From: an uncultured Holophagaceae bacterium | Lineage (GTDB): Bacteria > Acidobacteriota > Holophagae > Holophagales > Holophagaceae | DNA length: 64,000 bases | Direction of reading: 5' to 3' | Assembly: GCA_903937385.1 (NCBI GenBank) | Contig: CAIZZF010000004.1 | Location: 1 to 64,000 of the forward strand | Notes under the pieces: generated by a model | Databases searched by the model: none | The model's input: only the letters and a program-made list of their open reading frames with translations | Told to the model about the DNA's origin: nothing | Made by a program: the position numbers and the translations under genes | Shown: piece by piece, positions 1-64,000 of the stretch | Numbering within the stretch: position 1 is the stretch's first letter | How the letters are laid out: each line of letters opens with the position of its first letter

Positions 1-138
1 CCTTCCCAAGCCCCCACTCGGGCCATAGACTCCTTAGTCAGCAACGGCAGCCTCCTCTCCACTTGTTTCTTCGCAAATCCAAGTGAATCAGAGACTGCCG
101 TTGCCCTGTCTATCTACCCCTCAAATCCCGGAAGAACC
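1..138. other. Structured leftmost segment, no gene recognised
   Basis: No convincing coding region is seen. The segment holds a nested inverted repeat: outer arms GCAACGGCAG (41-50) and CTGCCGTTGC (95-104) pair perfectly, and inside them CACTTG (60-65) pairs with CAAGTG (80-85). This could be the 3' part of a structured RNA or of a small mobile repeat whose other end lies outside the window. Its function is unknown. Confidence 0.4.
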
Positions 139-172
139 AAAAAAAAGAAGCGCCCGGAGGTGCGGGCGCTTC
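139..172 (-). terminator. Rho-independent terminator of the minus-strand operon
   Basis: Perfect 10 bp arms at 147-156 and 163-172 enclose a 6-base loop. Read on the minus strand the hairpin is followed by a run of eight T (139-146), the classic intrinsic terminator layout. It lies about 150 bases downstream of the LolA-like gene stop and probably ends the operon that starts near 4425. Confidence 0.85.
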
Positions 173-323
173 GAGAGGGTAGGTTTGGCGGGGTTACGAG
201 TGGTGGGGAGTTTAGCGGGAGTCCCGCGAGGGGACTGGATTCATTGGGAGGGATGATTGGTGGCGGGAAGCCCTTGCGGGCACCTCACCTTCGAGTCTAG
301 CACCGATGCCCACTGGCCCTGCT
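173..323. other. 3' spacer between terminator and LolA-like gene
   Basis: No gene is seen. A small hairpin (AGTCCC/GGGACT, about 222-238) is the only structure noticed. It is probably the untranslated 3' end of the minus-strand operon transcript. Confidence 0.4.
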
Positions 324-998
324 TCAAGGCTCCCGGAACAGCTCTGGGCTCACGCCCCCTTTGGACCAGGCGCTGAAGGCCAGGGTCACCTTCAGGCCGC
401 TCGGCTCGGTGAGCTCCAGGCCGGACAGGACCGGCTGGCCCAGCGCCGTGGTGAGAGGCCCGAAGGCGGCGCTCCGGGCCAGCTTGCCCGAGGCGAGGTA
501 GAACTCGGCCTTGAGGGGCGCCACGGGCTCCTTGGCCACCCAGAGGCGGACCGTCCGCGCGCTCAGGGCGGGGCTCCGGGCGCTCAGGTCCAGGCGCCAG
601 CAGGGCCGCTCGCCGAGCGTCTCCTCCGTCACCTCTTGGACCGTGTAGTCCTTGCGGAAGCGCGTGCGGGCCACGTCGCCGCCCGCAGCGGGTCCCAGCA
701 GCCGCTGCTGGGGCGTCACCTTCAAGGGGCGCTTGGAGCCGGGCAGCAGCAGCCACATCTGGTCGCCCAGCATCAGCACGGCGCGACCGAGCTCCTTCTC
801 GCTGAGGCCATCCAGGCGGGCATCGCCGTTCTCCCGGGCCGAGACCTTCCAGCGCTGGGCGGCCTTCGCGTCCTTCAGCTCCAGCTCCACCGTGAAGGCG
901 GACCAGGGATGGCGCAGGCGGTCCACCCGGGTCAGCAGCTCCTCGCCGCTCTGGGCCAGGGCCGGCAGGGCGGCGAGCAGCAGGAGCCAGGGCCGCAT
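324..998 (-). CDS. LolA-like outer-membrane lipoprotein-sorting protein
   Basis: A 224-residue protein beginning MRPWLLLLAALPALAQ, a short Sec signal peptide, so it is predicted to be periplasmic. The rest is beta-rich with alternating charged and hydrophobic residues (around TVELELKDAK and LWVAKEPVAPLKAEFY), the pattern of the LolA/LolB-like carrier fold used to move lipoproteins or lipids across the periplasm. The start at 998 was chosen because its ATG overlaps the TGA of the upstream cupin gene by one base (TGATG), a sign of translational coupling. It is the last gene before the terminator at 139-172. The fold assignment comes from general sequence character; the substrate is unknown. Confidence 0.65.
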   Translation of the reverse strand: MRPWLLLLAALPALAQSGEELLTRVDRLRHPWSAFTVELELKDAKAAQRWKVSARENGDARLDGLSEKELGRAVLMLGDQMWLLLPGSKRPLKVTPQQRLLGPAAGGDVARTRFRKDYTVQEVTEETLGERPCWRLDLSARSPALSARTVRLWVAKEPVAPLKAEFYLASGKLARSAAFGPLTTALGQPVLSGLELTEPSGLKVTLAFSAWSKGGVSPELFREP

Positions 999-1357
999 CA
1001 GCTGCGCCCGTAGTCGTCCTGGAGGCGCTCGATGTCGGCCTCGTCGAAGGTGCCGAGGCTCACCTCGAGCACCCGCACGGGCTGGGCCGTGGTGGCGTCG
1101 CAGCGCAGCCGGTGGGTGCTGCCCAGGGGCAGCCAGATCTCCTCGCCCACGGCGGGCCGCAGCTCCTCGCCGTCCCGGTCCACCACCACGCCCGGATCCA
1201 GGGCTACCCACAGCTCGCCGCGGTGACTGTGCCGCTGCAGGCTCAGCTTCTGCCCCGGTGCGCAGGTGAGGATCTTCACCGTGCAGTTTGTGTTCAGCGC
1301 GTACTGATCAAACGAGCCCCAGGGCTTGTCCACGTGCAGCGTCTCAGGTCTTTTCAT
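998..1357 (-). CDS. Cupin protein resembling the mannose-6-phosphate isomerase type II domain
   Basis: A 119-residue single-domain cupin. The opening RPETLHVDKPWGSFDQYA and the central QRHSHRGELWVAL resemble the C-terminal cupin domain of bifunctional ManC/AlgA proteins, with His residues (HSHR, later STHRL) placed to bind a metal. It could isomerise fructose-6-phosphate and mannose-6-phosphate. It lies directly downstream of the guanylyltransferase gene, so the two halves of a type II PMI-GMP appear as separate genes here. A GAGG motif lies about nine bases before the ATG. The enzymatic role is inferred from this context, and a purely regulatory cupin is also possible. Confidence 0.7.
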   Translation of the reverse strand: MKRPETLHVDKPWGSFDQYALNTNCTVKILTCAPGQKLSLQRHSHRGELWVALDPGVVVDRDGEELRPAVGEEIWLPLGSTHRLRCDATTAQPVRVLEVSLGTFDEADIERLQDDYGRS

Positions 1358-1390
1358 CTGGAACCTCGGTTGTTCTTGTCTTTTCCAATA

Positions 1391-1412
1391 GCGGAAAGCG
1401 TACGCTTTCCGC
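1391..1412. repeat. Perfect 22 bp palindrome between manC and the cupin gene
   Basis: The sequence GCGGAAAGCGTACGCTTTCCGC reads the same on both strands. It has no adjoining T tract, so it is a poor intrinsic terminator. It may be an operator, an RNA-processing hairpin, or a member of the hairpin class found at other gene borders here. Confidence 0.6.
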
Positions 1413-1426
1413 TCTGAGAACGGCCG

Positions 1427-2494
1427 CTAAAGGAGTTCGGTACGACCGTCCGCCCGCAGCCGCTCAACCACATCCTTCACCGACTGGGCGCGGTCGCGGC
1501 GGCAGATCAGCAGGGCGTCGTCGCTGTCCACCACGATGAGGTCGTCCACGCCGCTGGCGGCGATGAAGCGCTTGCCGCCGAAGATGGCGCAGTTGCGGCT
1601 GTCCAACAGCAGCGTGTCGCCCAGGCTGACGTTGCCCGCGGTGTCCGCCTCCTGGAACTCGATGGCCGCGGGCCAGGAGCCCACGTCGGACCAGCGGAAG
1701 CGCGTGGGCACCACGGCCACGGAGCTCGCCCGCTCCATGAGTGCCACGTCGATGGCGACCTTGGGTAGCTGGCGGTAGGCGGCGGCCAGGGCCTCGGGCC
1801 GGGCGCCGGCGGCCACCCAGGCGTCGAGGGGTGCCAGTACCTCTGGCGCATGCTGTTGCAGGCCCTGGCGGAAGTCCGCCAAGGTCCACACGAACATGCC
1901 CGCGTTCCAGTAGTGGCGGCCGGACTCAAGGTATTGGAGGGCGACGGCCGCGGGCGGCTTCTCACGGAAGGCCGTCACCTTGAGCACGGGGCCCTGGCCT
2001 TCAGATTCGATGTAGCCATAGCCGGTCTCGGGATAGGTGGGCTTGATGCCGAAGGTGACCAGCTCCCGCTTCTCTGCGGCGTGTGCCACGGCGGCGTCCA
2101 GGTCTGCCAGGAAGACCTCGCGGTCCCCGATCCAGTGGTCCGCCGAGAGCACCGCCATGACACCGTTGGGGATCTTCTGCTCGATCTCCACCAGGGCCAG
2201 GGCCAGGCAGGGCGCGGTGTTGCGGCCCTCGGGCTCGACGATGACGTTCTCCGGGGGCAGCTCCGGCAGCATGCGCCGGGTCTCCTCTGCCAGATCTTCC
2301 GTGGTCACCACGAAGATGCGCTCCGGGCTCACGTGGCCGTCCAGGCGGTGCACCGTCTGGTGGAGCAGGGTCTCGGTGCCGACGATGGCCAGGAACTGCT
2401 TGGGGCGGGCGTTCCTGCTGCGGGGCCAGAATCGCGTCCCGCGACCACCGGCCATCACGACAGCGACCAGGGGGTTCTTCGCAACGTCCGTCAT
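1427..2494 (-). CDS. manC: Mannose-1-phosphate guanylyltransferase
   Basis: A 355-residue nucleotidyltransferase that makes GDP-mannose from mannose-1-phosphate and GTP for surface polysaccharides. The N-terminal signature VVMAGGRGTRFWPRSR followed by RPKQFL (about residues 10-33) is typical of GDP-mannose pyrophosphorylases. LSADHWIGD and FREKP match the nucleotide- and sugar-binding loops. The protein ends where the catalytic domain should and lacks the C-terminal isomerase cupin of longer ManC proteins, which the next gene may supply. The start at 2494 is set by AGGAGGT at 2500-2506; a longer upstream reading frame has no comparable ribosome site. Confidence 0.93.
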   Translation of the reverse strand: MTDVAKNPLVAVVMAGGRGTRFWPRSRNARPKQFLAIVGTETLLHQTVHRLDGHVSPERIFVVTTEDLAEETRRMLPELPPENVIVEPEGRNTAPCLALALVEIEQKIPNGVMAVLSADHWIGDREVFLADLDAAVAHAAEKRELVTFGIKPTYPETGYGYIESEGQGPVLKVTAFREKPPAAVALQYLESGRHYWNAGMFVWTLADFRQGLQQHAPEVLAPLDAWVAAGARPEALAAAYRQLPKVAIDVALMERASSVAVVPTRFRWSDVGSWPAAIEFQEADTAGNVSLGDTLLLDSRNCAIFGGKRFIAASGVDDLIVVDSDDALLICRRDRAQSVKDVVERLRADGRTELL

Positions 2495-2584
2495 CACTGA
2501 CCTCCTGCCACCAGGGCATCCTTCAAGAAAAACACGGCCGTCGCAGGCATCACAAGCCCAGTCTCCCACCCCTTAGCAGGAGGG

Positions 2585-3553
2585 CTACCGGGAAAGCACC
2601 GAGACCAGGATGCCCAGGTCGCCCGGCGGCAGGGGCTGGGGGTCCAGGACCCGGGACAGGGGCTGGGCCACGGCGGCGCCCGCCACCTCGGCCATGTAGA
2701 AGCCCCGCTCGCCGCGATCCAGGCGGCGCACGGCCTCGGCGCCCCAGCGGCTGCCCCAGATGCGGTCCAGGGCCGTTGGGCTGCCGCCCCGCTGGATGTG
2801 GCCCAGCACCACCACCCGGAGGTCCAGGGCATGCTCCTGCCGGAGCTGCTCGCCCACAGCCATGGCCCGGCCCACGGTGTCACCCTCGGCCACGACCACG
2901 ATGGAGCTGCGCTTGCCGGCGTTCCAGTGGGCCTTGAGGCGGGCCACCAGGTTCTCGAGGCTGTCCTCGGGGGACTCGGGATAGAGCACCGCCTCGGCGC
3001 CGCAGGCCAGGGCCGTGTGCACCGCCAGCATGCCGGAGCTGCGGCCCATGACCTCCACCAGAAACAGGCGGCCGTGGCTGGAGGCGGTGTCCCGGATGCG
3101 GTCGATGGCCTCCACGGCGGTGTTCAGGGCCGTGTCGAAGCCCAGGGTCCGGTCCGTGCCTGGCAGGTCGTTGTCGATGGTGCCCGGGATGCCGGCGCAG
3201 GCCACGCCGTGCTCGCGCATGAGGGCCTGGGCGGCGCGGAAGCTGCCATCCCCGCCGATGACCACGAGGGCTCCGATGCCGGCCTCCTTGAGGATCCGGG
3301 CCGCTTCCGCCCGGGTCTCGGGCTGGTGGAAGGCCAGGCAGCGGGCCGTCTGCAGGATGGTGCCGCCGCGCTGGAGGATGTTGGCGCAGGCGCGGCTGGG
3401 CAGGGGCTCCAGGTCCCCTTCCAGCAGGCCCTGGTAGCCGCGGTAGATGCCCCAGGTCTCGTGCCCCAGGGCGTCCGCCTGGCGCACCACGGCGCGGATG
3501 GCGGCGTTCATGCCCGGCGCGTCCCCCCCGGAAGTCAGGACTCCGATCTTCAC
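2585..3553 (-). CDS. pfkA: ATP-dependent 6-phosphofructokinase
   Basis: A 322-residue enzyme phosphorylating fructose-6-phosphate in glycolysis. The ATP-site motif GGDAPGMNAAIR is at residues 9-20, GGDGS near 100, the catalytic GTIDND near 124-129 and MGR near 169. Gly in GGDGS and in PGTIDND is the ATP-type pattern; pyrophosphate-dependent enzymes usually have Asp and Lys there. Length matches the classical bacterial family. The start is GTG at 3553, whose bases overlap the TGA of the upstream gene (GTGA), so translation is probably coupled. manC begins 90 bases downstream, linking glycolytic hexose phosphate to GDP-mannose. Confidence 0.95.
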   Translation of the reverse strand: MKIGVLTSGGDAPGMNAAIRAVVRQADALGHETWGIYRGYQGLLEGDLEPLPSRACANILQRGGTILQTARCLAFHQPETRAEAARILKEAGIGALVVIGGDGSFRAAQALMREHGVACAGIPGTIDNDLPGTDRTLGFDTALNTAVEAIDRIRDTASSHGRLFLVEVMGRSSGMLAVHTALACGAEAVLYPESPEDSLENLVARLKAHWNAGKRSSIVVVAEGDTVGRAMAVGEQLRQEHALDLRVVVLGHIQRGGSPTALDRIWGSRWGAEAVRRLDRGERGFYMAEVAGAAVAQPLSRVLDPQPLPPGDLGILVSVLSR

Positions 3554-3864
3554 TTGGCCTTCCCCTTGGCCGGAGCCTTCTTGGGGCTCTTGCTCTTGCC
3601 CTTGGCCGTGCTGGCCTTGCCCTTCTTGCTCTTGCCCTTGGCCTTGGCTTTCTGACCCTTGGGGGTGTCCCGAAGGTGGGCTTCGGGCGGTGGCAGGGGC
3701 GGGGGTTCCACAATGCCGCGCGGCACCGGGGGCAGGTCGCCATCCGCGATGCCCGCGGCCGAGGCGCGCTGGGCACGGGCCCGCAGGACCGGATCCTCCT
3801 GGGGCTGGGCCGAAGCGACCAGACACAGGGCCAGACTGCCTAAGAACAGGACACGACGGGGCAT
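3550..3864 (-). CDS. Exported protein with Lys/Ala-rich histone-like tail
   Basis: A 104-residue protein starting MPRRVLFLGSLALCLVASA, a clear signal peptide. A Pro-rich middle (VEPPPLPPPEAHL) leads into a C-terminal third built almost only of Lys, Ala, Gly and Ser with repeated AKGK and KSK units. Such tails resemble histone H1-like or cell-wall/polyanion-binding segments. Because the protein should leave the cytoplasm, binding to anionic envelope polymers seems likelier than DNA binding. The start is placed at 3864, just after GGAGGGA; a start six codons earlier is possible. The stop overlaps the pfkA GTG. No family is recognised. Confidence 0.6.
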   Translation of the reverse strand: MPRRVLFLGSLALCLVASAQPQEDPVLRARAQRASAAGIADGDLPPVPRGIVEPPPLPPPEAHLRDTPKGQKAKAKGKSKKGKASTAKGKSKSPKKAPAKGKAK

Positions 3865-3900
3865 GGTCCCTCCAGGGGCCATTATTGCAGCAGTCGCGTT

Positions 3901-6392
<2,492 letters not shown>

Positions 6393-6396
6393 AGAT

Positions 6397-6420
6397 CAAA
6401 AAAGCTTTCTTGATTACCAA
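6397..6420 (+). repeat. Left terminal inverted repeat of the IS
   Basis: It pairs with 7498-7521 with three mismatches and ends with TTGATTACCAA at its inner side. The outer boundary is judged from where similarity between the two ends stops. Confidence 0.8.
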
Positions 6421-6556
6421 CCATCCTCAGCCTCAACTTTCAAGGTGGGTGTGGGTTCAACTAACCATTCGACAGTGGTTTGAGGGGATTGGACAGGATA
6501 TGTCGGTCTTCTAGACCGAGCCTTGGGTGCCTTTCGGGGTGACCAAGGAGATGGAT

Positions 6557-7504
6557 ATGACCCGCAATGCCATTCAGTTCCAGCCGGGGCTTTCTCTCGT
6601 CGAGTTCCAAGCGCGGTTTGGCAGGGATGAGCAATGCATCCAGGCCCTTTCACGTAGCCGCTGGCCTCTGGGCTTTGAGTGCCCCGAGTGCGGGGGCCAC
6701 CGCGGTCACACCCTGACGACCCGGCCCCTCATGCAATGCGCGGTCTGCCGCCATCAGGTCAGCGTCACAGCAGGGACCATCTTCCACAGCACCAAACTGC
6801 CGCTCAGGGTATGGTTCCTGGCCATGCATCTGCTTTCCCAGGCCAAGCACTCCGTGTCAGGGCTGGAACTGTCCCGCCAACTGGGCGTTTCCCAGACCAC
6901 GGCCTGGTCGCTCAAGCACAAGCTCATGCAGGTGATGATGGAACGCGAGCACGGGCGGCGCCTTCACGGCCGCGTCGAGGCTGACGACGCCTACATGGGG
7001 GGCGAGCGCCACGAGGGGAGGCGAGGCCGCGGCGCCCCAGGCAAGCGGCCCTTCATCCTGGCCGTCCAGACAACACCGGACGGCCGGCCGGGACTCCTGC
7101 AAGCCCAAGCCGTCAACAACCTCGGCAGCACCACGATGAGCCGATGGGCGAAGAAGGCCATCAGCCCTGCCGCGACCCTGCTGACTGACGAATGGGCCGC
7201 CTACGGCATCACCCAGGCCACCGGGCTGAGACATCACGCCCAGAAGAGTCCTGGTGGTTGGAGAAACAGCAAGGTCCCGGCTTTCAAGTGGGTCAATACC
7301 GCCCTCGGCAACCTGAAAGGAAACATTCGCGGCGTCTGCCGCTGGATTGGCAACCAGCACCTCCCCCGCTACCTTGCCGAATACCAGTGGCGCTACAACC
7401 GGCGCTTCGACCTAGCCAGCCTTCTGCCACGCCTCCTTCACGCCGCCGCCAGAACCCCGCCCATGCCCATCAAGCTCCTCTATTTGGCTGAGAATGCTTG
7501 GTAA
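6557..7504 (+). CDS. IS1595 family transposase
   Basis: A 315-residue transposase with an N-terminal zinc ribbon (CPECGG, then CAVCR) followed by an ISXO2-like DDE-type domain. Likely catalytic acids lie in EADDAYMGG and LLTDEW; the third position, in WVNTALGNLKGN, appears to be Asn, so a DDN variant is possible. AAGGAG at 6545-6550 is six bases before the ATG at 6557, so this start is preferred to ATG 6551. The stop TAA falls within the right inverted repeat. The frame is intact, so the element could still be active. Confidence 0.9.
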   Translation: MTRNAIQFQPGLSLVEFQARFGRDEQCIQALSRSRWPLGFECPECGGHRGHTLTTRPLMQCAVCRHQVSVTAGTIFHSTKLPLRVWFLAMHLLSQAKHSVSGLELSRQLGVSQTTAWSLKHKLMQVMMEREHGRRLHGRVEADDAYMGGERHEGRRGRGAPGKRPFILAVQTTPDGRPGLLQAQAVNNLGSTTMSRWAKKAISPAATLLTDEWAAYGITQATGLRHHAQKSPGGWRNSKVPAFKWVNTALGNLKGNIRGVCRWIGNQHLPRYLAEYQWRYNRRFDLASLLPRLLHAAARTPPMPIKLLYLAENAW

Positions 7505-7521
7505 TCAAGTATGCTTTTTCG
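7498..7521 (-). repeat. Right terminal inverted repeat of the IS
   Basis: Reverse-complement partner of 6397-6420. It includes the last codons and TAA of the transposase gene. Confidence 0.8.
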
Positions 7522-7694
7522 CGCCTTTCGGCATCCGGTACTCAGCAAACGCCACCTTCGAACCAGCCAAAGTTGGGGGTGTAGGACGGCCTTCGAATTT
7601 TATATTCGAGCTTCCATTTAGATTAAAAAGGTGACCGCCGGGTATAACATCCGAAGGCACTCCAGCGGCTATCAAAGAACCTCTGAGGCTCATG
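7522..7694. other. Remnant of an integron cassette cut by the IS
   Basis: This lower-GC segment lies between the IS right end and attC1, so it should be the 3' part of a cassette. On the plus strand the frame leading to the attC has a stop at 7632, so no gene survives there. A 62-codon minus-strand frame (7505-7693) runs through it and might be part of an inverted gene, but it matches nothing I recognise. Confidence 0.45.
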
Positions 7695-7818
7695 GCCTAA
7701 CCCTCAGCTCAAGTCGGACCCAACCTGCACGACCAGCTTTCCTCTCTCTTGGCACATCTTTCTCGTCTCCGTTCAGCTTTCGGCCGCAGGTTGGGCCGCT
7801 TAGCTCCATCCGTTAGGC
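7695..7818 (+). repeat. attC: attC recombination site 1
   Basis: The 124 bp site opens with GCCTAAC (R'', 7695-7701) and closes with GTTAGGC (R', 7812-7818), the conserved ends of integron attC sites. The two arms (7695-7728 and 7786-7818) are imperfect reverse complements with small bulges, as needed for the folded single strand used by IntI. The crossover point would be after G7812. Confidence 0.85.
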
Positions 7819-7837
7819 CGCCACGCGGGGTCACCTC

Positions 7838-8710
7838 ATGACCAAGCAAGAACTGCGAATAGAATTGCCTTCAGCATTTCAGCGGACCGCAATCGTGACT
7901 GGCGGTGCCTCAGGCATTGGACAAGCGTTGGCCGAGGAACTTGCCTCCAGGGATGTGTTTGTCGTAGTGGCCGATCGACAGGTAGAACTTGGAGAGCAAG
8001 TGGCCAAAGGCATTCGAGAGCGAGGCGGGTTAGCCATCTCCGTTGAGCTGGATGTCCGAAACCTTGATCGATTCCAAGAAGTGATTGAAATGGTCCTCGG
8101 GCAACACCATCGCCTCGATTTCTTGTTCAACAATGCCGGGATTGGCGTCGGCGGATTGGCCCACGATTGCCATGCCTCCGACTGGAATGACCTTATCGAT
8201 GTCAACCTGCGAGGAACCTCCAATGGGATTCTGGCTGCCTATCCACTGATGATTCGGCAGGGATTCGGGCATATCGTGAACACGGCCTCAATGGCGGGTC
8301 TCAGCCCTGCTCCCCTGGCAGTCATCTATTCGGCTACCAAATGTGGGATCGTGGGCCTTTCCAGGGCGCTGCGAGTCGAGGCCAGTCGTTTCGGGGTCAA
8401 GGTCTCCGTGCTCTGTCCGGGACTCATCCGCACAGACCTTCTGAAAGGTGGCCGCTACGGCCGGTTCACCTCCAACATCGATCCTGCCTGGGTCGCCAAG
8501 GCGGCTGATATCTTGCGGCCAATGGAGGCAGCCGAGTTCGCTCGTCGCGCCCTTCGTGAGGTGGAGCGCAACCGAGCCATCATCATCGAACCCAAATTGT
8601 GGCGACTCCAATGGTACTTGGAACGAATTTCACCAAGTCTAGTCGAGCGCATAAATAAGTATTTTCTAAACCGTGTTCTGCAACAAATCCACCCACCCAT
8701 TTCCCCATAG
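7838..8710 (+). CDS. Short-chain dehydrogenase/reductase carried on an integron cassette
   Basis: A 290-residue classical SDR. The cofactor motif TGGASGIG is near residue 20, NNAG follows in the fourth strand, and the active-site Tyr and Lys are in YSATK. The substrate is unknown. The gene starts 25 bases after the attC1 crossover point and stops two bases before attC2, the tight fit typical of cassette genes. Codon use is less GC-rich than in neighbouring core genes, supporting transfer. No strong ribosome site precedes the ATG, as is common in cassettes. The C-terminal tail (LWRLQWYLERISP) is longer than in minimal SDRs and could be membrane-associated. Confidence 0.85.
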   Translation: MTKQELRIELPSAFQRTAIVTGGASGIGQALAEELASRDVFVVVADRQVELGEQVAKGIRERGGLAISVELDVRNLDRFQEVIEMVLGQHHRLDFLFNNAGIGVGGLAHDCHASDWNDLIDVNLRGTSNGILAAYPLMIRQGFGHIVNTASMAGLSPAPLAVIYSATKCGIVGLSRALRVEASRFGVKVSVLCPGLIRTDLLKGGRYGRFTSNIDPAWVAKAADILRPMEAAEFARRALREVERNRAIIIEPKLWRLQWYLERISPSLVERINKYFLNRVLQQIHPPISP

Positions 8711-8712
8711 CC

Positions 8713-8836
8713 GCCTAACCCCTAGCTCAACTCGGAACCCGCCTGCATTGCCTTCCACTCTCTCTCATCACTTCGCTATCTCGGCTCCGCTCGTCGCCTC
8801 GGTGCAGGCGCGGCCGCTTTGTTTCCTTCGTTAGCC
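8713..8836 (+). repeat. attC: attC recombination site 2
   Basis: Again 124 bp: GCCTAAC at 8713-8719 and GTTAGCC at 8830-8836. The left arm closely resembles that of attC1, as in resident cassette arrays whose sites belong to one family. The right arm (8803-8836) pairs with the left arm with a few bulges. The last bases of R' deviate slightly from consensus; those bases belong to the next cassette. Confidence 0.82.
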
Positions 8837-8909
8837 GGCCACACCCACCACAAAGTCCCCATAGCTCCTTCTGAAGCACTGGTTTCTCGGCAGGCGTATC
8901 ATCTGGAGC

Positions 8910-9320
8910 ATGGCAACTCCACTGAAAGCCAAGGCATCCCCTCCGGGAAAGCGAACAGCCAAATCGCCAGCTGAAGCGATTGAGAGCCCGTTCCTGCCCT
9001 CGCTTCGCTTCCATTACCCAGAAGCCCTCCACCAGAGAACCCTCTCCCTCCTCGACACGCTCGAAAAGTCACCGAATCCCACGAAACACAGCGGGGAACT
9101 TGCTGAGCTCGTCGAAGAATTGATGGTCAGCGGTATGGATTACTACTTCATGAAGCCGCTCAAGGACGCCGAAGCAGGTTTCATCGTTCAACAATCGGCC
9201 AATTTGGGCATGGCTGGGGCGCAGAATGTCCTGGGCTCCGTCCTCAAGAGCATCATCGGACGTATGGATGCGCCTCAGTTACTCTCCGTCTGTGCCTCCA
9301 TACGCCATTTCATGCTTTGA
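8910..9320 (+). CDS. Hypothetical protein, probable integron cassette gene
   Basis: A 136-residue soluble protein with no family I can name. The first 25 residues are Lys/Ala/Pro-rich and probably disordered; the rest is helical (HQRTLSLLDTLEKS, ELAELVEELMVSGMDYYF). It begins 80 bases after the attC2 crossover and so sits where the next cassette's gene should be. No attC follows its stop, so the cassette has lost its 3' site or the array ends here. Only a closely spaced GGAG lies before the ATG. Base composition is lower in GC than in the core genes. Confidence 0.6.
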   Translation: MATPLKAKASPPGKRTAKSPAEAIESPFLPSLRFHYPEALHQRTLSLLDTLEKSPNPTKHSGELAELVEELMVSGMDYYFMKPLKDAEAGFIVQQSANLGMAGAQNVLGSVLKSIIGRMDAPQLLSVCASIRHFML

Positions 9321-9485
9321 TTGCAAACCATCGCGCTTTGAGATTAGGCCCCAATTCACATCGTCGGATAGCCCGCCAATGGCACCCGCGACCTACCCCC
9401 TGCTCACCCCAGCCCCTGGCGCAAGGGCTCCCGCCCTTCGGCCGCACGGCGCATCGTCTTGACCTGCGCCCCAGAGGAGAAACAC

Positions 9486-9890
9486 GTGATCAACCAGCTC
9501 TTCATCAATCTCCCGGTCGCTGATCTCCAAAAATCCATCGCCTTCTTCAAAGCCCTCGGCTTTGCCCACAACCCCCAGTTCAGCGGCGACACGGCTGCGT
9601 GCATCATCCTCAGCGACACCATTTCTGTCATGTTGGGGACGCACGCCAAGTTTTGTGAGTTCACGCCCAAGGCCATCTGCGACACGAGCAAGGCCGTCGA
9701 AGTTCTGCTCACCCTCAGCTGCGAGAGCCGGGAGTTGGTCGACGAGCTCGTCGCCAAGGCCATCGCCGCAGGCGGCTCGACCTATGACCAGCCGGAGGAT
9801 TTCGGCTTCATGTATACCCACAGCTTTGTCGACCCAGATGGCCATGGGTGGGGGCTGCTGCACTTCAGTGCCACGCCGACGGAAGGGTGA
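9486..9890 (+). CDS. VOC (glyoxalase/bleomycin-resistance) superfamily protein
   Basis: A 134-residue protein with the beta-alpha-beta-beta-beta repeats of the vicinal oxygen chelate fold. The opening INQLFINLPVADLQKSIAFF and the closing FVDPDGHGWGL are characteristic. Such proteins are metal-dependent lyases, dioxygenases or resistance proteins; the substrate cannot be told. The GTG at 9486 is chosen because AGAGGAG lies five bases before it and because family members start at this point. It follows the cassette remnant but no attC flanks it, so its membership of the array is uncertain. Confidence 0.8.
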   Translation: MINQLFINLPVADLQKSIAFFKALGFAHNPQFSGDTAACIILSDTISVMLGTHAKFCEFTPKAICDTSKAVEVLLTLSCESRELVDELVAKAIAAGGSTYDQPEDFGFMYTHSFVDPDGHGWGLLHFSATPTEG

Positions 9891-9894
9891 CCCA

Positions 9895-9951
9895 GGTGGG
9901 GGCCGGTCAGCTGGTTCCACTCAAGCTCATACGCTGGGCCTGACCCCCACC
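9895..9951. repeat. Inverted repeat between the VOC gene and hemG
   Basis: GGTGGGGG (9895-9902) is complementary to CCCCCACC (9944-9951), with further partial pairing inside. There is no T tract. It could weakly terminate transcription of the VOC gene. Confidence 0.35.
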
Positions 9952-9996
9952 GCCCGCATCTGTTTCATACTCCGAGAGCACCGCTTCCGGAGCCCC

Positions 9997-11295
9997 GTGA
10001 CCTCGACTCAGCCCGACACCCTCATCCTCGGCGGCGGAATCTCCGGCCTGCTGGCGGCCTGGCACCTGCAGCGGGCCGGGCAGGCGGTGGAGGTCTGGGA
10101 GGCCTCGGCCACCGTGGGCGGCTGGGCCCAGACCCTGCCTTGGCCGGGCCCCAACGGCGAACCCGGCCACCTGGAGCGCGGTCCCCAGGGCCTGCGGTTG
10201 GGCCGAACGGGCGCCTTGGCGGACCTGCTGACAACCCTGGACCTGACCCTCGAACCCCCTGCGCCGAAGGGGCCCCGTTGGGTCGGCAAGGGCGGGCAGC
10301 GGCGCCTCTCTCCGGCCACCCTGCGGGGCCTGCTCTCGGACCCCGACCTGGGACTGGCCGCGAAGCTGCGCCTGCTGGGCGAGCCCTTCGTGGGCGCAGG
10401 CCCGGCGGGGGAGGATCTGCACAGCTGCTTCGCCCGGCGCCTGGGCGAAGGCTTCGCCCGGGAGTGCCTGCCCGCCCTGCTCGCGGGCGTGCTGGCGGCC
10501 CCACCGGAGCGCCTCGGTGTGGAGGCCCTGCCCCGGCTGCGGACCCTGGACGCCCGGGGCGGCCTGCTGCTCGGCGCCCTGCGCGACGGTCCCGAGACCA
10601 CCCGCCTCCTGCGGGGCGGTACCGGCGCTCTGGCCCGGGCCCTGGCGGAGCGCCTGGGCTGTGTGCAGCCGGAGCGTCGGGCCCAGACCCTGGAGGCCCT
10701 GCCCGGGGGCCGCTGGCGCGTGCAGAGCCAGGGCCGCACCCTTGACGCCGCGCAGCTGGTGCTGGCCCTGCCCACCCCGGAGGCCACCGCGCTGCTCGCG
10801 CCCGTGGCCGCCCCCGGTGCGGCGCGGCTCGCGGCCATCCCCACCCTGGACCTCCGCGTCTGGCACAGCCGCCACGCCCCGGTGCCCGGCTGGGAGCGGG
10901 ACTTCGGCCTGCTGCTGCATCCCCCGGAGGGGGGCGGCCTGCTGGGGGTGGTGGCCCTGGCGGCGGACGACCCCCGGGGCGTGCCGGGCCTGCTGCAGCT
11001 GCGCACCTACCTGGGCGGGGCCTTTCCCGTGGCCCCCGGGCTTGAGGTCTGGCCCGGCGTGTTCCAGGAGCTGCGCCGCTGGCTGCCGGAGTTGGGCCCC
11101 GCGGTCCAGGTGCGCGAGGAACCCTGCCCCGGCGCCTTCCCCCTGCTGGCGCCTGGCCACACCGCACGGCTGACTGAGCTGCTCGAAGCCCTGCCCCCGG
11201 GCCTGCACTGGGTCGGTGCCGCCCGCTTCGGCCCCGGACTGCCCGACCTGGCCGAAGGCATCGAAGCCTGGGCGAAGACCATCCCGGCGCCCTGA
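9997..11295 (+). CDS. Protoporphyrinogen oxidase-like FAD amine oxidase
   Basis: A 432-residue flavoprotein. The N-terminal dinucleotide-binding motif LILGGGISGLLAAWHL and the following VWEASATVGGW are typical of HemY/HemG-type protoporphyrinogen oxidases, which carry out the penultimate step of heme synthesis. The closing WVGAARFGPGLPDLAEG matches the family's C-terminal FAD contact. No other heme genes lie nearby. GTG 9997 is used because GGAG precedes it by four bases and because the FAD motif should lie close to the N terminus. A related FAD-dependent desaturase cannot be wholly excluded. Confidence 0.8.
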   Translation: MTSTQPDTLILGGGISGLLAAWHLQRAGQAVEVWEASATVGGWAQTLPWPGPNGEPGHLERGPQGLRLGRTGALADLLTTLDLTLEPPAPKGPRWVGKGGQRRLSPATLRGLLSDPDLGLAAKLRLLGEPFVGAGPAGEDLHSCFARRLGEGFARECLPALLAGVLAAPPERLGVEALPRLRTLDARGGLLLGALRDGPETTRLLRGGTGALARALAERLGCVQPERRAQTLEALPGGRWRVQSQGRTLDAAQLVLALPTPEATALLAPVAAPGAARLAAIPTLDLRVWHSRHAPVPGWERDFGLLLHPPEGGGLLGVVALAADDPRGVPGLLQLRTYLGGAFPVAPGLEVWPGVFQELRRWLPELGPAVQVREEPCPGAFPLLAPGHTARLTELLEALPPGLHWVGAARFGPGLPDLAEGIEAWAKTIPAP

Positions 11296-11327
11296 GCGGC
11301 TCAGTTCCATTCCCCGAAAAAGCGCGA

Positions 11328-11466
11328 AAGGACTTTGCTACCAAGGCACCAAGAAAGACAAAAGAAACAACGGGTAACCAGGAAGATCTTCCTTTTTGGT
11401 CTGCCTGTCTTCGTGGTGAATCTTTCTTCTGCTTCTCTTGGTGTCCTGGTGATGATCCTTTCCCTT
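11328..11466. repeat. Long imperfect inverted repeat in spacer (type A)
   Basis: The spacer between the hemG-like gene and the DUF748 gene is A-rich on the left (around ACCAAGGCACCAAG) and carries the near-complement on the right (around CTTGGTGTCCTGGTG). The two sides meet near the palindrome GGAAGATCTTCC (11381-11392). The transcript could fold into a long imperfect hairpin between convergent genes. Similar spacers occur near 17808, 26548 and 27537. Confidence 0.6.
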
Positions 11467-11488
11467 TCGATGGAAACCGGCACCAGCC

Positions 11489-14347
11489 CTATTTCAGGGT
11501 GAACGCCACGGCCGCTCCTTTGGCTTGGCCGGTGCGCACCTGGAAGACGCGCTCGGGATCGGCCTTGGCGTTGTCCAGCAGCCAGGCCAGCACGGCCTTG
11601 GCGCGGCGGTCCGCCAGCTGGGCCAGCTCGGCAGGCTCTGGCGCAAGGGTGCCCAGCAGCCGCTGCTCCAGCTCTGCGGGCGGCGGGGGCGGTGCGGCCG
11701 GGGCTCCCTTGACGGGCGGGAAGGCCGTGTCGAAGGCCACCTGGAGCCAGCGCCCACGCTCCAGTGGGGGTATCGGCCCCTCCTCGGTGAGCTTCAGCAC
11801 CCGCGCCCGGGTGCGGCGCAGCAGCCCCTCCAGGGCGGTCCGGCGCAGCACGGTGCCATCCTGGTCCGCGTCCACGGCGCCCTCGGCCTCCAGGCGCAGC
11901 GAGGGCCGCTCCTGCAGCGCCTTGCCCAGGGCCTGCAGCCGGGCCGTGGCGGCGGGGTCGAGGCTGTTGGTGCCTGGCGCGAAGGCGACGCTGCTGAGGT
12001 CCCCCGCCTCGCCCCCAAAGAGGCTGCTGATCAGGGTGAAGGGCGAGGTGGCGATCTTGCCCAGGAGCCCGAAGATCGCCTTCCAGACCAGCTTTCCATA
12101 CTTCACATCAGGATCGTCCAGGCTGCCCTCGATGGGCAGGTCGAAGGCGATGACCCCCTTGCGGTCGCGCAGGATGGCCAGGCCGAACTTCACCGGCAGG
12201 CCCGTGGCATCGGGACTCTCCACCTTCTCACCCAGATAGAACTGGTCCAGCTTCACAGCGTTCTCGGCCTTCAGGTTCCGGTGGTCGATGCGCAGCCGCG
12301 CATCCACGTCCAGCTTGCCCTTCTGCACGGTGTAGCCCAGGTACTTGCCGGTGTAGGGCGTGAAGTCCGTGAGGTCCGCGCCCTGGATCTTCAGGGTCAC
12401 GTCCGTGTCCAGGTCGTGGCGCAGGGGCATGGCGTGGCCCGTGATGGTGATGGGCGCGAGGCCCCCGGCCCGGCCTCGGAAGGCCACCTCGGAGGCGGCG
12501 TCGGGGCGGCTGGACAGGCCCAGGTAGCTGCCCTCCAGATCGCTCAGCACCAGAGCGGCGTTCGGCTGCAGCGAGCGATCGATGAAGCTGAGGCGGCCCC
12601 CGGTGATGGCCAGTTTCTGGATGCGCAGGTCCGGTGCGGCGGCGGGGGTGGCGGGCACGACCGACGCGGTCACCGGCGCAGGCTTGGGGCCCGCCTCCAG
12701 GCGCAGCGCCATGGCCACGTTGGTGCGGCCATCCGGCTGCACGACCAGGCGCCCTTCGGGTTCGACCCAGTCCACGGCCTGGAGGGTCAGGGCCAGGGGC
12801 GCGGTGCGCAGGTCCAGACCCGCCAGCCGCAGCTGCTTCCAGCGGAGGAAGGGCTCGTTCTGGGCCGCGTCGCGCACCTCCAGCTGCTGCACCGAGAGCG
12901 CGCCCTGATAGGAGATGCCGGCGGTCTTTCCGCCCTCGAAGGCAAAGCGCAGGCGACCGTCGGTGCCGAGGCTACCCGAGGCGATCCGCAGCGCCAGGGC
13001 GCCGTCCAGGTAGGGATCGAAGGGTGCCAGGGCCAGCCCCTTGGCCTGGATGCGCAGGTCGCCGGTGGGCTTGAGGGCATGGAGGGTGCCTGCCACCTTC
13101 AAGGCCCCACCACCGAGCTTCAGGTCCAGGTCGGCCTGGCAGGGGGCGGCGGGATCCAGGGAGAGGTTCTGCAGGCGCAGGTTGACCTCCGTCACCGCCA
13201 CCTGCACGGGACGGGCAGGGACCCGATCCTGCCAGTCCAGCCGGAGGCCCTGGAGCCGCAGGTCCCGGAGCAAGAGCTGCAGGGGCTTGGCCTCGGCCTT
13301 GGGGGTGCGCGGTTGGGGCGGCGCCAGTATCCGGGCTAGGTTGAGGCCCTCCGGGGTCCGCTGGACGCGCACGGCGCCCTGGTCCACGAGGACCGAGCCC
13401 ACGTCAACCGAGGGCGCGAGCAGGTCCGCCTTGACGCCCTGCACGTCCACGGAGGGCAGGTCCAGGGCCGGCTCCACCACGCCGCGCTCACCGATCTTCA
13501 GCTGTCTCAGGGAGAGGCCCAGGTCCGACAGCTCGACCACCTGCGTGCCCTGCCCCCACGCGAAGCGATACTGGGCCCGCAGCGAGGCCGTGCCGCTGCG
13601 GACCTCCCCGACCAGCTGCTCCTCGGCATAGGGCCGGTAGCGGGCCAGCTGGAGGTTCTCCAGCAGCAGGCTGCCCTTGGAGGCCAGGGGCTGGACGCTG
13701 AGTTCCCCCTGCCAGAGCAGGTGTTCCCGGGCCTCGGTCCAGGCCTCCAGGGTGAAGCCGCTGCGGTGGTTCAGCTCCGTGCGCAATCCCTCCACCCGGA
13801 AGGACAGGGGCCCCAGCACCCGCTGGTAGGCGGGCACGACGCTGCGGTCCGAGAACTCGAGGCGCCCCTCGCTCAGCTGGAAGTGGGCCACGTCGAAGAT
13901 CCAGGGCGACGTCCCGGCGGGTGCGGCGGGCTTCGAGGGCTCGCCCTCCAGCAGGTCCTGGAAGTTCAGGCGGCCCTTGGCATCCAGACCCGCCCGCACC
14001 ACCAGGCCCTCCACCTCGACCTCGGCGAGGGAGATGGTGTGCTGAAGCAGCGCCCAGATCTCGTAGTTCACGTAGAGGCGGCGCAGGGTCACCCAGTCGC
14101 CGCCGCCGGGCTCTTCGATCCGCAGGCCCTCAAGCGTGGTACCCAGGGTGAGGGGGTTGAACCGCAGCTTCGCCAGGGTGACGGGGCGCTTCAAGGCTGC
14201 GGTGGCCTCCCGCTCGAGGCGGGGGCGGACGACGGCGGGCACCAGAAAAAAACCCGCCAGCAGCCAGAGGACAAAGCCACCGGCCAGGACCGCGAGGAGG
14301 GCGCGAAACCGCCTGGAAAAGGCCGAGAGAGAAGCGAGATAGGGCAT
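11489..14347 (-). CDS. DUF748/AsmA-like envelope protein
   Basis: A 952-residue protein with one N-terminal transmembrane helix (about residues 15-37, ALLAVLAGGFVLWLLAGFF) and a large periplasmic part. The segment after the helix (LKRPVTLAKLRFNPLTLGT) and repeated beta-rich stretches match the DUF748 family, related to AsmA/TamB proteins thought to bridge the periplasm for lipid or protein traffic. Near the C terminus, VAFAPGTNSLDPAATARL resembles an OmpA-like peptidoglycan-binding segment, as found in other family members. A Pro run (APPPPPAE) interrupts the tail. The ATG at 14347 is the first start preceding the helix. Confidence 0.82.
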   Translation of the reverse strand: MPYLASLSAFSRRFRALLAVLAGGFVLWLLAGFFLVPAVVRPRLEREATAALKRPVTLAKLRFNPLTLGTTLEGLRIEEPGGGDWVTLRRLYVNYEIWALLQHTISLAEVEVEGLVVRAGLDAKGRLNFQDLLEGEPSKPAAPAGTSPWIFDVAHFQLSEGRLEFSDRSVVPAYQRVLGPLSFRVEGLRTELNHRSGFTLEAWTEAREHLLWQGELSVQPLASKGSLLLENLQLARYRPYAEEQLVGEVRSGTASLRAQYRFAWGQGTQVVELSDLGLSLRQLKIGERGVVEPALDLPSVDVQGVKADLLAPSVDVGSVLVDQGAVRVQRTPEGLNLARILAPPQPRTPKAEAKPLQLLLRDLRLQGLRLDWQDRVPARPVQVAVTEVNLRLQNLSLDPAAPCQADLDLKLGGGALKVAGTLHALKPTGDLRIQAKGLALAPFDPYLDGALALRIASGSLGTDGRLRFAFEGGKTAGISYQGALSVQQLEVRDAAQNEPFLRWKQLRLAGLDLRTAPLALTLQAVDWVEPEGRLVVQPDGRTNVAMALRLEAGPKPAPVTASVVPATPAAAPDLRIQKLAITGGRLSFIDRSLQPNAALVLSDLEGSYLGLSSRPDAASEVAFRGRAGGLAPITITGHAMPLRHDLDTDVTLKIQGADLTDFTPYTGKYLGYTVQKGKLDVDARLRIDHRNLKAENAVKLDQFYLGEKVESPDATGLPVKFGLAILRDRKGVIAFDLPIEGSLDDPDVKYGKLVWKAIFGLLGKIATSPFTLISSLFGGEAGDLSSVAFAPGTNSLDPAATARLQALGKALQERPSLRLEAEGAVDADQDGTVLRRTALEGLLRRTRARVLKLTEEGPIPPLERGRWLQVAFDTAFPPVKGAPAAPPPPPAELEQRLLGTLAPEPAELAQLADRRAKAVLAWLLDNAKADPERVFQVRTGQAKGAAVAFTLK

Positions 14348-14500
14348 GGGAAAAGCATAGTCTCTTCGGGGCCCTGTGATTCAAGCCACAATGCGGTGAC
14401 CTGAGCCGCTCCGCGGGCGTATCCTCCAGCCGTCGCGGTGCCGCCATGACTGCCAACTTCGAGCGTGTCGGCGCATCGCTGGACCGAGAGGCATGGTGTC

Positions 14501-15820
14501 ATGGCGACACGACGCGTGGTGATCCTGGGAGCCGCAGGACGCGACTTCCATAACTTCAATACCGTCTATCGGGATAACCCGGACTATCAGGTGGTGGCCT
14601 TCACGGCCACCCAGATCCCGGGCATCGAGGGCCGCCGCTACCCGGCGGTGCTGGCCGGGAAGCTCTACCCGGAGGGCATCCCCATCGTGGACGAGTCCGA
14701 GCTGGTGGCCCTCATTGCCCGCGAGCGCCTTGACGAGGCGGTCTTCTCCTACTCGGACGTGCCCCACGCCACCGTCATGCACCTGGCCAGCCTCTGCATC
14801 GCCCACGACTGCGACTTCACGTTCCTGGGCGCCGCCAAGACCATGATCAAGTCCACCAAGCCCGTCATCGGCATCACCGCCGTGCGCACGGGCGCGGGCA
14901 AGAGCCAGACCACCCGCTACATCAGCAACATCCTGAAAAAGCTTGGCAAGCAGGTGGTGGCCATCCGCCACCCCATGCCCTACGGCGACCTGGCCCGCCA
15001 GGCCTGCCAGCGCTTCGCGGGCTACGCGGATCTGGATAAGCACGAGTGCACCATCGAGGAGCGGGAGGAGTACGAGCCGCACATCGACAACGGCTTCATC
15101 GTCTACGCCGGCGTGGACTACGAGCAGATCATCCGCAGCGCCGAGCAGGAGGCGGACGTCATCCTCTGGGACGGCGGCAACAACGACCTGCCCTTCTACC
15201 AGAGTGACCTCCACATCTGCATCGCCGACCCCCTGCGCTCGGGTCACGAGCTGGCCTATCACCCAGGCGAGGCCAACTTCCGCATGGCTGACATCATCCT
15301 CATCAACAAGTGCGACAGCGCCCGGGAGGCGGACATTGCCGCCATCGAGCGGAACGCCGCCCTGGTGAACCCAAGAGCCCGGGTCATCCGCGCCAACAGC
15401 CCCGTGACCTGCGACCGCCCGGAGCTGGTGAAGGGCATGCGCGCCCTGGTCATCGAGGATGGCCCCACCTTGACGCACGGGTCCATGTCCTACGGCGCCG
15501 GGGTGGTGGCCGCCAAGGCCGCGGGCGCCCACGAGATCGTGGACCCCACGCCCTACGCCGTGGACTCCCTCGCCGCCACCTACCGGAAATACCCCAACGC
15601 CAAAGGCATCCTGCCCGCCATGGGCTACGGCGAGCACCAGGTGAAGGACCTCGAGGCCACCATCGAGGCCACCCCCTGCGACGTGGTGCTGAGCGGCACC
15701 CCCATCGACCTCACCCGCATCCTGAAAGTCAGCAAGCCCATGACCCGCGTCCGCTACGACCTGGCGGAGCTCCGCGAGGGGCTGCTGGAGGGGGAGGTAC
15801 GGAGGATTCTGGGGCTGTGA
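14501..15820 (+). CDS. Cyclic 2,3-diphosphoglycerate synthetase-like GTPase
   Basis: A 439-residue protein. An N-terminal Rossmann-like region (VVILGAAGRDFHNFN) precedes a P-loop, GITAVRTGAGKSQTTR, with the later nucleotide-binding segment INKCD. This order matches the family of archaeal cyclic 2,3-diphosphoglycerate synthetases, which form an intramolecular phosphoanhydride. Bacterial members are widespread and mostly uncharacterised, so the chemistry is inferred. The start at ATG 14501 places the Rossmann motif directly at the N terminus; twelve upstream codons are judged non-coding. A hairpin straddles the border with the convergent nuclease gene. Confidence 0.75.
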   Translation: MATRRVVILGAAGRDFHNFNTVYRDNPDYQVVAFTATQIPGIEGRRYPAVLAGKLYPEGIPIVDESELVALIARERLDEAVFSYSDVPHATVMHLASLCIAHDCDFTFLGAAKTMIKSTKPVIGITAVRTGAGKSQTTRYISNILKKLGKQVVAIRHPMPYGDLARQACQRFAGYADLDKHECTIEEREEYEPHIDNGFIVYAGVDYEQIIRSAEQEADVILWDGGNNDLPFYQSDLHICIADPLRSGHELAYHPGEANFRMADIILINKCDSAREADIAAIERNAALVNPRARVIRANSPVTCDRPELVKGMRALVIEDGPTLTHGSMSYGAGVVAAKAAGAHEIVDPTPYAVDSLAATYRKYPNAKGILPAMGYGEHQVKDLEATIEATPCDVVLSGTPIDLTRILKVSKPMTRVRYDLAELREGLLEGEVRRILGL

Positions 15821-15822
15821 GG

Positions 15823-15857
15823 GTGTGAATCGCGGGGCGTTGCCCCACGATTCACAC
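15823..15857. repeat. Hairpin between convergent genes
   Basis: Arms of 16 bases (15823-15838 and 15842-15857) match at 15 positions around a 3-base loop. It begins three bases after the GTPase stop and overlaps the stop codon of the ERCC4 gene. It may act as a bidirectional terminator or transcript stabiliser; no T tract follows. Confidence 0.6.
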
Positions 15858-16544
15858 GTGGTAATAAAGGGACTCTTCGTGGACGGCCCAGTGGAGGGAC
15901 TGGGCCGTTTGTTTACCGATGCCGGGGACTGCGGACAGTGCTTCTTGCGGGGCGGCCACAATGTTTTCCAGGGTGCCAAAGTGGTCCAGGAGTCGCTGGG
16001 CTCGTTTGGTTCCGATCCGGGGGAAGCTGGATAGCACTCGCAGCTGAATGGCCCGCTTCCCCCTGGGCTGCCACCCGGACCGACGCAGCGGAGCGGTTGA
16101 TACGGAGTGCAGCTGCCGCGCGGTGTAGGCAATCAGCCTCGCCGTTTCTTCCTCCTCCTGGGAACGCAGCACCGGGATCCCGAAGACCACGGAGAGCGTC
16201 AGCATCGCCCCCTGGACGGCCTCCCGCCGGATGTGGCGCTGGGTCCATTCCGAGGAGGGTCCCTCCAGAATGAGGAATGACCTCACCGGCGCCTCGGCCA
16301 ACCGCCGGGCCTGCGCGAACAGCCTTCCCTCGAACAGGCTCGCCAGAAAATCCGGCACACGCTTCCGCTCCAGCACGGCCTTCCCCTCGATGAGGTAGTC
16401 ACCCGTCCGCAGCCGTTTCACCGTGACCGCGACACCTTCCATCCGTGTCAGCAACGCCCCCACCGAAGAGCCCCGGCCCTCCCGATCATCCACAACGATC
16501 CGTATTTTCGCCCCGCCGGAACCACCCCGCACATCCCACCTCAC
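15852..16544 (-). CDS. ERCC4/XPF-type nuclease with helix-hairpin-helix
   Basis: A 230-residue protein. The N-terminal half has the ERCC4 nuclease pattern: VVDDREGRG, then GDYLIEG, then ERKRVPDFLASL, giving the ERKxxxD metal-binding signature. The C-terminal part (LSSFPRIGTKRAQRLLDHFG, then LSAVPGIGKQTAQSL) is a tandem helix-hairpin-helix for DNA binding. The layout is that of archaeal XPF/Hef and eukaryotic Mus81 structure-specific endonucleases without the helicase. It could act on forks or flaps during repair. The gene stands alone on its strand with hairpins at both sides. Confidence 0.85.
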   Translation of the reverse strand: MRWDVRGGSGGAKIRIVVDDREGRGSSVGALLTRMEGVAVTVKRLRTGDYLIEGKAVLERKRVPDFLASLFEGRLFAQARRLAEAPVRSFLILEGPSSEWTQRHIRREAVQGAMLTLSVVFGIPVLRSQEEEETARLIAYTARQLHSVSTAPLRRSGWQPRGKRAIQLRVLSSFPRIGTKRAQRLLDHFGTLENIVAAPQEALSAVPGIGKQTAQSLHWAVHEESLYYHV

Positions 16545-16586
16545 CCAACGATCCTGATGAACTAATCACCCAGTATCCTTAGCTAT

Positions 16587-16616
16587 CTCAGAATGCGGCG
16601 CATGCCGCATTCTGAG
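16587..16616. repeat. Perfect hairpin upstream of the flavin oxidoreductase
   Basis: Thirteen-base arms (16587-16599 and 16604-16616) pair perfectly around GCAT. It lies between the divergent ERCC4 and flavin oxidoreductase genes and ends 14 bases before the latter's ATG. It could be an operator dyad or a 5' untranslated hairpin. Confidence 0.6.
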
Positions 16617-16630
16617 CAAGTGGAGCCCCG

Positions 16631-17725
16631 ATGACCACCCTGTTCACCCCCCTGACCCTGCGCGGCCTGACGCTGCCCAACCGCATAGCGGTGTCGCCCA
16701 TGTGCCAGTACCAGGCCGAAGAGGGCCTGGTAAACGCGTGGCACGCGGTCCACTACGGCGGGCTGGCCCAGGGGGGCGCGGGTCTGATCCTCACGGAGGC
16801 CGCGGCGGTGGCGCCGGAGGCTCGCATCAGCCCCAATGATCTGGGGCTCTGGAGCGACACCCAGGCCGAGGCGCTGGCGCCCATCGTGCGCTTCATGACC
16901 GCCCAGGGCGTGGTGCCCGGCGTGCAGCTGGCCCACGCGGGACGCAAAGCCTCCAATCCCGCGCCCTGGAAGGGCAGCGGCAGCGTCCCCCTCTCGGCGG
17001 GCGGCTGGGTGCCTGTGGCCCCCAGCGCCCTGCCCTTCGACGCGGGCTGGACCGTGCCGACGGCCCTGGACGAGGCCGGCCTTGCCGGGGTGGTCCAGAC
17101 CTTCGTGGCCGCCGCCCGCCGGGCCCTGGCCGCGGGCTTTCAGGTCGTCGAGATTCACTCGGCCCATGGCTACCTGCTGCACCAGTTCCTGTCGCCCCTC
17201 ACCAACCACCGCGAGGACCGCTACGGCGGCAGCTTCGAGAACCGCACCCGGCTGGCCCAAGAGGTGGTGGCCGCGGTGCGCGCCGAGTGGCCCGAGCGCC
17301 TGCCGCTCTTCGTGCGAATCTCGGCCACGGACTGGGTGGAGGGCGGCTGGGACCTGGAGCAGTCCGTGCAGCTGGCCGCGGCCCTGAAGGATCTGGGCGC
17401 GGACCTGGTGGACTGCTCCTCCGGCGGCCTGGTACCCGGGGCGAAGATCCCCCTCGGCCCCGGCTACCAGGTGCCCTTCGCCGCCCGCATCCGCGCCGCC
17501 ACCGGCGTTCCCACCGGCGCCGTGGGCCTCATCACCGAGTCCCGGCAGGCCGAACAGATCCTGGCCGAGGGCTCCGCGGACCTGATCCTGCTGGGCCGTG
17601 AGCTGCTGCGGGACCCCCGCTGGCCCCTGCGCGCCGCCCAGGAGCTCGGCGTCGAGGTGCCCTGGCCCGCCTCCTACCTCCGCGCCGCCCGGGGCCCCGC
17701 CGTCCTGCGGCAGCCGCTGGGTTGA
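16631..17725 (+). CDS. NADH:flavin oxidoreductase, old yellow enzyme (YqjM-like)
   Basis: A 364-residue FMN-dependent ene-reductase. SPMCQYQ places a Cys at about residue 24, the redox-tuning Cys of the YqjM/thermophilic class. QLAHAGRKAS, HSAHGYLLHQFLSP and NHREDRYGGSFENR are the FMN- and substrate-binding signatures, with the paired His residues in HSAHGY. These enzymes reduce activated C=C bonds with NAD(P)H, often in detoxification. The ATG at 16631 follows a GTGGAG box. It stands alone; the spacer after it holds a repeat. Confidence 0.92.
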   Translation: MTTLFTPLTLRGLTLPNRIAVSPMCQYQAEEGLVNAWHAVHYGGLAQGGAGLILTEAAAVAPEARISPNDLGLWSDTQAEALAPIVRFMTAQGVVPGVQLAHAGRKASNPAPWKGSGSVPLSAGGWVPVAPSALPFDAGWTVPTALDEAGLAGVVQTFVAAARRALAAGFQVVEIHSAHGYLLHQFLSPLTNHREDRYGGSFENRTRLAQEVVAAVRAEWPERLPLFVRISATDWVEGGWDLEQSVQLAAALKDLGADLVDCSSGGLVPGAKIPLGPGYQVPFAARIRAATGVPTGAVGLITESRQAEQILAEGSADLILLGRELLRDPRWPLRAAQELGVEVPWPASYLRAARGPAVLRQPLG

Positions 17726-17807
17726 ACCCGGTTTTTCAGCAAAGGGGTTATCCGGGATTTCAGGGAAGAGCCACGACACGCCAAGCACACCCAGGCAAAA
17801 GCAACCC

Positions 17808-17946
17808 CTCTCGCAGAGAAAAGACGAGGGGGGCGGAGGGCTTCGAATCAGCCGCCCGCGGCGCTTGGAGGCCCCGGCTCGGGGGGTGACCACCGCTTTC
17901 CTCCGCGACCCTCAGCCATCTCCGCATCCTCTGCGAGCGTTTTGCC
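17808..17946. repeat. Imperfect inverted repeat spacer (type D)
   Basis: The spacer between the flavin oxidoreductase and comF contains CTCGCAGAGAAAAGACGAG at 17810-17828, which recurs exactly in reverse complement at 27612-27630. The right side (17911-17945) carries CTCTGCGAGCG, complementary to the left. It thus belongs to a dispersed repeat family able to fold on itself. Confidence 0.65.
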
Positions 17947-17980
17947 CTTCTGCCACGAATACGACCTGTTTAGATAGCCC

Positions 17981-18685
17981 CTACAGCGCCCGGAACAGGG
18001 TCAGCACGCGCACCTCTTCGGCGCCGCCGGCCTGCAGGACCTGGGCGCAGCGCAGCAGGGTGGTGCCGGTGGTCCAGACGTCGTCGACCAGCAGCACCAC
18101 GCCCACGGGTTTTGCACCGCAGCGCAGGGTGATGGCCTTCCGGGGCAGGCGGCGGCGCTGGGTCTCGGTGCGGGTGGCCTGGCGGCCGCTGGCCCAGGCC
18201 TTGGCCAGGAGCGGCTCGAACGGTCGGTCCAGCCGCCGGGCCAGGAGGGTGCCGAGCTCGGCCCCGAAGTCGAAGCCCCGCAGCAGGCGGTGGGGCAGGG
18301 TGCTGGGCACTGCGGTCACCCGGTCCACCGTGGCGGCCCAGTCCGGCAGGGCCGCCGCCGCCACCTGGGCCAGCAGAGCCCGACGCCAGCCCCGCTCCCC
18401 GGCCTTGAGGCCCGGCAGCAGCAGCGCCCCCAGCGGGGGCCGCCCGCCGTGGTAATCCCAGAGCGCGTCCCCGCACGCCCAGGCGGTGGCATCCGGGCAG
18501 TCCCCGTCCGCGTGGACCAAGGCGCAGCGGGGACAGCGATCCTCGGCCAGAGGCACCAACCCGCGCCAGCAGCGGGCGCAGAGCCCCGCCACCGCGCCCA
18601 CGCCCACAGACCCCAGGCAGCCCCGACACAGGAGCAGGGAGCCCCGCGCCCGGGAAAAGGCGCCCTGGAGAACCGCCGGAAGCAT
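17981..18685 (-). CDS. comF: ComF family phosphoribosyltransferase-like protein
   Basis: A 234-residue protein. A Cys-rich N terminus (CRGCLG, CARC, CPRC) suggests a zinc ribbon, and the C-terminal half carries the phosphoribosyltransferase motif VVLLVDDVWTTGTTL. ComF proteins are needed for DNA uptake during natural transformation and interact with replication or helicase factors. It is close to the usual length of about 240 residues. Competence- or pilus-related genes also occur at 44755-46028, but the comF gene stands alone and is divergent from the permease gene. The Cys motifs and PRT loop are seen directly; a role in competence is family knowledge. Confidence 0.88.
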   Translation of the reverse strand: MLPAVLQGAFSRARGSLLLCRGCLGSVGVGAVAGLCARCWRGLVPLAEDRCPRCALVHADGDCPDATAWACGDALWDYHGGRPPLGALLLPGLKAGERGWRRALLAQVAAAALPDWAATVDRVTAVPSTLPHRLLRGFDFGAELGTLLARRLDRPFEPLLAKAWASGRQATRTETQRRRLPRKAITLRCGAKPVGVVLLVDDVWTTGTTLLRCAQVLQAGGAEEVRVLTLFRAL

Positions 18686-18781
18686 GCGGAATCATAGCTG
18701 GTGTACCATCGCCGAACGCCCCGCCCTGCCCCTGGAACACCTTTCCGGGTCCTTTCCCCCGGATTGTCTGGAGTTTTGTTC

Positions 18782-20290
18782 ATGTCGAACGACCCGCGTC
18801 CCGTTTCCCAGCTCTTTGCCCGCAAGCCCCTGGCCCTCCTCCTGGAAGAGGCCAAGGGCGAGAACCGCCTGCGCCGGGTGCTGGGTCCCATCCAGCTCAC
18901 GGCCCTGGGCATCGGCGCCATCATCGGCGCGGGCATCTTCGTGGCCACGGGAGCGGCTGCCCACAACATCGCGGGTCCCTCGCTGATGCTGTCCTACGTC
19001 ATCGCCGGGATCACCTGCATCTTCGCCGCCCTTTGCTACGCGGAGTTCGCCGCCATGGTGCCCGTGGCGGGCTCGGCCTATACCTACGCCTACGCCACCC
19101 TGGGCGAGCTGTTCGCCTGGATCATCGGCTGGGATCTGATCCTCGAATACGGCGTCTCCAGCGCCGCCGTGGCCACGGGCTGGTCCGCTTACTTCCAGAG
19201 CGCCGTCAGCAAGATCGGCATCCACATCCCGAAGCTGCTGAGCGAGTCGCCCTGGAAATACGACCCGGCCACGGGCCACTTCGCCGCCACGGGCGCCGTG
19301 ATGAACCTGCCGGCCCTCATCATCGTGCTCATCATCACCGCCGTCCTGGTGAAGGGCATCCAGGAGAGCGCCACCTTCAACGGCATCATGGTGGCCATCA
19401 AGGTGGCCGCCGTGCTCTTCGTCATCGCGGTCGGCGCCTTCTTCGTCAACACCACCAACTGGCACCCCTTCGCACCCTTCGGCTGGACCGGCATCAGCTT
19501 CTTCGGGCACCGGGTGGCGGGCATGGTGGACGGCGGCGGCGCCCCCATCGGCACCATGGCCGGGGCGGCCATCATCTTCTTCGCCTACATCGGCTTCGAC
19601 TCGGTCTCCACCCACGCGGAGGAGGCCAAGAACCCCCAGCGCGATGTGCCCATCGGCATCATCGTCTCCCTGCTGGTCTGCACGGTGCTCTACATCGCCG
19701 TGGTGGCGGTGCTCACAGGCATGGTCCGGTTCGACCAGCTGGACATCAACGCCCCGGTGTCCACGGCCTTCAAGCAGAAGGGCATGGGCTGGGCCGAGGG
19801 CCTCATCGCCACCGCCGGCGTCAGCGGCATCACCTCGGTGCTGCTGGTCATGATGCTGAGCGGCCCCCGCGTGTTTCTGGCCATGGCCCGGGATGGCCTG
19901 CTCCCCAAGAGCACCTTCGGCGACGTGCACCCCAAGTTCCGCACGCCCTGGAAGTCCACCATCCTCGTGGGCATCTTCGTGGGTGCCCTGGCGGGCTTCC
20001 TGCCCATCGACGCCCTGCTGCACCTGGCCAACATCGGAACCCTGCTGGCTTTTGTCATCGTCTGCGCCGCGGTGCTCATCATGCGCAAGAAGCACCCCGA
20101 AGCCGAGCGGCCCTTCCGCTGCCCCTGGGTGCCCTTCGTGCCGGTCATGGGCGTGCTCACCTGCCTGATGCTGATGTTCTCCCTCCCGGTGGCCAACTGG
20201 TGGCGGCTCATCACCTGGCTGGGCCTGGGCTTTGTCATCTACTTCCTCTACGGCAAGCAGCACAGCGTGATGCGGAAGCAGCCCAACTAG
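18782..20290 (+). CDS. APC family amino acid permease
   Basis: A 502-residue inner-membrane transporter with about 12-14 hydrophobic helices. TALGIGAIIGAGIFVATG near residue 40 is the conserved first-helix substrate-binding loop of the APC superfamily, and FFAYIGFDSVSTHAEEAKNP is the helix 6 region of cationic amino acid transporters of the YfnA/CAT type. The exact substrate is not deducible. TGGAG lies shortly before the chosen ATG. The acyltransferase gene follows after nine bases, so the two are probably co-transcribed. Confidence 0.9.
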   Translation: MSNDPRPVSQLFARKPLALLLEEAKGENRLRRVLGPIQLTALGIGAIIGAGIFVATGAAAHNIAGPSLMLSYVIAGITCIFAALCYAEFAAMVPVAGSAYTYAYATLGELFAWIIGWDLILEYGVSSAAVATGWSAYFQSAVSKIGIHIPKLLSESPWKYDPATGHFAATGAVMNLPALIIVLIITAVLVKGIQESATFNGIMVAIKVAAVLFVIAVGAFFVNTTNWHPFAPFGWTGISFFGHRVAGMVDGGGAPIGTMAGAAIIFFAYIGFDSVSTHAEEAKNPQRDVPIGIIVSLLVCTVLYIAVVAVLTGMVRFDQLDINAPVSTAFKQKGMGWAEGLIATAGVSGITSVLLVMMLSGPRVFLAMARDGLLPKSTFGDVHPKFRTPWKSTILVGIFVGALAGFLPIDALLHLANIGTLLAFVIVCAAVLIMRKKHPEAERPFRCPWVPFVPVMGVLTCLMLMFSLPVANWWRLITWLGLGFVIYFLYGKQHSVMRKQPN

Positions 20291-20299
20291 GAGCCCCCC

Positions 20300-21769
20300 A
20301 TGTCCATCTGGACGGACCTCACCCCCTCGAAGCGCTGCGACTGGATCGACCTGCTCCGCGGCTGGGCTGTGATCGTGATGATCCAGACCCACACGGTCAA
20401 CGTGTGGCTGACGCCAGGCCTGCGGCCCGAGTGGCTCAACTTCCTGAACGGCCTGCCCGCCCCCAGCTTCGCCATGGCCGCGGGCTTCAGCCTCGCCCTC
20501 AGCACCTTCAAGGCGGATGGCACCCTGCGCCCCTTCTGGCCCGACACGGCCAGGCGGCTGGGCTTCATCCTGCTCTGCGCCTACGCGCTCCACGCCCCGG
20601 GCTTCACCTTCGCCGACTGGACGGTACTCGCCACGGTGCAGAAGCAGAAGGAGATCTACAAGATCGATGTGCTGCAGTGCATCGTCTTCAGCCTGCTCAT
20701 CCTGCAGGCCCTGGCCCGCATCATCCGGCACCCCCGGGTCTACGCTTGGGTGGCCCTGCTGCTGGCCGTGGTGGTCTGTCTGGTCGCCCCCTATGTCTGG
20801 GCCACCGGTGTCGGCGACGGACTCTGGATGCCCATCCGGGGCCTGCTCAACGGCAACTCCGACCGGGGCCTCCAGGCCCTCTTCCCGCTCTTCCCCTGGC
20901 TGGCTTTCCCCGCCTTCGGCTCGTTCCTGGGCGGCCTCTACCGCTGGGGCCGCACCGAGGCCGGAGAGGACGGACTGGCCCGCCTGAGCGAGGCCAAGTG
21001 GCTGGCTGGCCTAGCCGTCCTGGGATTCGCCTGCTGGCTCTTCGGCTCCACCTACCAGAAGGCCTGGCTGTGGCAGGGCACGTGGATCCAGACCGCTCCC
21101 GGCACCTGGCTGCTGAAGGGACCCATGGGCGCCTGGACCTGGAACGAGCTCACGACCCTGCACAACACCACCCTCCCCAGCGTCCTCAACCGCCTGGGCT
21201 GGATCCTCATGGGCGGCGCGGCCCTGGGCGTGATCGAGAAGCTGCGCCCCCGACTCCCGGGCCCCAACCTGGTGGTGGCCGCCAGCCACGAGAGCCTGCT
21301 GCTCTACATGCTGCACCTCAACATGATCTTTGGCCTGATGTTGACCCCGTTCTTCGTGGGCCTGACGGGCTGGGACTGGGGCACCCTGGGCTGGACGGGC
21401 ACCCTCCTGCTGGCCGCGGCCCTCATCGCCATCAACCTCTGGGCCTGCCAGGCGTGGCGGAACGTGCGGGAGACGCCGATTCTCATGCGGCGCCTGCAGC
21501 GCTACGCCGTGAGCGTGCTGGCGGTCTGGTTCTGCATCGGAGGCTGGTGGACCTTCCGCCACTTCCTGCGCAGCCCTGAGCTCGCCAAGGAGCCCTATGT
21601 CTTCCTCAACGCCGCCCGCGCCCGCAAGGGACTGGCCGCGACGCCGGACGGCCTGTGCCGGAATCCGGAGGAATACTTCCGCGAAGCGGAGCTGCGGAAA
21701 GTGAAGCTCAGCCCCGAGGCCCGCACGGAGATCACGCACCTGATCCAGTCCCGGAAGGATTCGCGGTAA
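20300..21769 (+). CDS. Membrane acyltransferase, heparan-alpha-glucosaminide N-acetyltransferase-like
   Basis: A 489-residue protein with about ten transmembrane helices. It starts with RCDWIDLLRGWAVIVMIQTHTVN, the first-helix signature of the HGSNAT/DUF1624 membrane acyltransferases, which carry acetyl groups across membranes to acylate sugars; the His in QTHTVN fits the family's conserved position. The C-terminal 70 residues are soluble and charged. The neighbouring permease and CNNM-like gene point to an envelope role but not to a substrate. The next gene starts 13 bases downstream. Confidence 0.75.
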   Translation: MSIWTDLTPSKRCDWIDLLRGWAVIVMIQTHTVNVWLTPGLRPEWLNFLNGLPAPSFAMAAGFSLALSTFKADGTLRPFWPDTARRLGFILLCAYALHAPGFTFADWTVLATVQKQKEIYKIDVLQCIVFSLLILQALARIIRHPRVYAWVALLLAVVVCLVAPYVWATGVGDGLWMPIRGLLNGNSDRGLQALFPLFPWLAFPAFGSFLGGLYRWGRTEAGEDGLARLSEAKWLAGLAVLGFACWLFGSTYQKAWLWQGTWIQTAPGTWLLKGPMGAWTWNELTTLHNTTLPSVLNRLGWILMGGAALGVIEKLRPRLPGPNLVVAASHESLLLYMLHLNMIFGLMLTPFFVGLTGWDWGTLGWTGTLLLAAALIAINLWACQAWRNVRETPILMRRLQRYAVSVLAVWFCIGGWWTFRHFLRSPELAKEPYVFLNAARARKGLAATPDGLCRNPEEYFREAELRKVKLSPEARTEITHLIQSRKDSR

Positions 21770-21782
21770 CATTGATTGGATC

Positions 21783-23048
21783 ATGGCTGATCCCGCAATA
21801 AGTCCCACTCCCACCTGGCTCCTCTTCGCCGTCCTGGCGGTGCTGCTCTATCGATGCGCCATGGCCATCCTGCTGACGGCCTTCCACACCCTGCCCTCGC
21901 TGCAGCGGCGGCGGCTGCTGGAGGAAGAGGCGATCCTGGACCCCCGGCTGGCGGCCCTGCTGGAGCATCCCCGGTCCATGGGCATGGCCCTCCGGTTGTG
22001 GAACCAGGCCCTCCTGCTGGCCCTGGCCGCGCTGGCCTGGCCCCTGGCCAAGACCTTGCCGGGCGGGGGCTGGACCTTCTCGATCCTCCTGCTGGCCTCT
22101 CTCTGGCTGCTGGACCTGCTGCTCCCGGCCATGCTGGCGGCCCGGGATCCGAGCCTCTGGCTGCAGCGGCTGTTCCCCCTCTTTGCCCCGGCCATGGCGG
22201 CCCTGGCCCTGCTGGTGGACCCTGTGGCGCGGCGCATCATGCGGCAGCAGGCCGAGGACAAGGCCCGCGATGTCGAGGAGGAAGAGCCCACGGACGAGGC
22301 CGTCACCGCGCTGCTGGAAGAGGGCGAGGCCGAAGGCATCCTCGAGGCCGAGGACCGGGAGCTCATCCGCAACGTGGTCAGCTTCGGCGACACCGTGGTG
22401 CGCGAGGTCATGACGCCCCGCACCCGCATCATCGCCCTGCCCCTGGAGGCCACGGTCCTGGAGGCCTGGGCCGCCTTCACCACCAGCCGCCACTCCCGCC
22501 TGCCGGTCTTCGAGGGCAGCATCGACCAGGTGCGCGGTGTGCTGCTGGTCAAGGACCTGATGCAGCTGCCAGACGGCGCCAAGCCCCCCCTGGGCTCCCT
22601 CATGAAGCCCCCCCACTTCGTGCCCGAGAGCAAGCCCGTGGCCGACCTGCTGCGCGATCTCCAGCGCGCCCGCACCCAGCTGGCCCTGGTGGTGGACGAG
22701 TTCGGCGGCGTGTCCGGCCTGGTCACCCTGGAGGACCTGCTCGAGGAGGTCTTCGGCGAGATCCAGGACGAGCACGAAGCCCCCGCCGGCCTGGTGGAGC
22801 AGACGCCCGGCGTCTGGCTCGTCTCGGGACAGACCCACGTGGAGGATGTGACCGGAATCCTGGGCGTCGAGTGGGAACGGGACGGCTTCGACACCATCGC
22901 CGGCCTGGTCATGGCCCGCCTGGGTCGGATCCCGCAGGCCCAGGAGTCCGTCGACGTCGAAGGCGCCCACCTCACTGTGCTGCGCATGGAGGGCACAAGG
23001 GTCGTGCAGATCCGGGTCGAACGGACCGAGCCCTCAGAACCCTCGTGA
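21783..23048 (+). CDS. CNNM/CorC family hemolysin-like transporter with CBS pair
   Basis: A 421-residue protein. Three to four N-terminal hydrophobic helices precede a tandem CBS domain (VREVMTPRTRIIALPLEA, then LALVVDEFGGVSGLVTLEDLLEEVFGE split over about residues 205-330) and a C-terminal CorC/HlyC transporter-associated domain. The family is implicated in Mg2+ or Co2+ export. The DUF21-type membrane part is less conserved than usual. Its TGA stop lies inside a perfect hairpin (23042-23064). It is the third gene of a closely spaced run from 18782. Confidence 0.85.
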   Translation: MADPAISPTPTWLLFAVLAVLLYRCAMAILLTAFHTLPSLQRRRLLEEEAILDPRLAALLEHPRSMGMALRLWNQALLLALAALAWPLAKTLPGGGWTFSILLLASLWLLDLLLPAMLAARDPSLWLQRLFPLFAPAMAALALLVDPVARRIMRQQAEDKARDVEEEEPTDEAVTALLEEGEAEGILEAEDRELIRNVVSFGDTVVREVMTPRTRIIALPLEATVLEAWAAFTTSRHSRLPVFEGSIDQVRGVLLVKDLMQLPDGAKPPLGSLMKPPHFVPESKPVADLLRDLQRARTQLALVVDEFGGVSGLVTLEDLLEEVFGEIQDEHEAPAGLVEQTPGVWLVSGQTHVEDVTGILGVEWERDGFDTIAGLVMARLGRIPQAQESVDVEGAHLTVLRMEGTRVVQIRVERTEPSEPS

Positions 23049-23064
23049 ACCTACGGTTCACGAG
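23042..23064. repeat. Hairpin overlapping the CorC-like stop codon
   Basis: CTCGTGAACC and GGTTCACGAG pair perfectly around TAC; the gene's TGA is inside the left arm. It lacks a T tract. Confidence 0.6.
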
Positions 23065-23084
23065 ATGGCGAAAGCATTTCCTAT

Positions 23085-23118
23085 CTCCAATCTCCAGCCG
23101 CTAGGCTGAAGATTGGAG
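23085..23118 (+). promoter_or_regulatory. Hairpin that would hide the ribosome site of the next gene
   Basis: Arms 23085-23099 and 23104-23118 match at 14 of 15 positions around GCTA. The right arm ends with GGAG (23115-23118), the only good ribosome-binding site for the ATG at 23128. Folding would block translation, so this could be a thermosensor-like or protein-controlled element. It might equally be one more member of the hairpin class. Confidence 0.5.
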
Positions 23119-23127
23119 CCCTTCCGC

Positions 23128-24387
23128 ATGATCCGTCGCCTCTGCATCCTCATCGCCATCCTGGCCCTCCCGCTCACCCTGGCCTTTGTTCGCCGGGCCC
23201 AGCACCGGGCCCTGGTGCCCCAGCCCCGGGGCATGGTCCTGGGACTCTACGCGGGCCTGCCGGACTATGACTACGGCGAGGAGCTGGACCGCATCGCCAA
23301 GACCGGGGCCACCTGCGTCAGCCTTCAGGCCATCTACCGCATGGACACGGGCCACAGCAACGAGATCCGCCGCCACCCCACGTCCAGCCCGTCCGAGGCC
23401 GCCCTGGTCCTGACCTTCCAGCAGGCCAAGGCTCGGGGCCTGCGGATGATGTTCTTCCCGACCCTCAACATGCGGGACGAGGCCGAGAACGCCGAGTGGT
23501 GGCGGGGCAACATCACCCCCGACAGCTGGGACCTCTGGTGGCAGAACTACACCGCCTTCAACGTGCGGCTGGCCACCCTGGCCCAGGCGGGCGGCGTCGA
23601 GTGGTTCAGCCTCGGCACCGAGATGGCCTCCACCCAGGCCTTTCCCGACCAGTGGCGGCGCCTGGCGGCCGCGGTCCGTCAGGTCTACAAGGGCAAGCTG
23701 GTCTACAGCGTGAACTTCGACAGCCACGACACCTTCACCTTCGGCGACTGCCTGGACGTGATCGGCATCAACACCTACGACCCCATCGCCAAGTACGACG
23801 AGTACCCCAGCGATGAGCAGGTGCGGGACGCCTGGTGGTGGGTGGTCTACAAGGCCCGCACCCTGACAGCCCGGTTCGAGCGCCCGGTGATGATCACCGA
23901 GGTGGGCTATCCCTCCGTGGCCCACGCCCATGTGGGCCCCTGGGACTTCCGCACCGAGAAGCCCCTGGATCTGGCCCTGCAGAACCACCTGCTGAAGGGG
24001 GCCTTCGGCGTCCTGCGGCACTGGAGCGACGGCGACGCAGTCTTCTTCTATCTCTATGGCGAGAACCTGAACCAGAAGCCCGTGGGCGGCCCCCTGGACC
24101 GCACCTATGCCGTCTGGGGCAAGCCCGCAGAAGCCACCCTGCTGAAGTACTTCCACGAGCCCATCTGGGACCGGCACCTCCCACCCAAGGCCGAGAACAT
24201 CCACGAGGCCATGGTGCAGTCCCTGGTGAGCTGGCACCGGAAGCTGCGGGACTACGAAGATGCCGAGCTGCCCCCCTGGGTGGTGGCCTGGGAGGCCCAG
24301 AACCCCGGGGATTCGGCCGAAGCCCTGGTCATCCTGGCCAAGGAGCCCACACCAGAGCGGAAAATTCCCAAAGGTGACGAACGTTAA
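23128..24387 (+). CDS. Membrane-anchored or exported TIM-barrel glycoside hydrolase (GH113-like)
   Basis: A 419-residue protein with an N-terminal hydrophobic segment (MIRRLCILIAILALPLTLAF), a signal peptide or anchor. The remainder looks like a clan GH-A (beta/alpha)8 barrel: WFSLGTEMAS holds the likely acid/base Glu after strand 4 and VMITEVGYPS the nucleophile Glu after strand 7, and NTYDPIA lies between. This resembles GH113-type mannanases. ATG 23128 is chosen for the signal peptide and GGAG nine bases upstream. A C-terminal extension of about 60 residues is unassigned. The substrate is unknown. Confidence 0.65.
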   Translation: MIRRLCILIAILALPLTLAFVRRAQHRALVPQPRGMVLGLYAGLPDYDYGEELDRIAKTGATCVSLQAIYRMDTGHSNEIRRHPTSSPSEAALVLTFQQAKARGLRMMFFPTLNMRDEAENAEWWRGNITPDSWDLWWQNYTAFNVRLATLAQAGGVEWFSLGTEMASTQAFPDQWRRLAAAVRQVYKGKLVYSVNFDSHDTFTFGDCLDVIGINTYDPIAKYDEYPSDEQVRDAWWWVVYKARTLTARFERPVMITEVGYPSVAHAHVGPWDFRTEKPLDLALQNHLLKGAFGVLRHWSDGDAVFFYLYGENLNQKPVGGPLDRTYAVWGKPAEATLLKYFHEPIWDRHLPPKAENIHEAMVQSLVSWHRKLRDYEDAELPPWVVAWEAQNPGDSAEALVILAKEPTPERKIPKGDER

Positions 24388-24422
24388 AGCGTTATCCTGA
24401 CCCGTGCCGATGAGCCTTCTCC

Positions 24423-25154
24423 ATGAACATATCTAGCCATATCCGCTCCCTGCTCCCCACCGAGGGCCCCACCAAGACCCTGCTGGTGGTGGAGGATGAC
24501 CGGGCCACGCTGAGCCTCTACCGGGCTGGCCTCAAAGGCCTGCAGGGGTTCAAGATCCTCATGGCGCAAGAGGGCAGCCAGGCCATGGAGATCCTGCGCC
24601 AGGAACCGGTCCACGTCCTCGTCACGGACCTCAACATGCCCGTCATGGACGGCTTCAACCTCATCGCCAAGGCGAGCCGCTACTTCCCGCAGATCCCCAT
24701 CATCGTCATGACTGGCCTGAGTGAGAGCCAGCACCTCAACACCCCGCTGCAGCTGGGGGCCATCCGCATCCTCACCAAGCCCCCGCGGCTGACCATCCTC
24801 ATGGACGCCATCCGGACGGCGTCCCACTTCGAGCCCACGGGCATGATCCGCGGCATCGGCCTGAACAGCATCCTCCAGCTGCTCAACTGGGAGAAGAAGT
24901 CCTGCACCCTCACTGTCAAGTCCGACGCGGGCATGGGCATTCTCTACCTCAAGAAGGGCGAGCTGATCCACGCCGGCTTCCAGGCCGAGGAGGGCCTGCC
25001 CGCCGCCTACCAGATCCTCAGCTGGAACCGGCCGGACATCGAGTTTGTGGAGACCTGCCGGGTGGAGCAGACGATGGACCTGCCCCTCACCGAGCTGCTC
25101 ATGAATGCGGCCATGCTCACCGACCAGTCGGACCGGGAGTTCGGCGAAGGGTGA
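24423..25154 (+). CDS. Response regulator with DUF4388 (PATAN-type) output domain
   Basis: A 243-residue two-domain protein. Residues 18-135 form a receiver: LLVVEDDRATL holds the acidic pair, VTDLNMPVMDG the phosphoacceptor Asp, MTG the conserved Thr and TKPP the Lys-Pro switch. The C-terminal domain (MIRGIGLNSILQLLNWEKKSCTL, split around residues 140-165, then GILYLKKGELIHA) is the DUF4388/PATAN fold found in gliding and signalling proteins as a protein-binding output. There is no DNA-binding domain, so output is likely protein-protein. It lies 35 bases after the glycosidase gene. Confidence 0.88.
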   Translation: MNISSHIRSLLPTEGPTKTLLVVEDDRATLSLYRAGLKGLQGFKILMAQEGSQAMEILRQEPVHVLVTDLNMPVMDGFNLIAKASRYFPQIPIIVMTGLSESQHLNTPLQLGAIRILTKPPRLTILMDAIRTASHFEPTGMIRGIGLNSILQLLNWEKKSCTLTVKSDAGMGILYLKKGELIHAGFQAEEGLPAAYQILSWNRPDIEFVETCRVEQTMDLPLTELLMNAAMLTDQSDREFGEG

Positions 25155-25299
25155 AGGAGCTTGACGCTCTGGCCCCTAAATCGTAGGAGTTTGGGACTTT
25201 CGTCAAAAACCTCCGACTTCGTGCCGCCAAAGGGCACCTATGGGGGAATAATGGCGCCTGTGCGGCCCCGCGGGGGCCCCTTCCCAATGGCAGGTTCCC
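25155..25299 (+). promoter_or_regulatory. Leader of the serine operon
   Basis: This 145-base spacer precedes the DUF1015-serA-serC group. It includes the small stem GTGCC/GGGCAC and a GC-rich stem around GGCCCCGCGGGGGCCC before the ATG, so attenuation or a structured leader is possible. No known riboswitch core was recognised. Confidence 0.3.
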
Positions 25300-26532
25300 A
25301 TGTCCCAGTTGAAGCCCTTCTGTGCCCACCGTCCCCGGCCCGAACTCGCCGCCCTGGTCGCCGCCGTCCCTTATGACGTGGTGAACACCCAGGAGGCCGC
25401 CGAGCTTGCCAAGGGCAACCCCCACTCCTTCCTCCACGTGGGCCGCCCCGAGATCGACCTGCCCGCGGGCATCGACATCCACGCCGACGAGGTCTACGCC
25501 AAGGGCGTGGCGAACCTGCGCGGGCTCATCGAGAGCGGCACCCTGTTCAAGGAGAACACGCCCTGCCTCTACATCTACCAGCAGCGCATGGGCGACCACG
25601 TGCAGGCCGGACTGGTGGGCCTCTGCTCGGTGGAAGAGTACGAGAACGGCCTCATCAAGCGGCATGAGTTCACCCGCAAGGACAAGGAGGACGACCGCAC
25701 CCGCCACGTCACCGAGCAGGCCGCCAACGCCGAGCCCGTCTTCCTGGCCTACAAGGCCGTGCCTTACATCGACCACATCGTGAACGACATCCGGAAGCAG
25801 GTCCCGATGTATGACTTCGTGTCGCCCGATGGCATCGGCCACACCGTGTGGGTGGTCTCGGGCGAGACCGTGGTCTACGAGCTGGTGCACCTCTTCAACG
25901 GTGTCCCCGCCCTCTACATCGCCGACGGCCACCACCGCACCGCCGCCGCCATCCGCTATGGCCAGGCCCGCCGCGCCGCCGAGGGTCCGGGCACCGGCGA
26001 CGAGCCCTACGAGAGCTTCATGGCCGTGGTGTTCCCTGACAACCAGCTGAAGATCATGGACTACAACCGCGTGGTGAAGGATCTCAACGGTCTGAGCCAG
26101 GAGGCCTTCCTGGCCAAGGTGCGCGAGAAGTTCGAGGTGGCCGTGTCCGCCCACCGCGCCCCCCAGGCCCCCACCACCTTCGGCATGTATCTGGGCGGCA
26201 CCTGGTATGAGCTCAAGGCCAAGCCCGGCAGCTTCCCCGCCAGCGACCCCGTGCGCGGCCTCGATGTCAGCATCCTGCAGGACAACCTGCTGGCGCCGGT
26301 CCTCGGCATCGACGACCCCCGCACCAACACCCGCATCGACTTCATCGGCGGCATCCGCGGCATGGACGAGCTGGAGCGCCGGGTGAAGGAGGGCTGCGCC
26401 GTGGCCTTCGCCATCTATCCCACCTCGCTCACCCAGCTCATGTCGGTGGCTGACGCCGGCGAGGTGATGCCGCCCAAGTCCACCTGGTTCGAGCCCAAGC
26501 TGCGCTCCGGCCTGCTGGTCCGCATGTACTAA
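25300..26532 (+). CDS. DUF1015 family protein, possible serine kinase-like enzyme
   Basis: A 410-residue cytoplasmic protein of the DUF1015 family, recognised by its opening (RPRPELAALVAAVPYDVVN) and by YIADGHHRTAAAIRYG near residue 205. The DGHHR motif resembles the DG(N/E/H)xR motif of ParB/sulfiredoxin-fold kinases such as SerK and SbnI, which phosphorylate free serine. It is the first gene of a group with a phosphoglycerate dehydrogenase and SerC, so a role in serine/phosphoserine exchange fits. Family membership is firm; the kinase idea is inference from motif and neighbourhood. It ends 122 bases before serA. Confidence 0.75.
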   Translation: MSQLKPFCAHRPRPELAALVAAVPYDVVNTQEAAELAKGNPHSFLHVGRPEIDLPAGIDIHADEVYAKGVANLRGLIESGTLFKENTPCLYIYQQRMGDHVQAGLVGLCSVEEYENGLIKRHEFTRKDKEDDRTRHVTEQAANAEPVFLAYKAVPYIDHIVNDIRKQVPMYDFVSPDGIGHTVWVVSGETVVYELVHLFNGVPALYIADGHHRTAAAIRYGQARRAAEGPGTGDEPYESFMAVVFPDNQLKIMDYNRVVKDLNGLSQEAFLAKVREKFEVAVSAHRAPQAPTTFGMYLGGTWYELKAKPGSFPASDPVRGLDVSILQDNLLAPVLGIDDPRTNTRIDFIGGIRGMDELERRVKEGCAVAFAIYPTSLTQLMSVADAGEVMPPKSTWFEPKLRSGLLVRMY

Positions 26533-26547
26533 GGTTGACAACAACTT

Positions 26548-26648
26548 TCTCCACGAAGACGGGAAGACCACGAAGGAAGACGGTTCATTCCCCCTCACCC
26601 AGCCTTCTTCGTGGTCTTCGTGGTCTTCGTGGTTAACCCTTCTGGAGA
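26548..26648. repeat. Imperfect inverted repeat spacer (type B)
   Basis: The left part (around CCACGAAGACGGGAAGACC) is nearly complementary to the right part, in which CTTCGTGGT is repeated three times (26607-26634). This CACGAAGA-type spacer resembles ones common in many environmental bacterial genomes. It lies inside the serine group, so it would be in the transcript. Confidence 0.6.
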
Positions 26649-26654
26649 AAAGTC

Positions 26655-27527
26655 ATGCTGATCCTTATTGCTGATGCCTTCGACGCCAGCCTGCCCAAGC
26701 GGCTGGCCTCCTTCGGCGAGGTCACCGACGACATGGCCCGCCTGCCCGAAGCCACGGTCATGCTCGTCCGCAGCAAGACCAAGGTCACTCCGGAGACGCT
26801 GGCCCAGGCCCCGGCCCTGAAGCTGGTCATCCGTGGCGGCGTGGGCATGGACAACGTGGACAAGAAGGCCTGCGCCGAGCGCGGCGTGAAGGCCGTCAAC
26901 ACCCCGCGCGCCAGCAGCGTGGCCGTGGCCGAGATGGCCATGGCCTTCATGGTCGCCATCCCCGCCCGCCTCATAGAGGCCCACATCTCCATGAAGGAGG
27001 GCAAGTTCCTCAAGAGTGAGCTGAAGCGCACCGAGCTGTTCAAGAAGACGCTGGGCCTCGTGGGCGCCGGCGCCATCGCCAGCGAAGTGGCCAAGCGCGC
27101 CCAGGCCTTCGGCATGAAGGTGCTCGCCTATGATCCCTTCCTGAAGGAGCATCCCATCGCCGAGCTGGTGAGCCTCGAGGCCCTCGCCGCCCAGGCCGAC
27201 GTCATCAGCATGCACACGCCCCTCACGGACGAGACCCGCGGCATGATCAACGCCGCCCTCCTCGAGCAGATGAAGCCCGGCGTCATGATCATCAACACCG
27301 GCCGCGGCAAGTGCGTCAATGAGGCCGACCTCGTGGCTGCTCTCCAGAGCGGCAAGGTGAAGGCCTACGGCACGGACGTCTGGCCCAGCGATCCGCCCCC
27401 GGCGGACTGCCCCCTGCTGAGCGCCCCCAACGTCTTCATGGCCCCCCACATCGGCGCCAGCTCCAAGGAGAACCTCGGCCGCATCGGCGACGAAGTGGTG
27501 CTGATCCTCAACGACTTCAAGGCTTAA
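26655..27527 (+). CDS. serA: D-3-phosphoglycerate dehydrogenase-like 2-hydroxyacid dehydrogenase
   Basis: A 290-residue short-form dehydrogenase of the D-isomer-specific family. The catalytic-domain start (LVIRGGVGMDNVDKKACAE, about residues 57-75) and the NAD motif LGLVGAGAIASEVAKRA are seen; MINTGRGK precedes the second conserved stretch. The C-terminal ACT regulatory domain of long SerA is absent. Position between the DUF1015 gene and serC supports oxidation of 3-phosphoglycerate to 3-phosphohydroxypyruvate. The usual His of the active site is in FMAPHIGASSKE. Other hydroxyacid substrates cannot be excluded from sequence alone. Confidence 0.88.
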   Translation: MLILIADAFDASLPKRLASFGEVTDDMARLPEATVMLVRSKTKVTPETLAQAPALKLVIRGGVGMDNVDKKACAERGVKAVNTPRASSVAVAEMAMAFMVAIPARLIEAHISMKEGKFLKSELKRTELFKKTLGLVGAGAIASEVAKRAQAFGMKVLAYDPFLKEHPIAELVSLEALAAQADVISMHTPLTDETRGMINAALLEQMKPGVMIINTGRGKCVNEADLVAALQSGKVKAYGTDVWPSDPPPADCPLLSAPNVFMAPHIGASSKENLGRIGDEVVLILNDFKA

Positions 27528-27536
27528 CTACAACCA

Positions 27537-27637
27537 CTCTCGCGGAGGGTCGCTGAGGCAGCAGAGGTCGCGGAGGAACAATAAGACTCCTTTTTCTGCC
27601 ATCTCCGCCATCTCGTCTTTTCTCTGCGAGCGTTTTT
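27537..27637. repeat. Imperfect inverted repeat spacer (type C)
   Basis: The left arm (CTCGCGGAGGGTCGCTGAGG) is partly complementary to the right arm (ATCTCGTCTTTTCTCTGCGAG). The 19 bases at 27612-27630 are the exact reverse complement of 17810-17828, which shows a dispersed repeat. It lies between serA and serC. Confidence 0.65.
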
Positions 27638-27663
27638 CGATTTTCCATTCCCAGGAGGTTCCC

Positions 27664-28764
27664 ATGACCCATCGCATGATCAACTTCTACGCCGGCCCCG
27701 CCGGTCTGCCCCTGCCGGCCCTCGAGCGCGCGCAGGCCGAGCTGCTGGACTTCGCTGGCACCGGCATGTCCGTCATGGAGATCAGCCACCGCGCCAAGGA
27801 GTACGACGCGGTCCACGAGGAGGCCATCGCCCTCACCAAGGAGCTGATGGGCCTGCCCGCCAACTACAAGGTGCTCATGCTCCAGGGCGGCGCGCACCTC
27901 AGCTTCGGCATGATCCCCCTGAACCTGCTGCGCAACGGTCAGAAGGCCGACTACCTCGTGACGGGCAACTGGGCGGAGAAGGCCACCAAGGAAGCCAAGC
28001 TCGTGGGCGGCGACAACGTCCGCGTGGCCGGCAGCACCAAGGACCTGAAGTTCAGCCGCCTGCCCTACGCCAATGAGATCTCCATCGGCCCCGACAGCAC
28101 CTATGTCCACTTCACCAGCAACAACACGGTGGAAGGCACCCAGTGGCACGAGTTTCCTGAGACCAACGGCGTCCCGCTGGTCTGCGACATGAGCAGCGAC
28201 TTCATGTGGCGGCCCTTCGACGTGGCCCCCTTCGGTCTCATGTACGGCGGCGCCCAGAAGAACCTCGGCCCCAGCGGCGTGACCCTCACCATCATCCGCG
28301 AGGACTTCCTCGAGCAGTGCCAGGCCCAGGACCTGCCCAGCTACCTGCGCTTCAAGATCCACGCCGAGAAGAACAGCCTCTACAACACCCCGCCCACCTT
28401 CGGCATCTACATCCTGCGGAACGTGCTGGCCTACAACAAGAGCATCGGCGGCCTGAAGGCCATCGAGGCCAACAACCGCAAGAAGGGCGAGCTGCTCTAC
28501 GGCTGCATCGACAAGCACGCCGGCTTCTACCGCGGCTTCGTCACCGAGAAGGCGCACCGCAGCCTCATGAACGTGGACTTCTTCCTGCCCACGCCGGAGC
28601 TCGATGACCAGTTCGTCAAGGAAGCCAAGAAGGCCGGCATGGTGGGCCTCAAGGGCTACCGCGACATCGGCGGCATCCGCGTCAGCTGCTACAACGCGGT
28701 GACCGTGGACAACGTGAAGACGCTGGTGGACTTCATGGAGCAGTTCGTTAAGACCAACGGCTGA
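27664..28764 (+). CDS. serC: Phosphoserine aminotransferase
   Basis: A 366-residue PLP enzyme transaminating 3-phosphohydroxypyruvate to phosphoserine. It opens with MINFYAGPAGLPLPALE and carries SVMEISHRAKEY, typical of SerC. The PLP Lys is in GGAQKNLGPSG, where family members have AQKN-GP. Length agrees with bacterial SerC. AGGAGG lies five bases before the ATG. It completes the group with the DUF1015 and serA genes; no serB phosphatase is present in the window. Confidence 0.95.
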   Translation: MTHRMINFYAGPAGLPLPALERAQAELLDFAGTGMSVMEISHRAKEYDAVHEEAIALTKELMGLPANYKVLMLQGGAHLSFGMIPLNLLRNGQKADYLVTGNWAEKATKEAKLVGGDNVRVAGSTKDLKFSRLPYANEISIGPDSTYVHFTSNNTVEGTQWHEFPETNGVPLVCDMSSDFMWRPFDVAPFGLMYGGAQKNLGPSGVTLTIIREDFLEQCQAQDLPSYLRFKIHAEKNSLYNTPPTFGIYILRNVLAYNKSIGGLKAIEANNRKKGELLYGCIDKHAGFYRGFVTEKAHRSLMNVDFFLPTPELDDQFVKEAKKAGMVGLKGYRDIGGIRVSCYNAVTVDNVKTLVDFMEQFVKTNG

Positions 28765-28770
28765 GCAGGC

Positions 28771-28830
28771 TGCAGGTTAGAGAGAAAGCCCGCGAAGCCC
28801 CAACCGGCTTCGTGGGCTTTCTCTCTGCAG
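28771..28830 (+). terminator. Strong hairpin after serC
   Basis: A stem of about 20 bp (28779-28799 with 28806-28826, around AGAGAGAAAGCCC and GGGCTTTCTCTCT) is extended by TGCAG/CTGCA at its base. There is no long T run, but the pyrimidine-rich right arm and the position seven bases after the stop fit a terminator. Confidence 0.65.
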
Positions 28831-28855
28831 GAGCCAAGGCTCCTGGGAATCGTAT

Positions 28856-28877
28856 TGTCTAGATTCTTGACTAGACA
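28856..28877. promoter_or_regulatory. Dyad TGTCTAG-N8-CTAGACA, putative operator
   Basis: Seven-base arms (28856-28862 and 28871-28877) with eight bases between them form a symmetric operator-like site about 60 bases before the 565-residue unknown gene. TTGACT inside it could serve as a -35 hexamer. The binding protein is unknown. Confidence 0.45.
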
Positions 28878-28939
28878 GGAGAACCGGCCGATGACGTTCC
28901 AGCGGGCAGCCACCCGCCTGGAGATCGCCTCGAACGCTC

Positions 28940-30637
28940 ATGGACCTGACCCCGACTGGACTCGACTGCCTCAAGCTCCTGGCTGCCTCCGAATCGGTGA
29001 GCCTGGAGGTGCTTGGCTGTGCGGGGCTAGAGGAGCTGCTGGCCCAGGGCCTCATCCAGAAGGACGAGCGGCCCAAGCAGGCCAGCCTGGAGACCCGCTA
29101 CGAGTCCCTGCAGGAGGTCCACCGCCTGATCCTCGAGGCCCGGGGCTGCGCCGACCGGATCCAGCGCCGGATGGCGCCGCGCTTCCGGCTGGCGGGGCTG
29201 CTCCCCATCGGCGCTCAGTCCATCCCCGGGGCCGAGGATCCAGACGTGAGCCAGCTCTTCGAGCTGCTCGTCCGCTTGAAGATACATGTGCGGGGCGTGA
29301 CTGAACCCGCGGAGGTGACCGCGCAGCTCGACCGCATCCAGGAGTATCTGCAGGTGGAGGGGCGGGAGCGCCTGGACCGCCTCGCCGAGACCGACCGCGA
29401 GCTCGACCTGCTGCAGAAGCAGGCCCCGGCGGGCACCCTGGTGGAGCCCGAGGGCTATTTCACCCTGACGGCCGCGGGCGAGGCGGCCCTGCCCGAGGCG
29501 CCGGTGTTCGAGGCCTTCGAGGCAGTGCTGCAGACCGCCTGCGGGCCCCTCGCCAGCCATGGCGCCGGCCTCAGGCACCTTCGGGAGGACCCGGGCGGCC
29601 TCCTCTCCTTCTACCTGGAGGGCATGGCCCGGGGCGGGCGGCCCTCGGCCCTGGTGTCGGACTACGAGCACCTGCTGGAGGCCTATGACCGGCTCTCCCT
29701 CTTCTCCCAGGTCCGCAGCATCCGGGCCAAGGTCGGCTTCCTGGTGCGGCTCCTGCGCACGGCCCGCGAGGAGCCGAAGCACGCCTACCTCCTGTGCAAC
29801 CGAGAGCGGCTGAGCGCGCTCCTCGGACGCATGCGGGACCTGGTGCCCGCCTCGGTGGCGGCGTCCGGATGGCACCTCCCCTATGCCGCTGACCTGTTCC
29901 TGGCGGATGGTGGACTGCTGGGCGGCGAGGACCTGGCCACCCAGCGGACCCAGCTCTTCGAGGCCGTGCACCGCCTCCAGTCAGACCTGCTGCAGGACAC
30001 CCGCATCGGGGATGGCCAGTTCGTGCGCCTCTGCATCGCCATCACCCATGCAGCCAGAGTCCGCAACTTCACCCCGGGCATCCTCATGGAGCGGTTCGTC
30101 CGCCAGGCTTTCGAGACCGCTCTGGAGGCCGCCAACGCCGCCCCCTACGACCTCGGGGACCGCGGCACCAAGCTGCTCTTCGGGACCCACCTGGCCCACG
30201 CCGCGGGCTACACCAAGGCCAAGCTCCCGGGTCCCGTGGCGGCCTTCAGCGCCCTCCACGCCCGCCTGCACGAGGACCACAACCACTTCCGCCTGCCTGC
30301 CCAGGCCCTCCTGCACGCCTTCACCACCCTGGAGCGGCTGGAGCGGCTGGGCACTCCGCTGCCCCTGGAGCGTTATGCGGCCCTGGTGGAGCGCGTCCAC
30401 CGGCGCCTCCGCCACCACAAGGGCCTGAGCCGCGCCCTGCGCGCCGGGCAGGCCCTGGATGGCGATGAGGCGGCCCTGGTCTCCAACCTATGCGCCCGGG
30501 TCTGCTTCCTGGGCGTCACCCCTTCCGCTGCCGCCCGGCACCACGCCGACGCCGGCATGGCGGGGTTCTATGAGGAGCGGGTCCCCGGCCTGCCGCCTCT
30601 GCTGGGGTCACCCTTCGGCACCCTGATGCTCAGCTAA
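28940..30637 (+). CDS. Hypothetical protein, large helical cytoplasmic protein
   Basis: A 565-residue protein without signal peptide or membrane segment that I cannot assign to a family. The first 150 residues are rich in charged helices (EEVTAQLDRIQEY-like segments) with coiled-coil potential. A middle section and the C-terminal third contain many His and Arg residues (HARLHEDHNHFRLPAQ near residue 450, VHRRLRHHKG near 485), which might bind metal or nucleic acid. It could be a helical receiver or scaffold. A start at 28940 is used; an upstream ATG at 28890 with a better AGGAG is in another frame, so a frameshift near the 5' end is worth considering. Its 3' end overlaps the convergent acyltransferase gene by eight bases. 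Confidence 0.7.
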   Translation: MDLTPTGLDCLKLLAASESVSLEVLGCAGLEELLAQGLIQKDERPKQASLETRYESLQEVHRLILEARGCADRIQRRMAPRFRLAGLLPIGAQSIPGAEDPDVSQLFELLVRLKIHVRGVTEPAEVTAQLDRIQEYLQVEGRERLDRLAETDRELDLLQKQAPAGTLVEPEGYFTLTAAGEAALPEAPVFEAFEAVLQTACGPLASHGAGLRHLREDPGGLLSFYLEGMARGGRPSALVSDYEHLLEAYDRLSLFSQVRSIRAKVGFLVRLLRTAREEPKHAYLLCNRERLSALLGRMRDLVPASVAASGWHLPYAADLFLADGGLLGGEDLATQRTQLFEAVHRLQSDLLQDTRIGDGQFVRLCIAITHAARVRNFTPGILMERFVRQAFETALEAANAAPYDLGDRGTKLLFGTHLAHAAGYTKAKLPGPVAAFSALHARLHEDHNHFRLPAQALLHAFTTLERLERLGTPLPLERYAALVERVHRRLRHHKGLSRALRAGQALDGDEAALVSNLCARVCFLGVTPSAAARHHADAGMAGFYEERVPGLPPLLGSPFGTLMLS

Positions 30638-31520
30638 CGGCCGAAGCCTGCGGCCCGGCAACCAGCTCCTCGATGTGGCGGTCCTTCTCCGTCCACAGCT
30701 CCTGTACCCAGCCCTGGATGCGGGCCCGGAACTTCGGGTCGCCCTCGTAATCGCCGCCCAGCAGGTCCCGGGGGATCTCCCGTTCGCGCACCCGCACCAC
30801 CACCTGGCGCACCCTGCCTGAGAGCAGGTCCCAGAAGGTGGGCACGCCGTCGGGGTAGACGATGGTGACGTCCAGCAGGGCATCGAAGCGCTCCCCCATG
30901 GCGCTGAGCGCAGTCGCGATTCCGCCCACCTTCGGCTTCAGCAGGTGCCGGTAGGGCGACCGCTGCTGCTGGTGCTTGGCCGGGGTGAAGCGGGTGCCCT
31001 CCAGGAAGTTCATCACCGAGGTGGGGATCTGGCGGAACTTGGCGCAGGCCGCGCGGGCCGTGGCCAGGTCCCGGGTGCGGCTGCCGCTGCCCCGCCGCAT
31101 GAAGGGGAAGTCCAGGGCCCACCAGGCGAGGCCCATGACCGGCACATAGAGGAGCTGGCGCTTGAGGAAGAACTTCAGGAAGGGCACGCGACGGTGGAAG
31201 ACCTTCTGCAGCACCAGGATGTCCACCCAGCTCTGGTGGTTGCTGCTGACCAGGTACCACCCGCGGCGGCGCAGTCCCTCGAGCCCCGTCACATCCCAGC
31301 AGATGCGCTCCACGCCTGCCAGCCACCAGCCGTTCACCGCGATCCAGCCCTCAGCCAGGGCGTTGAGGATGCGGTCCGTGCCCCGCCGGACGGCCCCGGC
31401 GGGCAGGGCCAGCTTCAGCAGGGCGAAGGGAATCATGCCCGAGCAGACCGCCATGGCATTGGCCACCAGTACGGAGCTGGCGAAGGCGCCCTTCAGGGTG
31501 GACCAGAGGCGGTTCAACAT
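30630..31520 (-). CDS. PlsC-family 1-acyl-glycerol-3-phosphate acyltransferase (YihG-like)
   Basis: A 296-residue membrane-associated acyltransferase. NHQSWVD is the HX4D catalytic box and FLEGTRFTP the glycerol-phosphate binding motif. An N-terminal hydrophobic helix (SSVLVANAMAVCSGMIPFAL) anchors it at the inner membrane. Size and the long loop with HQQQRSPYRHLLKPKVGG match YihG/YihG-like lysophospholipid acyltransferases rather than the compact PlsC. The ATG at 31520 was chosen because upstream residues lack hydrophobic or family character. Confidence 0.88.
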   Translation of the reverse strand: MLNRLWSTLKGAFASSVLVANAMAVCSGMIPFALLKLALPAGAVRRGTDRILNALAEGWIAVNGWWLAGVERICWDVTGLEGLRRRGWYLVSSNHQSWVDILVLQKVFHRRVPFLKFFLKRQLLYVPVMGLAWWALDFPFMRRGSGSRTRDLATARAACAKFRQIPTSVMNFLEGTRFTPAKHQQQRSPYRHLLKPKVGGIATALSAMGERFDALLDVTIVYPDGVPTFWDLLSGRVRQVVVRVREREIPRDLLGGDYEGDPKFRARIQGWVQELWTEKDRHIEELVAGPQASAVS

Positions 31521-31590
31521 GTCGTTCCCCAGAGCCGGAAGCGGCGGCTCTAACCCCAGGATACTGGGCAACCGACGCGCCGGGCACTAC

Positions 31591-31962
31591 CTAGCCCCAC
31601 CCCAGCTCCTCCAGGCGCTCCTCGCTGATGCCGAAGCGGTGGGCGATCTCGTGGATGACCGTGGTGGCGATCTCGTCCCGCAGCTCGGCCTCGTCCACGC
31701 AGTCCTCCAGCAGCGGTCCGCGGTAGAGGGTGATGCAGGGGGGCAGGTCCCCGGGCTCCGGCGGGCCTTCCGTGAGCGCCCGTCCCGAGTAAAGGCCGTA
31801 GAGCGTCTCGTCCTCCGGGACACCCATTTCATCCAGCAGGTCATCCGAGGCCCAGGCTTCGATGACCACCGGCACGCCCTCGAGGTAGGGACTGAACTCG
31901 GCGGGAACGAGGGCCAGGGCCTCGTCCACCAGCCGCCGGAAGGCGCGGTCGGACAGGTGCAT
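31591..31962 (-). CDS. Zincin-like metallopeptidase family protein
   Basis: A 123-residue protein of the short DUF1025-type metallopeptidase family. VIHEIAHRFG near the C terminus is the HEXXH zinc motif, and EERLEELGWG ends the protein as in relatives. The N-terminal LVDEALALVPAEF is also typical. The physiological substrate is unknown for the family. It lies 70 bases upstream of the acyltransferase gene on the same strand and may share its transcript. Confidence 0.85.
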   Translation of the reverse strand: MHLSDRAFRRLVDEALALVPAEFSPYLEGVPVVIEAWASDDLLDEMGVPEDETLYGLYSGRALTEGPPEPGDLPPCITLYRGPLLEDCVDEAELRDEIATTVIHEIAHRFGISEERLEELGWG

Positions 31963-32091
31963 GGCTCGATCCTAGTCCTGTCTCGGCAGAAACGTGAGAT
32001 TCGCTCCCATCCTGGGGAACCCGCGGTCCTGGCAGACGCCCCGCTCCCGTAGACTGGGAGGCGGGCCCGCGCCGGGGCCCCCGGAAGCCCC

Positions 32092-32700
32092 ATGACTGAG
32101 ACCTTTCACAGCCGGATCCCCACGCTCTCGGAGGCCGAGCTGCGCGGGTACCTGCAAAACCGCGAGGCCTACAAGGCCGAGGCGGTGGCAGCGGCCCTGG
32201 CGGAGCTGCTCCGGCGCGGCTGCGCGGTGAGCGACGAAGACCGCCACCGCATCCAGGGCGAGCTGGAGCAGCGCGACATGGAGCTCCGGTCCCGGGAGGG
32301 CCGCTGGCTCCTCCCGCTCCTGGGCCCGGTCCCCGCGCGCCGTCGCCCGCACCTGCACCTCCTCACCGCCGCGATCCTGGTCCTGGGCCTGGGCAGCGCC
32401 CTGGTCATCCAGCGCACCGCGGCCGTCCGGCCACCCAATCCCCTGGGCTACGAGCCCGAGGACACCAAGCGCTACCTGCGCCAGCTGGAGATGGTCGGCG
32501 GCAAGGCCAATGTCGTCGCCGTGCAGTTCCGGCAGTGGTTCGATGGCCTCTGGCAGGGCCCGCAGCTGGCCACCACCGTGGCCACCCTCACGGGGGTCCT
32601 GGCTGCCAGCTTCTGGCTGGTGGCCAGCCACGGCCTCAGCAGCCTCGAGAGCCAGGCCGCCGAGAACCCGCCCCGGGATCCCTCCCGGCCCCGCGGCTGA
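32092..32700 (+). CDS. Hypothetical membrane protein with two helices
   Basis: A 202-residue protein. A helical, charged N-terminal half (RIPTLSEAELRGYLQNREAY, then ELLRRGCAVSDEDR) suggests a soluble domain, with membrane helices around residues 85-102 (LLTAAILVLGLGSALVI) and 165-182 (VATLTGVLAASFWLVASHG). The N-terminal AELRGYLQNREAYKAEAV pattern resembles regions of uncharacterised bacteroidete-type membrane proteins. No function can be assigned. The rlmF gene starts 12 bases later, so co-transcription is likely. Confidence 0.65.
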   Translation: MTETFHSRIPTLSEAELRGYLQNREAYKAEAVAAALAELLRRGCAVSDEDRHRIQGELEQRDMELRSREGRWLLPLLGPVPARRRPHLHLLTAAILVLGLGSALVIQRTAAVRPPNPLGYEPEDTKRYLRQLEMVGGKANVVAVQFRQWFDGLWQGPQLATTVATLTGVLAASFWLVASHGLSSLESQAAENPPRDPSRPRG

Positions 32701-32712
32701 GCCGGACTCGCC

Positions 32713-33672
32713 ATGCCTGCCCGCCCCCGCCAGCCGAAGGAAGCCCCCCGGACCGCCAAGGCGGGACTCCATCCGCGCAACCGGCACGCCACGGGCTACG
32801 ACTTCCGGCGACTGGTGGCGGCCAGCCCGGAGCTGGGGCGTTTCCTCCAGCGGGCACCCCACGGCGGCGACACCGTGGACTTCACGGATCCCGCCGCCGT
32901 GAAGGCCCTGAACCGAGCCCTCCTGGCCGCCGCCTACGGCATCCGGGGGTGGGACGTGCCCCCGGACTACCTCTGCCCGCCGGTGCCGGGCCGGGCAGAC
33001 TACGTGCACCACCTGGCGGACCTGCTGGCCGAAGGGAACCGCGGCGCCATCCCCCGGGGTCCGGGCGTACGGGTGCTGGATGTGGGGGTGGGCGCCAGCG
33101 CCATCTACCCCCTGGTGGGCCACCGCGAGTACGGCTGGTCCTTCGTGGGCACGGACCTGGACGGGGTCGCCCTGGGCTCGGCGGCCCGCATCCTCGCCGC
33201 CAATCCCGGCCTGCCAGAGGCCATCGCCCTGCGCCAGCAGCGGGACCGCACGGCCATCTTCCAGGGCGTGGTGGCCCCCGGGGAGCGCTTCGCGGCAACC
33301 CTGTGCAACCCGCCCTTCCACGCCTCCCTGCGCGAAGCCCGGGAGGCAGCCCAGACCAAGTGGCGGAAGCTGGGCCGGGCGGCCGCCAGCAGCGCCCGGA
33401 ACTTCGGCGGCCAGGGCGCTGAGCTCTGGTGCGCGGGCGGCGAAGCCGGGTTCATCCGCCGCATCATCGAGGAGAGCCGCACCCTGGCGGAACGGGTGCT
33501 CTGGTTCACCAGCCTGGTCTCGCGCTCCGCGGAGCTGCCGGGCCTGCGCCGGGCCCTGCAGCAGGCGGGCGCCGTGGAGGTCCGCGTCGTGCCCATGGCC
33601 CAGGGCCAGAAGCAGAGCCGGTTCCTGGCCTGGAGTTTCCTGGGAGAGGCCGACCGGAAGGCGTGGTTCTAG
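32713..33672 (+). CDS. rlmF: 23S rRNA (adenine-N6)-methyltransferase RlmF
   Basis: A 319-residue SAM-dependent enzyme that in relatives methylates A1618 of 23S rRNA. LHPRNRHATGYDFRRLV at the start is the RlmF signature; VLDVGVGASAIYPL binds SAM and CNPPFHAS is the NPPF-type catalytic motif of N6-adenine methyltransferases. The Lys/Pro-rich N terminus may contact rRNA. Its TAG stop overlaps the stop of the convergent glsA gene in the tetranucleotide CTAG (33669-33672). Confidence 0.93.
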   Translation: MPARPRQPKEAPRTAKAGLHPRNRHATGYDFRRLVAASPELGRFLQRAPHGGDTVDFTDPAAVKALNRALLAAAYGIRGWDVPPDYLCPPVPGRADYVHHLADLLAEGNRGAIPRGPGVRVLDVGVGASAIYPLVGHREYGWSFVGTDLDGVALGSAARILAANPGLPEAIALRQQRDRTAIFQGVVAPGERFAATLCNPPFHASLREAREAAQTKWRKLGRAAASSARNFGGQGAELWCAGGEAGFIRRIIEESRTLAERVLWFTSLVSRSAELPGLRRALQQAGAVEVRVVPMAQGQKQSRFLAWSFLGEADRKAWF

Positions 33673-34580
33673 AAGACCGACCACCCCGTGCGGGTGGTGA
33701 AGCGATCCAGGGCCTCGACGCCGGCCACGCTGTTGCCATGGGGATCCAGGGCGGGGCTCCAGACGCACAGGATGCCGCGCTCGGGCAGCACGGCCAGGAT
33801 GCCGCCCCCGACCCCGCTCTTGCCGGGCAGGCCCACGCGGTAGGCGAAGTCCCCCGCGGCGTCGTAGGTGCCGCAGGTGAGCATCACCGAGTTGATGCGC
33901 TTGGCCTCGCTGCGGCTCAGCAGGCGGGAACCATCGGCCCGCAAGCCGTGGTTGGCCAGAAAGAGGCCCGCCCGGGCCAGGTCCTCGCAGCTCATGGCCA
34001 GGGAGCACTGCCGGAAGTAGTGGTCCAGCACCAGCTCCACCGGGTTCTCCAGGTTGCCGCAGCTGGCCATGAAGTGCGCCAGGGCCGCGTTGCGGTGACC
34101 GTGGGAGGCCTCCGACACCGCCACTTCCGGATCCAGGTCCAGCGCCGCGTTGCCGCTCTCGCTGCGCAGGAAGGCCCGCAGCGTGCCCAGGGAGTCGCCG
34201 GTCAGCGTGAGCAGCCGGTCAATGAGCACCAGGGCCCCGGCGTTGATGAAGGGATTGCGGGGGATGCCCTTTTCGTATTCCAGCTGCACCAGCGAGTTGA
34301 AGGGATTCCCCGAGGGCTCCCGGCCCACGCGCCGCCACAGCTCCTCGCCGTCCCGGGCCAGCACCAGCGCCAGCGAGAAGGCCTTGGACACGCTCTGGAT
34401 CGAGAAGGGTACGCGCCAGTCGCCGCTGCCGTAGACTCGGCCGTCCATGGTCGCTAGGGCGATGCCGAAGCGCGCGGGATCCACCGCCGCCAAGGCCGGG
34501 ATGTAGTCGGCCACGCGCCCCCGCGCCGCGTAGGGGGTCGCTTCCGCAGCCAGTTCATCGAGCAGGGCTTGAAGGTCCAT
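33669..34580 (-). CDS. glsA: Glutaminase
   Basis: A 303-residue enzyme hydrolysing glutamine to glutamate and ammonia. The serine beta-lactamase-like SxxK motif is in FSIQSVSKAFSLAL (about residues 60-73), followed by NPFNSLVQLEYEKG and NPFINAGAL. Length equals that of E. coli YbaS/YneH. The ATG at 34580 (MDLQALLDELA) is chosen because it yields the normal N terminus; the 12 codons before it are not conserved-looking. A 23 bp sequence over the start recurs inverted near 35230. Confidence 0.94.
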   Translation of the reverse strand: MDLQALLDELAAEATPYAARGRVADYIPALAAVDPARFGIALATMDGRVYGSGDWRVPFSIQSVSKAFSLALVLARDGEELWRRVGREPSGNPFNSLVQLEYEKGIPRNPFINAGALVLIDRLLTLTGDSLGTLRAFLRSESGNAALDLDPEVAVSEASHGHRNAALAHFMASCGNLENPVELVLDHYFRQCSLAMSCEDLARAGLFLANHGLRADGSRLLSRSEAKRINSVMLTCGTYDAAGDFAYRVGLPGKSGVGGGILAVLPERGILCVWSPALDPHGNSVAGVEALDRFTTRTGWSVF

Positions 34581-34592
34581 GCCGCCAGGATC
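34570..34592 (-). repeat. Copy 1 of a 23 bp inverted repeat around the DinB gene
   Basis: It covers the glsA start codon and matches 35230-35252 in opposite orientation at 22 of 23 positions. Weaker similarity continues outward. Confidence 0.55.
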
Positions 34593-34660
34593 GCACAGGC
34601 CGGGACGGGGTGGCATGGTCGCCTGTGGGGGGTTTCGCGCGGTTCCACGAATTCCTTCAG

Positions 34661-34689
34661 TCTCGATTTCGGCGCTGCCGAAATCGAGA
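34661..34689. repeat. Hairpin HP1 downstream of the DinB gene
   Basis: TCTCGATTTCGGC and GCCGAAATCGAGA pair perfectly around GCT. Compared with HP2 it differs by a paired T-to-A/A-to-T change, leaving the stem intact. Confidence 0.65.
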
Positions 34690-34700
34690 TGGGAAAAGCA

Positions 34701-35207
34701 TCAGGGCGCCAGCTCCTGGATGCCCATGCCGCCAGTGCTGGTGGGGTCGCCGGTGAGGGCGCGGCGGAGGTAGCCGACCTGGCCCAGGTGGAAGGCCAGG
34801 TGTGCGGCCAGGTGGAGTAGGAAGCGCCCTGTGGGCGGCTGCACGCCCGCGACGGGAACAGGGAAGGCGGCATCCAGCGCCGCAGGCTCCAGGGCCGCCA
34901 GGGTGCGTTCCACCTCGGCCAGGGCCACCTCGAGGGCCGCCGCTACCTCCGCGCGAGTGCCCTTCCGCTGTGCGAACTCCTGCTCCCGCTGGCGCACATA
35001 GCCCGAGCCACCCAGCACGGCGCCCACGAAGTGCTGGAGGTTGCCCGCCACATGCAGCGCCAAGTTGCCGGCGCTGTTGGCGATGCCGGGCACCGTGCGC
35101 CACAGTGCGAGGTCATCCGGGAAGAGTGCCGCCTCACGGGCCAGGCAGCGCAGGTCGCGGCGGAGCAGGATCAGGAGGTCGGCGGCGAGGGGTGTCATGG
35201 CGACCAT
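34701..35207 (-). CDS. DinB superfamily protein
   Basis: A 168-residue four-helix-bundle protein of the DinB/YfiT-like type. Likely metal-binding His residues are in LALHVAGNLQHFVG (about residues 50-63) and HLAAHLAFHLGQVGYLRR near the C terminus. Bacterial members include thiol-S-transferases and stress-induced proteins; the substrate is not predictable. GGAGGT stands three bases before the ATG at 35207, and a second ATG lies three codons in. The gene is bracketed by a hairpin at each side and by an inverted 23 bp repeat. Confidence 0.83.
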   Translation of the reverse strand: MVAMTPLAADLLILLRRDLRCLAREAALFPDDLALWRTVPGIANSAGNLALHVAGNLQHFVGAVLGGSGYVRQREQEFAQRKGTRAEVAAALEVALAEVERTLAALEPAALDAAFPVPVAGVQPPTGRFLLHLAAHLAFHLGQVGYLRRALTGDPTSTGGMGIQELAP

Positions 35208-35229
35208 GCTACCTCCGCTTGGCCCCTAC

Positions 35230-35252
35230 GATCCTGGCGGCATGGTCCTTCA
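35230..35252 (+). repeat. Copy 2 of the 23 bp inverted repeat
   Basis: Reverse-complement partner of 34570-34592. It begins a short plus-strand frame (ATG 35242) that resembles the glsA N terminus for about a dozen codons, so it may be a degenerate duplicate of the glsA 5' end. Confidence 0.5.
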
Positions 35253-35279
35253 GGAGTTGGTGGACCCCTGCTGTGAACT

Positions 35280-35316
35280 GCCATCTCGATATCGGCGCAG
35301 CCGATATCGAGATGGC
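35280..35316. repeat. Hairpin HP2 upstream of the DinB and SDR genes
   Basis: Seventeen-base arms pair perfectly around GCA; the inner part TCTCGATATCGGC parallels HP1. The longest perfect hairpin of this class in the window. Confidence 0.65.
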
Positions 35317-35385
35317 CCGGGCGACCAACGCTTGAGGTGCCTCGCGTCTGGGCGGAGAATCGGACGCACACCATCAGGAGGCTCC

Positions 35386-36129
35386 ATGTCCCTCGCAGGA
35401 GAAGTCGCTCTCGTCACCGGCGCCAGCCGGGGCATCGGCGCCGCCATCGCCAAGGCCCTCGGGGCCCAGGGCGTGCTGGTGGCCGTGAACTACTTCGGCT
35501 CGGAGGCTGCGGCCCAGGCGGTGGTGGCCGAGATCCGCGCCAAGGGCGGGCGGGCCCTGGCGGTGAAGGCAGATGCCCGGGACCAGGCCCAGGTGGAGGC
35601 CATGGCCGCCACCGTGAAGGCCGAGCTGGGCCCCATCGGCATCCTGGTGCTGAACGCCTCCATCGGCTTCCCCATGGAGGGCTTCTCCGGCTATCCCTGG
35701 GAGGCCTTCCAGGCCAAGCTGGTCGGCGAGCTGGGCGCGGCCTTCCACGGCTGCCAGGCGGTGGTGCCCCAGATGCTCGAGCAGAAGTGCGGCTCCATTG
35801 TGGCCATCACCAGTGGCCTGGCCCGGGATCCCGGCTGGGGCTTCTGCGCCCACAGCGCGGCCAAGGCGGGCCTGGAGGGCTTCGTGCGGGCCCTGGCCTT
35901 CGAGCTGGGCCCCCAGGGCATCCGCGTGAATGCCGTGGCGCCGGGCCTCACCCTGACGGATGCCACCGCGCGCCTGCCCGAGCCGCACAAGGCCGCGGCG
36001 GCGGCGCACACGCCCCTGCGCCGGAACGGCCAGGCGGAGGATGTGGCCGAGGCCGTGCTGGGCATCCTGCAGGCGGGCTTCGTCTCGGGCGCCACCCTGC
36101 CCGTCAACGGCGGCGTCCACGTCTTCTGA
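35386..36129 (+). CDS. SDR family protein with His in place of the catalytic Tyr
   Basis: A 247-residue short-chain dehydrogenase-like protein. The cofactor loop VTGASRGIG is near residue 10, LNAS replaces the usual NNAG, and the active-site region reads AITSGLARDPG, then FCAHSAAKAG. Where classical members have YxxxK, this has HSAAK, so the general-acid Tyr is His. It may be inactive, use another mechanism, or bind cofactor as a regulator. Elsewhere it looks like FabG-type SDRs (VAPGLTLTD). AGGAGG precedes the ATG at 35386. Confidence 0.85.
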   Translation: MSLAGEVALVTGASRGIGAAIAKALGAQGVLVAVNYFGSEAAAQAVVAEIRAKGGRALAVKADARDQAQVEAMAATVKAELGPIGILVLNASIGFPMEGFSGYPWEAFQAKLVGELGAAFHGCQAVVPQMLEQKCGSIVAITSGLARDPGWGFCAHSAAKAGLEGFVRALAFELGPQGIRVNAVAPGLTLTDATARLPEPHKAAAAAHTPLRRNGQAEDVAEAVLGILQAGFVSGATLPVNGGVHVF

Positions 36130-36187
36130 AGGCTGGGATGGACCCGGCACCGGCCCTGGCCCACACTGGGGCCTTTCGGAGAAGCCC

Positions 36188-36667
36188 ATGCCCCCACCCA
36201 TCCGCGCCGGCCTTGTCCTGGGCTTTTCCGTGGCGGCCTGGACCTTTGTCATGGGGTTCACCGGGTGGTATCGACACCCCTCCCTGCTGCGCCTCTTCTG
36301 GCTGGTGGTGCCCATGCAGATCGGCATCCTGGTCTGGGGCCTGCGGTCCACCGCCCGGGACAGCGGCTATCTGCGCCAGGTCCTGCACGGCCTCAACGCC
36401 ACCGTCCTGGGGGCCATGATCATCGTCACCGGCAGTCTGCTTTTCACCACGGTGGTGTTCCCCACTTACTTCGCCGATCTGGAGGCTCTGGGCCGGGAGC
36501 TGATGGCTAAGCAGGGCCTCAGCGCCGCCCAGATTGAAGCCGCGGTGAAGGCCCAGGCCCCCATGCAGACCCCTCGGGCCAGCGCCATGGCGGGAGCCAT
36601 CGGCACCGTGGTGACCGGCTTCTTCACCTCGATCGTCGCCGCGATCTGGCTGCGGAAGAAAGGTTAG
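36188..36667 (+). CDS. DUF4199-like membrane protein
   Basis: A 159-residue protein with four hydrophobic helices (AGLVLGFSVAAWTFVMGF; LFWLVVPMQIGILVWGL; ATVLGAMIIVTGSLLFTTVVF; AGAIGTVVTGFFTSIVAAIWL), matching DUF4199 proteins. A helical loop (LEALGRELMAKQGLSAAQIE) lies between helices 3 and 4. Function is unknown. CGGAG precedes the ATG by seven bases. It lies 58 bases after the SDR gene. Confidence 0.75.
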   Translation: MPPPIRAGLVLGFSVAAWTFVMGFTGWYRHPSLLRLFWLVVPMQIGILVWGLRSTARDSGYLRQVLHGLNATVLGAMIIVTGSLLFTTVVFPTYFADLEALGRELMAKQGLSAAQIEAAVKAQAPMQTPRASAMAGAIGTVVTGFFTSIVAAIWLRKKG

Positions 36668-36677
36668 CCCTGGGCTA

Positions 36678-36705
36678 TTTCACACTCGCTATTCGTAAAT
36701 ACAAT
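36678..36705 (+). promoter_or_regulatory. Putative promoter of the Anbu operon
   Basis: TTTCAC (36678-36683) and TACAAT (36700-36705) are 16 bases apart, a reasonable sigma70-type pair in an unusually AT-rich spacer 64 bases before the first gene. Confidence 0.45.
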
Positions 36706-36768
36706 CTCTGTTTAGACTTGCAAATTGTGTCGTGACCGGGAGAATGATCAGATTCCGATCGAGGCGCC

Positions 36769-38178
36769 ATGTCGTTCTTCGAGATGCACGATCCAGCAGG
36801 CTCTGTCCGCGACTGCTACGCGGAGGTGCAGCGCTGGATTGACGACACCGGCGTGGCGGGGCTGCACCGTCGGCTGGACGAGGCCGAGGCGATCTTCCGG
36901 CGCATCGGCATCACCTTCGCGGTCTACGGCGAAGGGGGGGACCCGGAGCGGCTGATCCCCTTCGACCTGCTGCCCCGCATCTTCAGCCGCCTGGAATGGC
37001 AGCGCCTGGATCAGGGCATCCGCCAGCGGGCCCAGGCCCTCAACGCCTTCCTCTACGACGTCTATCACCGCGGCGAGATCCTGCGGGCGGGGCTGATCCC
37101 CCAGGATCTGGTCTACCAGAACGAGGCCTTCCGGCCGGAGATGATCGGCTTCGATCCCCCTGGCCGGGTCTACAGCCACATCGTCGGCATCGACATCGTC
37201 CGCACCGGCCCCGATCGCTTCGAGGTGCTGGAGGACAACTGCCGCACCCCCTCCGGGGTCTCTTACATGCTGGAGAACCGGGAGATCATGACCCGGATGT
37301 TCCCGGATCTCTTCAGCCGAGGCCGGGTGACGCCGGTGGACAACTACCCCGCCCAGCTGCTGCGGACCCTCAAGGAGGTCGCGCCACCGGCCTGCACGGG
37401 AGATCCAGTGGTGGTCCTGCTGACGCCGGGCTCCCTCAACTCTGCCTACTACGAGCACAGCTACCTGGCGGACCTCATGGGCATCGAGCTCGTCGAGCCC
37501 GTGGACCTCTTCGTGGAGGACGGTCGGGTCTGGAAGAAGACCACCGCCGGCCCCAAGGCCGTGGATGTCATCTACCGGCGCATCGATGACGACTACCTGG
37601 ACCCCCTGGCCTTCCGTCCCGACAGCCTGCTGGGCGTGCCCGGACTCTTCCACGCCTACCGCTCAGGCGGCGTCACCCTCTGCTCGGCGCCCGGCGCCGG
37701 CATCGCCGATGACAAGGCAATCTACGTCTACGTCCCCGAGATGATCCGCTTCTACCTGGGCGAGGAGCCCATCCTCGCCAACATCCCCACCTGGCAGTGC
37801 GGCACCAAGGATGGCCTGGCCTACGTCCTGGAGCACCTCAGTGAGCTGGTCGCCAAGGAGGTGCACGGCTCCGGGGGCTACGGCATGCTCATCGGCCCCA
37901 AGTCCACCGCCGCAGAGATCGCGACCTACGCCGACCGCATCCGGGCCAACCCCAGCGGCTTCATCGCGCAGCCCACCCTGGACCTGTCCACGGTCCCCAC
38001 GCTGGGGGAAGCCGGCGTGGTCCGGCGGCACGCGGACTTCCGTCCCTACTGCTTGGTGGGCAAGCGCATGCGCCTGGTGGCGGGAGGGCTGACCCGCGTG
38101 GCCCTCACGGAAGGCTCCCTGGTGGTCAACTCGAGCCAGGGCGGCGGCGTCAAGGACACTTGGGTATTGAGAGACTAG
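36769..38178 (+). CDS. Circularly permuted ATP-grasp protein (Anbu operon)
   Basis: A 469-residue protein of the type 2 circularly permuted ATP-grasp family. Conserved blocks include LNAFLYDVYHRGEIL, RTGPDRFEVLEDNCRTPSGVSYMLENR (about residues 145-172), and DVIYRRIDDDYLDP; near the C terminus VHGSGGYGMLIGP is a nucleotide-binding loop. Such enzymes are thought to ligate peptides or tag proteins. It heads an operon with alpha-E, transglutaminase and Anbu genes at spacings of 10, 7 and 22 bases, an arrangement known from many proteobacteria. Confidence 0.92.
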   Translation: MSFFEMHDPAGSVRDCYAEVQRWIDDTGVAGLHRRLDEAEAIFRRIGITFAVYGEGGDPERLIPFDLLPRIFSRLEWQRLDQGIRQRAQALNAFLYDVYHRGEILRAGLIPQDLVYQNEAFRPEMIGFDPPGRVYSHIVGIDIVRTGPDRFEVLEDNCRTPSGVSYMLENREIMTRMFPDLFSRGRVTPVDNYPAQLLRTLKEVAPPACTGDPVVVLLTPGSLNSAYYEHSYLADLMGIELVEPVDLFVEDGRVWKKTTAGPKAVDVIYRRIDDDYLDPLAFRPDSLLGVPGLFHAYRSGGVTLCSAPGAGIADDKAIYVYVPEMIRFYLGEEPILANIPTWQCGTKDGLAYVLEHLSELVAKEVHGSGGYGMLIGPKSTAAEIATYADRIRANPSGFIAQPTLDLSTVPTLGEAGVVRRHADFRPYCLVGKRMRLVAGGLTRVALTEGSLVVNSSQGGGVKDTWVLRD

Positions 38179-38188
38179 GGCGATCCCG

Positions 38189-39118
38189 ATGCTGAGCCGA
38201 ACCGCCGACAATCTCTTCTGGATGGCCCGCTACTTGGAGCGCGCCGAGTGCACCGCCCGTCTGCTCACCATGGGTCAGCGCATGGCCGTGCTGCCGGGCT
38301 CGGCCTACCGCGACGAGTGGCGCTCGGTGCTGCGTGTCACCGGCTGCGAGTCCTTCCTGAAGGGGAGCGGACCGGTCTCCGAGGCGGACGTCGTCGGCAT
38401 CCTGCTCCTGGATCCCGAGAACCCCGCCTCCATCCAGTCCTGCCTGGTGCGGGCCCGGGCCAACGGCCGGTCGGTGCGCACCAAGCTCACCCAGGAGATG
38501 TGGGAGGCGCTCAACATGAGCTGGCGCCACTTCGAGGGCTGCACGGTGGCCGATGCCCTCCAGGAGCTGCCGGTACACCTCGACTGGGTGAAAACGCGGG
38601 CCTCGGTGTTCCGGGGCGCCATGGAGACCGGCATGATGCGCCACGCGGGCCACGACTTCGCCCGCATTGGCGGCGCCCTGGAGCGGGCCCAGATGACGCT
38701 CCGCCTGCTGGATGTGAAGTACTACGTCCTGCTCCCGGAGACGGACGTGGTCGGCGGCGGCCGCGACCACTACCAGTGGACCTCGGTGCTCCACGCCCTC
38801 TCTGGCATCCGGGCCTACCACCATGTCTACGGCGGGGTGCACACCCCGGCCCAGATCGTCGACTTCCTCATGGTGAACCGCACCTTCCCCCGATCCGTGG
38901 CCTTCTGTGTGGACCAGATGCGCACCCACCTGGTGCGGCTCGCCAAGGAGCACGGCGCCCGATCCAGCTGCAACGAGACCGCCGATGAGCTTTTCGCTCT
39001 GCTGAAGGCCGGCCGGAATGGGGTCTTCATTGAGCGGGGCCTGCACGAGTCCGTGCAACACTGCCTGTTGCTGACCAACCGTCTGGCCACCGAGATCGCC
39101 GACTCGTACCACTTCTAG
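38189..39118 (+). CDS. Alpha-E domain protein (Anbu operon)
   Basis: A 309-residue all-helical protein of the alpha-E/DUF403 family, recognised by the start MLSRTADNLFWMARYLERAE. It always accompanies the ATP-grasp protein and may be its partner subunit or substrate-binding protein. The middle EMWEALNMSWRHF and the late RSVAFCVDQMRTHL fit the family. No catalytic residues are known. Confidence 0.92.
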   Translation: MLSRTADNLFWMARYLERAECTARLLTMGQRMAVLPGSAYRDEWRSVLRVTGCESFLKGSGPVSEADVVGILLLDPENPASIQSCLVRARANGRSVRTKLTQEMWEALNMSWRHFEGCTVADALQELPVHLDWVKTRASVFRGAMETGMMRHAGHDFARIGGALERAQMTLRLLDVKYYVLLPETDVVGGGRDHYQWTSVLHALSGIRAYHHVYGGVHTPAQIVDFLMVNRTFPRSVAFCVDQMRTHLVRLAKEHGARSSCNETADELFALLKAGRNGVFIERGLHESVQHCLLLTNRLATEIADSYHF

Positions 39119-39125
39119 GAAGACC

Positions 39126-39962
39126 ATGGAACTCGCCGTCCGCCATCAGACGACCTACCGCTACGCGACGCCAGCCAACCAAGTCTCGCTGCTGCTCCGC
39201 CTATACCCGAGTCTGCTGGACTGCCAGCGGGCCCGGTCCTGGGAGGTCACCGTGAACGGGACCCCGGTCACGGAGTTTCCGCTCAATGCTTTCGGAGATG
39301 GCGAGGGCTTCTACCACCGCCGGGGCACCTTCAGCGAGATGGAGATCGTGGCCACGGGAACCGTGGAGACCCAGGAGCGCCACGGCATCGTCTCGGGGTT
39401 CCTCCAGGAGGCCCCACTGCCCATCTTCCTGAGGCAGACGCAGCTCACCCAGCCGGAAGCGGCGATCCGCGCCCTCGCCCGCTCTCTCACCGAGTCGGAG
39501 CCCATCCCCCGCCTGCACGCCCTGTCGGCACGGGTGCGGGAGGCCATCACCTACGAGAGCGGCATCACCACCGCCGCCACCTCCGCCGCCGAAGCCCTGG
39601 CCCTGGGCCGGGGGGTCTGCCAGGACCACACCCACCTCTTCGTGAGCGCCGCCCGCAGCCTGGGCATCCCCGCCCGCTATGTCAGTGGCTACCTGCTGGC
39701 CGATGAGGCCGGCCACGCCCTGCGGGAGACCCACGCCTGGGCCGAGGCCTGGGTGGACGGCCTGGGCTGGGTCGGCTTCGACGCCACCAACGGACTCTGC
39801 GTTACGGAGATGTATGTCCGTCTGTGCTCAGGACTTGACGCCCACGATGCCGCCCCGGTCCGGGGGTCGGTCTACGGCACCACCGAGATCGGAATCCAGG
39901 CTGATGTCATGATCTCTCTGGCGGCCCCCAGCGGGTCCCAGCAGGTTCAACAGCAGCAGTGA
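39126..39962 (+). CDS. Transglutaminase-like protease (Anbu operon)
   Basis: A 278-residue protein with a bacterial transglutaminase N-terminal region (MELAVRHQTTYRYATPA) and a papain-like core: catalytic Cys in GRGVCQDHTHLF (about residue 162), His in ETHAWAEAW and Asp in VGFDATNG. Members of this family probably hydrolyse or form isopeptide bonds. It lies between the alpha-E and Anbu genes, consistent with a peptide-processing pathway. The Gln-rich end (SQQVQQQQ) is unusual. Confidence 0.92.
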   Translation: MELAVRHQTTYRYATPANQVSLLLRLYPSLLDCQRARSWEVTVNGTPVTEFPLNAFGDGEGFYHRRGTFSEMEIVATGTVETQERHGIVSGFLQEAPLPIFLRQTQLTQPEAAIRALARSLTESEPIPRLHALSARVREAITYESGITTAATSAAEALALGRGVCQDHTHLFVSAARSLGIPARYVSGYLLADEAGHALRETHAWAEAWVDGLGWVGFDATNGLCVTEMYVRLCSGLDAHDAAPVRGSVYGTTEIGIQADVMISLAAPSGSQQVQQQQ

Positions 39963-39984
39963 GGATGACGAAAGGGCTGGTTCA

Positions 39985-40737
39985 ATGACGTATTGTGTGG
40001 GCCTGCGGGTGGCCGAGGGGCTGGTGCTCCTGGCCGATACCCGGACCAATGCCGGGATGGACAATGTCTCCCGCTTCACCAAGATGGTCACCTTCGAGAA
40101 GACCGGAGAGCGGGTCATCGCCCTGCTCACGGCGGGAAACCTCTCCATCACTCAGGGCGTCATCGCCCGGCTCAAGCACGGGATCCAGAAGGGCGACCGG
40201 GATCCCGCCTTCCGCTCGATCATGAACGTGGAGAGCATGTTCGAGGTGGCCGAGATCGTGGGCGCCGAGATGCGGCGCATGCAGGAGATCCATCGCGAGG
40301 CCATCCTCGAGCAGCAGAGCACCGGGGCGGATGCCACGGTCCTGGTGGCGGGCCAGCGCAAGGGGGGCAAGCACCGCCTGTTCCTGATCTACTCTCCGGG
40401 GAACTTCATCCAGGCCACGGACGACACCCCCTACTTCCAGCTGGGTGAGCACAAGTACGGCAAGCCCATCCTGGACCGGATCATCGGCCCAAACAGCTCC
40501 CTCGAAGAGTCCATGAAGGCCGTCTGCGTCTCCATGGACTCCACCATCCGCAGCAACCTCTCCGTGGGCATGCCCCTGGACCTTGCTGTCATCGAGAAGG
40601 ATGCCCTCACCTTCCGGATCCATCGGCGTATCGAGCGCACGGACGCCCGCTTCGCCGCCATCTCCGACAGCTGGTCCAGGGCCCTCAGCCAGGGCTTCCA
40701 GGAGCTGCCGAACCTGCTGGAGCCTGAGGGGCCCTGA
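39985..40737 (+). CDS. Anbu, bacterial proteasome beta-subunit homologue
   Basis: A 250-residue Ntn-hydrolase. After removal of Met the protein would start TYCVGLRV, giving the N-terminal Thr nucleophile of proteasome-type peptidases. LADTRTNAGMDNVSRF and LLTAGNLSITQGVI agree with the Anbu (ancestral beta subunit) family, which forms open helical rings rather than closed barrels. It ends the four-gene operon and is adjacent to a convergent Nudix gene. The peptidase activity of Anbu proteins is still poorly defined; a role in nitrogen or stress physiology has been proposed for the family. Confidence 0.93.
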   Translation: MTYCVGLRVAEGLVLLADTRTNAGMDNVSRFTKMVTFEKTGERVIALLTAGNLSITQGVIARLKHGIQKGDRDPAFRSIMNVESMFEVAEIVGAEMRRMQEIHREAILEQQSTGADATVLVAGQRKGGKHRLFLIYSPGNFIQATDDTPYFQLGEHKYGKPILDRIIGPNSSLEESMKAVCVSMDSTIRSNLSVGMPLDLAVIEKDALTFRIHRRIERTDARFAAISDSWSRALSQGFQELPNLLEPEGP

Positions 40738-40745
40738 GGCCCATC

Positions 40746-41189
40746 TCAGCGCTCGGTGTGCACCTCGGCCACCAGGTCCAGGGGAAAGCATCGACCCGCC
40801 AGGGCTTCATCCAGGCACCGCAGCACCAGCCCCGACCGCAGGGGCGCTGCGGCCAGCTCCGCCCGGGTGAGCCAGTGGCAGGCGAAGATGGCGGGATCCT
40901 CCGGGGCCGCCACAGCCCCCGCCGGAACGGTGCCTTTGAAGCACAGCCGGAAGTAGTCCCGTCCGTTGGCGGCCCGCAGCGGGTAGATGCCCACCAGAGC
41001 CTCCGGCGTGAAGTCCAGGCCGGTCTCTTCCCGGGTCTCGCGCACCACCGCCGCCAGCACGGACTCACCCGGATCCACGTGCCCCGCAGGCTGGTTGAGG
41101 ACCCGGTGGGGAGACACGCCATCGGTCTCCTCCACGAAGAGGAAGCGACCCTCCCGCTCGATGATGGCGGCCACCGTCAAAGCCCACAT
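40746..41189 (-). CDS. Nudix hydrolase
   Basis: A 147-residue pyrophosphohydrolase. The Nudix box runs from GHVDPGES through RETREETG (about residues 37-59) with all conserved Glu residues present. It resembles MutT/phosphatase NudJ-like members by length and by the HRVLNQPAGHVDPGE start. Substrate is unknown. Its ATG overlaps the stop of the upstream DUF4337 gene by one base (TGATG), so the two are translationally coupled. Confidence 0.9.
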   Translation of the reverse strand: MWALTVAAIIEREGRFLFVEETDGVSPHRVLNQPAGHVDPGESVLAAVVRETREETGLDFTPEALVGIYPLRAANGRDYFRLCFKGTVPAGAVAAPEDPAIFACHWLTRAELAAAPLRSGLVLRCLDEALAGRCFPLDLVAEVHTER

Positions 41190-41719
41190 CAGGCGGGCAG
41201 GAAGAGCAGGAACCCGTTGGCGAAATAGACAAGGCCCACGAGGCCCACCAGGAGACCCAGGTAGTAGACGGGCTTCTTCTTGAGCAGGGCGGCGATGGAG
41301 GAGAGCAGGATGGCGATCTGGAGGAAGATCACCGCCAGACCGAAGGCCGCCCCGTGCTTCTGGGCCGAGGCCTTGGTGTCCTCGAAGCCCCGGGCCACCT
41401 TCTGGATCTCGGCCTTCTCGGAGTCGTACTTGATCACCTTCTTCTCCACATCGGCGAGGCTCTTCTCCAGAAGCGGCACGGCGGTCCGGGGCGCCAGCTC
41501 CAGCTCCCGCTTGAGGCGCATGGCCTCCACTTCGTAGAGGTTCCCCTTGATGCCCTTGGCCTGGTAGTAGGCCCACTGGTCCGAAGCCTGGCTCTGGCTG
41601 AGCACGGCCTTGGTGGAGTGCCCGCCGCCCTTGAAGGTGGCCAGGGTCGCGCAGACGGCCAGGATCACGGTGGTCAGGGCCAGCAGGTTCAGCCAACCTT
41701 CCTTCTTTTCTTCAGCCAT
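41189..41719 (-). CDS. DUF4337 family membrane protein
   Basis: A 176-residue protein with one N-terminal helix (LLALTTVILAVCATLATF), a coiled-coil-prone middle (VEAMRLKRELELAP, SLADVEKKVIKYDSEKAEI) and two C-terminal helices (GLAVIFLQIAILLSSIAALL; YYLGLLVGLVGLVYFANGF). This is the layout of DUF4337. The function is unknown. It is co-transcribed with the Nudix gene and divergent from the metacaspase-like gene. Confidence 0.85.
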   Translation of the reverse strand: MAEEKKEGWLNLLALTTVILAVCATLATFKGGGHSTKAVLSQSQASDQWAYYQAKGIKGNLYEVEAMRLKRELELAPRTAVPLLEKSLADVEKKVIKYDSEKAEIQKVARGFEDTKASAQKHGAAFGLAVIFLQIAILLSSIAALLKKKPVYYLGLLVGLVGLVYFANGFLLFLPA

Positions 41720-41968
41720 GGAAATGGGTTCTCCTGGCCCTTAATTTACCATGCCCAGGCCTGCCCCTGGTTGACCCGACCCCTGCCAGGCCTATGGTTG
41801 GGGGTGGAGTCCGCCGGGATGTGCGTCGTCTGCCGCAGTCCTCCGCCGATACGTCGGATGTCCTGTCTTTTCTGACGGGCAGGTGTTGTCCGTTCCCCTG
41901 ACACCCCGCGCAAGGGGCCTTCCGCGCGCTCCGCCTGGATCGCGTGGCGGGGTCCTGGGAGGGTTCCC

Positions 41969-42847
41969 ATGCTCCATCGAAATGCGCTTTGCGTCGGGAT
42001 CAACCAGTATCAGCATTTCCCGGCCGCAAACCTCAATGGCTGCGTCAACGACGCGCTGAACATGGTTTCGCTGCTGAAGGAAGTGCTGGGCTTCGAGGAT
42101 TCCGACATCACCCTGTTGACGGATCAGGCCGCCACCAAGCTCAACATCATGCACGAGCTTCGGCGCATGGTGGACGGCGCCCTGTCGGGCCGCTACAACC
42201 ACCTGGTCTTCAGCTTCTCCGGCCACGGCACCCAGGTGCCGGACCTCAACCTCGACGAGTTCGACCGGGCCGACGAGGCCTTCTGCCCCTATGATCTCGC
42301 CCCCCTCGGCAGCCAGTGGGACCGCGATCACCTGATCGTGGATGACGAGCTGCACGACCTGCTGGTCCGACTGCCGTCAAGTGTCCTCCTGGAGGTCTTC
42401 CTGGACACCTGCCACAGTGGCACTGGTCTGAGGGCCGCGGACCTGCTCATGGACCGCAGGCCCCGCTACCTGCCGCCGCCCTCGGTCGAGGCCTTCCGCG
42501 ACATCGAGTTCCGGCGCGCCCGACCGGCCCACCAGAAGCTGCTGGAGAAGGGACTGTCCCACCACATCCTCTGGACCGGCTGCAAGGAGAGCCAGACCGC
42601 AGCGGATGCCTTCCTCCAGGGCGACTGGCACGGCGCCTTCACCTGGCACTTCTGCCGGGAGGCCCGGGCCAGCGGCAACCACCTGTCCCGCGCCAAGGTG
42701 CTGGCCAAGGTCCGCTCGGACCTCAGCGCCGGCCACTTCACCCAGACCCCGCAGCTGGACTGCGAGGCCGTCACGCGCCACTCGGTGATCAAGGCCATCG
42801 AGGTGCCGCCCAATGTCCTGCCGCTACCTACGGAGATGCCGAGCTGA
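41969..42847 (+). CDS. Metacaspase-like (orthocaspase) peptidase
   Basis: A 292-residue caspase-fold protein. His86 in FSFSGHGTQ and Cys148 in FLDTCHSGTG form the catalytic dyad of family C14. CVGINQYQHFPAANLNGCVNDA is the usual first strand and helix. Such enzymes cleave after Arg or Lys and in bacteria are linked to stress, cell death or defence. There is no signal peptide or extra domain, and neighbours do not suggest a dedicated system. A 250-base GC-rich spacer precedes it, including a possible AGGGTT ribosome site. Confidence 0.92.
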   Translation: MLHRNALCVGINQYQHFPAANLNGCVNDALNMVSLLKEVLGFEDSDITLLTDQAATKLNIMHELRRMVDGALSGRYNHLVFSFSGHGTQVPDLNLDEFDRADEAFCPYDLAPLGSQWDRDHLIVDDELHDLLVRLPSSVLLEVFLDTCHSGTGLRAADLLMDRRPRYLPPPSVEAFRDIEFRRARPAHQKLLEKGLSHHILWTGCKESQTAADAFLQGDWHGAFTWHFCREARASGNHLSRAKVLAKVRSDLSAGHFTQTPQLDCEAVTRHSVIKAIEVPPNVLPLPTEMPS

Positions 42848-42879
42848 GCCTCGGCACTGATCCAGAGGGAATCGGTTGC

Positions 42880-42913
42880 CACCAAACAAGCACGGCGCCG
42901 CGAGGCGCCGTGC
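42880..42913 (-). terminator. Hairpin terminator between the caspase and ahcY genes
   Basis: GCACGGCGCC and GGCGCCGTGC pair perfectly around GCGA. On the minus strand TTGTTTGG follows, so it most likely ends ahcY, whose stop is 38 bases upstream. It may also serve the caspase gene. Confidence 0.65.
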
Positions 42914-42950
42914 GATCTGAAACGCGCAGCGTCTCAGCAGAGGCTGAAAC

Positions 42951-44348
<1,398 letters not shown>

Positions 44349-44413
44349 GAGGACCTCCTCGAAAAGCCGGTACGGCAAGGTGAACCCACCTCTTCGTCCC
44401 GGTTCAGGGTTGA

Positions 44414-44497
44414 GGTGAGCGCCGTTCCTGGAGGGAAGTATCCGAGCCTGAGATCCCGCACAGCCGATCTGCCGGGTCCTGCAGCGCTCCTCGGACC
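44414..44497 (-). promoter_or_regulatory. SAH riboswitch upstream of ahcY
   Basis: On the minus strand the leader reads TCCGAGGAGCGCTGC, later CAGGCTCGGA, then AACGGCGCTCACC. TCCGAG pairs with CTCGGA (P1), and GAGCGC can pair with GCGCTC as the pseudoknot. These are the conserved pieces of the SAH riboswitch class, found before ahcY genes, which turns expression on when SAH accumulates. It lies 66 bases before the ahcY ATG. Confidence 0.88.
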
Positions 44498-44539
44498 CAC
44501 TCAGGATAAACGGTCCAGACAGGGATGTCCGGTGGGTTT

Positions 44540-44754
44540 TTAGGGGGCCCTGAGGGCTGTCATGTTGTACTTTTTTCTATCGAAAAAATTACAACGCTTA
44601 AAAGCATAAATAACTAAAGTTGGATCTCTTTCTGTCTTTTTTGTCATCATTTAATTACATGAATTTGCCACAGGCAAATTCATCCATAACGGCTCCAACA
44701 TTTACAGCTTGGCACAACCCTCGATTGGACTGGATTGCCTGAAAGGAGGCAACC
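44540..44754. other. AT-rich spacer with a perfect hairpin
   Basis: This spacer is far richer in A and T than the surroundings, with runs of T and A around 44570-44650. TGAATTTGCC/GGCAAATTCA (44660-44669, 44673-44682) form a perfect hairpin with an ACA loop. It probably holds promoters for ahcY and for the comEA-like group; no exact promoter pair is claimed. Confidence 0.5.
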
Positions 44755-45063
44755 ATGTCCAACCTCTTCATCTCCACGGCCCTGGCGCTTGCCCTGGCCC
44801 TCCCCCTCGGCGCCGCCCCGGTCCGGACCACCCGGGCCCCCCAGCGGCCCGTGAACCTCAACACCGCCACGGTCACCGAGCTGATGCAGCTGCCCCGCAT
44901 CGGCCAGAAGACCGCCGAGCGCATCCTCGCCTTCCGGAAGCAGCACGGCGGCTTCCAGCGGCCCGAAGAGCTGATGAACGTCAAGGGCATCGGCGAGAAG
45001 TCCTACGCCAAGCTGAAGCCCTTCCTGGCGCTCACCGCCGCCTCTGCCGCCGCCAAGAAGTAG
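44755..45063 (+). CDS. ComEA-like helix-hairpin-helix protein
   Basis: A 102-residue protein with signal peptide (FISTALALALALPLGAAP) and a ComEA-type helix-hairpin-helix domain: VNLNTATVTELMQLPRIG begins it and FQRPEELMNVKGIGEKSY continues it. ComEA captures DNA in the periplasm during transformation. The Lys-rich end (ASAAAKK) may help DNA binding. AAGGAGG precedes the ATG. It leads into two pseudopilin-like genes, so a DNA uptake or type IV pilus role is reasonable. Confidence 0.85.
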   Translation: MSNLFISTALALALALPLGAAPVRTTRAPQRPVNLNTATVTELMQLPRIGQKTAERILAFRKQHGGFQRPEELMNVKGIGEKSYAKLKPFLALTAASAAAKK

Positions 45064-45072
45064 GAGGCGGAC

Positions 45073-45582
45073 ATGCGCACCACGCCAGGTTGCCGAAGGT
45101 CCGCCCAGCGGGGTTCCTCCCTGCTGGAAGTCACCCTGGCCATGGCCATGGCCGCGATCCTCCTGGCCGTGGGCACCGCCCTCTGGGACACGGGCCCGGT
45201 GGACCTCCTCGCCGCCCAGGCGGAGATCCGCAGCAGCGTGGAGGAGGCCTTCATCCTGGCCCGGGCCCGGGGCACCGACGTCAAGGTGGCCCTGGGCGCA
45301 GCCAGCGGCATCGGTGAGCACCTGCCCGTCCAGCTCAGCCGCAGGGTGAAGTGGGGTAAGCCCGCCCACATCCCCCTGCCTCCGGGCATGGACGCGCCCG
45401 TGGTGGCCTCGCGCACCGGCGAGGCCCATCCCGTCATCACCGTGACCCCCCGCCACACGACCCTCGCCAGCGCCTGGTTCCTCAACAACGGCAAGGAGGC
45501 CCTCTGCATGCGCCTCTCCGGGAATGGTCACCTGCAGGTGCTGCGCTGGCGCCAGGACCGCCTGAAGTGGACGAGGGTGTGA
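45073..45582 (+). CDS. Prepilin-type pseudopilin protein
   Basis: A 169-residue protein with a class III signal: the motif QRGSSLLEVTLAMAMAAIL has the Gly before the cut and Glu at +5 in a hydrophobic helix, as in GspH/FimU minor pseudopilins. The leader (MRTTPGCRRSAQRG) is basic. The soluble part ends ASAWFLNNGKEALCMRLSG, a pattern shared with the next gene product. It starts nine bases after the ComEA-like gene, and its TGA overlaps the next ATG. Confidence 0.8.
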   Translation: MRTTPGCRRSAQRGSSLLEVTLAMAMAAILLAVGTALWDTGPVDLLAAQAEIRSSVEEAFILARARGTDVKVALGAASGIGEHLPVQLSRRVKWGKPAHIPLPPGMDAPVVASRTGEAHPVITVTPRHTTLASAWFLNNGKEALCMRLSGNGHLQVLRWRQDRLKWTRV

Positions 45583-46028
45583 TGGCCCTTTCCGCTGCCG
45601 CCCTCCACCACAGCGTCCGGACCCTCGCCGCGCTGCTGCTGCCCGCGCCCCTGAGCCCACCCCTGTGCGCCGCGCGCACCGAGCTGCGCCGCACCCTCGG
45701 CCTCGCCTTCCGGCTGGCCGCCACCCACCACCAGCCGGTCATGCTGGAGCCCGGCGGCGAGGCCACCCGGGGCCGGGTCGCCCTGCAGCTGCCCCCGGAC
45801 GTGCTCTGGGGCTGCCCCCCGGCGACCCCGCTGCCGCCCAACCTGGTCGGCAGCGGCTGGGGCAGTGGCTTCCCCCACCCCATCCTCGTCATGCCCGAGC
45901 GCCGGGCCGTGGCGAACGTCTGGTTCCTGCACCACGGCCGCGAGGCGCTCTGCCTGCAGCTGCGGCTGTCCGGCGCCGTGGAGCTGCTGCGCTTCCGGCC
46001 TGGGCTGGGCGCCTGGGTCAGCTGCTGA
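45582..46028 (+). CDS. Pseudopilin-like paralogue lacking the prepilin motif
   Basis: A 148-residue protein. Its end (ANVWFLHHGREALCLQL) clearly resembles that of the preceding pseudopilin (ASAWFLNNGKEALCMRL), so the pair seem to come from duplication. Its N terminus (LAALLLPAPLSPPLCAA) is hydrophobic but lacks the Glu+5 prepilin signature, so it may not be processed by prepilin peptidase. The ATG overlaps the previous TGA by one base. Function is inferred only from the pair and the ComEA-like neighbour. Confidence 0.7.
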   Translation: MALSAAALHHSVRTLAALLLPAPLSPPLCAARTELRRTLGLAFRLAATHHQPVMLEPGGEATRGRVALQLPPDVLWGCPPATPLPPNLVGSGWGSGFPHPILVMPERRAVANVWFLHHGREALCLQLRLSGAVELLRFRPGLGAWVSC

Positions 46029-46039
46029 TTGGAGGCCCC

Positions 46040-46720
46040 ATGCGCATCCTCGATCTCTCCCCGGACCAGCGCCCCCGCGAGCGCCTGCTGGCGGGCCTCG
46101 GCGAGAGCCTAGCCGACGCGGAGCTGCTGGCCCTCCTCTGGGGCACGGGACGCCGGGGCCAGAGCGCCGTTGAGCTGGCCCAGGGTCTCCTCGGTCGCAC
46201 CGGCGGACTGGCGGGCCTCCTGGCCCTGGGCCTCAGCGACTGGCTGGAGCAGCCGGGCCTCGGCCCCGCCAAGGCCGGCCAGCTGTGGGCGGCCCTGGAG
46301 CTGGTGCGGCGCGGCCAGCGCGGCGCCGAGCGCCCCCGCATCACCAGTCCCCGCGCCGCCGGCGACTACCTGCTGCCGCGCTGCCAGGGCTGGACCGAGG
46401 AGCGCTTCGGCCTGCTGGCCCTCAACACCAAAGGCGACCTGCTGGCCGAGCGCATCCTCAGCCAGGGCACCGCCACGGCCACGCTCATCAGCCCCCGTGA
46501 GTTCTTCCGCGAGGCCCTGCGCTACGGCGCCTCCACCGCCCTGGCCTACCACAACCACCCCAGCGGGGACCCCACGCCCAGCCGCGAGGACATCCAGCTC
46601 ACCCGCCGCCTGCAGGCCGCCGGCGAGTCCCTGGGTGTCCCCCTGGCGGACCACCTCATTCTCGGCCAGGACCGCTACCACAGCTTCCGCGCCGCCGAGG
46701 GCTGGGATGCGAGGGGCTGA
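46040..46720 (+). CDS. radC: RadC family JAB-type protein
   Basis: A 226-residue protein with an N-terminal helix-hairpin-helix-like part (LEQPGLGPAKAGQLWAA) and a C-terminal JAB/MPN metalloprotease fold: HNHPSGDPTPSRED carries the His-x-His and Asp of the JAMM motif. RadC proteins are widespread, and a link with competence has been suggested from induction during transformation; their activity is unproven. It lies just 11 bases after the pseudopilin pair. GGAGG precedes the ATG by five bases. A mobile-looking element begins at the base following its stop. Confidence 0.9.
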   Translation: MRILDLSPDQRPRERLLAGLGESLADAELLALLWGTGRRGQSAVELAQGLLGRTGGLAGLLALGLSDWLEQPGLGPAKAGQLWAALELVRRGQRGAERPRITSPRAAGDYLLPRCQGWTEERFGLLALNTKGDLLAERILSQGTATATLISPREFFREALRYGASTALAYHNHPSGDPTPSREDIQLTRRLQAAGESLGVPLADHLILGQDRYHSFRAAEGWDARG

Positions 46721-46853
46721 GAGGTTGTAACAAAACCCGACGTAGCCGCGATGAAGCCAGGCGGGATGCACCGCAAGGAGGCGGGCGTCGCGATGCCGCG
46801 TCACGCTCGCCCGGCACCCCTCGCGCGGCCCCGTGGGGTTTTGTTACCACCTC
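46721..46853. mobile_element. 133 bp MITE-like element after radC
   Basis: Ends GAGGTTGTAACAAAACCC (46721-46738) and GGGTTTTGTTACCACCTC (46836-46853) are inverted repeats with one mismatch. The interior is GC-rich and could fold extensively; it has no gene. The first base follows the RadC TGA directly. No obvious direct duplication was seen at the flanks. Confidence 0.6.
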
Positions 46854-46893
46854 TAAAATCCAGGTAGAGTCAACGGGCGAGGAGCCGACCCCG

Positions 46894-48114
46894 ATGCCAC
46901 TCACAACCTGGGCCACCGACTACGTTCACCTGGTGCTCGCCACCGGGCGCCACGACCCGAACTTCGTGGACGCCTACTACGGACCCCCCGCCTGGAAGGC
47001 CGCCGCCGAGGCCGGGGAGCCCCGGCCCCTGCCTGCTGTGCGGGCCGAGGCGGCACGGCTCCTCGAGGGCGTCGCGGCCGCCGAGGCGGGACCGGGCGAG
47101 GCCGTCCGCCGGGATTACCTGCGGGGCCAGCTCGGCGCCGTGGCGGCTCACCTCGCCCGGCTGGCGGGGCAGGCCTTCACCTTTGACGACGAGGCCGAGG
47201 CCCTGTACCAGGTGCGACCCCCAGTGACGCCGGAGGCCGACTTCGAGGCGGCCCTGGGCCGCCTCGACCAGCTGCTCGCGGGGCCTGGCCCCGTGCAGGA
47301 CCGCTACCAGCGGGCGCGGGAGCGAGTCATCGTGCCCACGGAGCGCGTGGACGCGGTGTTCCAGGCTGCCATCCACGAGGCCCGGGAGCGCACCCGCCAG
47401 CACGCCACGCTGCCCGCCTCGGACCACTTCCGCGTGGAATACGTGCGGGACAAGGCCTGGTCCGCCTACAACTGGTATCAGGGCGGCGGCAGCTCGGTGA
47501 TCCAGGTGAACCTGGACCTGCCCATCACCATCGACCGGGCCCTGGATCTGGCGGCCCACGAAGGCTACCCGGGGCATCATGTCTACAACGCCCTCCTGGA
47601 GCAGCGCTTCGCGCAGGAGCGCGGCTGGGTGGAGTTTACGGTCTATCCCCTGTTCTCGCCCCAGTCCCTCATCGCCGAGGGCACCGCCAACTTCGGCATC
47701 GAGGTGGCCTTTCCCGGCGTGGAGCGGCTGGCCTTCGAGCGGGACGTGCTCTTCCCCCTGGCGGGCCTCGATCCTCAGGACGCGGCGTTCTGGGCGCGGG
47801 TGCAGGCGGAGCTGAAGCTGCTGGCCTTCGCCGACAACGAGGCCGCCCGGGGCTACCTGGACGGCCATCTCGATCGGTCGCAGGCAGAGGCCTACCTCAT
47901 GCGCTACTCCCTGCGCACCGCAGCCCAGGCCGCGCAGCGCCTGCGCTTCATCGAGACCTACCGGAGCTACGTCATCAACTACAACCTGGGCGAGCAGCGG
48001 GTCCGCGACTGGGTGAACCACCAGGGCGGCACCGCCGACCAGCCGACGCGGCGCTGGGCGGTCTTCGTCGAGCTCATCTCCAGCCCGCGGCTGCCAAAGT
48101 CCCTGGGGTTCTAG
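46894..48114 (+). CDS. DUF885 family metallopeptidase-like protein
   Basis: A 406-residue protein. HEGYPGHHVYNALLE near residue 224 is the zinc-site signature of DUF885 proteins, with two His of HEGYPGHH and the downstream Glu in LIAEGTANFG as probable ligands. The family belongs to the gluzincin-type peptidases. There is no signal peptide, so it is likely cytoplasmic, shorter than the roughly 600-residue exported members. Its TAG stop shares CTAG (48111-48114) with the convergent gene's stop. Confidence 0.82.
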   Translation: MPLTTWATDYVHLVLATGRHDPNFVDAYYGPPAWKAAAEAGEPRPLPAVRAEAARLLEGVAAAEAGPGEAVRRDYLRGQLGAVAAHLARLAGQAFTFDDEAEALYQVRPPVTPEADFEAALGRLDQLLAGPGPVQDRYQRARERVIVPTERVDAVFQAAIHEARERTRQHATLPASDHFRVEYVRDKAWSAYNWYQGGGSSVIQVNLDLPITIDRALDLAAHEGYPGHHVYNALLEQRFAQERGWVEFTVYPLFSPQSLIAEGTANFGIEVAFPGVERLAFERDVLFPLAGLDPQDAAFWARVQAELKLLAFADNEAARGYLDGHLDRSQAEAYLMRYSLRTAAQAAQRLRFIETYRSYVINYNLGEQRVRDWVNHQGGTADQPTRRWAVFVELISSPRLPKSLGF

Positions 48115-49073
48115 GCCCGCCGCATCAGGGCCTGGGCCAGGGCCTCAACAAAGCGAGCGCCGCGGGACAGGCGGCCCATCTCGTCGGCCAGGGCCCGGGC
48201 AGCGGCCTCCTCGAGGCGAAGGGGCTCCGGCAGCCCGGCCGCAGCCCAGAAGCCGTAGCGACTGGCCAGCAGCTCGCTGGTCAGGCCCTCCACCAGCTCC
48301 GCGGCCAGGCGGTAGTCCGTGCGGGTCACCAGGCGGATCCAGTGGGAGGACAGCTTCGGCGTCACGAAGGGCACGCGCAGGAGGATGGGCCGCCGGCCCA
48401 TGAGGGCGGCGCTGCGCTGCAGGATCTCCACGCCCGACAGGGCCTCGGGACCCGGCAGGTCCCAGAGGTCGCTGCCCGTCAGGGGCAGGCGGGACGCACG
48501 CACCAGGGCGGCCACCACATCGTCCACGGCGACCGGTTCGCTGCGATGATCCAGCCAAGCCGGCAGCACCATGGCCGGCAGCCGGGCGGCCAGATCCCGC
48601 ACGATGGTCCAGGAAGCGCTCCCGGCGCCCACGATCATGCCCGCCCGCAGTTCCAGGCAGGGCACCTGCCCTGCCCGCAGGGCTTGACCCGTCTCGAGGC
48701 GAGCCCGGAGGTGCGCCGAGGGCGGGCCGGCAGGGGCGACCCCGCCCAGGTAGACGATGCGCTCCACCCCGGCGCGGGCCGCGGCCCTGGAGAACCGCTC
48801 CGCCGTGGCAAGCTCGCGCTCGACCCAGTCCGGGTGCAGCTCCCCCATGCCGTGGATCAGGTAGAAAGCCACCCGGCAGCCGTCCATGGCCCGGGCAAGG
48901 GCTTCGCCATCCTCTGCGTCGCCAGCCACCCAGTCCCGGTCCGGCGAGGTCCGCCGGGCCACCTCGGGGCGCCGCGTCAGACACCGCACCGCCCAGCCGT
49001 CCGCCCGCAGGGAAGAGAAGGCCCGGTTGCCGATGAATCCCGTCGCACCCGTGAGCAGCAGCTGTTCCGTCAT
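48111..49073 (-). CDS. NAD(P)H-binding atypical SDR protein
   Basis: A 320-residue protein with the extended/atypical SDR start LLLTGATGFIGNRAFSSL and YLGGVAP further on. It lacks a clear YxxxK motif and resembles NmrA/YbjT-like proteins that bind NAD(P)H or modify quinones. The start at 49073 places the TGATGFIG motif at residue 8. Its last 83 codons recur in a fragment at 54686-54945, so this locus was duplicated. No catalytic function is assigned. Confidence 0.83.
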   Translation of the reverse strand: MTEQLLLTGATGFIGNRAFSSLRADGWAVRCLTRRPEVARRTSPDRDWVAGDAEDGEALARAMDGCRVAFYLIHGMGELHPDWVERELATAERFSRAAARAGVERIVYLGGVAPAGPPSAHLRARLETGQALRAGQVPCLELRAGMIVGAGSASWTIVRDLAARLPAMVLPAWLDHRSEPVAVDDVVAALVRASRLPLTGSDLWDLPGPEALSGVEILQRSAALMGRRPILLRVPFVTPKLSSHWIRLVTRTDYRLAAELVEGLTSELLASRYGFWAAAGLPEPLRLEEAAARALADEMGRLSRGARFVEALAQALMRRA

Positions 49074-49171
49074 AGGCTCCAGGCTGCCCGGGTGGCCGGT
49101 CGGACGCCAGGGTTTAAACACTCAGCACCCAAGCGACCCGACCCCGCCTACAGCAAGGCTAAGGAGCGGCC

Positions 49172-49237
49172 ATGGCCAACGCCATCTATGACGCCCTGGG
49201 GGACCACCTGCAGCAGCTGCCTAGGATCCCCGAGTGA
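49172..49237 (+). pseudogene. Tiny or broken ORF MANAIYDALGDHLQQLPRIPE
   Basis: An ATG with AAGGAG five bases upstream opens a 21-codon frame ended by TGA at 49235. Beyond that stop the same frame continues sensibly for about 25 codons (IRKALGNRPQGGFSLPP), so a Trp-to-stop change in a small gene is possible. Nothing is recognised. It may instead be a true short peptide or chance. Confidence 0.3.
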
Positions 49238-49341
49238 ATCCGCAAGGCGCTGGGGAACCGTCCACAGGGGGGATTCTCACTCCCACCGGAAAACAGTTCT
49301 CTGAATGACTGCGAAGCAGCGACCAGAGGCCGTGCTCACCG

Positions 49342-49671
49342 TCAATCGAGGATGAACAGCTTGGCGCCCACAGGCGTGGAGGAGCGGTGCGGCTCGGCGT
49401 TGTCTGCGACCTGGTAGCTCATGCCAGGCCTGAGCAGGAACGTGCGACCGTCCTTGAGTTCCGTGTGCAGTTCCCCTTCCAGACAGAGCAGGATGTGGCC
49501 CTTGCCACACCAGTGATCCGCGACGTAGCCGGGGCTGTAGTCCACCATCCGGACCCGGATCGCATCGAAGTGGCAGGTGCGCCAGGTGGCCACCCCGGCC
49601 TCGCCGCTGTGGCGGGTGGGCTCGACCGAGGACCAGTCCGTGGTTCCGAAGGGGATGCCAGTCATGTCCAC
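49342..49671 (-). CDS. DHCW-motif cupin protein
   Basis: A 109-residue cupin-fold protein. VADHWCGKGHILLCLEG contains the DHWC motif after which such proteins are named, with Asp, His and Cys near the metal site, and PHRSSTP supplies a further His. No reaction is established for the family. AAGGAG is placed nine bases before the ATG. The first codons recur in the fused fragment at 54940-54964, which shows that this locus was once duplicated. Confidence 0.85.
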   Translation of the reverse strand: MDMTGIPFGTTDWSSVEPTRHSGEAGVATWRTCHFDAIRVRMVDYSPGYVADHWCGKGHILLCLEGELHTELKDGRTFLLRPGMSYQVADNAEPHRSSTPVGAKLFILD

Positions 49672-49673
49672 GA

Positions 49674-49943
49674 AGGTCTCCTTGGGGAACTAGCGGCAGA
49701 TCGTTTCCCTCTGCAGAAAAAATGATTGAATGTTTTTTCATACAAATGGGCATTTGTTGCTTGATTTTATAATGTCCGGCGCAAAGAATCGTCCTGCGAA
49801 CTCAATAGCTCATTTTGACCCCTTTTCCCCCTTGTTGGTCCGGCGTCCGAGAAGGGGTGGCTTGGTAACAGGCAGGTAGCCCATCTCTACGCCAGCCAAC
49901 CGTCACCTCCACTCAAGGTGACCCCCTGCGCAGGAGGGACGTG
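49674..49943 (+). promoter_or_regulatory. AT-rich leader of the lipase/patatin module
   Basis: The spacer before the hydrolase gene has a perfect -10 hexamer TATAAT at 49768-49773 in an AT-rich stretch that contrasts with the GC-rich genome. No matching -35 hexamer was found at 16-18 bases. No gene is seen. It probably carries the module's promoter. Confidence 0.45.
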
Positions 49944-50933
49944 ATGCATGTCGTCTTCCTCGTCCACGGCATAGGCAAGCACCCTGCCGGTTGGAGTGAA
50001 CCCATCACGACCTTCCTGAAAGAGCGTTATGCGTCCACTGCCGGGAAACCCCTCAAGGAGGATGTCGCCCAGTTCGTGGAGATCACCTACGACGAGGTTT
50101 TCACAGGGTGGCTGAACCGCTGGGCCGAAGCGGGCAAAGACTTGGCCACCTTTTCCGAGGTGGCCTCGGTGGCAGGCTTCCTCAGCAAATTGAGTCAGGA
50201 TGATCCGCTCTACACCCATCTTGCCGATGTGGTCCTGTTCACCTTCTTCCCGCAGATCAGGAGGGAAGTGATCACCTCGGTTCGCACCCAGATGGTCAAT
50301 GCCTTCGCGGGGGATCTCACCTCACAGCTCTCAATCCTGGCTCACAGCCTGGGCACTTCCGTGGCCCACCAAACGGTGGCGAGTTTGAATGACGAGACCC
50401 TGGGGGGCAGCTACCCGCCGAGTCTGCTCAGCTTCGCCAACCTCATCATGGTAGCCAACGTCAGCCGGGTCCTCACGCTGCCTCATCACAACTCGCTCTA
50501 TGAAACGCTGGTGCGGCCAAGCGCTGGTTCCTACTGCGCGAACTACTGGTCCATCCATCACGCGTTGGATGTCCTCACCATGCCCTGGCCCTTCCATCCT
50601 CCCCCCGAGGGCTGGGCGGTTGATCCAGCCACCTACAGAGACACGGAGGTGAAGCACTACGAGAAGGATCCCAATGTTCACGACTTCCTGAACTACCTCA
50701 AGAACCCTAGGATCCACCTCCCACTGCTGGCTCGGATCGCAGGCGTGAGGATGACGGTTCCCGACCTGGAAGCGGCCGTTGCTGCCTATGATCAAGGCCA
50801 CCAGCTGGACGACCTCATCCGAGGCCATCTGGATCCCTACCTGAAGAAGGCCTCCGACCTGGACCAGGGTGAGCTCAAGGACATCCTTGAGCTCATGAAG
50901 TCGTTCCTGGGGGCCTGCGGGGTGAAGCCATGA
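49944..50933 (+). CDS. Alpha/beta-hydrolase (lipase-like) of the patatin module
   Basis: A 329-residue serine hydrolase-like protein. VVFLVHGIGKH at the very start carries the oxyanion HG motif, and Ser135 sits in LAHSLGTSVA, a variant of GxSxG with Ala first. A His late in the protein would complete the triad but cannot be fixed. There is no signal peptide. The C-terminal part is helical. ATG 49944 lies six bases after AGGAGG and is preferred to GTG 49941. The next gene overlaps by four bases (ATGA), so they form an operon with the patatin gene. Confidence 0.78.
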   Translation: MHVVFLVHGIGKHPAGWSEPITTFLKERYASTAGKPLKEDVAQFVEITYDEVFTGWLNRWAEAGKDLATFSEVASVAGFLSKLSQDDPLYTHLADVVLFTFFPQIRREVITSVRTQMVNAFAGDLTSQLSILAHSLGTSVAHQTVASLNDETLGGSYPPSLLSFANLIMVANVSRVLTLPHHNSLYETLVRPSAGSYCANYWSIHHALDVLTMPWPFHPPPEGWAVDPATYRDTEVKHYEKDPNVHDFLNYLKNPRIHLPLLARIAGVRMTVPDLEAAVAAYDQGHQLDDLIRGHLDPYLKKASDLDQGELKDILELMKSFLGACGVKP

Positions 50934-51991
50934 GGGGCCGATCGGTCACGGAGCTCCTCCGAAGCCACCTCCGGGTCCTGCAGATCCTGGGGGCGTTCCT
51001 GGGCTCACCCCTCCTTCACGCCGGGGCTCCAGCTCCCAAGGTGGTGCTGGCGGCCCCGTGTCCCGAGCCCAAGGAGGTGACCGGGTATTACAGCCTCCTG
51101 GGGATCCAGGGGGACCTGTCGAATCCGGAAGTGGGGCTGCTCGCCCTCCGGCTCATCGCCACCGAATGCCACCTGGACACTCACGGGAAGAACGAACCCC
51201 TTCAAAAACTGCTCCAGGAGCTGGGCCCAGCGCTGAGCCATGCCGAGGGTCTCCGGGAGGGTGCCTCCTTTTTCGCAAACCACCGGGATTGGCCAGACTT
51301 CTTCAAGGGGTTTCTTCAACCGCCCCTCGCCAGGCCCGATGAAACGGGCGCACCCAGCGACCACTATTTTGCGGGGACCACCAACGAGGTGGTCATCGCG
51401 GACCCCTCGAGGCCCAGTGCAAGCCAGGCGGCCTTCCTTCTCCGCTGGCAGGCGACCCAGGGCGTGCTCTGTGCCCTGACGAACAACCAGGTCCAGACCC
51501 TGCGCAGCAGTCAGGAGGTCTTCAACGCCCGGCTGACCTTCATCCGTGAAAAGGGCTACCTCCAATACCCCTGGGAAGTGGCCCTCAACCGCGGTGGTGA
51601 CCAGCAGAGCTACCTGGTTCTGGCGCATCCCAGCCTGGCGTTCACCTTGGGTCCGGTGGAAGGGAAGACCTTCCGACAGCTCCGCGAGGCCGCCAGTACT
51701 TCCATCCAACCCACCCTGAATGTGTCCCTCTTCGGCTTCATCCGCTACCCCTTGGAAAAGTCGGCGGAGGGGCGTTACACCGATTCGTACACGCGATATT
51801 GGGGCATCACCTTCGGCATCATGACCGGTCCCAGTGCGGCCAGCCACCCCAGGTGGGGCCCCACCATCGAGCTCCATTACAAGGCCACCTCTTTGGGTTT
51901 CAGCCGCCATGACACCCCAGCGGGGCCCAAGCAGAACTACCTGTTTACGACCCTCAACCTGGCCAAGTATTTAAAGCTCCCGCCGCCATGA
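50930..51991 (+). CDS. Exported protein of unknown function in the patatin module
   Basis: A 353-residue protein with a signal-like N terminus (LLRSHLRVLQILGAFLGSPLLHAGA) that should send it to the envelope. No known domain is recognised. The last 90 residues (SLFGFIRYPLEK, then YWGITFGIMTG, then IELHYKATSLGFS, with ending LNLAKYLKL) alternate polar and hydrophobic residues as outer-membrane beta-strands do. It is translationally coupled to the hydrolase and lies 94 bases before the patatin gene. It may be a surface partner or substrate-access protein. Base composition is less GC-rich than in core genes. Confidence 0.65.
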   Translation: MRGRSVTELLRSHLRVLQILGAFLGSPLLHAGAPAPKVVLAAPCPEPKEVTGYYSLLGIQGDLSNPEVGLLALRLIATECHLDTHGKNEPLQKLLQELGPALSHAEGLREGASFFANHRDWPDFFKGFLQPPLARPDETGAPSDHYFAGTTNEVVIADPSRPSASQAAFLLRWQATQGVLCALTNNQVQTLRSSQEVFNARLTFIREKGYLQYPWEVALNRGGDQQSYLVLAHPSLAFTLGPVEGKTFRQLREAASTSIQPTLNVSLFGFIRYPLEKSAEGRYTDSYTRYWGITFGIMTGPSAASHPRWGPTIELHYKATSLGFSRHDTPAGPKQNYLFTTLNLAKYLKLPPP

Positions 51992-52085
51992 GATGGACCC
52001 CACGACCGGTGACCCGAGCTGCCTCCACCGGTTGAAGGTCTTTCTCCTCAAGGACTCGATTCCACCTCCTCCCTAGGGGTCGCAC

Positions 52086-54689
52086 ATGAGATACCACCCA
52101 CTCCCACCCGACCGGATGCCTGGAGAGCTTGCACAAAGCGAAGCAGACATGATCAAGATCCGCCGCGAGAAAGCGGGCGTTCCGCCTCCTCATCCAAGGG
52201 TGGGATTGGCGCTATCCGGGGGAGGGATTCGCAGCGCGACGTTTTCCCTGGGTGTCCTCCAGGGCTTGGCCCAGCTGAAGCTGCTGAAAAATGTGGACTA
52301 CCTCAGCACGGTCAGCGGAGGAGGCTATACGGGCTCCTTCCTGGGCGGGCTTTTCTGCCGAAAGGGGCCTTCAGAACCCAGCGCTGCCGAGGTCGAGGCT
52401 CAGCTTGGAAGCGCCAACAGGTCAGCGGGTCCCGTCGCAAGCGCCTTTGCCTGGCTACGAGACAATGGGCGCTATCTGACCCCCGGTGGCAGTGGCGACA
52501 GCCTGCTGATGGTGGGCACGGTCCTGAGAAACTGGGTGGCGGTCCAGGTGGTGCTTGGGCTCGTGTTCCTGGCGGGATGCATGGCCCTCGATGGCCTCTT
52601 CCGAGCCGTGACGGGAGGGTTGCCCGAGAGGCTCGTCCAAGGAGGTCTCTATCTCAGTTCGTGGTTCGCACTGGCTCTTGCGGTGCTGGTCTCGGGCGGT
52701 CTGGTGATCGGCTGGGCCCACTGGCTGGTGGACCAGAGCCCTGTCCAGGGACGCAAGGGGATGATTGCTCGCCCAAAATGGGTCCTGATCTTCGCCTTGA
52801 TGGGCGTGGCGGTCCTTCTCGCCATGGGCGCCACCTATCAAACCCTGAATCCGAAGGAGTGGCGTTCCGGTCTCGAGTTCCTGCTGGGTGCGGGAGGCCT
52901 GGCGCTGCTGATCTCCTGGGTGGCCTCGCACAAGGGCCCCGCCGAGGCTCGACGTTTGCTGTCCCGAGCCCTCCGGATGGTCCTCCTCGCCTCACTGGCC
53001 CTGGCCGTCGTGGCCCTGGTGGATAGCGTCGGCTGGGCGATCTGGAAGTCCTGGTTCAAGGAAAGTGACTCGAGCGGTGCCGGAGGGAAGCTCCTTCCGG
53101 CCGTCTGGCGCTGGCTTGAGCAGACGGCCCTGGCCCTCATCAGCCCAAAGGGAATCCCATTGCTGGTCCTCTCCTTTGCGGTCTCGTTCCAGGAGAAACT
53201 CACCAAACTCCTGGGCTCCAAAGGGAGTGACGGCGTGCCCCAAGCCATGGGCAAGGTCCTGGGCAAGGCGCTGGTGGGCCTGCTTGCCATGGGCGTCGCG
53301 GTACTGTGGCTGGGCGTCTTCTCCGCCTTGGCGCATCGCTTGACGTTTGGCCCCGTTCCCTCTGCGGGTTGGACAAGGGTCGCCCTGCCGTCAGCCCAGG
53401 AATGGCTGCTCGCCTTTGCCGCGCTCCTCCTCCTGAACGTCCTGCTGGGTAGGGTGATCGGCTTCCTGAACCTCAGTACGCTCGGCCCCTTCTATACCTC
53501 CGCGATCACCCGGGCCTACCTGGGAGCGAGCAACAAGGAACGGCGCGAAGGCGACGTGTCACCAGATCGGCGCGAATCGGATGACATCCCATGGGAGGAC
53601 TACAAGCCATGGCTGCGCGGCGGCCCCCTCCACCTCATCAATGTCACCCTGAACGAAACGACGGGAGGACGCAGCCAGGTAACCCAGAAGGACCGGAAGG
53701 GCTTGGGACTCGCGGTGGGACCGGCAGGCCTCAGCCTCGGGATTCAGCACCATGCCCTCCAGGAAGCCCCGGAGCCCACCCAGCAGAGGCTGGCTCCTCT
53801 GAACAGCTTCCATGCCTTCTCGGGATCGCTGGCGCAGGACAAGCCGATCTTCAGGCCTGAAGCGCTGACGGTCGGACAATGGGTGGGGGTGAGTGGCGCG
53901 GCCTTCACCACCGGGCTGGGCTCCCGCACCAACCTCTCCTTGAGCATCCTGCTGGGCTTCCTGAATGTCAGACTCGGCTACTGGTGGTGGACGGGGCTGG
54001 CCCCTTCCCGGCGAACGGTCACCCGGCAGGGGAAGGAGACCCCGGCCGTTTCCAGGCTGGATCGCCTCCGCTTGGCTTTCGAGGCCGCTGTCCCCGTGCA
54101 TGCCCATCTGCTGGGGGAGTGGTTCGCACGGTTTCCAGGGACTGCGAGTCGACACTGGTACCTCTCGGACGGGGGGCACTATGAGAACACCGGCCTCCTC
54201 GAGCTGATCCGCAGGCAGCTGCCTCTGATCATCGGGTGCGATAACGGTCAGGATCCGGAGCGCAAACTCGGCGATCTGTCCAACCTGGTGGCAAAAGCCA
54301 GGGTGGACCTCGGGGTGGAGATCACCTACCTCGATCAGGCGGGATTGGATCGGGTCCTGGGCGCGAAGCACAGTCCGGCCTTCGGCTCCGTCGAGGCGCT
54401 GGTGGACCCGAAGGCGCCGGCCCTCGCAGCCCTGGCAGAGCTGCACTACCCAGGCCAGGCGCAACCCGGGATGCTCGTGATCCTGAAACCCACCCTGGGA
54501 TCGGGCCTGCCCCTGGATCTCCTGGCCTACGCAGAGTCGAATCCGGAATTCCCCCAGCAGACCACCATGGATCAGTTCTTCGACGAGACCCAGTGGGAGG
54601 CCTACCGGGCACTGGGGCAGGTCATCGTTCAGGAAACCATCGGCCGCCATCCCGAGTTGTTTGCCCCAACGGGGCCGGCTCATCCCTAG
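52086..54689 (+). CDS. Membrane patatin-like phospholipase with catalytic halves split by helices
   Basis: An 867-residue protein. The patatin start is at residues 40-56 (ALSGGGIRSATFSLGVLQG, oxyanion loop) with the nucleophile Ser77 in STVSGGGYTG, and the catalytic Asp is about residue 695 in YLSDGGHYENTG. Between them lie about eight transmembrane helices (for example VVLGLVFLAGCMALDGLF, ALALAVLVSGGLVIGWAHWL), so the catalytic domain is interrupted by a membrane region of several hundred residues. Related large membrane patatins exist; this would be a phospholipase A of the inner membrane. It is last in the module and its TAG shares CTAG with the duplicated fragment. Confidence 0.82.
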   Translation: MRYHPLPPDRMPGELAQSEADMIKIRREKAGVPPPHPRVGLALSGGGIRSATFSLGVLQGLAQLKLLKNVDYLSTVSGGGYTGSFLGGLFCRKGPSEPSAAEVEAQLGSANRSAGPVASAFAWLRDNGRYLTPGGSGDSLLMVGTVLRNWVAVQVVLGLVFLAGCMALDGLFRAVTGGLPERLVQGGLYLSSWFALALAVLVSGGLVIGWAHWLVDQSPVQGRKGMIARPKWVLIFALMGVAVLLAMGATYQTLNPKEWRSGLEFLLGAGGLALLISWVASHKGPAEARRLLSRALRMVLLASLALAVVALVDSVGWAIWKSWFKESDSSGAGGKLLPAVWRWLEQTALALISPKGIPLLVLSFAVSFQEKLTKLLGSKGSDGVPQAMGKVLGKALVGLLAMGVAVLWLGVFSALAHRLTFGPVPSAGWTRVALPSAQEWLLAFAALLLLNVLLGRVIGFLNLSTLGPFYTSAITRAYLGASNKERREGDVSPDRRESDDIPWEDYKPWLRGGPLHLINVTLNETTGGRSQVTQKDRKGLGLAVGPAGLSLGIQHHALQEAPEPTQQRLAPLNSFHAFSGSLAQDKPIFRPEALTVGQWVGVSGAAFTTGLGSRTNLSLSILLGFLNVRLGYWWWTGLAPSRRTVTRQGKETPAVSRLDRLRLAFEAAVPVHAHLLGEWFARFPGTASRHWYLSDGGHYENTGLLELIRRQLPLIIGCDNGQDPERKLGDLSNLVAKARVDLGVEITYLDQAGLDRVLGAKHSPAFGSVEALVDPKAPALAALAELHYPGQAQPGMLVILKPTLGSGLPLDLLAYAESNPEFPQQTTMDQFFDETQWEAYRALGQVIVQETIGRHPELFAPTGPAHP

Positions 54690-54964
54690 GCACGCCGCAT
54701 CAGGGCGCCCGCCAGGGCCTCCATGAGCTGAGCGCCGCGGGACAGGCAGCCCCCCTCGTCGGCCAGGCCCCGGGCAGCGGCAGCCTCGAGGTGAGCGGGC
54801 TCCGGCAGCCCGGCCGCAGCCCAGAAGCCGTAGCGGCTGGCCAGCAGCTCGCTGGTCAGGCCCTCCACCAGCTCCGCGGCGAGGCGGTAGTCCGTGCGGG
54901 TCACCAGGTGGATCCAGTGCGAGGACAGCTTCGGCGTGACGAAGGAGATGCTCGTCATTTCCAC
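54686..54964 (-). pseudogene. Duplicated 3' fragment of the SDR gene fused to a cupin gene start
   Basis: The 92-codon frame starts MEMTSIS, matching the first codons of the DHCW cupin (MDMTGIP), then jumps at a shared TTCG into the last 83 codons of the 48111-49073 gene (VTPKLSSHWI...MRRA) at roughly 85 percent amino acid identity. It thus looks like a second copy of the 48111-49690 locus from which about 1.3 kb was deleted. The fused frame is open, but a functional protein is unlikely. Confidence 0.8.
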
Positions 54965-54976
54965 GAAGGTCTCCTT

Positions 54977-55064
54977 TGGCGGAGGGTGAGGGATTCGAAC
55001 CCCCGAACGCTTGCGCGTCTCCAGTTTTCAAGACTGGCGCCATCAACCACTCGGCCAACCCTCC
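54977..55064 (-). tRNA. tRNA-Ser (anticodon TGA)
   Basis: The minus strand folds into a complete tRNA with a long variable arm typical of serine: acceptor GGAGGGT/ACCCTCC, anticodon loop around CTTGAAA giving TGA, T loop GGTTCGAATCC, and encoded CCA (54977-54979). It reads UCA and related serine codons. The duplicated locus ends at its 3' side. Confidence 0.95.
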
Positions 55065-55147
55065 GTGCCTCCATCTTGAAGGGAGGGGGCGTCCCCCGGC
55101 AAGAAGCCTTGTGCCAGTCCGCCTTGACCGGTAATCTAGAAAGCCTT

Positions 55148-55240
<93 letters not shown>

Positions 55241-55243
55241 AGT

Positions 55244-55272
55244 GAAGCCGCCTGCTGGCGGCTTCTTTATTT
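55244..55272 (+). terminator. Terminator of tRNA-Ser(GCT)
   Basis: GAAGCCGCC and GGCGGCTTC pair perfectly around TGCT and are followed by TTTATTT, a standard intrinsic terminator three bases after the tRNA. Confidence 0.85.
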
Positions 55273-55273
55273 G

Positions 55274-55299
55274 GCGGAGAGAGGGGGATTCGAAGTCAC
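55274..55299 (-). repeat. Inverted copy 1 of the tRNA-Ser(GCT) 3' end
   Basis: The 26 bases recur exactly at 55451-55476. On the minus strand they reproduce the T arm and acceptor end of tRNA-Ser(GCT) (55218-55240 matches 55272-55294 inverted). Such copies usually stem from integration at a tRNA or from att-like recombination. Confidence 0.75.
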
Positions 55300-55450
55300 A
55301 GCAGCACTGGCAGGTAGGGCCCGCTGGAGGCAGTCCAGTGGACTGCCGGAAGCGATCAGGCCCGTGCCAGTGATGCGTGCGGCCGGAGGGGACGCCGCGC
55401 AGTGGTGGCCCCGGAGGGAATCCCCCTCCATCGAATTGCCACACTCACCA
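55300..55450. other. Segment between tRNA 3'-end copies
   Basis: No gene is credible here. It contains the hairpin GGCAGTCC-AGT-GGACTGCC. Reading frames crossing it give only tRNA-derived artefact peptides. It might be a remnant of a small element once integrated at the tRNA. Confidence 0.45.
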
Positions 55451-55476
55451 GCGGAGAGAGGGGGATTCGAAGTCAC
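55451..55476 (-). repeat. Inverted copy 2 of the tRNA-Ser(GCT) 3' end
   Basis: Exact direct repeat of 55274-55299, 177 bases away. It overlaps the last codon of the ggt gene. Confidence 0.75.
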
Positions 55477-57155
55477 TCCCCCGCAGGCGGCCAGGCCAGC
55501 GCCTGGCCCTCGCGGCGGTGGTCGCTGACGGCCAGGCACTCGCCATCCCGGCGGAAGACGCCGTGCACATCGGAGATGAGCTCGTGCTTGTCCTTGAGGG
55601 TGTAGCCCAGGGCCGCCAGGGCGGTGAGCAGGTCGGGCCGATCGAACCCGGGCTCGTGGGAGAGGACATCAGGCCAGCCCTGGTGGTGCAGGCGGCTGGC
55701 GGCGATCTGGGCTTCGGGAGTCACGCCGTGGACCAGGGTGGCCAGCAGGGTGTTCGCCAGGGTGGTGGGGATGGTGGGCCCACCGGGGGTGCCCAGCAAC
55801 AGCTCCACAGCCCCACCGGAGGTCACCAGAACCGGGGCCATGTTGCTGGCCGGGCGCTTGCCCGGCGCGAAGAGGTTCGGCGCGCTGCCGATGACACCGA
55901 AGTAGTTCTCGGTGCCCTCGATGAAGGAGAAGGAGTCGATGCTGCCGTTGAGCAGGAAGCCTGCGCCAGCCACGGCCCACTTGGACCCGTAGCGCAGGTT
56001 CATGGTGTAGGAGTTCGACACCGCATTGCCCTCGGCGTCGAGGATGGCGAAGTGGGTGGTGTTCTTTCCGGCATGCTTGGGGGCGCGGGCCCCCGCGGCC
56101 AGGGCCGCCGTGGGCGTGTCCCGGTCCGGGTCGATGAGCCCGAAGCGCTGGTCCAGCTGCTCCCGGGTCAGGAGGCGCCGGGTGGCCTCGCTCGGGGGCA
56201 CATCACCGAGGTAGTCCATGCGGTCGATGAAGGCCAGCTTGCAGGCCTGGGCGATGTGGTGGTGGTAGGCGGGACTGTCGTAGGGCAGGCGCCGGAAGGC
56301 CTCCTGATCGAGGATGCCCAGGATCTCCAGCAGCATGGCGCCGCCGCCTTCAGGGGGCACGGTCCAGACCACCTTGCCACCAACCTCGGCATGGAGGGGC
56401 TCGCCTTCCCGGATGGCGTAGCCCGCCAGATCCGCCGCGCTCAGGAAGCCACCGTGGGCCTGGAGGTCCGTCACCATCTGCTCGGCGATGTGGCCCCGGT
56501 AGAAGGCCCCCTCGCCTTCCCGGGCCAGCAGGCGCAGGGTCTCAGCGAGGGCGGGGTTCCGCAGGGTGTCGCCCGCCCGGTAGGGCTCGGCGCGGACATA
56601 GATGCGCCGGGCCTCGGGGGAGACCGCGAGCTTGGAGGACAGCCGGTTCAGGCAGTCCGCCTCGAACTGGGTGACGAGGGCGCCCTCGTCGGCCTGGCGG
56701 GCCACGGCCTGTAGCAGGTCCCCGGCCTTCAGCTTGCCGTGCCGACCCTGGAGCTCGAAGAAGGCCTTGACGGTGCCCGGCACGCAGACGGAGGCGGGAC
56801 CGAAGGCGGTCTTGTCCGGATCCGGCGCGCCCTTGGCCGTGAGGAAGGCCTCCCGGGTGGCACCCATGGGCGCCTGCTCCCGGTAGTTGAAGAACCGGGG
56901 CCGCCCGCCCTGCTTCTGATACAGCAGGTAGCCGCCGCCCCCGAGGTTGCCCGCCTGGGGATGGCAGATGGCCAGCGAGAAGGCCATGGCGAAGGCCGCG
57001 TCGAAGGCATTGCCGCCGTCCTTGAGCACCGCGATGGCCAGCTCCGAGGCCTGGCGCGAGGCCGAGGCGACCGCCCCCCTGCCCCGGGCCGTGGACACCT
57101 GTCCCGGCGCGCCGGCGCTCATGGTGACGCGGAAATCGTTGTAGCTGCTCTTCAC
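55473..57155 (-). CDS. ggt: Gamma-glutamyltransferase
   Basis: A 560-residue Ntn-hydrolase that cleaves gamma-glutamyl bonds of glutathione and related peptides. GGNAFDAAFA near the start, NTTHFAILD with the Thr that becomes the N-terminal nucleophile after self-cleavage, ASNMAPVLV and TPGGPTIPT are the family landmarks. No signal peptide is seen, unlike many periplasmic GGTs. GTG 57155 is chosen because AAGGA precedes it; GTG 57191 and ATG 57122 are alternatives. The stop overlaps a tRNA-derived repeat at 55451-55476, so its last codons may be replaced sequence. Confidence 0.92.
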   Translation of the reverse strand: MKSSYNDFRVTMSAGAPGQVSTARGRGAVASASRQASELAIAVLKDGGNAFDAAFAMAFSLAICHPQAGNLGGGGYLLYQKQGGRPRFFNYREQAPMGATREAFLTAKGAPDPDKTAFGPASVCVPGTVKAFFELQGRHGKLKAGDLLQAVARQADEGALVTQFEADCLNRLSSKLAVSPEARRIYVRAEPYRAGDTLRNPALAETLRLLAREGEGAFYRGHIAEQMVTDLQAHGGFLSAADLAGYAIREGEPLHAEVGGKVVWTVPPEGGGAMLLEILGILDQEAFRRLPYDSPAYHHHIAQACKLAFIDRMDYLGDVPPSEATRRLLTREQLDQRFGLIDPDRDTPTAALAAGARAPKHAGKNTTHFAILDAEGNAVSNSYTMNLRYGSKWAVAGAGFLLNGSIDSFSFIEGTENYFGVIGSAPNLFAPGKRPASNMAPVLVTSGGAVELLLGTPGGPTIPTTLANTLLATLVHGVTPEAQIAASRLHHQGWPDVLSHEPGFDRPDLLTALAALGYTLKDKHELISDVHGVFRRDGECLAVSDHRREGQALAWPPAGE

Positions 57156-57232
57156 CCTGGATCCTTGCGTGCGCCTCTCAGTGTAGGACACCCCGCCGCC
57201 CCCTCGAGGGCAGCGGCTTGGAGCTAGTGTGT

Positions 57233-58303
57233 TCAGGCCTTGGCGCGCCGGCTCAGGGGCTCGCGCAGGGCCAAGCGGGCCGCGCGGATCATGATCTCGG
57301 TGGTGGTCCAGTCGATGCAGGCATCGGTCACGGAACAGCCGTACTTCAGCTGGGTGAGGTCCTGGGGAATGGACTGATTGCCCGCCTCCAGGAAGCTCTC
57401 GATCATGAAGCCGACGATGGACTGGTTGCCCGAGCCGATCTGGTTCACGCAGTCCCGCAGGACCAGGGGCTGCAGCTCTGGCTTCTTGTAGCTGTTGGCG
57501 TGGGAGCAGTCCACGACGATGCTCTTGGCCAGCTTGGCCTTCGCCAGAGCCTGCTCGGCCATGGCGATGCTGACGGTGTCGTAGTTGGGCCGGTCGCCGC
57601 CTCCGCGCAGCACCACGTGGCCGTAGGCATTGCCCCGGGTGCGCACCACCGCGGAGCGGCCCTGGTTGTTGAGGCCCAGGAAGCTGTGGGGACTGGCGGC
57701 AGAGAGGATGGCGTTGATGGCCGTCTCCACGGAGCCGTCCGTGCCGTTCTTGAAGCCGACGGGCGTGGACAGGCCCGAGGACATCTCGCGGTGGGTCTGG
57801 GACTCGGAGGTGCGGGCGCCGATGGCGGTCCAGGCGATGAGGTCGCCGAGGTACTGGGGCGCGATGGGGTCCAGGGCCTCGGTGGCGGCGGGCATCCCCA
57901 GCTCGTTGACCTGCAGCAGGAAGGTCCGCGCCTTCTGCAGGCCCTCCTCGATATGGAAGGAGTCATCCATGCGGGGATCGTTGATGTAGCCCTTCCAGCC
58001 CGTGGAGGTGCGCGGCTTCTCGAAGTAGACCCGCATGACGAGGACCAGCGTATCGGCTACCTCGTCGGCCAGGACCTTCAGACGGCGGGCATACTCCAGG
58101 CCTGCCACGGGGTCGTGGATCGAGCAGGGACCCACCACCAGGAACAGCCGCTCGTCTTTGCGGTCCAGGATGCGCTCCAGGGTCCGGCGCCCCTCCAGCA
58201 CGGTCTGGGCGGCCGCCTCCGACAGCGGCAGCCGGGCATGGATCTCCTCCGGCGTGGGCAGGGTCTCGAAGGCTTCGATGTTGAGGTTCTCAGTCTGTTG
58301 CAT
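57233..58303 (-). CDS. aroG: 3-deoxy-7-phosphoheptulonate (DAHP) synthase, class I
   Basis: A 356-residue AroAI-alpha type enzyme condensing PEP and erythrose-4-phosphate at the head of aromatic amino acid synthesis. VVGPCSIHDP, YFEKPRTSTGWKGYINDP and GARTSESQTHREM are the signature blocks; DCSHANSYKKPELQ binds phosphate and metal. The length and N-terminal extension match the feedback-regulated E. coli AroF/G/H type; which amino acid inhibits it cannot be told. ATG 58303 follows GGAAAG at six bases. Confidence 0.94.
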   Translation of the reverse strand: MQQTENLNIEAFETLPTPEEIHARLPLSEAAAQTVLEGRRTLERILDRKDERLFLVVGPCSIHDPVAGLEYARRLKVLADEVADTLVLVMRVYFEKPRTSTGWKGYINDPRMDDSFHIEEGLQKARTFLLQVNELGMPAATEALDPIAPQYLGDLIAWTAIGARTSESQTHREMSSGLSTPVGFKNGTDGSVETAINAILSAASPHSFLGLNNQGRSAVVRTRGNAYGHVVLRGGGDRPNYDTVSIAMAEQALAKAKLAKSIVVDCSHANSYKKPELQPLVLRDCVNQIGSGNQSIVGFMIESFLEAGNQSIPQDLTQLKYGCSVTDACIDWTTTEIMIRAARLALREPLSRRAKA

Positions 58304-58373
58304 GGTCACTTTCCGGAGGGAGGGGCCCCACGCCCGGCAAGCCAGGCGCAGTCCGTGCTGATGAGGGTGCGAG

Positions 58374-59471
58374 TCAGACGATCTTCTGCATCCAGCCGTG
58401 GGTGTCGGGGGCGAGGCCGTGCTGGATGTCCAGGAGGACCTGGCGGAGCCTGGCAGCCACGGGGCCGGTCTGGCCGCCGTGGATGGTCCACCCGCCGCGG
58501 GCGGACTTGACCTCGCCCACGGGGGTGATGACGGCGGCGGTGCCGCAGGCGAAGGCCTCGGTCATCCGGCCCTCAGCGATGGCGGTGCGCCACTCGCTGA
58601 CGCTGATCCGGCGCTCCTCCGCGCGGAAGCCCTGCTCCCGGGCCAGCTGCAGCAGGCTGTCCCGGGTGATGCCCGGCAGCAGGCTGCCCGTCAGCTCCGG
58701 CGTGACCACCACGGTCTCGCCGTTCTCCTGGTAGACGAAGAAGAGGTTCATGCCGCCCATCTCCTCGATGTACTCGCGGTGGATGGCATCCAGCCAGACC
58801 ACCTGGTCGCAGCCCTCGCCCTTGGCCTGGTGCTGGGCCACGAGGCTGGCGGCGTAGTTGCCCGCGCACTTGGCGAAGCCCGTGCCGCCGGGGGCCGCGC
58901 GGACGTAGTCTTCGGAGATCCACACCGTCACGGGCTTCACGCCCGCCGGGAAGTAGGCACCGCTGGGGCTGGCCAGCAGCAGGAAGAGGTACTCGCTGCT
59001 GGGCTTCACGCCCAGGGCCGCCTCGGTGGCGATCATCAGGGGCCGCATGTAGAGGCTCTCGCCCACGGCGCTGGGCACCCAGGCCCGCTCCTGCGTGATG
59101 AGCGCCTTCGCGGCCGCGAGGAAGAGGTCCTCCGGCAGGTCAGGCATGGCGAGGCGGCGGGCCGAGGTGTTGAAGCGCCGCGCATTGGCCTCGGGGCGGA
59201 AGCAGGCAATGCTGCCGTCCTTCTGCGTGTAGGCCTTGAAGCCCTCGAAGATGGCCTGGCCGTAGTGCAGCACCGACGCGGCGGGATCCAGCTCGATGGG
59301 GCCATAGGCCTTGAGGACGCCCGGCCCCCAGCCCTTGCCTTCGGTGTAGGGCACCACCACCATGTGGTCCGTGAAGATGCGGCCGAAGCCGGGGCTGGTC
59401 ATGAGCTCCGCCCGCCGCTCGGGAGAGGTCGGGTGGGTGGAGAGCTGGATCTCGATCTTGGGCGCGGTCAC
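58374..59471 (-). CDS. ilvE: Branched-chain amino acid aminotransferase
   Basis: A 365-residue fold-type IV PLP enzyme. HYGQAIFEGFKAY, RPEANARRFNTSARRLAMP and the region with KCAGNYAASLVAQ followed by EEMGGMNLFF are hallmarks of the eukaryote-type/long bacterial BCAT (class IIIa). It links leucine, isoleucine and valine with their keto acids. The start is GTG 59471 with AAGGAG five bases upstream. The MocR regulator gene lies 31 bases upstream on the same strand, so transcription may be joint. Confidence 0.93.
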   Translation of the reverse strand: MTAPKIEIQLSTHPTSPERRAELMTSPGFGRIFTDHMVVVPYTEGKGWGPGVLKAYGPIELDPAASVLHYGQAIFEGFKAYTQKDGSIACFRPEANARRFNTSARRLAMPDLPEDLFLAAAKALITQERAWVPSAVGESLYMRPLMIATEAALGVKPSSEYLFLLLASPSGAYFPAGVKPVTVWISEDYVRAAPGGTGFAKCAGNYAASLVAQHQAKGEGCDQVVWLDAIHREYIEEMGGMNLFFVYQENGETVVVTPELTGSLLPGITRDSLLQLAREQGFRAEERRISVSEWRTAIAEGRMTEAFACGTAAVITPVGEVKSARGGWTIHGGQTGPVAARLRQVLLDIQHGLAPDTHGWMQKIV

Positions 59472-59502
59472 GGGAACTCCTTGCTAACAGGGTAAGGCCA
59501 GA

Positions 59503-60966
59503 TCAGGCCCGAGGGACGAGGTGACCGAGGCGGGCGATGGCTTCCCGGGTGGTCTTCGGGTCATGGGTGGAGAAGTTCAGGCGCAGGCAGTTGGTGCCCC
59601 GGCCATCCACGAAGAAGAGCGGGCCCGGGGCGAAGCCGAGGCCCTGCTGGAGGGCATCCCGGTGCAGCTCCAGGGCCGAGAACTCCTCGGGCATGACCAC
59701 CCACAGGTGCATGCCGCCCTTGGGCTCGGAGACCTGGGTGCCCGCGGGGAAGGACTCGGCCAGAGCCTCGACCATGGCGTCGCGCCGCTCCTTCAGCGCC
59801 CGGCGGAGACGGGCCAGGTGGCGCCGGAAGCCGCCGTTGTCCAGGAAGCGAGCCACCACGGCCTGCAGCAGCGGGGGCTGGGCGATGGTCTGGACCTCCT
59901 GGATGGGCGCCATGCGCCGCAGCAGGTCGTCCCGGGCGATGAGGTAGCCCAGGCGCAGCCCGGCCGCCAGGGACTTGGAGAAGCTGCCCAGGTGGATGAC
60001 GTGGTCGGCCCCCTCGAGCCGCCGGTAGGCGGGCATGGAGTTGCCGGAGAAGCGAAGGTCGCCGTAGGCCGAGTCCGTCACCAGGATCACGCCGTGGGTG
60101 CGCGTCAGCGCCAGCACCCGCTCCCGGCGGGCCTTGGACTGGGTCATCCCCGTGGGGTTGTGGAAGCTGGGCACCGTGAAGAGCATCTTCGCCTCGCTGC
60201 GCTGCAGCGCCGACGAGAGGCGGTCCGGGTCCAGGCCCTGCCGGTCCACGGGCACGGGCACCGCCTCGCGGCCCAGGGCCTTGATGAGCGCCAGAATGCC
60301 GACGTAGCAGGGACTCTCCACCAGCACCTTGTCGCCGGGCACCGTGAAGGACTCCAACGCCAGGGCCAGGCCCGACTGGGCGCCGGGCAGCGTGCGGATG
60401 CCCCAGCCCTCGTCGATGGGCTCGCCCTCGGAGGCCAGCCAGCGGCCCACGGCCTCCAGGTAGGGGCGATGGCCCGCAGGGGCGGAGTAGACCCAGGCCT
60501 CGGAGCCGAGGTCCTTGAGCACCTGGGCCGTCAGCCGGCGCAGCTGCTCGCCTGGCAGCAGGTCCGAGGGGATGAAGCCGGCGGAGAAGCTTACCAAATG
60601 GCTGTCCTGGACCCGCTCCAGGGTCTCGCCCAGCCAGGAGCCCAGCTCGCCGTCATGCACCAGCAGCGGCGAGCCCTCGAAGGGGAACTCACTGCTGGCG
60701 CGCAGGCCCGGGGCCTCAGGCAGGCGTGGGGCCACGAAACTGCCCCGACCCTGGACCGTCTGAATCCAGCCCGTGCGCTTGAGTCCCGCCAGGGCCTTCA
60801 GCACGGTCAGGCGGTGGACTCCCCAGCGCTGGGCCAGCTCCGGCACCGCGGGCAGCCGCGTCCCCGGGCGCCACTCGCCCTGCTGGATGAGCCCACGGAG
60901 CCGCCGCTGCAGCTGCAGATAGAGGGGGCTGGAAGCGCCGGGGTCGAGGGTGGGGTCGAGGACCAT
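59503..60966 (-). CDS. MocR/GntR-type transcriptional regulator with aminotransferase domain
   Basis: A 487-residue two-domain regulator. Residues 1-80 form a GntR winged helix (LYLQLQRRLRGLIQQGEW, then LAQRWGVHRLTVLKAL); the remainder is an aspartate aminotransferase-like fold with PLP Lys in HLGSFSKSLAAGLRLGY. MocR proteins use PLP or an amino acid to sense metabolism and often control neighbouring amino-acid genes. It is next to ilvE, suggesting that gene as a target. Short palindromes at 61055-61079 lie upstream of its start and might be its operators. Confidence 0.92.
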   Translation of the reverse strand: MVLDPTLDPGASSPLYLQLQRRLRGLIQQGEWRPGTRLPAVPELAQRWGVHRLTVLKALAGLKRTGWIQTVQGRGSFVAPRLPEAPGLRASSEFPFEGSPLLVHDGELGSWLGETLERVQDSHLVSFSAGFIPSDLLPGEQLRRLTAQVLKDLGSEAWVYSAPAGHRPYLEAVGRWLASEGEPIDEGWGIRTLPGAQSGLALALESFTVPGDKVLVESPCYVGILALIKALGREAVPVPVDRQGLDPDRLSSALQRSEAKMLFTVPSFHNPTGMTQSKARRERVLALTRTHGVILVTDSAYGDLRFSGNSMPAYRRLEGADHVIHLGSFSKSLAAGLRLGYLIARDDLLRRMAPIQEVQTIAQPPLLQAVVARFLDNGGFRRHLARLRRALKERRDAMVEALAESFPAGTQVSEPKGGMHLWVVMPEEFSALELHRDALQQGLGFAPGPLFFVDGRGTNCLRLNFSTHDPKTTREAIARLGHLVPRA

Positions 60967-61054
60967 CCCCCTTAGGATCGGTCAGAATGGCTTCAAAATC
61001 AAAGAAATGCTGTTGAATTCACAGCCCGGAACAGACCAACCACCCTCCTCCCTT

Positions 61055-61079
61055 GAGATCCAGATCTCCCGGTGACCGG
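61055..61079. promoter_or_regulatory. Adjacent palindromes upstream of the MocR gene
   Basis: GAGATCCAGATCTC (61055-61068) and CCGGTGACCGG (61069-61079) lie back to back in the MocR/flagellin intergenic region, about 90 bases from the MocR start. They are possible operator half-sites; nothing shows which protein binds. Confidence 0.35.
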
Positions 61080-61167
61080 CACCCCCCTGGTGAGGCGCTG
61101 CAAGGTGCGCGCGCTTTGGAAGGCACCAACTGTGGGGGGGGAGTTGCGTATCTGTAAGATTATTAGT

Positions 61168-61195
61168 TAAAGAACCAGCGTGAACTGGCCGAAAG
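61168..61195 (+). promoter_or_regulatory. Putative sigma-28 flagellar promoter
   Basis: TAAAG (61168-61172) and GCCGAAAG (61188-61195) resemble the FliA consensus (TAAA-N15-GCCGATAA) with one extra base in the spacer. It stands 75 bases before the flagellin ATG, and no other flagellar gene is nearby. Confidence 0.6.
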
Positions 61196-61269
61196 ATCTC
61201 TCAAGCAGATCCTCTGCCTGTGAAGACCCCCGCAGCAAGGATGCTGCCCAGCGCATCAGGGAGGATGCT

Positions 61270-62088
61270 ATGACTTCGATACTCAGCAACATCGCCGCCC
61301 AGAGCGCCAGCCGTCAGCTGAACAGCAAAAGTTCGGGTCTCCAGAAGACCATTCAGCGCCTCACCACTGGCAAACCCGTCAGCAGCGCCTCTGACGAGGA
61401 CGCAGATGACACGGCGGGCCTCACCACCAGCAGCAAGCTGGGTGCAGACGCCCGGATCGCCGCCCAGGGGCGCCGCAATGCCAACGACGGCCTCGCCATC
61501 CTGCAGACCGCTGACGGCGTGCTCGACGAGGTCACCAACCTGCTGACGCGGGCTGCGGACCTGGCGAAGCAGGCAACCAGCGACACTTCCGGCGCCGATG
61601 GCGGCACCGGCAAGACCGCTCTGGATGCTGAGCTCCAGAAGATCATCACGGCCCTGGCTGACCTGGAGGGAAAGACCACCTTCAACTCAGCCAGCGTCTT
61701 CGGTGGAGGAACGGTCTCGGTGTCCCTGGGTGGCTTCTCCAGTGTTGATGTCACCGTCGGCACCTTCCACTCCCTCTCGGCGACGACCGACAAGCTCACC
61801 ACGGCAGCCCTGGCTGGCACGGCCGCGACCGACATCGCCTCGGCCCTCGACAAGGTCTCCGCCCTGCGCGAGTCCATCGGCGCCAACCAGCAGCAGCTGC
61901 AGAGCATCTCGAACTCCCTGGGCATCCAGGTGGAGAACCTCACGGCCGCCTTTAGCCAGATCACGGATGCCAACGTGGCCAACGAAGTGGTCAACCTCTC
62001 CAAGTTCCAGATCCTGAACCAGTCCGGGATCAGCGCCCTGGGCCAGGCCAACTCCTCCGCTCAGTCGATCCTCGCCCTCCTCAGGTAG
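61270..62088 (+). CDS. fliC: Flagellin
   Basis: A 272-residue flagellin. The N-terminal helix (NIAAQSASRQLNSKSSGLQK, about residues 7-26, then RLTTGKPVSSASDEDADDTAGLTTSS around 30-55) and the C-terminal helix (VENLTAAFSQITDANVANEV, then LNQSGISALGQANSS) pair to form the filament core; the Gly/Thr-rich middle is the exposed domain and is short. AGGGAGG precedes the ATG by five bases. The promoter at 61168 and the terminator at 62108 show that it is transcribed alone. Confidence 0.95.
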   Translation: MTSILSNIAAQSASRQLNSKSSGLQKTIQRLTTGKPVSSASDEDADDTAGLTTSSKLGADARIAAQGRRNANDGLAILQTADGVLDEVTNLLTRAADLAKQATSDTSGADGGTGKTALDAELQKIITALADLEGKTTFNSASVFGGGTVSVSLGGFSSVDVTVGTFHSLSATTDKLTTAALAGTAATDIASALDKVSALRESIGANQQQLQSISNSLGIQVENLTAAFSQITDANVANEVVNLSKFQILNQSGISALGQANSSAQSILALLR

Positions 62089-62107
62089 CAGGATCCATCG
62101 CATCTCC

Positions 62108-62142
62108 GGGGGGCGGGTCAGTTCCGCCCCCTCGTTATTTTT
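62108..62142 (+). terminator. Terminator after flagellin
   Basis: GGGGGCGG (62109-62116) pairs with CCGCCCCC (62124-62131), followed by TCGTTATTTTT. The T tract overlaps the lrgB stop, so the element also separates these convergent genes. Confidence 0.82.
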
Positions 62143-62833
62143 AGGCTCTCACCAGCAGCCGGATCAACAGCGGCGCCAGCAGGGTGGTGGTGATGCCCGC
62201 CAGGGTCATGGCCAGGCCGGCCATGGTGCCCTGCTGCGGGCCCTCCAGGAAGGCCATGGCGGTGCCCTGACCGTGGGAGCCTGTCCCCATGGCCAGCCCC
62301 CGGGCGATGGGATCCTGCACCCCGACCCAGGTCAGCACCGCGCCCCCGAACACCGAGCCCAGGGTACCCGTGGCCACCACGAAGGCCGAGGCCAGGGCCT
62401 GGCTGCCGCCGTGGAGCCGCACGACCTCGAGGGCGAAGGGGATGGTCACACTCTTCGGCAGCAGCGAGAGGACGACCTCGCACGGCAGGGCCGCGAAGGC
62501 CGCCAGCCAGGCCACAGAGACCACGGACGTGAGCGTCCCGAGCCCAACCCCGGCCAGGATCGCGGGCGCATGGCGGCTCAGCAGCTCACGGTTCCGATAG
62601 AGCGGCACCGCGAGTCCCACCGTGGCGGGACCCAGCAGCGACATCATGAGGCTCCGGGCAGGCAGGTAGGCCTGGTAGGGAATCTTCAGCAGGAGCAGGG
62701 CGACGGCCACCAGCGTCGCCCCCAGGAGCACGACGTTCAGCAGGGGATGCCGGTACCTCATGTAGAGAGCCTTGGCCAGGAAGTAGGCCCCGAGGGTCAG
62801 GCCGATGCCGAAGCCCGTCATCAGGATTCGCAT
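62141..62833 (-). CDS. lrgB: LrgB/CidB-like membrane protein
   Basis: A 230-residue protein with about six to seven helices. SLLPKSVTIPFALEVVRLHGG (about residues 122-142) and GLAMGTGSHGQGTA are the conserved family motifs. With LrgA it forms the holin/antiholin-like pair that affects murein hydrolase activity and pyruvate or organic acid transport. It overlaps the lrgA stop by 13 bases, so both come from one message. Confidence 0.92.
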   Translation of the reverse strand: MRILMTGFGIGLTLGAYFLAKALYMRYRHPLLNVVLLGATLVAVALLLLKIPYQAYLPARSLMMSLLGPATVGLAVPLYRNRELLSRHAPAILAGVGLGTLTSVVSVAWLAAFAALPCEVVLSLLPKSVTIPFALEVVRLHGGSQALASAFVVATGTLGSVFGGAVLTWVGVQDPIARGLAMGTGSHGQGTAMAFLEGPQQGTMAGLAMTLAGITTTLLAPLLIRLLVRA

Positions 62834-63192
62834 GGCTGGTGCCTCCGCCGCAGCCACTGGCTGACATGCCCCGACACCACGAAGGTCAGGAAGGTGCTCC
62901 CCGCGATGGCCAGGGCCAGCCGGAACCCGTACCGGTAGAAGACCCCGCCCCAGTTCATCAGGTCCACGGCCGCCGGAATGAAGAAGAACACCAGGTGCCT
63001 CAGCAGGAAGTCCGCCCCCTCCTGGATGAACGCCAGCTTCACCAGGCCTGAGCGCAGCGCCAGGTAGAGAAAGATCAGCCCCACGACATTGCCGGGGAGC
63101 GGCAGCCCCGTGAGCGCGGCGAACCGGCCCCCCAGCCAGACGAACAGGCTCAGCAGACCGATCTGGGCGATGACCTTGAGCACGCGGAGCAT
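62821..63192 (-). CDS. lrgA: CidA/LrgA holin-like protein
   Basis: A 123-residue protein with four helices. LRVLKVIAQIGLLSLFVWLGG begins the first, and LPLPGNVVGLIFLYLAL is the diagnostic loop of the family. FFFIPAAVDLMNWG completes the pattern. It lies upstream of lrgB and overlaps it. The start at 63192 yields the usual short cytoplasmic N terminus. Confidence 0.92.
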   Translation of the reverse strand: MLRVLKVIAQIGLLSLFVWLGGRFAALTGLPLPGNVVGLIFLYLALRSGLVKLAFIQEGADFLLRHLVFFFIPAAVDLMNWGGVFYRYGFRLALAIAGSTFLTFVVSGHVSQWLRRRHQPCES

Positions 63193-63361
63193 GGGAGCCC
63201 TTGTAATTTCTGGGAAGACGGACCCTGATCGGGCGGGAAGCCGCAGCTCGCACTCGCCGGGAAGGTCCAAGTCTAGCGGTTCTTCGCGTTTTTCGAGGGC
63301 GCTTGAGGGATTGTAAAATGACCTTGTGGTAGGATTTGGGCGTCCCCTTCCAGGAGCTCCC
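63193..63361 (+). promoter_or_regulatory. Divergent regulatory spacer between lrgA and the ECF gene
   Basis: This 169-base spacer holds TTGTAA (63313 region) and TAGGAT about 13 bases apart, not a standard promoter pair, plus CAGGAG before the ECF gene ATG. Divergent promoters are expected here; none is clearly identified. Confidence 0.3.
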
Positions 63362-63913
63362 ATGACCCGTTCCGGCGCCCCTCCCATGGTCCTTCCGCAA
63401 CCGCTGGGGCTGGCGGACAGCCGGTTCTACCTGGCGACCTGCGCTTTGGTGGTGGGCAACCTGGTGTTCCCCCTCCTGGTCCACCGGATTCCCGACGCGG
63501 GGCGGACCCTGCTGCCGATCCTCTTCTTCACCCTCATCGCCGGGTGGCGCTACGGCGCGAAGGTGGGCCTGCTGACGGGCCTGCTCTCCCCCCTGGCCAA
63601 CCATTTCCTGACGGGCCTGCCCCCGGCCGCGCTGCTCCGGGAGCTGCTGGTCCAGTCGGCGCTGCTGGGCGTGGTGGCGGCGCTGGTGGCCGCCCGCAGC
63701 CGCCGGCCGACCCTGGCGCTCCTGGCGCTGGTGGTGGGCGTGCATCAGGCGCTGGTGCTGTTCCCGCAGCTGCTGCAGGGCGGCGCCCAGGCCTGCTTCG
63801 AGACCTTCCAGCTGCGGCTGCCGGGCCTCCTGCTCCAGATCCTCGCCGGCACGGCCCTGCTCCGGTGCCTGCCCACGCGGCCCCAGAGCCTGGATGGAAG
63901 CCGTGTGGGATGA
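63362..63913 (+). CDS. ECF transporter S-component-like membrane protein
   Basis: A 183-residue protein with about five to six helices (FYLATCALVVGNLVFPLLVH; LLPILFFTLIAGWRYGAKVG; LLVQSALLGVVAALVA). ITLIAGWRYGAKVGLLTGLLSPLANHFLTG-like spacing, with Leu-Ser-Pro and Asn-His, resembles S-components such as HmpT or QueT, which bind vitamins or precursors. No energising module lies in the window, so it may share one encoded elsewhere. AGGAG precedes ATG 63362. The substrate is unknown. Confidence 0.7.
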   Translation: MTRSGAPPMVLPQPLGLADSRFYLATCALVVGNLVFPLLVHRIPDAGRTLLPILFFTLIAGWRYGAKVGLLTGLLSPLANHFLTGLPPAALLRELLVQSALLGVVAALVAARSRRPTLALLALVVGVHQALVLFPQLLQGGAQACFETFQLRLPGLLLQILAGTALLRCLPTRPQSLDGSRVG

Positions 63914-64000
63914 GGCCCGCCGGGCCCCCGAGCTGGGCCTGCCCGCGCACCTGACCCTGCAGCTCTTCGAGGGAGACGAGGTGATCTTTGCCAGCAGCAA
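63894..64000 (+). CDS. DUF1893-like protein, truncated by the window end
   Basis: An open frame MEAVWDEARRAPELGL... runs off the window. LTLQLFEGDEVIFASS resembles the LTLVIxKDGEVIFES segment of DUF1893 proteins. It overlaps the ECF gene by 20 bases, implying coupling. Only about 35 residues are visible, so the assignment is tentative. Confidence 0.5.
   Translation, partial: MEAVWDEARRAPELGLPAHLTLQLFEGDEVIFASS

What the first reader, a model, noticed from the sequence alone, without database searches (positions are those of the whole stretch)
48111..54976. Three-gene lipase/exported protein/membrane patatin module between a locus and its deleted duplicate beside tRNA-Ser
An operon encoding an alpha/beta-hydrolase, an exported protein and an 867-residue membrane patatin lies between the SDR-cupin locus (48111-49690) and a shrunken copy of it (54686-54976), both on the minus strand. 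The copy ends exactly where the tRNA-Ser(TGA) 3' end begins. Direct repeats plus a tRNA border are typical of inserted or amplified DNA. Two hydrolases plus an envelope protein could form a phospholipid-attacking, defence or toxin-like system not yet described.
Basis: partly seen in the sequence, partly recalled or inferred. Interest (0 to 1): 0.82.

Follow-up and report, generated by a model that had tools for sequence, protein, structure and literature searches.

The report
Patchily kept bacterial membrane-phospholipase operon
In a little-known group of uncultured bacteria, a three-gene operon for two fat-cleaving enzymes and an exported partner sits in a fast-changing chromosomal pocket; it is probably not an inserted island, and its main enzyme is predicted to have the fold of an animal phospholipase, embedded in the bacterial membrane.

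Summary
In detail: hydrolase (49941-50933), exported protein (50930-51991) and 867-aa membrane patatin (52086-54689) lie between an SDR-cupin locus and a deleted 90%-identical copy beside tRNA-Ser(TGA). The island reading mostly fails. In G038 the intact cupin abuts the same tRNA (in G039 its 3' end, at a contig edge), so that border looks ancestral; no integrase or tRNA-end repeat brackets the block. Of the four closest relatives, G037 has all three genes at this site, G038 the patatin only, G039 and G014 none. Species tree and divergence favour ancestral presence plus losses; the second SDR-cupin copy is seen only in the window's genome.
The module is real: the same families form patatin-hydrolase-exported operons elsewhere in G036 and G041 (G043 as far as its contigs reach), and hydrolase and exported genes occur in the same 7 of 47 genomes. 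The patatin family is widespread in bacteria and mostly stands alone. Its model matches human cytosolic PLA2 (Z 22.5) better than plant patatin (14.2), with about eight membrane helices inserted in the catalytic domain; no control protein was run. Best guess: envelope phospholipid turnover. No direct defence or toxin evidence was found.

The parts
46894..48114 (+). DUF885-like gene, left flank of the variable pocket; its stop codon overlaps that of the SDR (CTAG)
   Evidence: Pfam DUF885 only E 0.084, below cut-off; matched in 34 of 47 genomes of the genus at E <= 0.001, two of them weakly
48111..49121 (-). intact SDR/NAD(P)-binding gene, the extra (left) copy
   Evidence: Pfam NAD_binding_10 E 2e-12; a second copy at this locus was seen only in G000 among the five close genomes
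49342..49671 (-). DHCW-motif cupin gene, extra (left) copy
   Evidence: NCBIfam NF038084
49733..49940 (+). upstream region of the module; 49745-49828 is also kept upstream of the lone patatin in G038
49941..50933 (+). alpha/beta-hydrolase (lipase/esterase-like), no signal peptide seen by eye; Ser136, Asp210, His247 invariant in 7 of 7 aligned relatives (itself included)
   Evidence: DUF676 E 0.001, 19.1 bits against 20.3; profile hit to a class 3 lipase E 0.0013; residues
50930..51991 (+). exported protein with a Sec-type signal by eye; orphan family with a YPWE motif (FPWE in G245) and a C-terminal half that looks rich in beta strands
   Evidence: no Pfam match at E <= 0.1 and no NCBIfam or PADLOC match at E <= 0.01; homologues next to the hydrolase; structure prediction failed, pLDDT 35
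52086..54689 (+). membrane patatin with a cPLA2-like predicted fold; Ser77, Asp695, Arg49; about 8 membrane helices between residues 136 and 455
   Evidence: Pfam Patatin 30.5 bits (cut-off 27.7); model pLDDT 79.9, pTM 0.83; fold match; the three residues invariant in 42 of 42
54686..54976 (-). deleted SDR-cupin copy at the orthologous place (cupin start fused to SDR end), 92-codon open frame
54977..55064 (-). tRNA-Ser(TGA)
55148..55240 (+). tRNA-Ser(GCT)
55274..55294 (-). inverted exact copy of the tRNA-Ser(GCT) 3' end (scar-like), outside the block
55451..55471 (-). second inverted exact copy of the tRNA-Ser(GCT) 3' end, outside the block

Best explanation
A chromosomal three-gene lipid-hydrolase operon in a hypervariable pocket between a DUF885-like gene and a tRNA-Ser pair. 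History (inferred from comparison): the operon was already between the DUF885 and SDR genes in the ancestor of five close Holophagaceae species, was lost in G039 and G014 (one simple route is deletion between the two CTAG stop-codon overlaps) and partly in G038; in the window's lineage the SDR-cupin pair was duplicated to the other side of the operon and the original copy decayed. Function (inferred): the patatin is an inner-membrane phospholipase or lysophospholipase with a cPLA2-like catalytic fold facing the cytoplasm. The hydrolase is a cytoplasmic lipase/esterase that takes the next deacylation step. The exported protein is their periplasmic or outer-membrane partner. Together they turn over or remodel envelope phospholipid. 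Shown: gene content, synteny, purifying selection, co-occurrence, conserved catalytic residues, predicted fold. Not shown: activity, substrate, location, physical interaction.
For: Synteny: G037 carries all three genes in the same order at the same place, G038 the patatin only, G039 and G014 none. Species tree (((G000,G038),G039),G014),G037 from 7,676 columns of one region, supports 1.0, 0.998, 0.963. Module divergence follows the species: patatin dS 0.21 to G038 and 0.32 to G037, against 0.23 and 0.34 for the flanking DUF885 gene; dN/dS of the module 0.20-0.29. Recurrence: patatin-hydrolase-exported operons in G036 and G041, and patatin-hydrolase in G043 with its exported gene on another contig. 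Hydrolase and exported gene occur in the same 7 of the genus's 47 genomes, and as a pair in G245 of another family. Patatin and the pair co-occur: 6 of 7 genomes with the pair against 3 of 40 without, Fisher p 5e-5, not corrected for kinship. Ser77, Asp695 and Arg49 in 42 of 42 patatins; hydrolase Ser, Asp, His in 7 of 7. Model against cPLA2: Z 22.1-22.5 over 363-406 residues. Loops assigned to the cytoplasm carry 4, 1, 4 K+R against 1, 1, 2, 1 on the other side.
Against: G038 has lost the pair beside the patatin (it has a different pair at C20), G028 has a pair with an in-frame TGA and no patatin, and G245 has a pair with no patatin in the 13 kb read, so the patatin is not obligatory. Most patatins in other bacteria stand alone: of 80 public loci, hydrolase relatives were found in 2 and exported relatives in 1, and both loci belong to this genus. 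The module's dN/dS (0.20-0.29) is higher than the flanking gene's (0.12-0.15), so its constraint is weaker. Two independent gains need fewer events than one gain plus two losses. The species tree comes from one chromosomal region; a single-gene tree did not recover the same order (weak supports). The cPLA2 sequence match is weak and fell from E 0.016 to 0.1 with the larger profile, level with VipD. No biochemical evidence exists, the exported protein could not be modelled, and topology rests on hydropathy, the model and a weak charge bias.
Confidence: 0.5

Rival explanations
1. An island integrated at tRNA-Ser, bounded by the direct repeat and the tRNA 3' end.
For: Presence/absence between relatives; scar-like tRNA-Ser(GCT) 3' ends at 55274-55471; an Arm-DNA-bind/phage integrase gene beside a tRNA-Ser scar in G037 (L045:16372-17658); module GC 0.59-0.66 against up to 0.76 in the left flank.
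Against: In G038 the cupin abuts the complete tRNA while the patatin lies between DUF885 and SDR; in G039, without the module, the cupin abuts the tRNA 3' end, seen at a contig edge. In G037 too the module lies between DUF885 and SDR. No tRNA-end copy at the left edge. No integrase among the block's genes. The repeats are host SDR-cupin genes. Module dS matches the flank.
Confidence: 0.07
2. The three genes are a conflict system: anti-phage abortive lysis, or a lipase toxin with an exported immunity protein.
For: Patchy presence, loss, and a decayed pair in a genome without the patatin. Patatin-fold proteins serve as CBASS effectors (recalled); CapE matches the model at Z 16.9. G046's related patatin lies near HNH and NucS-type nucleases that match PADLOC models. 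A caspase-domain gene matching PADLOC lies 6 kb left of the pocket.
Against: No PADLOC match for the three proteins. No hydrolase relative in a pattern scan of viral contigs or in plasmid records, no patatin relative in phage records; the exported protein was not searched there, nor the hydrolase in phage records. No cyclase or sensor gene within the operon; the pocket's other genes are SDR, cupin and tRNA. T6SS genes were not searched for.
Confidence: 0.1
3. A loose set: a stand-alone membrane patatin plus an independent hydrolase-exported pair that happen to be neighbours, all doing ordinary lipid catabolism.
For: Patatin usually alone elsewhere; pair without patatin beside it in G038:C20, G028 and G245; 94-bp gap between exported gene and patatin in the window.
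Against: Tight patatin-hydrolase-exported operons with the opposite order at another locus, and the association across 47 genomes.
Confidence: 0.25
4. The site was empty in the ancestor and the module was gained twice, or moved between G037-like and G000/G038-like lineages.
For: Fewer events on the species tree; the empty sites of G014 and G039 look the same at the junction.
Against: Both gains must hit the same stop-codon junction, and G000-G037 module dS (0.32-0.34) equals that of the flanking gene (0.34), which shows no recent transfer.
Confidence: 0.25

Closest known systems
Patatin-like phospholipases (Pfam PF01734; PlpD, CapE, plant patatin)
   Same: GGGxR motif (GGG in 41 of 42, one gap; Arg in 42), nucleophile Ser and DGG Asp in 42 of 42; window protein above the Pfam cut-off; fold matches PlpD Z 17.8, CapE 16.9, patatin 14.2
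   Different: Profile covers only the first 65 of 191 positions in the window protein; catalytic domain interrupted by a membrane-helix insert of about 300 residues; more residues align with cPLA2 than with plant patatin
Human cytosolic phospholipase A2 (group IV; Pfam PF01735 PLA2_B)
   Same: Best structural match: Z 22.1-22.5, 363-406 residues, rmsd 4.0-4.3; top sequence match in solved structures with the 8-sequence profile, E 0.016, VipD close behind at 0.02
   Different: Only 15-16% identity; with the 42-sequence profile E 0.1; PF01735 matches 6 of 42 family members, best E 0.03, and not the window protein; bacterial, with membrane helices
DUF676/lipase class 3 type alpha/beta-hydrolases
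   Same: Nucleophile elbow AHSLG, Ser-Asp-His order, weak profile matches
   Different: Below the Pfam cut-off; in the genus found only in genomes that also have the orphan exported protein
Patatin plus outer-membrane-like protein pairs (G046 L050, groundwater Acidobacteria L065)
   Same: Same membrane patatin family, overlapping with an exported gene
   Different: The exported protein looks like a different family: profile comparison probability 1%; no hydrolase beside it

Membership tests
Patatin family (PF01734) | Profile match above the curated cut-off | tested here: met
   30.5 bits against 27.7; 32 of 42 relatives match at E <= 1
Patatin family (PF01734) | Ser-Asp catalytic dyad in the expected motifs | tested here: met
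   Ser77 and Asp695 in 42 of 42 sequences; motif positions recalled
Patatin family (PF01734) | Phospholipase/acyl hydrolase activity | not testable with these tools
   needs an assay
cPLA2 / PLA2_B (PF01735) | Profile match above the curated cut-off | tested here: not met
   No match of the window protein at E <= 1; 6 of 42 relatives, best E 0.03
cPLA2 / PLA2_B (PF01735) | Catalytic-domain fold | tested here: met
   Z 22.5, 363 residues, rmsd 4.0, above PlpD 17.8 and patatin 14.2; a predicted model, Foldseek's own best E 1.2e-3, and no control protein was run
Integrative element at a tRNA gene | Integrase gene in the block | tested here: not met
   Genes identified in 49690-54690 are the three named
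Integrative element at a tRNA gene | Copies of the tRNA 3' end at both edges | tested here: not met
   All window copies with up to 3 mismatches lie at 54978-55471
Integrative element at a tRNA gene | Empty site with intact tRNA in relatives | tested here: inconclusive
   Empty in G039 and G014, but the junction is DUF885/SDR, not the tRNA; complete tRNA seen in G014, only its 3' end in G039
Known anti-phage defence systems | PADLOC model match of the three proteins | tested here: not met
   0 families for each at E <= 0.01
T6SS lipase effector with immunity protein | T6SS genes or effector motifs linked | not tested
   no search for T6SS genes was run

The most novel reading that the evidence does not exclude
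The widespread bacterial membrane patatins are a prokaryotic branch of the cPLA2 fold with a transmembrane domain built into the catalytic domain, and in Holophagaceae they have recruited a dedicated lipase and an orphan exported protein to form a self-contained envelope-lipid (or conflict) system.
Probability: 0.2. Interest if true: 0.65.

Novelty: new variant of a known kind. Interest (0 to 1): 0.42.

Why it matters
A 2020 PLA2 review (PMC7603386, passages read) calls the cPLA2 family 'present only in vertebrates'. If the predicted fold holds against controls, a large uncharacterised bacterial family shares that architecture inside a membrane protein and could be tested directly. The exported protein is an orphan family with a fixed enzyme partner, which gives a first handle on its role. 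The locus also shows that a tRNA border plus direct repeats can mislead: here they come from a gene duplication beside a tRNA neighbour that looks ancestral.

Tried and rejected
Structure of the exported protein from six sequences: pLDDT 35, discarded. Homology of the exported protein to the outer-membrane-like partners in G046 and L065: not supported, probability 1%. Dropped before counts: of 11 of 47 genomes with a patatin match, G009 and G017 had only short weak matches and were left out of the 9 'full-length'; the weak exported-protein hit in G315 (E 7e-4, 100 residues; its open frames showed nothing of the kind by eye); weak hydrolase hits in G106 and G136 and a second weak one in G000. 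The exported-protein profile misses diverged members (it missed G245's, found by adjacency), so its counts, 7 of 77 in the family and 3 of 396 in the phylum, are lower bounds. A hydrolase search in the class of G245 found only G245, 1 of 41. Dating the duplication: the copies differ by dS 0.14 over 85 codons and the 260-nt tree is unresolved, so only 'seen in G000 alone among the five' is claimed. Single-gene species tree: weakly supported and in another order. Viral structure library: no match at E <= 0.001. Promoter scan: none found. The 42-sequence profile against solved structures was topped by membrane helices, with cPLA2 at E 0.1. Literature: search listings showed no title or abstract on this module; I read passages only of PMC7603386 and PMC12871566; the library lacks most subscription journals.
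Full report
What is there. The block holds three plus-strand genes: an alpha/beta-hydrolase (330 aa), an exported protein (353 aa, 4-bp overlap) and a membrane patatin (867 aa, 94 bp further on). They are flanked on the left by minus-strand SDR and DHCW-cupin genes and on the right by a deleted copy of that pair that runs into tRNA-Ser(TGA). The copy is 90% identical over 260 nt and carries about 40 nt of cupin start. It is an internal-deletion derivative, not chance.

Where it is. The nearest named records are uncultured Holophagaceae (Acidobacteriota). I searched all 47 held genomes of the genus, the window's own genome G000 included, with each of six proteins. Five genomes form the close clade: G000, G038, G039, G014, G037 (98-99% in one conserved protein). 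A tree from 7,676 aligned columns of one chromosomal region gives (((G000,G038),G039),G014),G037 with supports 1.0, 0.998 and 0.963; a tree of one gene gave another, weakly supported order.

Comparison of the site. G039 and G014: the DUF885-like gene and the SDR converge with overlapping stop codons (CTAG) and nothing between them; neither genome matches any of the three proteins elsewhere. G037: all three module genes, same order, about 87% identical, between those two genes. G038: only the patatin between them; bases matching 49829-52074 are missing. In G038 the cupin start abuts the complete tRNA-Ser(TGA) much as the remnant does in G000. In G039 the cupin start abuts the tRNA 3' end, of which only a short stretch is seen before the sequence changes at the contig edge. 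In G014 the cupin is absent and the SDR lies about 90 bp from the tRNA. In G037 the contig shows no tRNA there; a phage-type integrase gene lies next to a tRNA-Ser scar further right. So the right-hand remnant of G000 is the original copy in place, the tRNA border looks ancestral, and the intact left copy is the extra one. The DUF885-to-tRNA interval is 6.9, 5.8, 3.1 and 1.1 kb in G000, G038, G039 and G014: a turnover pocket. Of the 30 DUF885 loci returned, 26 lie outside this clade, and none of the 26 had the SDR, module or cupin within the 1.5 kb read on each side (some are cut by contig ends).

Gain or loss. Ancestral presence with losses in G039 and G014 costs more events than two gains, but two gains would have to hit the same junction, and the module's synonymous divergence matches the flanking gene (patatin 0.21 and 0.32, DUF885 0.23 and 0.34, against G038 and G037), which argues against recent transfer. 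The module is under weaker constraint than that gene (dN/dS 0.20-0.29 against 0.12-0.15). I favour losses; this is not settled.

Is it a module? Hydrolase relatives occur in 7 of 47 genomes. Exported-protein relatives occur in 7 of 77 genomes of the family, the same seven, and with the single protein as query in only 2 of 47. They are adjacent in G000, G037, G036, G041, G038:C20 and G028 (the last with an in-frame TGA); in G043 the hydrolase contig ends and the exported gene is on another contig. The patatin is adjacent in five of the seven, in the order hydrolase-exported-patatin (G000, G037) or patatin-hydrolase-exported (G036, G041; G043 as far as the contig reaches). The two versions are 41-42%, 26-31% and 21-22% identical for patatin, hydrolase and exported protein. 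Patatin matches occur in 11 of 47 genomes, two of them short and weak; of the 9 left, 6 are among the 7 genomes with the pair and 3 among the 40 others (Fisher p 5e-5, not corrected for kinship). G245, in another family of the phylum, has the pair without a patatin in the 13 kb read; its exported protein matches the profile at E 3e-5 in a one-to-one comparison. In the phylum sample the hydrolase profile matched 5 of 396 genomes, two of them weakly, and the exported profile 3 of 396, one weakly.

The patatin. Next to these 80, hydrolase relatives were found in 2 and exported relatives in 1, both loci being this genus; among 85 loci the neighbours otherwise vary (rough gene calls, and contig ends limit some). 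So the patatin is a common, mostly stand-alone bacterial protein. The AlphaFold model from 42 sequences has pLDDT 79.9 and pTM 0.83. Realignment of Foldseek's best 1000 chains gives human cPLA2 first (Z 22.1-22.5, 363-406 residues), then PlpD 17.8, CapE 16.9, a lipase/ligand complex 15.5, VipD 14.5, plant patatin 14.2 and ExoU 13.5. Foldseek's own best E was only 1.2e-3, larger targets can score higher, and no control protein was folded. By sequence it is a patatin, with PLA2_B seen weakly in 6 of 42 and cPLA2 delta at E 0.016 or 0.1 depending on the profile. The catalytic residues are invariant. Helices between residues 136 and 455 form the membrane part; the charge of the loops weakly favours cytoplasmic catalytic halves.

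Function. I infer envelope phospholipid turnover from two lipid hydrolases, one in the inner membrane, operonic with an exported protein. In G036 the operon follows sensor-kinase and response-regulator genes (Pfam), and the genes before it in G041 look alike, which fits a regulated envelope response. No defence model matched the three proteins. A pattern scan of viral contigs and the plasmid records held no hydrolase relative, and phage records no patatin relative; the exported protein was not searched in these. The patatin has matches in 41 plasmid records, all under 60% identity.

Verdict. The most interesting by-product is the cPLA2-like membrane patatin family, which needs controls before it can be claimed.

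Noticed in passing
window 55218-55471: Exact 3' ends of tRNA-Ser(GCT): one in the gene, two inverted copies at 55274-55294 and 55451-55471, near a terminator-like hairpin (55244-55265); similar copies in G038. Looks like scars of older integrations.
   Followed up: partly
L045:15938-17658 (G037): A phage-type integrase gene with Arm-DNA-bind domain next to a tRNA-Ser scar: probably an integrative element at this hotspot in a relative.
   Followed up: partly
window 44410-44498: SAH riboswitch (Rfam RF01057, 48.3 bits) upstream of the 475-aa gene 42951-44378, probably S-adenosylhomocysteinase (not scanned).
   Followed up: no
window 41969-42847: Caspase-domain protein (Pfam Peptidase_C14, E 5e-28; PADLOC caspase); the same frame is seen in G038, G037 and G039.
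   Followed up: no
L050:5012-11181 (G046): Membrane patatin overlapping a 254-aa outer-membrane-like protein, near HNH and NucS-type nuclease genes matching PADLOC models; the same patatin/outer-membrane-like pair in L065.
   Followed up: partly
L044:5854-7280 (G038) and L047:481-1907 (G039): Two extra genes (one with a weak DUF4410 match below cut-off, one DUF2846, G038's copies) between SDR and cupin, absent in G000: more turnover in the same pocket.
   Followed up: no
window 54686-54964: The remnant copy is still an open 92-codon frame with the cupin's upstream region, directly behind the tRNA; whether it is expressed is unknown.
   Followed up: no
window 46720-46854: 31-nt inverted repeat, 87% complementary, 73 nt apart, upstream of the DUF885-like gene.
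   Followed up: no
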